From: a virus
DNA length: 22,210 nucleotides
IMG/VR virus record: IMGVR_UViG_3300025132_000347
Coordinates: 1 to 22,210 of that record
Reading direction: 5' to 3' (one strand)
The notes beneath the pieces are model-generated. The model searched no databases. It worked only from the letters and a program-made list of their open reading frames with translations, and was not told the DNA's origin. Made by a program: the position numbers and the translations under genes. Below, one piece after another: positions 1-22,210 of this stretch (within the stretch, counting starts at the first letter, position 1; every line of letters begins with the position of its first letter).

Positions 1-216
1 ATCACGCGCGTGATGCGTTTTTGTACACGCAAAGCTATGCCTGCACCCATTATTGCATCACTCTATAGCTGGCGATGCCCTAAGAATATTGCGCTAGCGA
101 CCTGGCGATTGAAATATTATTACCCAGCTGCCCAACTTTGTCACAAATTAAAAAAAACCTAGTAAAATCAACGGCTTACGAGTGAGTGCGCGACGGGTAC
201 GCATGGGCCAGGGGGG

Positions 217-237
217 GTATACCAGTTACCTGTATAC
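217..237. promoter_or_regulatory. Operator-like dyad with two GTATAC half-sites
   Basis: Two GTATAC hexamers are separated by nine bases, and the inner bases continue the symmetry as GT and AC around a central T. The whole reads GTATAC-NN-GT-N-AC-NN-GTATAC over 21 bp. This is the geometry of a dimeric repressor or activator site, with half-sites about 1.5 helix turns apart. No regulator gene is in the window and no promoter is obvious beside it, so a protein-binding role is inferred. Confidence 0.35.
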
Positions 238-372
238 GGCTCCGACACGAAATTGGGAAAATACAAGCTTAAACCAGTCGGCGCCCGGGTACATAAGCAG
301 CCCCCTCTACCAGAATTTAGGCACAAAAAAAGCCAGCCGCAGCTGACCTATGCTATTATATCTATTTTATTT

Positions 373-579
373 TTATATTTTTCTTTTCTGGGTATCTTTT
401 TCTTTTTGTTTATAATTATTCTGTATTTCTTTTCTCGTAGGGTTGGGGCCACTGGATTCAGAGGCTTTACCCATGGTATTTTTATCTTCATTGATTTCTA
501 CCCAGTAACTATTGTAATAAACAACAGGGGATTTATATGTTTCTCTTTTCTTATAGCGTATATTTTTCATCTCGACCAT
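373..579 (-). CDS. Uncertain small hypothetical protein, minus strand
   Basis: This 68-aa frame is the only leftward candidate. It starts with ATG at 579, or at 570 (Met4), and ends in the AT-rich block. Residues 5-45 look protein-like, with a run of aromatic and charged residues (YYNSYWVEINEDKN). Residues 48-68 are Lys/Gln-rich, as expected from translating an A-rich strand. No Shine-Dalgarno sequence stands before either ATG and no leftward promoter is evident. The opposite strand is also open here (TTG 253 to 690, 145 codons), but that frame is a hydrophobic, low-complexity product of the T-rich tract and I reject it. The stretch may simply be noncoding. I do not recognise a family. Confidence 0.25.
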   Translation of the reverse strand: MVEMKNIRYKKRETYKSPVVYYNSYWVEINEDKNTMGKASESSGPNPTRKEIQNNYKQKEKDTQKRKI

Positions 580-710
580 AAACTTAAGGTGTTACCGAAA
601 AAGAAAAAAAGGGAAAAAAGAAAAACAAGAATTTATAACACGTTTTTGACCCCCCTGTCAACCCCTAAAACGCACCTGTGCGTAAATTAGTCCTGTCAAG
701 CACAAACTGC

Positions 711-739
711 TTCACAACACAGACAAAATGTGTTACAAT
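711..739 (+). promoter_or_regulatory. Sigma70-type extended -10 promoter
   Basis: A -35 element TTCACA (711-716) is followed by exactly 17 bp and then TACAAT (734-739), with TGT at 731-733 giving an extended -10. Transcription would start near 746, only about three bases before the ATG at 749, so the message would be almost leaderless. This agrees with the absence of a Shine-Dalgarno sequence. It is the best promoter match in the window and serves a single gene closed by the terminator at 1031-1070. Confidence 0.6.
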
Positions 740-748
740 ATATAAATA

Positions 749-955
749 ATGGTGAAAAAGCAACGGTATAATTCACTGCTGGAACAGCTTTGTGCTGAAT
801 ATGAAGCATATGGTCATTATAAAGTGCGTATCCCTAGTCATCATTCGTATTATGTTAGGGCTGCACTTAAAGAACGTACCGGTCAAACCTTTAGCGTTGA
901 GGATGTTGAAAAGGCGTTGGTTGCTGAGGGCATGTTACCGTACGAAGGGAGCTAG
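749..955 (+). CDS. Small conserved-looking phage protein of unknown function
   Basis: The product is 68 aa, soluble, mixed-charge and probably helical. It has a Tyr/His-rich centre (HYKVRIPSHHSYYVR, residues 23-37) and a C-terminal part, RTGQTFSVEDVEKALVAEG (43-61), that reads like two short helices. I do not recognise a named family; short proteins like this occur in marine phages. The ATG at 749 has no Shine-Dalgarno sequence and sits just past a strong extended -10 promoter, so it is probably translated from a nearly leaderless message. It is the only gene between that promoter and the terminator at 1031-1070 and therefore a separate transcription unit from the late operon. This fits an early or regulatory role, which is inference. 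Confidence 0.75.
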   Translation: MVKKQRYNSLLEQLCAEYEAYGHYKVRIPSHHSYYVRAALKERTGQTFSVEDVEKALVAEGMLPYEGS

Positions 956-1030
956 CCAGCTACCCTGCCAACACGTTTGATGCTGTACTTATTCCTGCGG
1001 GGTTCGTTACAGCCGCTCAAAGGCAAAACA

Positions 1031-1070
1031 GGGACGGAATTTTCCAACGTTGAGTTCCGTCCCCCTTTTT
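1031..1070 (+). terminator. Intrinsic terminator
   Basis: A perfect 9-bp stem (GGGACGGAA at 1031-1039 with TTCCGTCCC at 1055-1063) closes a 15-base loop, whose base may extend the stem by a few G-U and A-U pairs. It is followed by CC and five T (1064-1070). This is a standard Rho-independent terminator for the 749-955 gene. It lies 12 bases before the first gene of the long rightward gene series, so that series must start from a promoter inside or beyond it, or be read by an antiterminated polymerase. Confidence 0.85.
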
Positions 1071-1082
1071 ATAGGTATAATA

Positions 1083-1310
1083 ATGAATCCACATATCTTT
1101 TTTATATTCTTTTCTGTAATAGTGTTACCTGATGGAGAAATAAAGACCCTATCAGAAAATGTAGTTAGATGCCCTTCTGAAGAAGTTGTATTAGAGATGC
1201 ACGTCCCAAAAGTACAGAGTGGTGAAATAGTAGACTGGGCTGCAGCATGTAAACCTATAACTGTTTTATTAGAGACCCCCACAGAAGATTCTAATAAACT
1301 GGAGACATAG
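1083..1310 (+). CDS. Small secreted-type protein with a Cys pair (A)
   Basis: The product is 75 aa. Residues 4-15 (HIFFIFFSVIVL) are a strongly hydrophobic N-terminal segment resembling a short signal peptide or anchor. The rest is polar, with two cysteines, C30 and C56, that could form a disulfide after export. The ATG at 1083 follows AGGT at 1073-1076; an in-frame TTG at 1050 would begin inside the terminator and is unlikely. It is the first gene after the terminator and leads the lysis region. The layout matches three other small proteins here (1317, 2416, 5268). Function is unknown; a periplasmic or cell-envelope role is inferred from the N-terminus. Confidence 0.7.
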   Translation: MNPHIFFIFFSVIVLPDGEIKTLSENVVRCPSEEVVLEMHVPKVQSGEIVDWAAACKPITVLLETPTEDSNKLET

Positions 1311-1316
1311 CATATA

Positions 1317-1529
1317 ATGTTTGAAGCTTCAATAGTAATTTGCGCTATAGCGCTATCCGATGGATGTATGAAATTTGATGATACTCGAGGGCCATATCTA
1401 ACTTATAACGAATGCAAGATAAGAACGGATGAAATGGTAGGAGCAATGGAGCCTTTCATGCCTCCTGAGCCAGATATAAGATTTAGATGTCGTAACATAA
1501 CAGAGGAGCCTGATGGCACGCAAACCTAG
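1317..1529 (+). CDS. Small secreted-type protein with Cys residues (B)
   Basis: The product is 70 aa with a hydrophobic start (residues 5-13, SIVICAIAL), an early pair C9 and C17, then C33 and C58. The middle reads FDDTRGPYLTYNECKIRTDEM, split by C33. This DTRGPY...EC...EM pattern is one I associate with small secreted proteins of marine phages, although I cannot name a family. The C33-C58 gap of 25 matches the gap in its neighbours at 1083 (26), 2416 (23) and 5268 (27). The ATG lies six bases after the previous stop, and its end overlaps the next gene by 17 bases, so the genes are translationally coupled. The gene belongs to the lysis region. Confidence 0.7.
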   Translation: MFEASIVICAIALSDGCMKFDDTRGPYLTYNECKIRTDEMVGAMEPFMPPEPDIRFRCRNITEEPDGTQT

Positions 1530-1797
1530 TAAAATGCCTCGGCGTAACAAGAAGAATTTTCGTTCCACTAAGTCTGGGGCGGGGATGACCGAGGCTGGGG
1601 TAAAAGCGTATCGCCGTATGAACCCGGGCTCCAAGCTTAAGACCGCTGTAACTGGTAAAGTAAAACCGGGCAGTAAGGCAGCGAAACGTAGGAAATCATT
1701 TTGTGCCCGTTCTGCGGGACAGATGAAGAAGTTTCCAAAGGCGGCTAAGAATCCGAATAGTCGTTTACGACAAGCTAGGAGACGCTGGAAATGTTAA
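1513..1797 (+). CDS. Highly basic small protein, DUF6321-like
   Basis: The product is 94 aa, dominated by Lys and Arg with few acidic residues. It starts MARKPSKMPRRNKKNFR, has a central GAGMTEAGVKAYRRMNPGSK block, then KPGSKAAKRRKSFCARSAGQ and a C-terminal LRQARRRWKC. The order 'GxGMTxxGVxxYRRxNPGSKLKT...KRRKSFCARS...RRWKC' matches, from memory, a family listed as DUF6321 in marine phages; the family number is unchecked. C78-type and terminal cysteines beside basic stretches might bind metal or nucleic acid. The ATG at 1513 has AGGAG at 1504-1508. The end overlaps the holin start by seven bases. Binding to DNA or RNA is inferred from charge only. Confidence 0.8.
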   Translation: MARKPSKMPRRNKKNFRSTKSGAGMTEAGVKAYRRMNPGSKLKTAVTGKVKPGSKAAKRRKSFCARSAGQMKKFPKAAKNPNSRLRQARRRWKC

Positions 1798-2174
1798 CAG
1801 CTTTGATTGGACCAATAGCTGATTTAGCCGGCACATGGATGTCTGGCAAAGTAGAAGAGAAGAAAGCCCAGTCTGCTACCAAAGTAGCGAAAGCACAGGC
1901 CGAAGCCATAGTTATGCAGAAGAAAGCTACTGGCGAAATTGACTGGGATTTGGAGATGGCTAAGGGTAGCCAGACATCGTGGAAAGACGAATGGCTTACC
2001 ATTTTGTTTTCGATACCACTTATTTTAGCTTTTATACCGGGGATGGAAGACCTTGTACGTAACGGATTTCAACAATTGGAGCAAATGCCTGAATGGTACC
2101 AGTACAGCTTGGGCGTTATTGTTGCTGCGAGCTTTGGAGTCCGGAGTGCAACAAAGTTTTTCGGTAAGAAATGA
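1791..2174 (+). CDS. Holin, 3-TM GTA-type (GTA_holin_3TM-like)
   Basis: The product is 127 aa. An N-terminal hydrophobic stretch (residues 1-17, including ALIGPIADLAGTWM) is followed by a Lys/Glu/Ala-rich helix (about 20-50). Two membrane segments then occur at about 68-83 (WLTILFSIPLILAFIPG) and 105-120 (SLGVIVAASFGVRSATK). The order DEWLT...IP.......FIPG...GF..L...PEWYQY..G.IVAASFG is the pattern of the holin family first described for gene-transfer-agent release. Its role would be to permeabilise the inner membrane and let the lysozyme at 2604 reach the wall. The ATG at 1791 overlaps the previous gene and follows AGGAG at 1776-1780. Its stop shares ATGA with the next membrane protein. Confidence 0.85.
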   Translation: MLTALIGPIADLAGTWMSGKVEEKKAQSATKVAKAQAEAIVMQKKATGEIDWDLEMAKGSQTSWKDEWLTILFSIPLILAFIPGMEDLVRNGFQQLEQMPEWYQYSLGVIVAASFGVRSATKFFGKK

Positions 2175-2419
2175 CGTATACAATGGAGAAAATATTAGCA
2201 TGGCGAATCCTCCCAAGACTGATGATGTTGGCAATGACACTGATGAGCTACCAGGTGGTTCAGTGGTTCATGGCTCTGGGTGCAAGTGCAACGACCCAGC
2301 AAACTGCCTTTGTGTCGACGGTTGTAGGGGCTATGACGGGGGCTTTTGCTGTATGGATGGGGCACGAGTCGAATAGCCCTGTAGAGTCTAGACCTCGTCG
2401 CTCGGAGTCAAGAAAATGA
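2171..2419 (+). CDS. 2-TM membrane protein of the lysis cassette
   Basis: The product is 82 aa with two likely membrane spans, about residues 13-34 (LPRLMMLAMTLMSYQVVQWFMAL) split from 44-60 (TAFVSTVVGAMTGAFAVWMG), and a charged Arg/Ser tail (68-82). The start overlaps the holin stop as ATGA, and its own stop overlaps the next start in the same way. The position between holin and lysozyme suggests an antiholin, pinholin or accessory holin. That function is inferred from position and topology; similar short proteins sit beside holins in other marine phages. Confidence 0.75.
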   Translation: MTYTMEKILAWRILPRLMMLAMTLMSYQVVQWFMALGASATTQQTAFVSTVVGAMTGAFAVWMGHESNSPVESRPRRSESRK

Positions 2420-2607
2420 CATCCGTAATATGGTCTTTAATACTCACAGTTTGTTCTAGTAATATATGTGCGACTCAAACTATTCAATGGTTTGACGAGC
2501 AGCCTGATTGTTTATATATGCAAAGAATACATGAAAATATACCGCAGGATGGGGAGTGGCAATCTGTAACCTACAGATGCACAATCGTAGGAGCTAAAGA
2601 AATATGA
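2416..2607 (+). CDS. Small secreted-type protein with a Cys pair (C)
   Basis: The product is 63 aa. Residues 1-19 (MTSVIWSLILTVCSSNICA) form a signal-like hydrophobic N-terminus with C13 and C18; the first could be a lipobox-type or disulfide cysteine. The mature part has WFDEQPDCLYM with C32, and YRC at C55. The segment F-acidic-acidic-...-CLY matches protein D at 5268 (IFEDMDKCLYF). It starts in an ATGA overlap with the previous gene, and its stop overlaps the lysozyme ATG. Its place directly before the endolysin suits a lysis-associated envelope protein, perhaps spanin-like, but it is shorter than most spanins and lacks a clear coiled coil. I do not assign a function. Confidence 0.7.
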   Translation: MTSVIWSLILTVCSSNICATQTIQWFDEQPDCLYMQRIHENIPQDGEWQSVTYRCTIVGAKEI

Positions 2608-3089
2608 AATACAATGTTTCACATTTTTTAGATAAATTGATTGAGCACGAGGGCATGGTCCTAGATGTATACAAAGACAGCCTCGGCATCGACACTATTG
2701 GAATAGGCCGTAACCTTAAAGACCGTGGCATCAGTAAAGATGAGCTTGATTACATGGACATCCCTAATATGGATGCTGTGTATCAGCATGGTATATCCGA
2801 GGCCGATGCCCGGTACTTAGCCATGAATGACATACGCATAGTTGAAGTTGAGCTATGTCGCGTACATTCTTGTGTTGAGGACTTAGATAGCACAAGGCAA
2901 CTAATACTTATGGACATGGCATTCAATATGGGAGTGCCACGTTTATGTAAGTTTAAGAATATGTGGAATGCTATTTATGAACAAAATTATGAAGCGGCAT
3001 CCCGAGAGATGATGGATTCGCGTTGGGCACGTCAGGTAGGGCGCCGCGCTGTAATTTTATCTGATGCTATGAAAAGCGGAGAATTTTAA
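2604..3089 (+). CDS. Endolysin, T4-type lysozyme (GH24)
   Basis: The product is 161 aa and probably hydrolyses the N-acetylmuramic acid to N-acetylglucosamine bond of peptidoglycan. The start of the fold is clear: E16 in IEHEG, D25 in YKD and T31 in DTIGIG. Their spacing (9 and 6) equals that of E11, D20 and T26 in T4 lysozyme, which is 164 aa long. The C-terminal half carries LILMDMAFNMG (100-110) and SRWARQVGRRA (139-149), matching the conserved NMG and SRW...RA elements. There is no signal peptide or SAR segment, so export depends on the holin at 1791. The start overlaps the previous stop (ATGA). The next gene begins directly after its TAA. Confidence 0.93.
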   Translation: MKYNVSHFLDKLIEHEGMVLDVYKDSLGIDTIGIGRNLKDRGISKDELDYMDIPNMDAVYQHGISEADARYLAMNDIRIVEVELCRVHSCVEDLDSTRQLILMDMAFNMGVPRLCKFKNMWNAIYEQNYEAASREMMDSRWARQVGRRAVILSDAMKSGEF

Positions 3090-3584
3090 ATGGGTTTATT
3101 TGATGCAATAGCAAGTGATTTTAAAAGGCGCAGAGATTTAATGGGCAGCGGAAAACAATCAAAAACAAAGGACCAAGAGAAATCCCAAGACACTGGGTAT
3201 GAAAAGGCTCCTCCGAAAGAATTTCCGCTGGTTAATGCTAAAGGAGAAACAACTCCCGAGTCCATGCATAAAGGATACCTTAAATCTTTTGGGGAGTATC
3301 TGAAAGCGCAGGGTATGAGCATGCCTAACTATGTGAAAACTCAAGATGTTACGGCATACCTAAAGACTCGCACCAGAGAAAAGAAAAAGGGTGGAACTAA
3401 AATGGCTAAAAAACATATCATGGAATTGCCTACCAACGTGCCGCGTATGATGGCAGGGGCTAATCTTATGAATCCAAAGAAAGCAGACCTTGATAAAGAC
3501 GGTAAGCTAAACTCGTATGAAAAGGCTCGTGGTCGCGCTATTGAAAAGTCCATGAATGAGAAGAAAAAGACCCGTGGCGCCTAG
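3090..3584 (+). CDS. Basic protein with one EF-hand-type calcium loop
   Basis: The product is 164 aa. Residues 1-30 are helical and basic (MGLFDAIASDFKRRRDL), and 60-100 hold a Tyr/Lys-rich region. A perfect 12-residue EF-hand loop, DLDKDGKLNSYE, lies at about 133-144, with Asp at loop positions 1, 3 and 5, Gly at 6, Leu at 8 and Glu at 12. It is followed by a basic helix (KARGRAIEKSM) and a Lys-rich tail. A single canonical loop suggests calcium binding and possibly pairing with a partner. An internal in-frame ATG near 3401 (MAKKHIMELP) could yield a 60-aa form with the loop alone. ATG 3090 follows GGAG at 3078-3081. The whole-protein role is unknown; a virion or assembly protein is possible. 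Confidence 0.75.
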   Translation: MGLFDAIASDFKRRRDLMGSGKQSKTKDQEKSQDTGYEKAPPKEFPLVNAKGETTPESMHKGYLKSFGEYLKAQGMSMPNYVKTQDVTAYLKTRTREKKKGGTKMAKKHIMELPTNVPRMMAGANLMNPKKADLDKDGKLNSYEKARGRAIEKSMNEKKKTRGA

Positions 3585-3873
3585 AGTACCACGGAAAAAA
3601 GGTCAGCCTGCAAGAAGTAAGAAACATAGCGACCTTTACACTGATGAGAACCCGAAAGGCACTATAAAGGGCTTAAAGTTTGCTACCACAAAAGATGCGC
3701 AGGCATCAGTTAGAAAGATTCGAGCATCAGGAAAAACGCATGCTCACAAGACACAAGCGGCGATTGCTATGGAACAACGGGCAAGAGCTGCAGGAAAAAC
3801 AAGTGCGGCAGCTGTGTATCGTAAGTTCATAGAGCAACAGAAAAAGAAAACTCGTGCATCCCGTAGAAGCTGA
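3556..3873 (+). CDS. Basic marine-phage protein with HSDLYTDENPKGTIKGL motif
   Basis: The product is 105 aa, very basic, with the ordered block KKHSDLYTDENPKGTIKGL (about 22-40), then KIRASGKTHAHKTQAAIAM and ARAAGKTSAAAVYRKFIEQ. These are the segments I would expect to be conserved: an acidic turn followed by two helices ending in a basic tail. I believe related proteins recur in marine phages, but I give no family name. Two starts are possible: ATG 3556, or GTG 3574, which begins at VAPRVPRKK and leaves only an 11-base overlap with the previous gene. Neither has a strong ribosome site. The region before GTG 3574 is purine-rich. Function unknown; nucleic-acid binding inferred from charge. Confidence 0.75.
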   Translation: MRRKRPVAPRVPRKKGQPARSKKHSDLYTDENPKGTIKGLKFATTKDAQASVRKIRASGKTHAHKTQAAIAMEQRARAAGKTSAAAVYRKFIEQQKKKTRASRRS

Positions 3874-4456
3874 TATCCGTAAGTGGTCTCATAATTTTCT
3901 AGAGATACCACACATTAAATTAAACGGATTACCTCCTTGTCCATACGCGCAGAAAGCATGGGCAGAGGATAAGGTTAAATTCAGTATCAATACCGGTTTA
4001 GATGGATTGATTGATGAAGTTAAAGGATTTGACCAACACAACTACGATATAGTTGTTTGGGCAGAGGAAGAGTTACCTGACATACAGTATCTTGATGGCT
4101 GGTGCGACGGTATGAATGAAGCATTATCTATAAATGACATGGATATGCATCTAATGGTCTTTCATCCTGATTATGATGCCGAGGATGCTGGACTAGAGTT
4201 CTTGATTCAGGAAGAACAAGAAGATTTAGAATACTGTATGGTATTCGTACAGCGGTTATCATTACTTGATGATGCTGCTTTAAGTCTGGAGAAATCAGGT
4301 TACTACAAACATTTTCCAGACGATATTTTTGAAAGCCTAGTGTTGGAAAGAAGGAAACTTAGATATGGCAATGCACAAAAAGAAACCCATGAAGGCCCGC
4401 AAGGGAAAAATGAAAATGGCCAAAATGCGTGGTGGCGGCATGAAGACACAGCCTAA
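3854..4456 (+). CDS. 200-aa protein with CPYA motif (DUF1415-reminiscent)
   Basis: The frame opens with GTG at 3854, with no usable ATG until residue 87, and overlaps the previous gene by 20 bases. Residues 7-45 contain DIRKWSHNFLEIPH and LNGLPPCPYAQKAW. The 'W......P.....LPPCPYA..AW' arrangement recalls the CPFA signature of DUF1415 proteins, a loose resemblance. Further conserved-looking parts are GWCDGMNEAL (82-91), HPDYDAEDAGLEFL (104-117), YCMVFVQRLSLLDDAALSLEKSGYY around 127-151, split by its repeats of Leu/Asp, and FESLVLERRKLR (159-170). After residue 170 the character changes to polar low complexity, because the last 30 codons are shared with the Met-rich gene at 4365. It is acidic, unlike its neighbours. 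Function unknown; C29 with acidic residues could bind metal. Confidence 0.8.
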   Translation: MHPVEADIRKWSHNFLEIPHIKLNGLPPCPYAQKAWAEDKVKFSINTGLDGLIDEVKGFDQHNYDIVVWAEEELPDIQYLDGWCDGMNEALSINDMDMHLMVFHPDYDAEDAGLEFLIQEEQEDLEYCMVFVQRLSLLDDAALSLEKSGYYKHFPDDIFESLVLERRKLRYGNAQKETHEGPQGKNENGQNAWWRHEDTA

Positions 4457-4532
4457 AATGACTGCGCGTGGTGGCAAAATGAAGATGGCCCGCAAAATGC
4501 GTGGCGGCGGTATGAACAACAAGAAAAAATAA
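4365..4532 (+). CDS. Met/Lys/Gly-rich repeat peptide
   Basis: This 55-aa gene overlaps the end of the 200-aa gene in another frame. It has AAGGA at 4351-4355, nine bases before the ATG, and its TAA is followed directly by the ATG of the next gene. The composition is extreme: nearly all Met, Lys, Arg, Gly and a few Ala. A motif occurs twice, KMKMAKMRGGGM and KMKMARKMRGGGM, about 22 residues apart. It has no hydrophobic core and should be disordered or fold only on a polyanion. Short 'KMARGGM' repeat peptides occur in other marine phages as far as I recall. Nucleic-acid or capsid-interior binding is inferred from charge. Confidence 0.7.
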   Translation: MAMHKKKPMKARKGKMKMAKMRGGGMKTQPKMTARGGKMKMARKMRGGGMNNKKK

Positions 4533-4886
4533 ATGCCTAGAGTTGTCGATGGTTCAAAATTTAATACCGTCGGTGTTACACCGGGTGCTGCTGGAACTAC
4601 AGTTTATACGGTTCCAGCAAACCACGCGGCTATAGTTCGGCATTTTAGTTTAAGCAATAATAATTCTGGCGCTAAAAAAGTAACAGTTCAATATTACGAT
4701 TCAAAATCTACCACGTACTATTTTATTGCGCAGGACTTATCTCTTGCGGCTAACTCGTACATTAACATACTAAATAGCAATGTATTGGCGTTAAACGCTT
4801 CAGATAAAATTATTGCAACGGCAGAAACGGCTGGCACCATATCAGCTCTAGTATCCGTGGAAGAATACTACGACCCTAATAGGTAA
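4533..4886 (+). CDS. Small beta-rich protein, probable virion component
   Basis: The product is 117 aa, rich in Thr, Val, Ala and Asn, with alternating hydrophobic residues typical of a beta sandwich. Near the N-terminus it has GTTVYTVPANHAAIVRHFSL, followed by KVTVQYYDS, and near the C-terminus GTISALVSVEEYY. The 'YTVP......' segment recurs in the last gene of the window (NIYTVPSSTTTV), which follows the tail fibre. Small proteins of this shape decorate capsids or tails in other phages. It starts directly at the previous stop, and the next gene follows after four bases. A virion role is inferred from the fold impression and the duplicate among tail genes. Confidence 0.75.
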   Translation: MPRVVDGSKFNTVGVTPGAAGTTVYTVPANHAAIVRHFSLSNNNSGAKKVTVQYYDSKSTTYYFIAQDLSLAANSYINILNSNVLALNASDKIIATAETAGTISALVSVEEYYDPNR

Positions 4887-4890
4887 ATAG

Positions 4891-5061
4891 ATGGCCGCTA
4901 AGAAAAAAAAATCTAAATCAAAAAAGCCTGTCCCAACAAAACCAGCTCTCTGGAGTAAAGCAAAAGCGGAAGCCAAAAGAAAATTCAAGGTCTACCCTTC
5001 TGCTTACGCGAATGCTTTTGCATCTAAAAGATATAAAGCTATGGGCGGCGGCTGGCGCTAA
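4891..5061 (+). CDS. Small basic protein with LWSKAKAEAKRKF motif
   Basis: This 56-aa gene starts with ATG four bases after the previous stop. The N-terminus is a Lys tract (residues 3-12). The rest reads PALWSKAKAEAKRKFKVYP then SAYANAFASKRYKAMGGGWR to the end. The arrangement 'LWSKAKAEAKRKFxVYPSAYAN.(W/F)A.K.YK..GGGWR' is one I recall as recurrent in cyanophages and other marine phages, with no known function. The compact pattern of aromatic and basic residues suggests a small folded helical nucleic-acid-binding protein, which is inference. It belongs to the cluster of basic proteins between the lysis and packaging genes. Confidence 0.75.
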   Translation: MAAKKKKSKSKKPVPTKPALWSKAKAEAKRKFKVYPSAYANAFASKRYKAMGGGWR

Positions 5062-5065
5062 GCGA

Positions 5066-5266
5066 ATGGAAAATCCTGTAGCGATAACAGTTAAAGAAAA
5101 TAGCTTTGAACTTATACTTAGAATACTCGGAAATGAGTTTATTGCAATTAGGATTGGTTCAACCAATTTCAGTGGTAAATTAATTGCAGGTAGTATTTTA
5201 CTATTGTTCTTTACTTTTATGCTATTAGAAGTATTTGGCCTATCTCGAATACTGGGCATTGAATAG
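5066..5266 (+). CDS. Small membrane protein, one C-terminal TM
   Basis: The product is 66 aa. Residues 8-33 form an amphipathic stretch (ELILRILGNEFIAIRIGS) and residues 37-58 a membrane span (KLIAGSILLLFFTFMLLEVF), with a short end LSRILGIE. The ATG at 5066 is four bases after the previous stop; an in-frame TTG at 5012 lies inside the previous gene and would add an implausible extension. One base separates its stop from protein D. The pairing of a membrane protein and a secreted Cys protein repeats the order seen at 2171 and 2416. It could be a second holin-type or superinfection-exclusion protein; nothing in the sequence decides. Confidence 0.7.
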   Translation: MENPVAITVKENSFELILRILGNEFIAIRIGSTNFSGKLIAGSILLLFFTFMLLEVFGLSRILGIE

Positions 5267-5267
5267 A

Positions 5268-5450
5268 ATGATTGCGTTTGTCCTAGTCGTATATATGGGT
5301 TCACAAATAATAAATCAAACCCAAATCTTTGAGGACATGGATAAGTGTTTGTATTTCGCAAATAAGTTGTCTAGACAGCCTGCCATATACACTAAACAAA
5401 ATGAACGAATAAAAATGACAGCGATATGCAAACCAATTAATAAAACATGA
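5268..5450 (+). CDS. Small secreted-type protein with a Cys pair (D)
   Basis: The product is 60 aa. The N-terminus MIAFVLVVYMGSQ is hydrophobic and signal-like. The mature part has IFEDMDKCLYFANKL with C27 and AICKPI with C54. It resembles protein C at 2416 around the first cysteine (F, two acidic residues, then CLY plus an aromatic or Met) and protein A at 1083 around the second (ACKPI against ICKPI). The ATG at 5268 is one base after the previous stop; the in-frame TTG upstream at 5235 lies within that gene. Function unknown; a periplasmic role is inferred. Confidence 0.7.
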   Translation: MIAFVLVVYMGSQIINQTQIFEDMDKCLYFANKLSRQPAIYTKQNERIKMTAICKPINKT

Positions 5451-5459
5451 GGCGTGGAG

Positions 5460-5957
5460 ATGATTGCAGAAACCCTAGCGGGGATTGCGCTTGTAAAGAG
5501 CGCAGTCGATGGTATCAAATCTGCAATCGGAACAGCTAAAGATGTTGGGGAGATTGCAGGACATATAGATAATCTCCTAACTGGAGAAACGCAAATACAA
5601 CAGAAACGCTCAAAAAAATCGGGCGTTGGTATTGGCGAACAGTTTGGAATTAAATCTGTAGCACAAGAAGTTATAGATGCAAAGTTAGCGCAAGAAAAAA
5701 TTCAAGAGATGCGCACCATGATTGACTTGAGATTTGGACCGGGAACATGGCAGAGCATTGTAGACGAAAGAGCTAGAAGAATTCAAGAGGCAAGGCAGGC
5801 TGAACTTAAAGCTAAAAAAGAAGCCCAACGTAAACATCAAGAGTTCTTAGAGCAGTTACAAATTGGAGCAGGTATCACTATTGTAGGACTTATTGCTTTA
5901 GGATTTTTATTATTTGCAATGGTATCTATGGCAGCTGTTGCTTTTATACACGGGTAG
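5460..5957 (+). CDS. Coiled-coil protein with C-terminal membrane anchor
   Basis: The product is 165 aa from ATG 5460, which follows GAGG at 5449-5452 with a 7-base gap; an upstream in-frame GTG at 5454 is too close to that site. Residues 1-40 form an amphipathic helix (ETLAGIALVKSAVDGIKSA). A Lys/Ser linker (50-60) leads to FGIKSVAQEVIDAKLAQEKIQEM and DLRFGPGTWQSIVDERARRI, then a long charged coiled coil (about 100-136). A single hydrophobic span follows at about 137-160 (GAGITIVGLIALGFLLFAMV). The FGxGTWQSI-DERA segment looks conserved. The layout fits an inner-membrane-anchored protein. Candidates are a lysis (spanin-like) protein or an ejected virion protein; I do not choose. Confidence 0.75.
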   Translation: MIAETLAGIALVKSAVDGIKSAIGTAKDVGEIAGHIDNLLTGETQIQQKRSKKSGVGIGEQFGIKSVAQEVIDAKLAQEKIQEMRTMIDLRFGPGTWQSIVDERARRIQEARQAELKAKKEAQRKHQEFLEQLQIGAGITIVGLIALGFLLFAMVSMAAVAFIHG

Positions 5958-5969
5958 AGGCTTTATATT

Positions 5970-6251
5970 ATGGCATATCAAGGAGGACTCCGTAAGTGGT
6001 TCAAAGAAGATTGGCGAGACGTAGCGACAGGAAAAAAGTGTGGGCGTAAATCGGCTGGCAAATCAAAGAGAAAGTATCCTGCGTGTCGCCCGAAGGCGGT
6101 TGCTGACAGAATGTCCAAAGGACAGAAAGCTTCAGCAGTCCGTAAAAAAAGAAAAGCAGGAAATCCCGGAGGAAAGCCAACCTCAATTAAGTGGTCCGTA
6201 TCACCCACTGGACGGAAACGTAAGACCAAACGGAAAACTTCAAAAGCATGA
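5970..6251 (+). CDS. Very basic DUF5872-like protein
   Basis: The product is 93 aa, Lys/Arg/Ser-rich. The N-terminal GGLRKWFKEDWRDVATGKKC is followed by GRKSAGKSKRKYPACRPKA. The pattern 'G..RWF.E.W.DV..GK.CGR.......YP.CRP' matches, from memory, DUF5872, found in marine phages and some large eukaryotic viruses. The two cysteines (C24 and C39) lie in that block and may bind metal. The last 40 residues are a disordered basic tail. GAGG at 5957-5960 precedes the ATG by nine bases. The stop shares ATGA with the next gene. Nucleic-acid binding is inferred; its biochemical role is unknown to me. Confidence 0.8.
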   Translation: MAYQGGLRKWFKEDWRDVATGKKCGRKSAGKSKRKYPACRPKAVADRMSKGQKASAVRKKRKAGNPGGKPTSIKWSVSPTGRKRKTKRKTSKA

Positions 6252-6505
6252 CCAGTAAACGTAATTACAGAAAAGAGTATGATAACTACCACAGTCGTAC
6301 TAAGCAAAAGAAGCGCCGCGCTTCGCGTAATACGGCTCGTGCTATTATGGCTAGAAAAGGTAAAGTTACTAAAGGTGATGGCAAAGACGTGCACCATACC
6401 TCTGGCAATCCGATGAATAATAAGAAGTTAGCCGTAAAATCCAAAAGCCGTAACAGGTCTTTTGCAAGAACCAAAACAGGTAGAAAGAAAAATCCTCGTG
6501 CCTAA
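6248..6505 (+). CDS. Small basic HNH_3-like protein
   Basis: The product is 85 aa and very basic. Residues 45-71 read GKDVHHTSGNPMNNKKL then AVKSKSRNRS. This corresponds to the HNH_3-type core 'D-x-H-x-x-G-N-P-x-N-N-...-L-x-V-x-S-x-x-x-N-R': H50 would be the metal/general-base His, N57/N58 the middle position and N69 the last residue of the motif. HNH proteins beside terminase genes assist DNA packaging in several phages (established for HK97 gp74). This one is the gene directly before TerS, but it is shorter than typical nucleases, so it may be inactive or a DNA-binding remnant. It starts at an ATGA overlap and ends inside the TerS start region. Confidence 0.7.
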   Translation: MTSKRNYRKEYDNYHSRTKQKKRRASRNTARAIMARKGKVTKGDGKDVHHTSGNPMNNKKLAVKSKSRNRSFARTKTGRKKNPRA

Positions 6506-6899
6506 TCAAAGACAACTTACAGAACTGCAAAGTAAATTCCTTGATGCCTTGTTTAGCGAAGCAAAAGGCAATTACGCTAAGGCGTTGAGACTTGCAGGAT
6601 ATTCCGAAACTACAAATCCGTATGCGATTATGCAATCGCTGCGCACAGAGATTATTGAACGTGCAGAACTTGAGATGGCGGCTAACGCACCTAAAGCAGT
6701 ATTTTCTATGGTAGGTGTGTTAGATGACCCAACAGCTATCGGTAACAGAGAGAAACTGTCCGCCTCGCAACAAATTCTTGACAGAGTTGGACTTTCTAAG
6801 GTAGAAAAATTAAACGTATCAGCAGAAAAACCGATGGGCTTATTTATATTACCGGCTAAACATGATGACGATAGCACAGCAATTGAATCCAACGAATAG
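6498..6899 (+). CDS. terS: Terminase small subunit (TerS)
   Basis: The product is 133 aa from GTG 6498, overlapping the previous gene by eight bases; an in-frame TTG at 6462 would add a basic extension inside that gene. It recognises phage DNA and regulates the large subunit at 7136. The N-terminal LTELQSKFLDALF...GNYAKALRLAGYSETT (about 6-40) is a TerS-type helix-turn-helix. The remainder matches the pattern MAxNAPKAxFxMVGVLDDPTAxG.REKL.A...ILDRVGLSKVEKL, split over residues 62-112. The order TerS-HTH-TerL-portal supports the call. The gene overlaps its successor by 38 bases. There is no clear Shine-Dalgarno site before GTG, so translation probably depends on coupling. Confidence 0.85.
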   Translation: MPNQRQLTELQSKFLDALFSEAKGNYAKALRLAGYSETTNPYAIMQSLRTEIIERAELEMAANAPKAVFSMVGVLDDPTAIGNREKLSASQQILDRVGLSKVEKLNVSAEKPMGLFILPAKHDDDSTAIESNE

Positions 6900-7200
6900 A
6901 TATGACAGAGCCAATGGGCCTCATGTGCCTTGGGGATATCAAAGAAGCGAGTTTGACCGTCAATTGTTGGAGCCTATAGAAGAACAATTAGAAGCGCTAG
7001 AGTTGGGCATAAGATATTTAAAGATGTCTTCATACCCAGAAGTTGCTAGATGGCTTACGGATTACACAGGTAGACGGATAACACCTATGGGCTTGTGGAA
7101 ACGTGTTAAGCGTGATGCATCGGATAGACGTAAACATGTTGAACAAAAACGCCGTGCTGCCCAGGCCGCGTCCCAAGGCAACATCCAAACCCAAAACTAA
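6862..7200 (+). CDS. Small HTH-like protein between terminase subunits
   Basis: The product is 112 aa, starting at ATG 6862 (another ATG follows at once at 6865) within the end of terS. Residues 18-30 read ANGPHVPWGYQRS. Residues 45-85 hold LELGIRYLKMSSYPEVARWL and YTGRRITPMGLWKRVK, resembling the C-terminal helix-turn-helix of serine recombinases, which reads a short DNA element with 'A.WL....G....P..V...L'. No catalytic domain is present. Residues 86-112 are basic and polar and overlap the terminase large subunit start. A DNA-binding role in packaging or late regulation is inferred from this and from its position. Confidence 0.8.
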   Translation: MMTIAQQLNPTNRYDRANGPHVPWGYQRSEFDRQLLEPIEEQLEALELGIRYLKMSSYPEVARWLTDYTGRRITPMGLWKRVKRDASDRRKHVEQKRRAAQAASQGNIQTQN

Positions 7201-8758
7201 AGAACAACGGGCTCAGGATAAGTTAAAAAAAGATAAACGTTCTGCTCGTATGCAGCTTAACATGGCGCAGAAGAAACTGTTAAAGTTAGAAAAACAGGGA
7301 CAGCCAGAGCAGGAAGAAGAATTAATAGGGGCTAGTGCTTATCAGCCTGTTGAACAACAGGAAGATGAAATACTATTTGAACCTAATAAAGGACCGCAAA
7401 CAGATTTTTTGGCTTCATCGGAACGGGAAGTGTTGTATGGTGGAGCAGCAGGCGGCGGTAAGTCATACGCTTTAATTATTGACCCGCTACGATACTGTCA
7501 GAATTCAAATTTCAACGCGTTGATTTTACGTAGAACAAACGATGAATTGCGCGAACTGATACACAAAAGTCAGGAGATGTATCCAAAAGCATACCCCGGC
7601 GCCAAATGGATGGAAAAGAAAAGCCAATGGACTTTCCCATCTGGGGCAAGAATCTGGATGACATATCTAGAGCAGGACAAAGATGTTCTGCGGTATCAAG
7701 GTCAGGCATTTACCTATATTGGCATAGATGAACTGACACAGTATTCGACACCTTATGCTTGGGATTATTTACGCTCGCGTCTTAGAACTGCAGACCCCTC
7801 GCTCCCCGTATTCATGCGGGCGACGACGAACCCAGGCGGGCCTGGACATGCGTGGGTTAAGAAGATGTTTATCGACCCTAGCCCACATAACAAATCGTTT
7901 TGGGCGACTGATATTACTACGGGTGAAACGCTGGTTTACCCAGAGCGTCATAGCAAATCGGGTCAGCCGCTGTTCAAGCGCCGTTTCATTCCAGCTCGGT
8001 TGTTGGATAATCCGTACCTTTATGAGCAAGGCGATTACGAAGCGATGTTGCTTTCGCTGCCCGAGGTACAGCGTAGGCAGTTATTAGAAGGTTCATGGGA
8101 CATTGCAGAAGGTGCAGCTTTCTCAGAGTTTAGTAGATTACATCATGTTGTTGAACCATATGCTATACCGAATTCATGGCGCAAGTTTAGGGCTTGTGAT
8201 TACGGTTACTCCTCTGCTACCGGGGTTCTTTGGTTTGCTGTAGACCCAGCAGATGAAACACTACTTATATATAGGGAACTGTATGTAAGTAAGGTAACTG
8301 CAAAAGAATTAGCGCATATGGTGCTGGCGGCAGAAGAGGGAGAGTCCATGCATTATGGCGTATTAGACTCTTCACTGTGGCACAAACGAGGCGACACAGG
8401 CCCGAGCCTAGCTGAACAGATGATTGTCGAGGGTTGTCGATGGCGCCCATCAGATAGAAGCCGAGGCAGTCGTGTAGCCGGTAAGAACGAAGTTCATAGA
8501 CGCCTGATGGTCAATGATGAGACAGGGCGAGCTGGCATGGAGATATTTAGTAATTGCACTAACTTAATAGCACAGTTACCGACACTGCCGCTGGATAAGA
8601 ATAACCCCGAGGATGTCAACACTAAATCTGAAGACCACCTATACGATGCTTTGCGATATGGTATTATGTCGCGTCCACAATCACGGTCCATCTTTGATTA
8701 CCCAAGTCAAATACCTATACAAAGATGGCAACCCGCTGATACAAATTTTGGATATTAA
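7136..8758 (+). CDS. terL: Terminase large subunit (TerL), ATPase and nuclease
   Basis: The product is 540 aa from ATG 7136 and pumps and cuts phage DNA. The ATPase has a Walker A GGAAGGGKS (102-110), Walker B IGIDE (195-199) and coupling motif TTNPGG (230-235) followed by PGHAWVKK. The nuclease (RuvC-like) has acidic residues at ACDYG (D355), GVLDSS (D411) and DHLYDALRYG (D500, D504). Residues 1-70 are a Lys/Gln-rich leader. The start is uncertain: GTG 7103, ATG 7115, ATG 7136 and GTG 7154 are all in frame, all overlap the previous gene and none has a strong ribosome site. The next gene is the portal. Confidence 0.95.
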   Translation: MLNKNAVLPRPRPKATSKPKTKEQRAQDKLKKDKRSARMQLNMAQKKLLKLEKQGQPEQEEELIGASAYQPVEQQEDEILFEPNKGPQTDFLASSEREVLYGGAAGGGKSYALIIDPLRYCQNSNFNALILRRTNDELRELIHKSQEMYPKAYPGAKWMEKKSQWTFPSGARIWMTYLEQDKDVLRYQGQAFTYIGIDELTQYSTPYAWDYLRSRLRTADPSLPVFMRATTNPGGPGHAWVKKMFIDPSPHNKSFWATDITTGETLVYPERHSKSGQPLFKRRFIPARLLDNPYLYEQGDYEAMLLSLPEVQRRQLLEGSWDIAEGAAFSEFSRLHHVVEPYAIPNSWRKFRACDYGYSSATGVLWFAVDPADETLLIYRELYVSKVTAKELAHMVLAAEEGESMHYGVLDSSLWHKRGDTGPSLAEQMIVEGCRWRPSDRSRGSRVAGKNEVHRRLMVNDETGRAGMEIFSNCTNLIAQLPTLPLDKNNPEDVNTKSEDHLYDALRYGIMSRPQSRSIFDYPSQIPIQRWQPADTNFGY

Positions 8759-8761
8759 TAA

Positions 8762-10858
8762 ATGGCTGAAGAAGAACATATTGAGGCACTAATTTTTGAA
8801 CCAAAATCAGGTTCAGAAAAACTAGCTGAATACATCCGTGGAAAGTTTGAAACGGTAGAGTCAAGCAGACAGGATGAAGAAGAACGTTGGCTGGATGCCT
8901 ATCGCCAGTATCGTGGTTTATATGGCCCTGATATGCAGTTTACGTCCACTGAAAAATCTCAAGTATTTATTAAAATTACTAAAACTAAAGTATTAGCTGC
9001 GTATGGACAAATCATTGATGTTTTGTTTGCTGGTCAAAGATTTCCACTTGGTGTAGAGCCGACACGAATCCCCGAGGGTGTCGCTGAGGCAGTTCACTTT
9101 GACCCTAAAGACCCTGAGAATTCTCTTGAAGAAATAAAAGATATGTATGGGTTTGCCGGCGATGGTAAGGAGTTACCAGCAGGCGCTACCAATCAATCTT
9201 TGGCTGAAGAAAACCTTGGCGTATTTGCCGAGGAGTTAGCGGAGATTGAGGAGGATGTCCGACCCGGTCCGGGCAAAACTCCTACAGCACAAACATATAA
9301 TCCTGCCTTTGAAGCATCAAAGCGCATGGAGAAAAAGATACTGGACCAATTAGAAGAGTCAAGCGCATCTAAACACCTACGTTTAACTGCATTTGAAATG
9401 GCGCTATTTGGCACCGGAATCCTAAAAGGGCCGTTTGCCGTGGACAAAGAATACGCTAACTGGGACGATGAGGGTAACTATAACCCTCTGTTTAATACTG
9501 TTCCTCGTGTAGAGAACGTGTCTATATGGAACTTCTACCCAGACTCTGATGCTAAGAATATGGACGAGTGCGAGTTTATTATTCAACGACATCGGATGAG
9601 CCATTCAGATTTACGGGCTCTAAAGAAGCGACCTTACTTCCGTCACGATGCAATTGATGAAGCCATCACTATGGGTACAGACTACGTCCGTAAGTGGTGG
9701 GAGACTGACATTGAAGATTATCGCAATACTTACGATGTAGAACGATTCGAGATACTTGAGTTCTGGGGCAACCTTGATAAAGACGCTGCTGAAGATGCAG
9801 GACTTGAAGTGCCCGCAGATTTAAAAGACGTAGACACAATTCAAGTAAACTGCTGGATTTGCCAAGATAAAATTATTCGTCTGGTTATTAATCCGTTTAC
9901 CCCACAGCGTATTCCATACTTTGCTGCACCTTATGAACTTAATCCGTATTCATTCTTTGGTGTAGGTCTTGCCGAGAATATGACAGACACACAGCAACTG
10001 ATGAACGGCTTTATGAGAATGGCCGTTGATAATGCAGTTCTGTCCGGTAATCTTATCTTTGAGATAGACGAGACAAACTTAGTGCCGGGGCAAGACTTAG
10101 AATTATACCCAGGTAAAGTCTTTAGACGACAAGGTGGCGCACCGGGTCAAGCTTTGTTTGGCACAAAGTATCCAAATGTTTCACAAGAAAATATGATGAT
10201 GTTTGATAAGGCTCGAATGCTTGCGGACGACGCAACAGGCATTCCATCATACTCCCATGGACAAACGGGAGTACAAGGCACAGGCAGAACTGCCGCTGGT
10301 ATCTCTATGTTAATGGGGGCAGCACAGCTTAGTGTCAAAGGCGTGGTTAAAAACATTGATGACTATTTGCTACAGCCTTTGGGCGAGGCATTCTATGCGT
10401 TCAACATGCAGTTTGATTTTGACCCTAAGATTAAAGGGGATTTAGAAATCAAGGCACGTGGTACTGAGAGCCTTATGAAGAACGAGGTTCGTTCACAGCG
10501 CTTGCTACAATTACTCAATATAGCAGGTAATCCAAATCTAGCCTCATTTGTAAAGTTCTCCGTGGTGTTAAAAGAGTTGGCTCAATCCATGGACTTGGAT
10601 GCCGAGAAGTTTATCAATGATGAACGTGAAGCGTTCCGTCAGGCACAGATTATTCGGGAGGCTGGTGGCATGCAACAACAACAGCAACAACCACAGGCAC
10701 CTGGGCTAAACCCAATGGATATGTCCGGTGGCGGAGGCGGTAACATCGGTGTAGGCGGTGCAGCAGTTCCGGGCGAGCAAGGATTTAGTGCTGCTGGAGG
10801 ACAAGAAGGCGGAGACCCGCAAGCACAGCTAGCTAGTCTGCTAGGAGGTGTTCAGTGA
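8762..10858 (+). CDS. Portal protein, P22-type
   Basis: The product is 698 aa and forms the head vertex ring through which DNA enters. Its size compares with P22 gp1 (725 aa). The N-terminus has an early helical region (EERWLDAYRQYRGLYGPD). The core has the block SIWNFYPDSDAKNMDECEFI, repeated aromatic WGN and PYFAAPYELNPYSFFGVGLA, and the central long helix DTQQLMNGFMRMAVDNAVLS. These are portal hallmarks of the family. The C-terminus changes from about residue 637 to a Gln run (638-644) then a Gly/Gln-rich disordered tail (650-698). Only GGA at 8750-8752 precedes the ATG. It follows terL by three bases and shares GTGA with the next gene. Confidence 0.92.
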   Translation: MAEEEHIEALIFEPKSGSEKLAEYIRGKFETVESSRQDEEERWLDAYRQYRGLYGPDMQFTSTEKSQVFIKITKTKVLAAYGQIIDVLFAGQRFPLGVEPTRIPEGVAEAVHFDPKDPENSLEEIKDMYGFAGDGKELPAGATNQSLAEENLGVFAEELAEIEEDVRPGPGKTPTAQTYNPAFEASKRMEKKILDQLEESSASKHLRLTAFEMALFGTGILKGPFAVDKEYANWDDEGNYNPLFNTVPRVENVSIWNFYPDSDAKNMDECEFIIQRHRMSHSDLRALKKRPYFRHDAIDEAITMGTDYVRKWWETDIEDYRNTYDVERFEILEFWGNLDKDAAEDAGLEVPADLKDVDTIQVNCWICQDKIIRLVINPFTPQRIPYFAAPYELNPYSFFGVGLAENMTDTQQLMNGFMRMAVDNAVLSGNLIFEIDETNLVPGQDLELYPGKVFRRQGGAPGQALFGTKYPNVSQENMMMFDKARMLADDATGIPSYSHGQTGVQGTGRTAAGISMLMGAAQLSVKGVVKNIDDYLLQPLGEAFYAFNMQFDFDPKIKGDLEIKARGTESLMKNEVRSQRLLQLLNIAGNPNLASFVKFSVVLKELAQSMDLDAEKFINDEREAFRQAQIIREAGGMQQQQQQPQAPGLNPMDMSGGGGGNIGVGGAAVPGEQGFSAAGGQEGGDPQAQLASLLGGVQ

Positions 10859-11076
10859 CCCCAGAGGTAGCTAAAAAACTATTACCGCTCGTAAATGCAA
10901 AAAAGACTACAGATGCTCTAGAGATATATATGAATGAGCGTATTAAAGATTCTCAAAAAATTTTAGAGCAGTCAACTGATATGGTTGTTATACATATGGC
11001 TCAAGGTGCCATACGAGAGTTACGTAGATTAAGAAATTTGCGTAGCGAAGTTATTTCAAGGGCAGAAAATGGCTAA
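10855..11076 (+). CDS. Small helical protein after portal
   Basis: The product is 73 aa and starts with GTG at 10855, six bases after AGGAGG (10843-10848), the strongest ribosome site in the window. It overlaps the portal stop (GTGA). The sequence is nearly all helix, with Lys- and Arg-rich faces (MTPEVAKKLLPLVNAKK; GAIRELRRLRNLRSEVISR). It has no Cys or Trp and no membrane segment. Its stop lies within the next gene by eight bases. The strong site and tight coupling suggest a stoichiometric partner of portal or the 1038-aa protein. I do not recognise a family. Confidence 0.8.
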   Translation: MTPEVAKKLLPLVNAKKTTDALEIYMNERIKDSQKILEQSTDMVVIHMAQGAIRELRRLRNLRSEVISRAENG

Positions 11077-14000
11077 TGAAGTTAGACCTATGATGATTGG
11101 AGACCGAATGACTCGGCAACAAGCCGTTGCTAGAGGAAAGGGCGACATTCAAAACTACATGGACGCCGGCATATCAAGTTTAGAGATGCTACCTATGTAC
11201 ATGACAGGCACAGAGGACGCAGTAAATGATGCGTTGCGTATATCTCGTTCTACAGCTAATGAGCAAAATTACACAGATGATGACCGTACTGAAGATACTT
11301 TGAGACACATTCTTTTAGGTGGATTAGTAGAAGTAGGTAAAGATGAAAGCATTTTTGGTGCTAAAAACTTTATGGGTACGGGGGTAGGCTCAAAGATAGC
11401 ATCTAAGTTAATTGATGCACGTGAAACAGACAGCCCTGAGAGTAAAATTGATTTGATAAATAACGAGTTTGGGAGACAGTTGCGTAAATCTTTTCCAGAC
11501 CGTAAGGAATTTATACAGGAAGCTATAAAAGTAGCTCAACAGATGTACGCAGGCAAGGACGTTGCTCCTATTAATGACGTTGCTCCTGCTCTTAGCTACG
11601 GTGCTACCACACCACCAGAACAAGCCGAAGGAGGAATAATGATGGCTCAACAAGGACAAGCAGCGTTGCCAATGACTGAGGCAACTTCACCACCACAAGG
11701 AGGCGGACCAAAATCTGCTAACCCTGCGGGACAACCCTCGTTAATAAAACCTGCACAAACGGCACCGCGACCCGGTTCACAAGACCCGCGAGACGCTGCT
11801 ATTCAAGAATTATCCCAAGAGATGAGCCAAGCTAATACTCCTCCTCCAGTTAACTTGGCACAAGTTGGGGGTCTGGCAGCACCGGTGCAACAACAACAGC
11901 CCACAATGATGGCAAAGGGCGGAACAAAAGAAGACTCGTCCGAAGGTCTTGCCGTAATGATTGGGCTAGGAGCGCCGACCCCCTCATACGAAAGTGCCGC
12001 TGAAGGTAATCCTCCACCCGGCGCCACTAAAGCAGAAGTAGCAGATGACCAACTCGTATTGTTGAGCGAGGGTGAGCTTGTCGTGCCAGCTAATGTAGTT
12101 AGATATCATGGTTTAGGCACTTACGAGGGTATGCGACGAGAAGCTCTAACAGGATTACAAGATATGGAACAAAGTGGACAAATTGAATATGTAAGCGGCG
12201 GCAAAGAAAAAGCTGACAAGATTGATGACAACGGCGGTATTGTTAAAGCGAATCAAGGTTTGATGCTAGGTCCGTTCCAGACCCCTCTACAGTCAGGGGG
12301 AGTTCCTGTAGCTGCATCTTCCCGATTTGTAACAACACCAGCAAATCAGACTCAAACTTCGGCACTACTACCTACCACTACAACAACAAAACCTCTAACA
12401 GGATTAGGGTACACACCAAATATTGACACAACTAAAATAACAGGTGTGTACGCACCAAACGTAGGTTCTTTTCAAAAGTCGATAGATTCAAGCCCCGGCT
12501 CAGATACCGACTCCGATGCTGTAACAGGCACTGGCGAGACTGAAGAAGAAAGACGTCGCCGGCTTGCAGCGCAAAACGCAGGAGAAGGTGGAGATGGTGG
12601 AGAGGAACCATATCTAGGAGCTACCACTGTGTTTGGCGGTACATCCCAAGATGGTTTAATTCGTGGTGGTAAACAATATCAAATTGCGTATGAATCTAGC
12701 GCCGCCAAACCTGGTACTGGTATGTTAGGTGCTTTGAGGAATATTGCTAATCTTGACCAAGTTCGTATAACCGACCCTGACACGGGGAAAAGCGTTAATA
12801 TGTCACGAGAAACCTATAACAAGATGACTGAAAACCGAACTGACCCGAATAACATTAATTTTATCAATGACTTACTTGCGAGACAGGATGCGATTAACTA
12901 CAATAGAGATAGAGCATCTAAAATTTCCCCGTTTCGAACAGGTCTTGCGGTAGCGGGTGAAAGTATCTTTGGATTAGGCAATGCACCGGGTCTTAGTGTA
13001 GCTGAACAGAATGAAGCCGCTAGGAGTCTGGCTAATAGTCTAGGCATAGAGTATATAGGGCAGTCTTTTGCTGAGGTACTGGCATCTCCACAAGCTAATG
13101 CTCCTAGAGAAGGGGGGCCAGCCCCTGTATTTACTCAAGATGCACAGGGTAATTTAGTTCCTGACACTAGATTTAACCAAGGATTAGCCGTTTCTGAAAC
13201 AGCGTTTGGTGCTGGACAATTTAGTGGAGTTCCTGCACAACCAATTGCTGTAGATTCTTTTGCTGGTCCATTTACACAGCCCACACTTGGACTAGCCGCT
13301 CCCACAACAGAAGCGGGTAGGTTAGCACAATTTGAAACTCCAACTAGGGACACAAGAGCCGTAGCTATGTCTATGCCAAATCAAATGGGGGTTCGACCCT
13401 TAACCGAAGTTGAAAGATTAGCACAGTTTGAGGCTCCGACTAGAAATACAGTTGCGTACACACCTAGTGTCGTTAGACAAACTGACGATATTTTCTCAAC
13501 TCCTGCAATGGACAGTGGCATATCTATTCCTGATGAATTATCAGGTGCTCCTATGTCTAGCGTCAACGACCCTGGAAGACGCGCCGGTGAAAGAAGGGGT
13601 GAAAGAGCCGCTTATCAAGATAGTCTTTTTGAGGACGACTTTGAAACTCCGGATAACCAAGGCGCTGATATGGATGATGATGCTCCAGAAGCAAGCTTTG
13701 ATATGAGTTCAAGGGAAGGGCGCAAAGCCGCAGCCGATAATGAAGCTCAAGAACAAACAGGAAATCCAAACGCTACAGCCGTAACAGACAAAGATGGTAA
13801 TGCAGTTAGAAGCGGCAGGGATAATAGCGTTGTAACTAATGTTCCACCTTCTTCACGAGGTGGTGGAGATGGTGGTAGCACAGGCGAACCTTGCGTTATT
13901 GCCACACATGCTGTTGCTAACAACGGTTTCTCACTTGATGTTAAGCGCCAAGCAGTACGCTGGTGTGTTAAGAATCTGCATAAACGCTGGTATGGTGAGG

Positions 14001-14185
14001 CAGTTCGACGAGGCTATCGTTACCACGGCATTAAAGCTATCGAAGCAGGTCGTGCACACAATCACTATGAAGAATTCAAAGATTACATAGACTTTGCCAC
14101 CGGTAAAAAACGTAGTCTCACTAATCTTGGCACTTTTGTTTACAGGACAGCACAGTTCTTTATTACTGGACTTTTTGTAAAATAG
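11069..14185 (+). CDS. 1038-aa multidomain protein with CFI-box-like C-terminus
   Basis: This is the largest gene here. Residues 60-160 contain EDTLRH (75-80) and DLINNEFGRQ (128-137), an arrangement recalling DUF6973-type domains (RH...D.xNN..G). Residues 326-357 hold a DDQLVLLSEGELVVPANVVR-type motif that I associate with marine phage virion proteins. Between and after lie long Pro/Gln/Thr/Gly-rich linkers; a 12-residue element RLAQFExPTRxT occurs twice (751-762, 783-794). The last 100 residues (939-1038) form a compact basic domain starting CVIATHAV, a CFI-box-like start, with RGYRYHG and GKKR. The ATG has AAGGG at 11058-11062. Its place between portal and scaffold suggests an internal or ejection protein, by inference. 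Confidence 0.85.
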   Translation: MANEVRPMMIGDRMTRQQAVARGKGDIQNYMDAGISSLEMLPMYMTGTEDAVNDALRISRSTANEQNYTDDDRTEDTLRHILLGGLVEVGKDESIFGAKNFMGTGVGSKIASKLIDARETDSPESKIDLINNEFGRQLRKSFPDRKEFIQEAIKVAQQMYAGKDVAPINDVAPALSYGATTPPEQAEGGIMMAQQGQAALPMTEATSPPQGGGPKSANPAGQPSLIKPAQTAPRPGSQDPRDAAIQELSQEMSQANTPPPVNLAQVGGLAAPVQQQQPTMMAKGGTKEDSSEGLAVMIGLGAPTPSYESAAEGNPPPGATKAEVADDQLVLLSEGELVVPANVVRYHGLGTYEGMRREALTGLQDMEQSGQIEYVSGGKEKADKIDDNGGIVKANQGLMLGPFQTPLQSGGVPVAASSRFVTTPANQTQTSALLPTTTTTKPLTGLGYTPNIDTTKITGVYAPNVGSFQKSIDSSPGSDTDSDAVTGTGETEEERRRRLAAQNAGEGGDGGEEPYLGATTVFGGTSQDGLIRGGKQYQIAYESSAAKPGTGMLGALRNIANLDQVRITDPDTGKSVNMSRETYNKMTENRTDPNNINFINDLLARQDAINYNRDRASKISPFRTGLAVAGESIFGLGNAPGLSVAEQNEAARSLANSLGIEYIGQSFAEVLASPQANAPREGGPAPVFTQDAQGNLVPDTRFNQGLAVSETAFGAGQFSGVPAQPIAVDSFAGPFTQPTLGLAAPTTEAGRLAQFETPTRDTRAVAMSMPNQMGVRPLTEVERLAQFEAPTRNTVAYTPSVVRQTDDIFSTPAMDSGISIPDELSGAPMSSVNDPGRRAGERRGERAAYQDSLFEDDFETPDNQGADMDDDAPEASFDMSSREGRKAAADNEAQEQTGNPNATAVTDKDGNAVRSGRDNSVVTNVPPSSRGGGDGGSTGEPCVIATHAVANNGFSLDVKRQAVRWCVKNLHKRWYGEAVRRGYRYHGIKAIEAGRAHNHYEEFKDYIDFATGKKRSLTNLGTFVYRTAQFFITGLFVK
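13319..13450 (+). repeat. Duplicated 36-bp coding element
   Basis: The element encoding RLAQFETPTRDT (13319-13354) recurs as RLAQFEAPTRNT (13415-13450), 96 bp apart, within the disordered part of the 1038-aa protein. The copies differ at several wobble bases, so the duplication is old or the peptide is under selection. It may be a short binding motif shown twice. Confidence 0.75.
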
Positions 14186-14195
14186 CTGATATACT
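14167..14195 (+). promoter_or_regulatory. Extended -10 promoter candidate before scaffold gene
   Basis: TGGACT (14167-14172; four of six -35 positions), a 17-bp spacer ending TGA, then TATACT (14190-14195; five of six -10 positions). The predicted start, near 14202, falls just before the hairpin at 14203-14222. It overlaps the end of the 1038-aa gene, a sensible place to boost scaffold and capsid expression. Confidence 0.45.
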
Positions 14196-14202
14196 TATTT
14201 TC

Positions 14203-14222
14203 ACAGCCTATGTTTAGGCTGT
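14203..14222 (+). other. Perfect 8-bp stem-loop in scaffold leader
   Basis: ACAGCCTA pairs perfectly with TAGGCTGT around a TGTT loop. No T tract follows on either strand, so it is not a classic terminator. If the promoter at 14167 is used, this hairpin would sit at the very 5' end of the scaffold message, where such stems protect RNA. Otherwise it could mark an RNA-processing site in a read-through transcript. Confidence 0.6.
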
Positions 14223-14278
14223 AGACTGGCTACCCATCACCCCATTCGGCTACTGGTGGCCCCAACAAGGAGAAGACT

Positions 14279-15151
14279 ATGGCTGAAGCTATGGCTGTCA
14301 AGCAAGACATTAAAACAACCCCAATTAAATATAAGAAGGACCGAACTGATGAAGAAGCGGAACTTCAAAAACTAGAAGAAGAACGTGCTAATTTGCTTAA
14401 AGAGCAAGAAGCTGAAGAAGAAGATAAGGCAGAAACCGAAAGCCTTGCCCCAGAAGAAAAAACGTTTAAGAAACGTTATGGCGATTTAAGGCGCCACTCT
14501 CAACAAAAAGAGGAAACCCTAAAAGAACAAATTAGAAAGTTGGAAGAACAGCTTTCTACTGCTACGAAAGAAGCAATTAAATTACCTAAGACTGATGAAG
14601 AGATTGCTGATTGGTCTGAAAAATACCCAGATGTTGCAAAAATCGTAGAAACCATTGCTACCAAGAAAGCTCAGGAACTTGATACCAGTATTGAAAAACG
14701 CCTTGAACTCATTGCAGAACGTGAAGCCGATGCTAATCGTAAAAGAGCTGAAGCAGAACTTATGCAATTACATCCAGACTTTGACGAAATTCGTAACGAC
14801 GAAAATTTCCACGCTTGGGTTGAGGAACAACCTACATGGGTTCAAAAAGCGCTGTATGAAAATGATGACGACGCTAGGGCAGCGGGTCGTGCGATTGACC
14901 TATACAAAGTTGACCGTAATATTGAATCTAAAAAAGCGCCTTCTAAAAGCTCTAATAAGGATGCTGCTAAAGCCGTTGAAACTCGTGGACAAAGCAATGT
15001 CGCAAGTTCAAAAGAAGCTCAAAGCAATCAATGGAAAGAGTCAGACGTAGCAAAAATGCGTCCCTCTGAGTATGAAAAAAATGAAGAGTCTATTGCCGAG
15101 GCAATTAGGACTGGAAACTTTGTTTATGATATTTCTGGCGGTGCAAGATAA
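14279..15151 (+). CDS. Scaffolding protein
   Basis: The product is 290 aa, strongly charged and almost all helix, which is typical of head scaffolds. Residues 20-60 are Glu/Lys-rich. KTFKKRYGDLRRHSQQKEE begins a coiled coil (60-95), followed by LPKTDEEIADWSEKYPDVAK (about 102-121), a second coiled coil (125-165) and LHPDFDEIRNDENFHAWVEE, then QP.WVQKALYENDDDA (160-205). The C-terminal 80 residues are polar and end in a basic GGAR. The order scaffold-then-capsid and the 'F.KRY.DLRRH' and 'HPDF.EI' patterns support the call; in P22 the scaffold precedes coat in the same way. AGGAG at 14268-14272 stands six bases before the ATG. Confidence 0.88.
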   Translation: MAEAMAVKQDIKTTPIKYKKDRTDEEAELQKLEEERANLLKEQEAEEEDKAETESLAPEEKTFKKRYGDLRRHSQQKEETLKEQIRKLEEQLSTATKEAIKLPKTDEEIADWSEKYPDVAKIVETIATKKAQELDTSIEKRLELIAEREADANRKRAEAELMQLHPDFDEIRNDENFHAWVEEQPTWVQKALYENDDDARAAGRAIDLYKVDRNIESKKAPSKSSNKDAAKAVETRGQSNVASSKEAQSNQWKESDVAKMRPSEYEKNEESIAEAIRTGNFVYDISGGAR

Positions 15152-15420
15152 AATAGTCTTTACAAACTGTCAAAAATATGGTAAAAAATAACTAAGAATA
15201 TAAAAGCGGCCCCTTTCGGCAACCCGCGCTTATGTCCTACACACAAAATACGACATTTTTTTGTTTTTAATTGTAACCTTGAGTGTAGCAAGGTATACGA
15301 TTTTCTTCCTCTCTAAACTACCCACGAGACGTTTAGCCCTGCTTGACGCAGTTACCTAAACTAACTGGCCTTTAAAGTGTTCAGAAAATCGGTGTTTTAA
15401 GCCTCATTAGGAGAAATACG
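15152..15420 (+). other. 269-base leader of the capsid gene
   Basis: There is no gene. Visible elements are a promoter candidate at 15159-15187; a weak hairpin AAGCG/CGCTT (15204-15208 with 15227-15231); a T-rich tract at 15255-15268; a stem ACCTTG/CAAGGT (15276-15281 with 15289-15294) that can be extended by three pairs after a bulge; and AGGAG at 15409-15413 before the capsid ATG. This is the longest gap after 1083 and the only one with several elements. Capsid output is likely set here. CTACAC (15238-15243) and GTGTAG (15283-15288) could also pair across the T tract. Confidence 0.55.
15159..15187 (+). promoter_or_regulatory. Extended -10 promoter candidate before capsid gene
   Basis: TTTACA (15159-15164) is followed by 17 bp ending TGG, then TAAAAA (15182-15187), which matches four of six -10 positions. 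The layout (17-bp spacer, TGN before the -10) is the same as at 711 and 14167. The -10 is weak, so this is a modest candidate. It would give a leader of about 225 bases. Confidence 0.35.
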
Positions 15421-16491
15421 ATGGCTTTTAAAACTGCCGCTGGATACGGTAATCTACCGAATGGCAACTTTAGCCCGGTAATTTACTCGCAAAAAGTCCA
15501 GCAAGCTTTCCGTAAAACTTCTGTCGTTGAGTCAATCACTAATTCCGATTATTTTGGTGAAATCGCGAACTTTGGTGATACAGTGCGTATCATTAAAGAA
15601 CCAGAAATCACCGTTAAGGAATACGCTCGTGGTGCACAAATTACTCCACAAGACCTTGACGACGAAGACTTTAGCCTTGTTGTAGACAAGGCAAACTACT
15701 TTGCATTTAAAGTAGATGACATTGAAGAAGCTCACAGTCATGTTAACTTTGAATCATTGGCATCTGACCGCGCCGGCTACCGCCTACGTGACCAGCATGA
15801 CCAAGAAGTTCTAGGTTATCTGTCTGGTTTTGCTCAATCTGCTCTTAGCACTGCTGCTGGAACTGCAAACACAACTGTGTCTGGTTCTAAGGCTGTAGCT
15901 ACTGCAGGTTCTGATGAACTTCTCACAAGCATGAAGCTCCGCAAAGACAGCTTTGGTAACATTACCACAGGTTCTGCGGCCGACCATTCAATCCCTCTTG
16001 CAGCTCGTCTGCCTGGGGCAACAGCGCTTCCAACTGCAACAGCCTCCCCTTTGATGGTTATTGCACGTATGGCACGTTTGCTTGACTCCCAGTTTGTAGA
16101 CTCTACTGGACGTTGGCTGGTTGTTGACCCTGTATTCATCGAACTATTGAAAGATGAAGATTCACGTCTTCTGAACTCAGACTTTGGTGGCTCAGGTATC
16201 CAAGGCGGATTGGCTGTTACTCAGCTTCATGGTTTTGATGTTTACGTATCTAATAACCTTCCATCAGTTGGAACTGGTCCTGCAACCACTGGTTCAGCTA
16301 ACCAGAACTCTAACTTTGGTGTTATTGTAGGTGGACACTCATCAGCTATAGCTTCAGCTTCACAAATCACAAAGACTGAGTCATATCGTGACCCAGACTC
16401 TTTTGCGGACATTGTTCGCGGAATGCACTTGTATGGCCGTAAGATTCTTCGCCCAGAAGCAATCACAACAGCCAAATACAACGCAGCTTAA
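15421..16491 (+). CDS. Major capsid protein, P22-coat-like HK97 fold
   Basis: The product is 356 aa and is the head shell subunit. The N-terminal region has SPVIYSQKVQQAFRKTSVVE and then NFGDTVRIIKEPEITVKEYA, where the TSV..I.N..Y.GEI..FGDTVRI...P pattern is typical of P22-type coat proteins. A helix with DRAGYRLRDQHDQEVLGYL follows, then an Ala/Thr/Ser-rich loop (about 140-165). GGLAVTQLHGFDVYVSNNLP and DIVRGMHLYGRKILRPEAI close the fold. It is shorter than P22 coat (430 aa) and lacks room for a full I-domain. Codons favour CGT, GGT and GCT more than its neighbours do, which fits high expression. AGGAG at 15409-15413 precedes the ATG by seven bases. Confidence 0.93.
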   Translation: MAFKTAAGYGNLPNGNFSPVIYSQKVQQAFRKTSVVESITNSDYFGEIANFGDTVRIIKEPEITVKEYARGAQITPQDLDDEDFSLVVDKANYFAFKVDDIEEAHSHVNFESLASDRAGYRLRDQHDQEVLGYLSGFAQSALSTAAGTANTTVSGSKAVATAGSDELLTSMKLRKDSFGNITTGSAADHSIPLAARLPGATALPTATASPLMVIARMARLLDSQFVDSTGRWLVVDPVFIELLKDEDSRLLNSDFGGSGIQGGLAVTQLHGFDVYVSNNLPSVGTGPATTGSANQNSNFGVIVGGHSSAIASASQITKTESYRDPDSFADIVRGMHLYGRKILRPEAITTAKYNAA

Positions 16492-16503
16492 GGGAGGTAA
16501 TCA

Positions 16504-17028
16504 ATGGCTACTTTTGACATGACCGCTAGCTCAACTGCTGGTGTAAACTCAAATTCTATTGCCGTGCTCCCAGCGAGCCGCGATGGAATGAATATGCGCA
16601 TGATTGAGGCAATTCTAGATATCGGTAAAATTACTGACTATAGTTGCACCGATGGCGACATCTTCCAACTGCTTGAAATTCCTGCAAACACTTTTGTTAT
16701 GTTTGCTGGTGCAGAAGTGCTAACTGCCTTTAATGGAACATCTCCAACTGTAGACATCGACTTTGCTGCAGGTGATGACATCATTGATGGCGGTGACGTA
16801 ACTTCCGCCGGCTTCCTTGCAGAAGGAACCAATGGACAAGCAAATGACGTTGTAACAGGCGCTGCTTCAACATTTACTCAATTCATAACTACAACAGATA
16901 CAATTGATGTAAAATTGATTGCAGGTTCTGCTGATGTTACTTCTGGAGTTCTTCGTGTATACGCTTGCGTCGTAGACGTAAACGGTGCGCAGGAACTTGC
17001 TACTGAAGTAGCTCGCGACAACGCGTAA
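16504..17028 (+). CDS. Capsid decoration-like beta protein
   Basis: The product is 174 aa, acidic, rich in Asp, Thr, Ala and Val, with alternating hydrophobics of a beta sandwich. It starts MATFDMTASSTAGVNSNSI and has IGKITDYSCTDGDIFQLLEI, VDIDFAAGDDIIDGGDV and TDTIDVKLIAGSADVTSGVL. GGAGG at 16493-16497 gives a strong ribosome site 12 bases after the capsid stop. Position and composition fit a capsid decoration (cementing) protein made in large amounts. A terminator-like hairpin follows at 17036. The 149-aa protein at 21652 has the same general character. Confidence 0.8.
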   Translation: MATFDMTASSTAGVNSNSIAVLPASRDGMNMRMIEAILDIGKITDYSCTDGDIFQLLEIPANTFVMFAGAEVLTAFNGTSPTVDIDFAAGDDIIDGGDVTSAGFLAEGTNGQANDVVTGAASTFTQFITTTDTIDVKLIAGSADVTSGVLRVYACVVDVNGAQELATEVARDNA

Positions 17029-17035
17029 CTAATAT

Positions 17036-17064
17036 GGGGGCAAGGAGCTATATTCCTTGCTCCC
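17036..17064 (+). terminator. Terminator-like hairpin after capsid group
   Basis: Eleven base pairs, one of them G-T, join GGGGGCAAGGA (17036-17046) to TCCTTGCTCCC (17054-17064) around the 7-base loop GCTATAT. It is the most stable hairpin I see, but the following bases (TATATCTGTATCT) are only moderately T-rich. A partial terminator or RNA 3'-end stabiliser is likely. It would lower tail-gene transcription relative to capsid genes, since the next gene starts 18 bases later. Confidence 0.65.
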
Positions 17065-17082
17065 TATATCTGTATCTAAATC

Positions 17083-17796
17083 ATGGCAACATATCTTGAA
17101 CTAACAAATGGCGTGTTAAATAGAATGAATGAAGTTGAGTTAACCGCCTCTTCATTTGCTAGCGCACGTGGTTTTCAAATTCAATGTAAAAATGCTGTAA
17201 ATGATGCTATTAATTATTTAAATCAACGAGAGTTTGGATGGCCTTTTAGCCATAACACACAAACTGAAACACTTGTAGCTTCACAGACACGCTACACAAT
17301 ACCAACTGGTACGCAGCATGTAGATTACGAAACATTCCGTATCAGTAAGGACAACTCTTTAGGAGTTGCAGGCACAACTCTTCGTGTATTAGATTATAAA
17401 GAATACGTAGATAAATTTATTGAACAGGAAACGACCTCCGGTGTAGGAGGTGTTCCTATATATGTTTTTAGAACTCCTGATAACAATTATGGTTTATACC
17501 CATACCCTGATAAAGCGTTTACATTAAAGTATGAATACTATTCACGGCCAACTGCATTGTCGGCTTCGACAGATACCCCTACAGTGCCAGACCAATTTAG
17601 GCAGGTTATAGTAGATGGCGCCACCGCATATGCTTATCAGTATAGAGGAGAGGCACAACAGTATCAATTTAACTTCTCACGATTTGAGGAGGGCATAAAA
17701 CATATGCAATCTATATTGTTAAATAGAACGGATTATGTAAGGTCTACCCATATTCCAACCTCACCTAGATACGGCACTAATTCATTTGGATTGTAG
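17083..17796 (+). CDS. Head-tail adaptor (phage adaptor, DUF6682-like)
   Basis: The product is 237 aa and probably forms the ring joining portal and tail. The N-terminus is helical (MATYLELTNGVLNRMNEVEL, then NAVNDAINYLNQREFGWPF), which places it with P22 gp4-type or T7 gp11-type adaptors. The middle is a beta part (TRYTIPTGTQHVDYETFRI) and NNYGLYPYPDKAFTLKYEYY. The tail has PDQFRQVIVDGATAYAYQYR and a helix. The 'PDQFRQ.I.D.A..Y.Y' pattern is common to this group; family assignment is from memory. There is no Shine-Dalgarno site before ATG 17083, which follows the hairpin at 17036-17064. The next gene starts nine bases after its stop. Confidence 0.85.
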   Translation: MATYLELTNGVLNRMNEVELTASSFASARGFQIQCKNAVNDAINYLNQREFGWPFSHNTQTETLVASQTRYTIPTGTQHVDYETFRISKDNSLGVAGTTLRVLDYKEYVDKFIEQETTSGVGGVPIYVFRTPDNNYGLYPYPDKAFTLKYEYYSRPTALSASTDTPTVPDQFRQVIVDGATAYAYQYRGEAQQYQFNFSRFEEGIKHMQSILLNRTDYVRSTHIPTSPRYGTNSFGL

Positions 17797-17805
17797 AGTA
17801 AACAC

Positions 17806-19311
17806 ATGGCAGATGAAGCTAACCTCAACCCTTTCGTGTTTGCTTGTCAGGGGGGACTAGTCCTAGACCAATCAACGTTTGCGATGCAACCAGGCATGGC
17901 ATTAGAATTACAAAACTTTGAACCTGACATTTCAGGAGGATATAGACGAATATCAGGGTATGCTAAATGGAACACAAATGTAGTTCCACAAACAGCCTCT
18001 TCTACTGAACCCATTTTAATGTGTGCCCACTTTAACTCAAAGGTGGTAGCGGCCCGGGGCACAAATATATATCAAGCTGGAACTACTGGCTCATGGTCTC
18101 AGATAGATAGCGGGAGAACCAGTGCAGGAAGGTACACACATTTTAGATATAACTTAAGTGGTACTGACCTACTTGTGTTTGCAGACGGCGCTAATCATGC
18201 TAGCAAATTTGATGGCACCACGGTAACAGATATAAATACAACGGGAGCTCCAGCTAACCCAAAGTTTGTTACAGGTTTTAAAGACGCACTATTCTTTGCA
18301 GGCATGTCCGCAGAACCACAGTCGTTAGTGTTTACAGCACCTTTTACAGATACAGACTTTACTCCTGCAAACGGAGCTGGTACAATAAGAGTTGACAGTG
18401 ATATTACGGGACTGTTCCCTTTTCGTGACTCACTGTTTATATTCTGCGAACAACGAATATTTAAACTTGTTGGTAACACTATAGCAGATTTTGCTATTCA
18501 GCCTGTGGCTAGAGAAATAGGCTGTCTTAATAACTTTACCATTCAAGAATTTGCAGGAGACATAGTTTTCCTAGGTCCAGACGGACTCCGAACTGTAGCC
18601 GGTACTGAGCGCATCGGTGACGTAGAATTAGGTACCATCAGCAGACAAATTCAAAAACGTTTTGAAGCGCTTACAGATGTTGATGAGTTCACAAGCGTAG
18701 TTATACCCGATAAAACACAGTATAGAATATTTTTTACAAATGCCAGTAGCACTAGAGGCGCAACAAAAGGTGTTATATGTGTTCGTAAGGGTGAAGGATA
18801 CGAGTTTGGAGATACTTTAGGAATACGAGCGACATCAACGGATTCCGTAGTTGTTGCAGGAGAATCCATAGTTTTACATGGTGATTTTGACGGATACGTG
18901 TATAGACAAGAACAGGGCAGCACGTTTGACGGCAATGAGATTGTAGGAAAGTATCGTTCACCAGATTTAACTATGGGCGATGCAGGAATTAGAAAAAACT
19001 TCCAACGTGTAATTATTAACTATGCACCGGAAGCTGCAGTTAACGCAGATTTATTTGTGCGATATGATTATGAAGCCCCTAATATTGCACGACCCGCAGC
19101 GTACCCTTTTAACACAGCTACAGTCGTTGCAGTTTACGGTAGTTCTTTATACGGCACGGCAACGTATGGTGGACAAATAAACCCGTTAATTAGACAACCC
19201 ATAGAAGGTTCAGGATTTGCGGTAGCGTTGAGGGTTAATGACCGGGGCACATCTGCACCATACTCCCTTAAAGGGTTTCAATTAGAATTTAATGCAGGAG
19301 CAAGAAGGTAA
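17806..19311 (+). CDS. P22 gp10-like packaged-DNA stabilisation protein
   Basis: The product is 501 aa and probably closes the portal channel and anchors the tail, like P22 gp10 (472 aa). It is beta-rich, with repeated blade-like parts: YRRISGYAKWN, TDLLVFADGANHASKFDG, NPKFVTGFKDALFFAGMSAE, ITGLFPFRDSLFIFCEQRIF, DIVFLGPDGLRTVAGTERIG and HGDFDGYVYRQEQGSTFDG. The 'G.....P.R..L.IF....IF' and 'FLGPDG.....GT..IG' elements are signatures of this stabilisation family. The last 100 residues form another beta domain. Neighbours (adaptor before, fibre after) fit. The stop overlaps the fibre start (TAATG). No Shine-Dalgarno site is clear before ATG 17806. Confidence 0.85.
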   Translation: MADEANLNPFVFACQGGLVLDQSTFAMQPGMALELQNFEPDISGGYRRISGYAKWNTNVVPQTASSTEPILMCAHFNSKVVAARGTNIYQAGTTGSWSQIDSGRTSAGRYTHFRYNLSGTDLLVFADGANHASKFDGTTVTDINTTGAPANPKFVTGFKDALFFAGMSAEPQSLVFTAPFTDTDFTPANGAGTIRVDSDITGLFPFRDSLFIFCEQRIFKLVGNTIADFAIQPVAREIGCLNNFTIQEFAGDIVFLGPDGLRTVAGTERIGDVELGTISRQIQKRFEALTDVDEFTSVVIPDKTQYRIFFTNASSTRGATKGVICVRKGEGYEFGDTLGIRATSTDSVVVAGESIVLHGDFDGYVYRQEQGSTFDGNEIVGKYRSPDLTMGDAGIRKNFQRVIINYAPEAAVNADLFVRYDYEAPNIARPAAYPFNTATVVAVYGSSLYGTATYGGQINPLIRQPIEGSGFAVALRVNDRGTSAPYSLKGFQLEFNAGARR

Positions 19312-21623
19312 TGGCAGGTTACACTAGGCAATCATCTTTTACTGACGGCGACGTTATCACCGCAGCTCATAGTAATGATGAATTTAATCAAGTATTAGCC
19401 GCTTTTGTAAACACCACTGGACACAAACATGATGGCACAGCTGCTGAAGGGCCAGTCATTGGATTGATTGGAGACCCTGGGGTAGCCACCCCGCTTAACA
19501 AAGTCGTTGTTGACAATACAAACAATCGTGTTGGAGTATTTGTAGATGCTGGAGGCGCTGGTTCTACAGTCGAACAGGTGCGCTTTCAAGATGGTGCTAT
19601 CCTACCTGTAACAAATAACGATGTAGACCTCGGGTCTAGCAGTGTAAAATTTAAAGAATTACATTTGGCTGGTGCCGCTAATATTGCCGGCACTATGACA
19701 TTATCCGGTAACGTAATTGTATCCGGTACTCTCGGTGCTGACCTAATACCTGATGGGGATAACACACGTGACATTGGTAGTTCATCTGCTGAATGGAAAG
19801 ACCTGTACATTGATGGCGTTGCATACGTAGATGCAATTAACTTTAACGGTACAGCCATATCTGCTACAGCCGCAGAACTTAACATTATGGATGGCGTTAC
19901 CGCATCAACTTCTGAACTAAACATTATGGATGGCGTAACAGCCACCACTTCAGAACTGAATATCATGGACGGGGTTACAGCAACAACTGCTGAAATAAAT
20001 CTCATGGATGGTGGCACCTCTGCTGGCACAACAGCAGTTGCAGGTGGAGATGGTATCGTAACTAATGATGACGGCACAATGCGTCAGACAACAGTAGATA
20101 CTTTTGATACCTACCTTTCTCAAACCACTAAAACCCTCACAAACAAAACCCTTACAACTCCCGTAATCGCAGAGATTGATTCTGGCGCAGACATCACCCT
20201 AGATGCAACCGCTGATATTATTCTTGATGCAGGCGGTGCAAACATTATTTTCAAAGATGATGGCACATCAATCCTTGATATTGCCAACAACTCATCTGAT
20301 GTAGAGCTTACTGTAAGCACTGCAGACAAGAACTTTGCTATCAAAGGCACAGACGGTTCGTCTGCTATTACTGCTCTTGACATTGACATGGCTCTTGCAG
20401 GTAAGGCCACGTTTAGCGGTGACGTTGTTGTAACCGGTGACTTGACCGTTACAGGGGATGACATCACTATGGCCACAAATACTGCAGGTCATATGCTTGT
20501 GGGTGATGGCACTAACTACAATCCAGTGGCTATCTCTGGTGATGTAACAATGGCAAGCAGTGGTGCAGTGACTATTGCGAGCGGTGCTGTTGAAGGCTCC
20601 ATGCTTAATGCTAACGTCATTACAGGACAGACACAAGAAACTAGCGTAGACACGAGCAATGACTTAGTGTTACTTTACGATAATTCAGCAACGGCTCTTA
20701 GAAAAGTACCTGTAACAAACTTAATCTCAGCAGCAGGTGGTTTGTCAGATGTTGTATCGGACACTTCTCCCCAGCTTGGCGGTGACTTGGACGTTAATGG
20801 CAACGATATTGTATCCGTATCTAATGGCGATATTAACCTTCTACCTAATGGTAGTGGTAAGGTTATTATAGATGGTAACGGCAGTTCTGGTGGTGTATCT
20901 ATTACTGACGGACTTATTGACATTAGGACAGGCACAGGTGATGTAACAAAGGTAAAATTCTATTGCGAATCATCTAATGCACACGCACAGACACTACAAG
21001 CACAGCCACACTCTGCAGGTAGTAGCGCAGTATTGACCCTGCCTGTAGCAACAGGCACACTTATCGGTACAGGCGATAGCGGCACAGTGTCTAATGGTAT
21101 GTTGGCTGGTAGTATTGCTGACAGCAAACTCAGCACCATTTCTACAGCAGGTAAAGTTGACATTGGCGCACTTGAGATTGACGGGGGCACAGACATTGGT
21201 GCAGACCTCGTAGATGCCGACCTGCTCATTGTTGACGATGGCGCAAACGGCACAGAGCGTAAGTCAGAGTTTACGCGTGTCAAAAAGTACATCTACTCTG
21301 CAATGTCAGGCGATGCAACTGCTAGTGATGCAGGAGCATTGACCATAGCAAGTGGCGCAGTAGAAAATGCAATGTTAGCAGGTTCTATTGCTGACAGTAA
21401 ATTAAATACAATATCAACTGCAGATAAAGTATCAATAGATGCTCTTGATATTGATGGTGGCACGGATATCGGTGCGGCCCTAACTTCATCTGATTTAATT
21501 GTTGTAGACGATGGTGCAGGCGGAACCAACAGAAAAGCTGCGCTATCCCGGCTTACAACATTTATGAATGCACAAGGTTTTTCTAGTGAAGACCCGACTG
21601 CATTAGCCATAGCTCTTGGCTGA
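19311..21623 (+). CDS. Tail fibre built of repeats
   Basis: The product is 770 aa. The N-terminus (1-40) has QSSFTDGDVITAAHSNDEFN then GHKHDGTA, an attachment-type start shared by many marine phage fibres. From about 100 it becomes a repetitive shaft: D-L/I-GSSS-...-K-D/E-L (two copies), four tandem 13-aa ELNIMDGVTAT units (188-239), then beta-helical low-complexity Gly/Asp/Thr repeats. The last 174 residues are two copies of a 91-aa module beginning MLAGSIADSKL (597 and 688). It ends without a recognisable receptor-binding tip or chaperone domain, so the tip probably lies in a later gene. GGAG at 19297-19300 precedes the ATG, which overlaps the previous stop. Confidence 0.88.
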   Translation: MAGYTRQSSFTDGDVITAAHSNDEFNQVLAAFVNTTGHKHDGTAAEGPVIGLIGDPGVATPLNKVVVDNTNNRVGVFVDAGGAGSTVEQVRFQDGAILPVTNNDVDLGSSSVKFKELHLAGAANIAGTMTLSGNVIVSGTLGADLIPDGDNTRDIGSSSAEWKDLYIDGVAYVDAINFNGTAISATAAELNIMDGVTASTSELNIMDGVTATTSELNIMDGVTATTAEINLMDGGTSAGTTAVAGGDGIVTNDDGTMRQTTVDTFDTYLSQTTKTLTNKTLTTPVIAEIDSGADITLDATADIILDAGGANIIFKDDGTSILDIANNSSDVELTVSTADKNFAIKGTDGSSAITALDIDMALAGKATFSGDVVVTGDLTVTGDDITMATNTAGHMLVGDGTNYNPVAISGDVTMASSGAVTIASGAVEGSMLNANVITGQTQETSVDTSNDLVLLYDNSATALRKVPVTNLISAAGGLSDVVSDTSPQLGGDLDVNGNDIVSVSNGDINLLPNGSGKVIIDGNGSSGGVSITDGLIDIRTGTGDVTKVKFYCESSNAHAQTLQAQPHSAGSSAVLTLPVATGTLIGTGDSGTVSNGMLAGSIADSKLSTISTAGKVDIGALEIDGGTDIGADLVDADLLIVDDGANGTERKSEFTRVKKYIYSAMSGDATASDAGALTIASGAVENAMLAGSIADSKLNTISTADKVSIDALDIDGGTDIGAALTSSDLIVVDDGAGGTNRKAALSRLTTFMNAQGFSSEDPTALAIALG
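19872..20027 (+). repeat. Four tandem 39-bp coding repeats
   Basis: Units begin at 19872, 19911, 19950 and 19989 and encode AELNIMDGVTAST, SELNIMDGVTATT (twice) and AEINLMDGGTSAG. Each 13-aa unit repeats the ELNIMDG element common in phage fibre shafts. Wobble bases differ between units, so the array is not very recent. Unit number could vary between related phages. Confidence 0.9.
21099..21623 (+). repeat. Two 273-bp fibre modules with divergent codons
   Basis: Copy one (21099-21371) and copy two (21372-21623, ending with the gene) both start at MLAGSIADSKL and share ...ST...KV.I.AL.IDGGTDIGA.L...DL.VVDDGA.GT.RK, with near-identical order. The DNA differs at many third positions: copy one uses ctc, gac, cgt-type codons, while copy two uses tta, ata, aga-type codons. 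A diverged partial copy of the start lies at 20601. Confidence 0.8.
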
Positions 21624-21628
21624 GCTAT
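21605..21628 (+). other. Overlapping alternative hairpins around fibre stop
   Basis: ATAGCTC (21609-21615) pairs perfectly with GAGCTAT (21622-21628) over a 6-base loop. AGCCA (21605-21609) can instead pair with TGGCT (21617-21621). The two stems exclude each other, and the stop codon lies at 21621-21623. No T tract follows. This may be an RNA 3'-end or translation-coupling element before the next ribosome site at 21641. Confidence 0.5.
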
Positions 21629-21651
21629 ACACTCTATAAAAGGAGAAAATC

Positions 21652-22101
21652 ATGGCAGACGATGCCTCAGTAACCGTACAGGCAACGGTATTGCCTGATG
21701 AAATCGCCAAGACTATTTCTGGCAGCATAACAATTTCACCCGCAGACGCTAACGATAAATGGTATTATAAACTTACCAGCGTATCAAACTCTAGCACAGA
21801 CTTGATTGCTGGTTATTATACAGACTATACTGCTGTAGATGATGACACCGCACCAACGGCTGTTCATACTGCGGATAAAGTAAACTTTCTGTTTATTAAA
21901 AACACAGACTCAAGCAACGATGTCTATATTGTTCTTGATGCAGGAACTGCGTCAACAAGTGCTACAGACGCAATTAAGATTGCGGCAGGTCACTCTTGGT
22001 TTGGCAACCTTCCTAATACAACTGTTGCAGACGTCCATGCAATATCTTCTACAAGCACAGTAACTTGCATTGTAGCAGCATTGTTAGATGATGTAGCATA
22101 A
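21652..22101 (+). CDS. Beta-rich probable virion protein
   Basis: The product is 149 aa, rich in Thr, Ser, Asp, Ala and Val, with clear beta alternation: VTVQATVLPDEIAKTISGSI, NDKWYYKLTSVS, DKVNFLFIKNTDSSNDVYIV and TVTCIVAALLDDVA. It has no signal peptide. AGGAG at 21641-21645 gives a strong site six bases before the ATG. It lies between the tail fibre and another beta-rich gene, so a tail or decoration component is likely. The motif 'F.FIKNTD.....VY..LD.G' resembles fragments of phage virion proteins in general. I do not recognise a precise family. Confidence 0.75.
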   Translation: MADDASVTVQATVLPDEIAKTISGSITISPADANDKWYYKLTSVSNSSTDLIAGYYTDYTAVDDDTAPTAVHTADKVNFLFIKNTDSSNDVYIVLDAGTASTSATDAIKIAAGHSWFGNLPNTTVADVHAISSTSTVTCIVAALLDDVA

Positions 22102-22111
22102 GGAGTAGGTT

Positions 22112-22210
22112 ATGGCTAATACCTTTAAAGTAAAAACTTTTGATGGTTCAAGCACAGCAGCAAACGGTCTAATGAATATTTATACCGTGCCATCATCTAC
22201 AACTACTGTG
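22112..22210 (+). CDS. Partial beta-rich virion protein, cut by window end
   Basis: Only the first 33 residues are present: MANTFKVKTFDGSSTAANGL then MNIYTVPSSTTTV, running off the right edge. AGGAG at 22101-22105 is six bases before the ATG, which follows the previous stop by ten bases. The IYTVP segment matches the start of the 117-aa protein at 4533 (TVYTVPANHAAIV), with a similar distance from the N-terminus. It is probably a paralogue acting in the virion. Confidence 0.75.
   Translation, partial: MANTFKVKTFDGSSTAANGLMNIYTVPSSTTTV

Follow-up and report, generated by a model that had tools for sequence, protein, structure and literature searches.

We analysed a 22,210-nucleotide stretch of viral DNA (IMG/VR record IMGVR_UViG_3300025132_000347, positions 1 to 22,210), hereafter the window. 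Its sequence identifies this 22.2-kb record as part of an HMO-2011-type marine phage. The terminase showed a 66-69% match to those of Roseobacter phage CRP-345 and Puniceispirillum phage HMO-2011, and its lysozyme a 66% match to that of HMO-2011. Positions 749-8758 represent the left part of a late operon, whose gene order was matched in many IMG/VR contigs, and four small genes with paired Cys residues, here named A, B, C and D, lie in this region (Table 1). The protein that opens the operon resembles HMO-2011 gp71, and in many relatives its gene is followed directly by B or A. Between the Cys miniproteins lie several tiny proteins rich in Lys and Arg; MRGGGM-type repeats occur in one of them, and four of their families were also present in 46-57 related loci. 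A further small family in the same operon (family Q; L005:5443-5649 and 18 other sequences) has two Cys near the C-terminus and gave a weak match to the profile of Pfam family DUF1482 (E 0.0023).

Table 1. Genes in the late-operon part of the window
Feature	Position	Strand	Description
Opening gene	749-955		Conserved 68-aa protein opening the late operon
A	1083..1310	+	75 aa; Cys30/Cys56 (26 apart); late-operon start region, downstream of the 749 gene
B	1317..1529	+	70 aa; C33/C58 (25 apart), plus Cys9/Cys17; DxxGPY motif
Holin-like membrane protein	1791..2174	+	phrog_2524
Small membrane protein	2171..2419	+	phrog_10198; upstream of C; found in 121 loci
C	2416..2607	+	63 aa; Cys32/Cys55 (23 apart), plus Cys13/Cys18; DUF1482/YdfD-like
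Phage lysozyme	2604..3089	+	PF00959; directly 3' of C
TM protein	5066-5266		Precedes D
D	5268..5450	+	60 aa; Cys27/Cys54 (27 apart)
Partner gene of D	5454..5957	+	Charged; C-terminal hydrophobic segment; no significant family
Tiny Lys/Arg-rich proteins	1513-1797, 3556-3873, 4365-4532, 4891-5061, 5970-6251, 6248-6505		Between the Cys miniproteins

A check of the sequence bore out the ORFs, sizes, and Cys positions and spacings that an earlier sequence-only reading had given for A-D, together with the neighbours it had named, namely a membrane protein before C with the lysozyme next, and a TM protein before D. Of the ORFs in the fetched loci, 88 of 2217 on the plus strand (4.0%) and 99 of 3223 on the minus strand (3.1%) fitted the bare plan by which the four had been grouped (hydrophobic start plus Cys spacing); taken alone, this plan is a weak signal, close to chance. 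That A-D are more than chance follows from their homologues, which keep both Cys in each of the four families, and from low dN/dS values (medians: A, 0.22; B, 0.23; C, 0.10; D, 0.08; every pair below 1). These results demonstrate that A-D are genuine conserved genes under purifying selection. IMG/VR relatives numbered at least 284 for C, at least 115 for B and, counted as contigs, at least 12 for A, while the D family had 24 members in the terminase-selected loci. B and C each contain a second Cys pair that the earlier reading had not mentioned, and this pair was invariant in the 47 aligned homologues of B and the 36 of C. The C family is marked by the motifs QxxQWF[DE] and HEx[IL]PxDG, and the D family by F-x-D...C(L/N/V)(Y/W) and CxP. 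Two short likenesses had been taken to join the proteins, CKPI for A and D and CLY for C and D. Among 14 A homologues only that of the window itself carried CKPI, and CLY was present at the helix Cys in one of about 60 C homologues. Neither is conserved, and on these counts both are coincidences of one genome.

Searches of Pfam, PHROGs and NCBIfam with the four window proteins yielded no significant match. One B homologue matched Pfam Ral (E 0.014); this was taken as chance. Separately, B's four-Cys plan (MTPIDLVVTVCAVLSPTTC...C...C) was seen in chromosomal 70-80-aa proteins of two proteobacterial genomes (L288 and L289), which the B profile matched weakly (E 0.0016 and 0.0039).

Structure prediction with AlphaFold2 gave confident models for two of the proteins. 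D (21-sequence alignment; pLDDT 88.9) was modelled as strand 2-10, strand 13-21, helix 24-35 and strand 50-58, and B (47 sequences; pLDDT 87.3, core >90) as strand 2-9, strand 17-21, helix 30-47 and strand 53-60. The order of elements is identical, and a single predicted beta-beta-alpha-beta mini-fold for B and D is well supported. In both models, the hydrophobic N-terminus is predicted to be strand 1 of a hairpin. In the B model, one residue of the universal Cys pair is close to where the helix starts and the other is in strand 3; the residues of the extra pair fall where strand 1 ends and strand 2 begins. The sequence of A is compatible with the same beta-beta-alpha-beta arrangement, and we infer that A and C have the B/D fold. 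The common plan appears to be real for B, C and D, and is likely for A. Among the best 50 matches in Foldseek searches against BFVD were small phage proteins with TM values that reached 0.84 for D and roughly 0.65 for B; they were mostly of 53-97 aa, with functions unknown, and resembled B and D in predicted fold but were far apart from them in sequence (identity mostly 10-25%). The top-50 lists of B and D had no entry in common and therefore show no common relative of the two. A Foldseek search of the PDB with the D model matched no solved structure, nor did PDB searches with the sequence profiles of B and C.

To place C among known families, we compared it with Pfam DUF1482 (PF07358). This family was matched by 15 of 36 C homologues (best E 5.6e-5), although the top homologue, at 24.3 bits, fell just below the Pfam gathering cut-off of 25 bits; the window's own C had no DUF1482 match in Pfam. 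An independent DUF1482 profile was built from enterobacterial-type sequences alone, taken from proteobacterial genomes, E. coli and prophages. When it was run against 17,540 phage-locus ORFs, the top 31 matches all belonged to the C family (best E 2.7e-5). Comparison by hhalign linked DUF1482 to C (E 1.7e-5) and to B (E 1.3e-4). In these DUF1482 comparisons, no unrelated family from the same loci scored better than E 0.015 (0.0092 when the comparisons with the D-G link are counted too), and the strongest reversed profile reached 8.5e-4. The reverse search, with the C profile against 399 genomes including DUF1482 carriers, did not recover DUF1482. C32 and C55 are invariant; the helix Cys aligns with the helix Cys of DUF1482, and the strand-3 Cys lies outside the aligned part. 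In the collected DUF1482 sequences, the hairpin Cys pair was present as both residues or neither, never one, which fits a paired structural role. These computations support C as a distant relative of DUF1482, and the profile-profile match is suggestive of a relation of B to the same family.

The DUF1482 family includes E. coli YdfD (b1576; E 3.9e-26), whose gene is located in the Qin prophage; no DUF1482 gene was present in the Rac prophage region that we checked. C resembles DUF1482/YdfD in its length of about 60 aa, its phage-borne gene, a hydrophobic first strand, a hairpin with an optional Cys pair, one Cys where the helix begins and another in the last strand, and an n-region that is not positive. 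It differs in its longer helix-strand loop (HEx[IL]PxDGxW), and it is encoded in the late operon of a marine phage, whereas ydfD lies in an early operon with dicB. The enzyme bound by YdfD, IspG, is cytosolic, and this characterised relative therefore acts inside the cell. Lu et al. 2022 (PMC8835842) report that expression of YdfD, a 63-aa protein, lyses cells, and that it binds IspG in pull-down, gel-filtration and ITC assays (Kd 18 uM) and, inside cells, by FRET; overexpressing ispG or supplying HMBPP prevented lysis, and YdfD with mutated Cys still bound IspG. The earlier remark that no such function was known is partly right, but YdfD, the sole characterised relative, lyses cells by a cytosolic route (PMC8835842). 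IspG binding and inhibition with lysis are known for YdfD only, and might extend to C by analogy.

We then compared the gene positions across phages. In roughly one third of the loci, C was flanked by the 2171-type membrane gene and the lysozyme (34 of 94 adjoin the lysozyme); in 40 of 94 it came straight after the terminase, and there the membrane-gene/lysozyme cassette was complete without it. D adjoined the 5454-type gene in 62 of 85 loci, regardless of where the lysis genes were located. The 749-type gene was often followed by B or A, and the presence of each family differed between close relatives. A C homologue adjoined tmRNA in OM43 phage Melnitz, and another (L262:4004-4192), on the sole contig of this kind from a profile scan of genome contigs, lay near a helicase gene on a T4-like contig in a Rickettsiales MAG (MED657). 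In Roseobacter phage RDJL6, a B homologue was found near DNA polymerase, and in CRP-345 a J-type protein between endonuclease VII and thymidylate synthase. HMO-2011 gp70 (B) and gp62 (D), and CRP-345 gp76 and gp22, are homologues or E/J types with the same Cys plan; all are annotated only as hypothetical, and CRP-345 gp22 lies among replication genes. With relatives near tmRNA, helicase, DNA polymerase and thymidylate synthase, and with C in a mobile position, a dedicated lysis role is unsupported.

These positions also bear on the possibility that A-D are virion or assembly accessory proteins, made late with the capsid, terminase and portal genes, whose disulfides form after release. All four genes lie in the late operon, D mostly keeps its 5454-type neighbour and C often directly follows the terminase, and such a role would account for conserved Cys pairs without a signal peptide. 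However, relatives lie in replication or early regions of other phages, DUF1482 genes of prophages occupy the early dicB or repressor region, and the presence of each family is variable among close relatives, so we regard a virion or assembly function as unlikely.

Direct profile comparison among A, B, C and D gave weak scores only, and these were set aside as evidence in view of the high scores of some reversed-profile controls. Links to intermediate families were stronger in hhalign, at E 1.1e-4 between the D family and family G and E 5.4e-7 between the B family and families I/E; D-DUF1482 was not significant (E 0.035), and A had no significant link to B, C, D or DUF1482. Because some reversed-profile controls within these Cys-rich families scored equally high (E 1.5e-5 to 1e-4), E values near 1e-4 are suggestive, not conclusive. 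The D-G relation, and the tie of D to other members through G, are accordingly to be read as suggestive only. The claim of one diverged family thus held in part: the predicted fold of B and D and the B-DUF1482-C and D-G profile matches favour it, while A has no significant link. Were the four unrelated small proteins that share their plan by coincidence, one would expect what was seen for the bare plan (barely above background), for the unconserved CKPI and CLY, and for A. Such an origin is improbable in view of the identical predicted topology of B and D, and of profile matches in which DUF1482 joins B and C, and G joins D to other members.

The sequence-only reading had described the four proteins as secreted or periplasmic. 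In nearly all homologues of A-D, the n-region had a net charge of 0 or -1, and the uncharged stretch had a median length of 14 residues in A and of 11-12 in the other three. A positive n-region with a helical h-region, as in Sec export, was not found in the n-region charges or in the B and D models. The short uncharged run, the neutral or acidic n-region and the confidently predicted N-terminal strand of B and D argue against a Sec signal or TM anchor. A superinfection-exclusion lipoprotein would carry a signal peptide II with a lipobox Cys. Some C homologues read LTAC, but with an n-region of neutral or acidic charge, and in DUF1482 relatives that Cys is lost along with its partner. A spanin would need a periplasmic domain and, to anchor it, a lipobox or TM segment, and the B and D models contain neither a TM helix nor a coiled coil; CRP-345 gp68, annotated as spanin2 family, is a protein distinct from A-D. 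The proposed roles in lysis, spanin-like disruption or superinfection exclusion are not supported by the anatomy, given the lack of an evident lipobox/TM/coiled-coil plan, the mobile gene position and the relatives among replication or early genes. Exported periplasmic disulfide miniproteins with such roles would suit the hydrophobic N-termini and paired Cys, the lysozyme next to C in some loci, and YdfD, which is termed a lysis protein and has been proposed to be membrane-associated, but the N-terminal strand, the n-region charge, the short uncharged run and the cassette that stays intact where C sits behind the terminase leave them very little credence. We infer instead a cytosolic location for A-D.

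We tentatively favour, with a probability of about 0.45, the explanation that B, C, D and probably A belong to a much diverged phage superfamily of small cytosolic host-directed inhibitors. At least three of the four proteins seem to have one small fold in common, related to YdfD. The class would be phage-wide and very diverged, comprising beta-beta-alpha-beta mini-proteins of about 60-75 aa in which the hydrophobic N-terminus forms strand 1 and makes a hairpin with strand 2, to which B and C add a closing Cys pair; the first universal Cys would open the helix, and the second would sit in strand 3. Since no export signal is recognisable, the mini-proteins should fold and act in the cytoplasm of the infected cell. 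By analogy with YdfD, each of them would act in host takeover by binding a host enzyme and inhibiting it, and the target of C may be an envelope-precursor enzyme such as IspG; both the inhibition and any specific target are here extrapolated from YdfD. Against a cytosolic site, a reducing cytoplasm is an unusual place for invariant Cys pairs, which leaves room for a virion-associated role, and against an inhibitor, the location in a late structural operon also suits a function in the virion or its assembly.

Small phage proteins of this kind are nearly always filed as hypothetical, and taking strand 1 for a signal peptide was a tempting misreading that is now corrected. It is conceivable, though doubtful, that dominant marine phages carry several YdfD-like mini-proteins per operon, each blocking a different host enzyme, that C inhibits isoprenoid/envelope-precursor synthesis and so primes lysis, and that phages in general use the beta-beta-alpha-beta Cys-pair fold as a scaffold for inhibitors. 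The predicted common fold, for which the PDB searches (D fold, B and C profiles) returned no matching solved structure, together with the studied relative YdfD, would make these proteins testable candidates for host-enzyme inhibitors in an abundant group of ocean phages.
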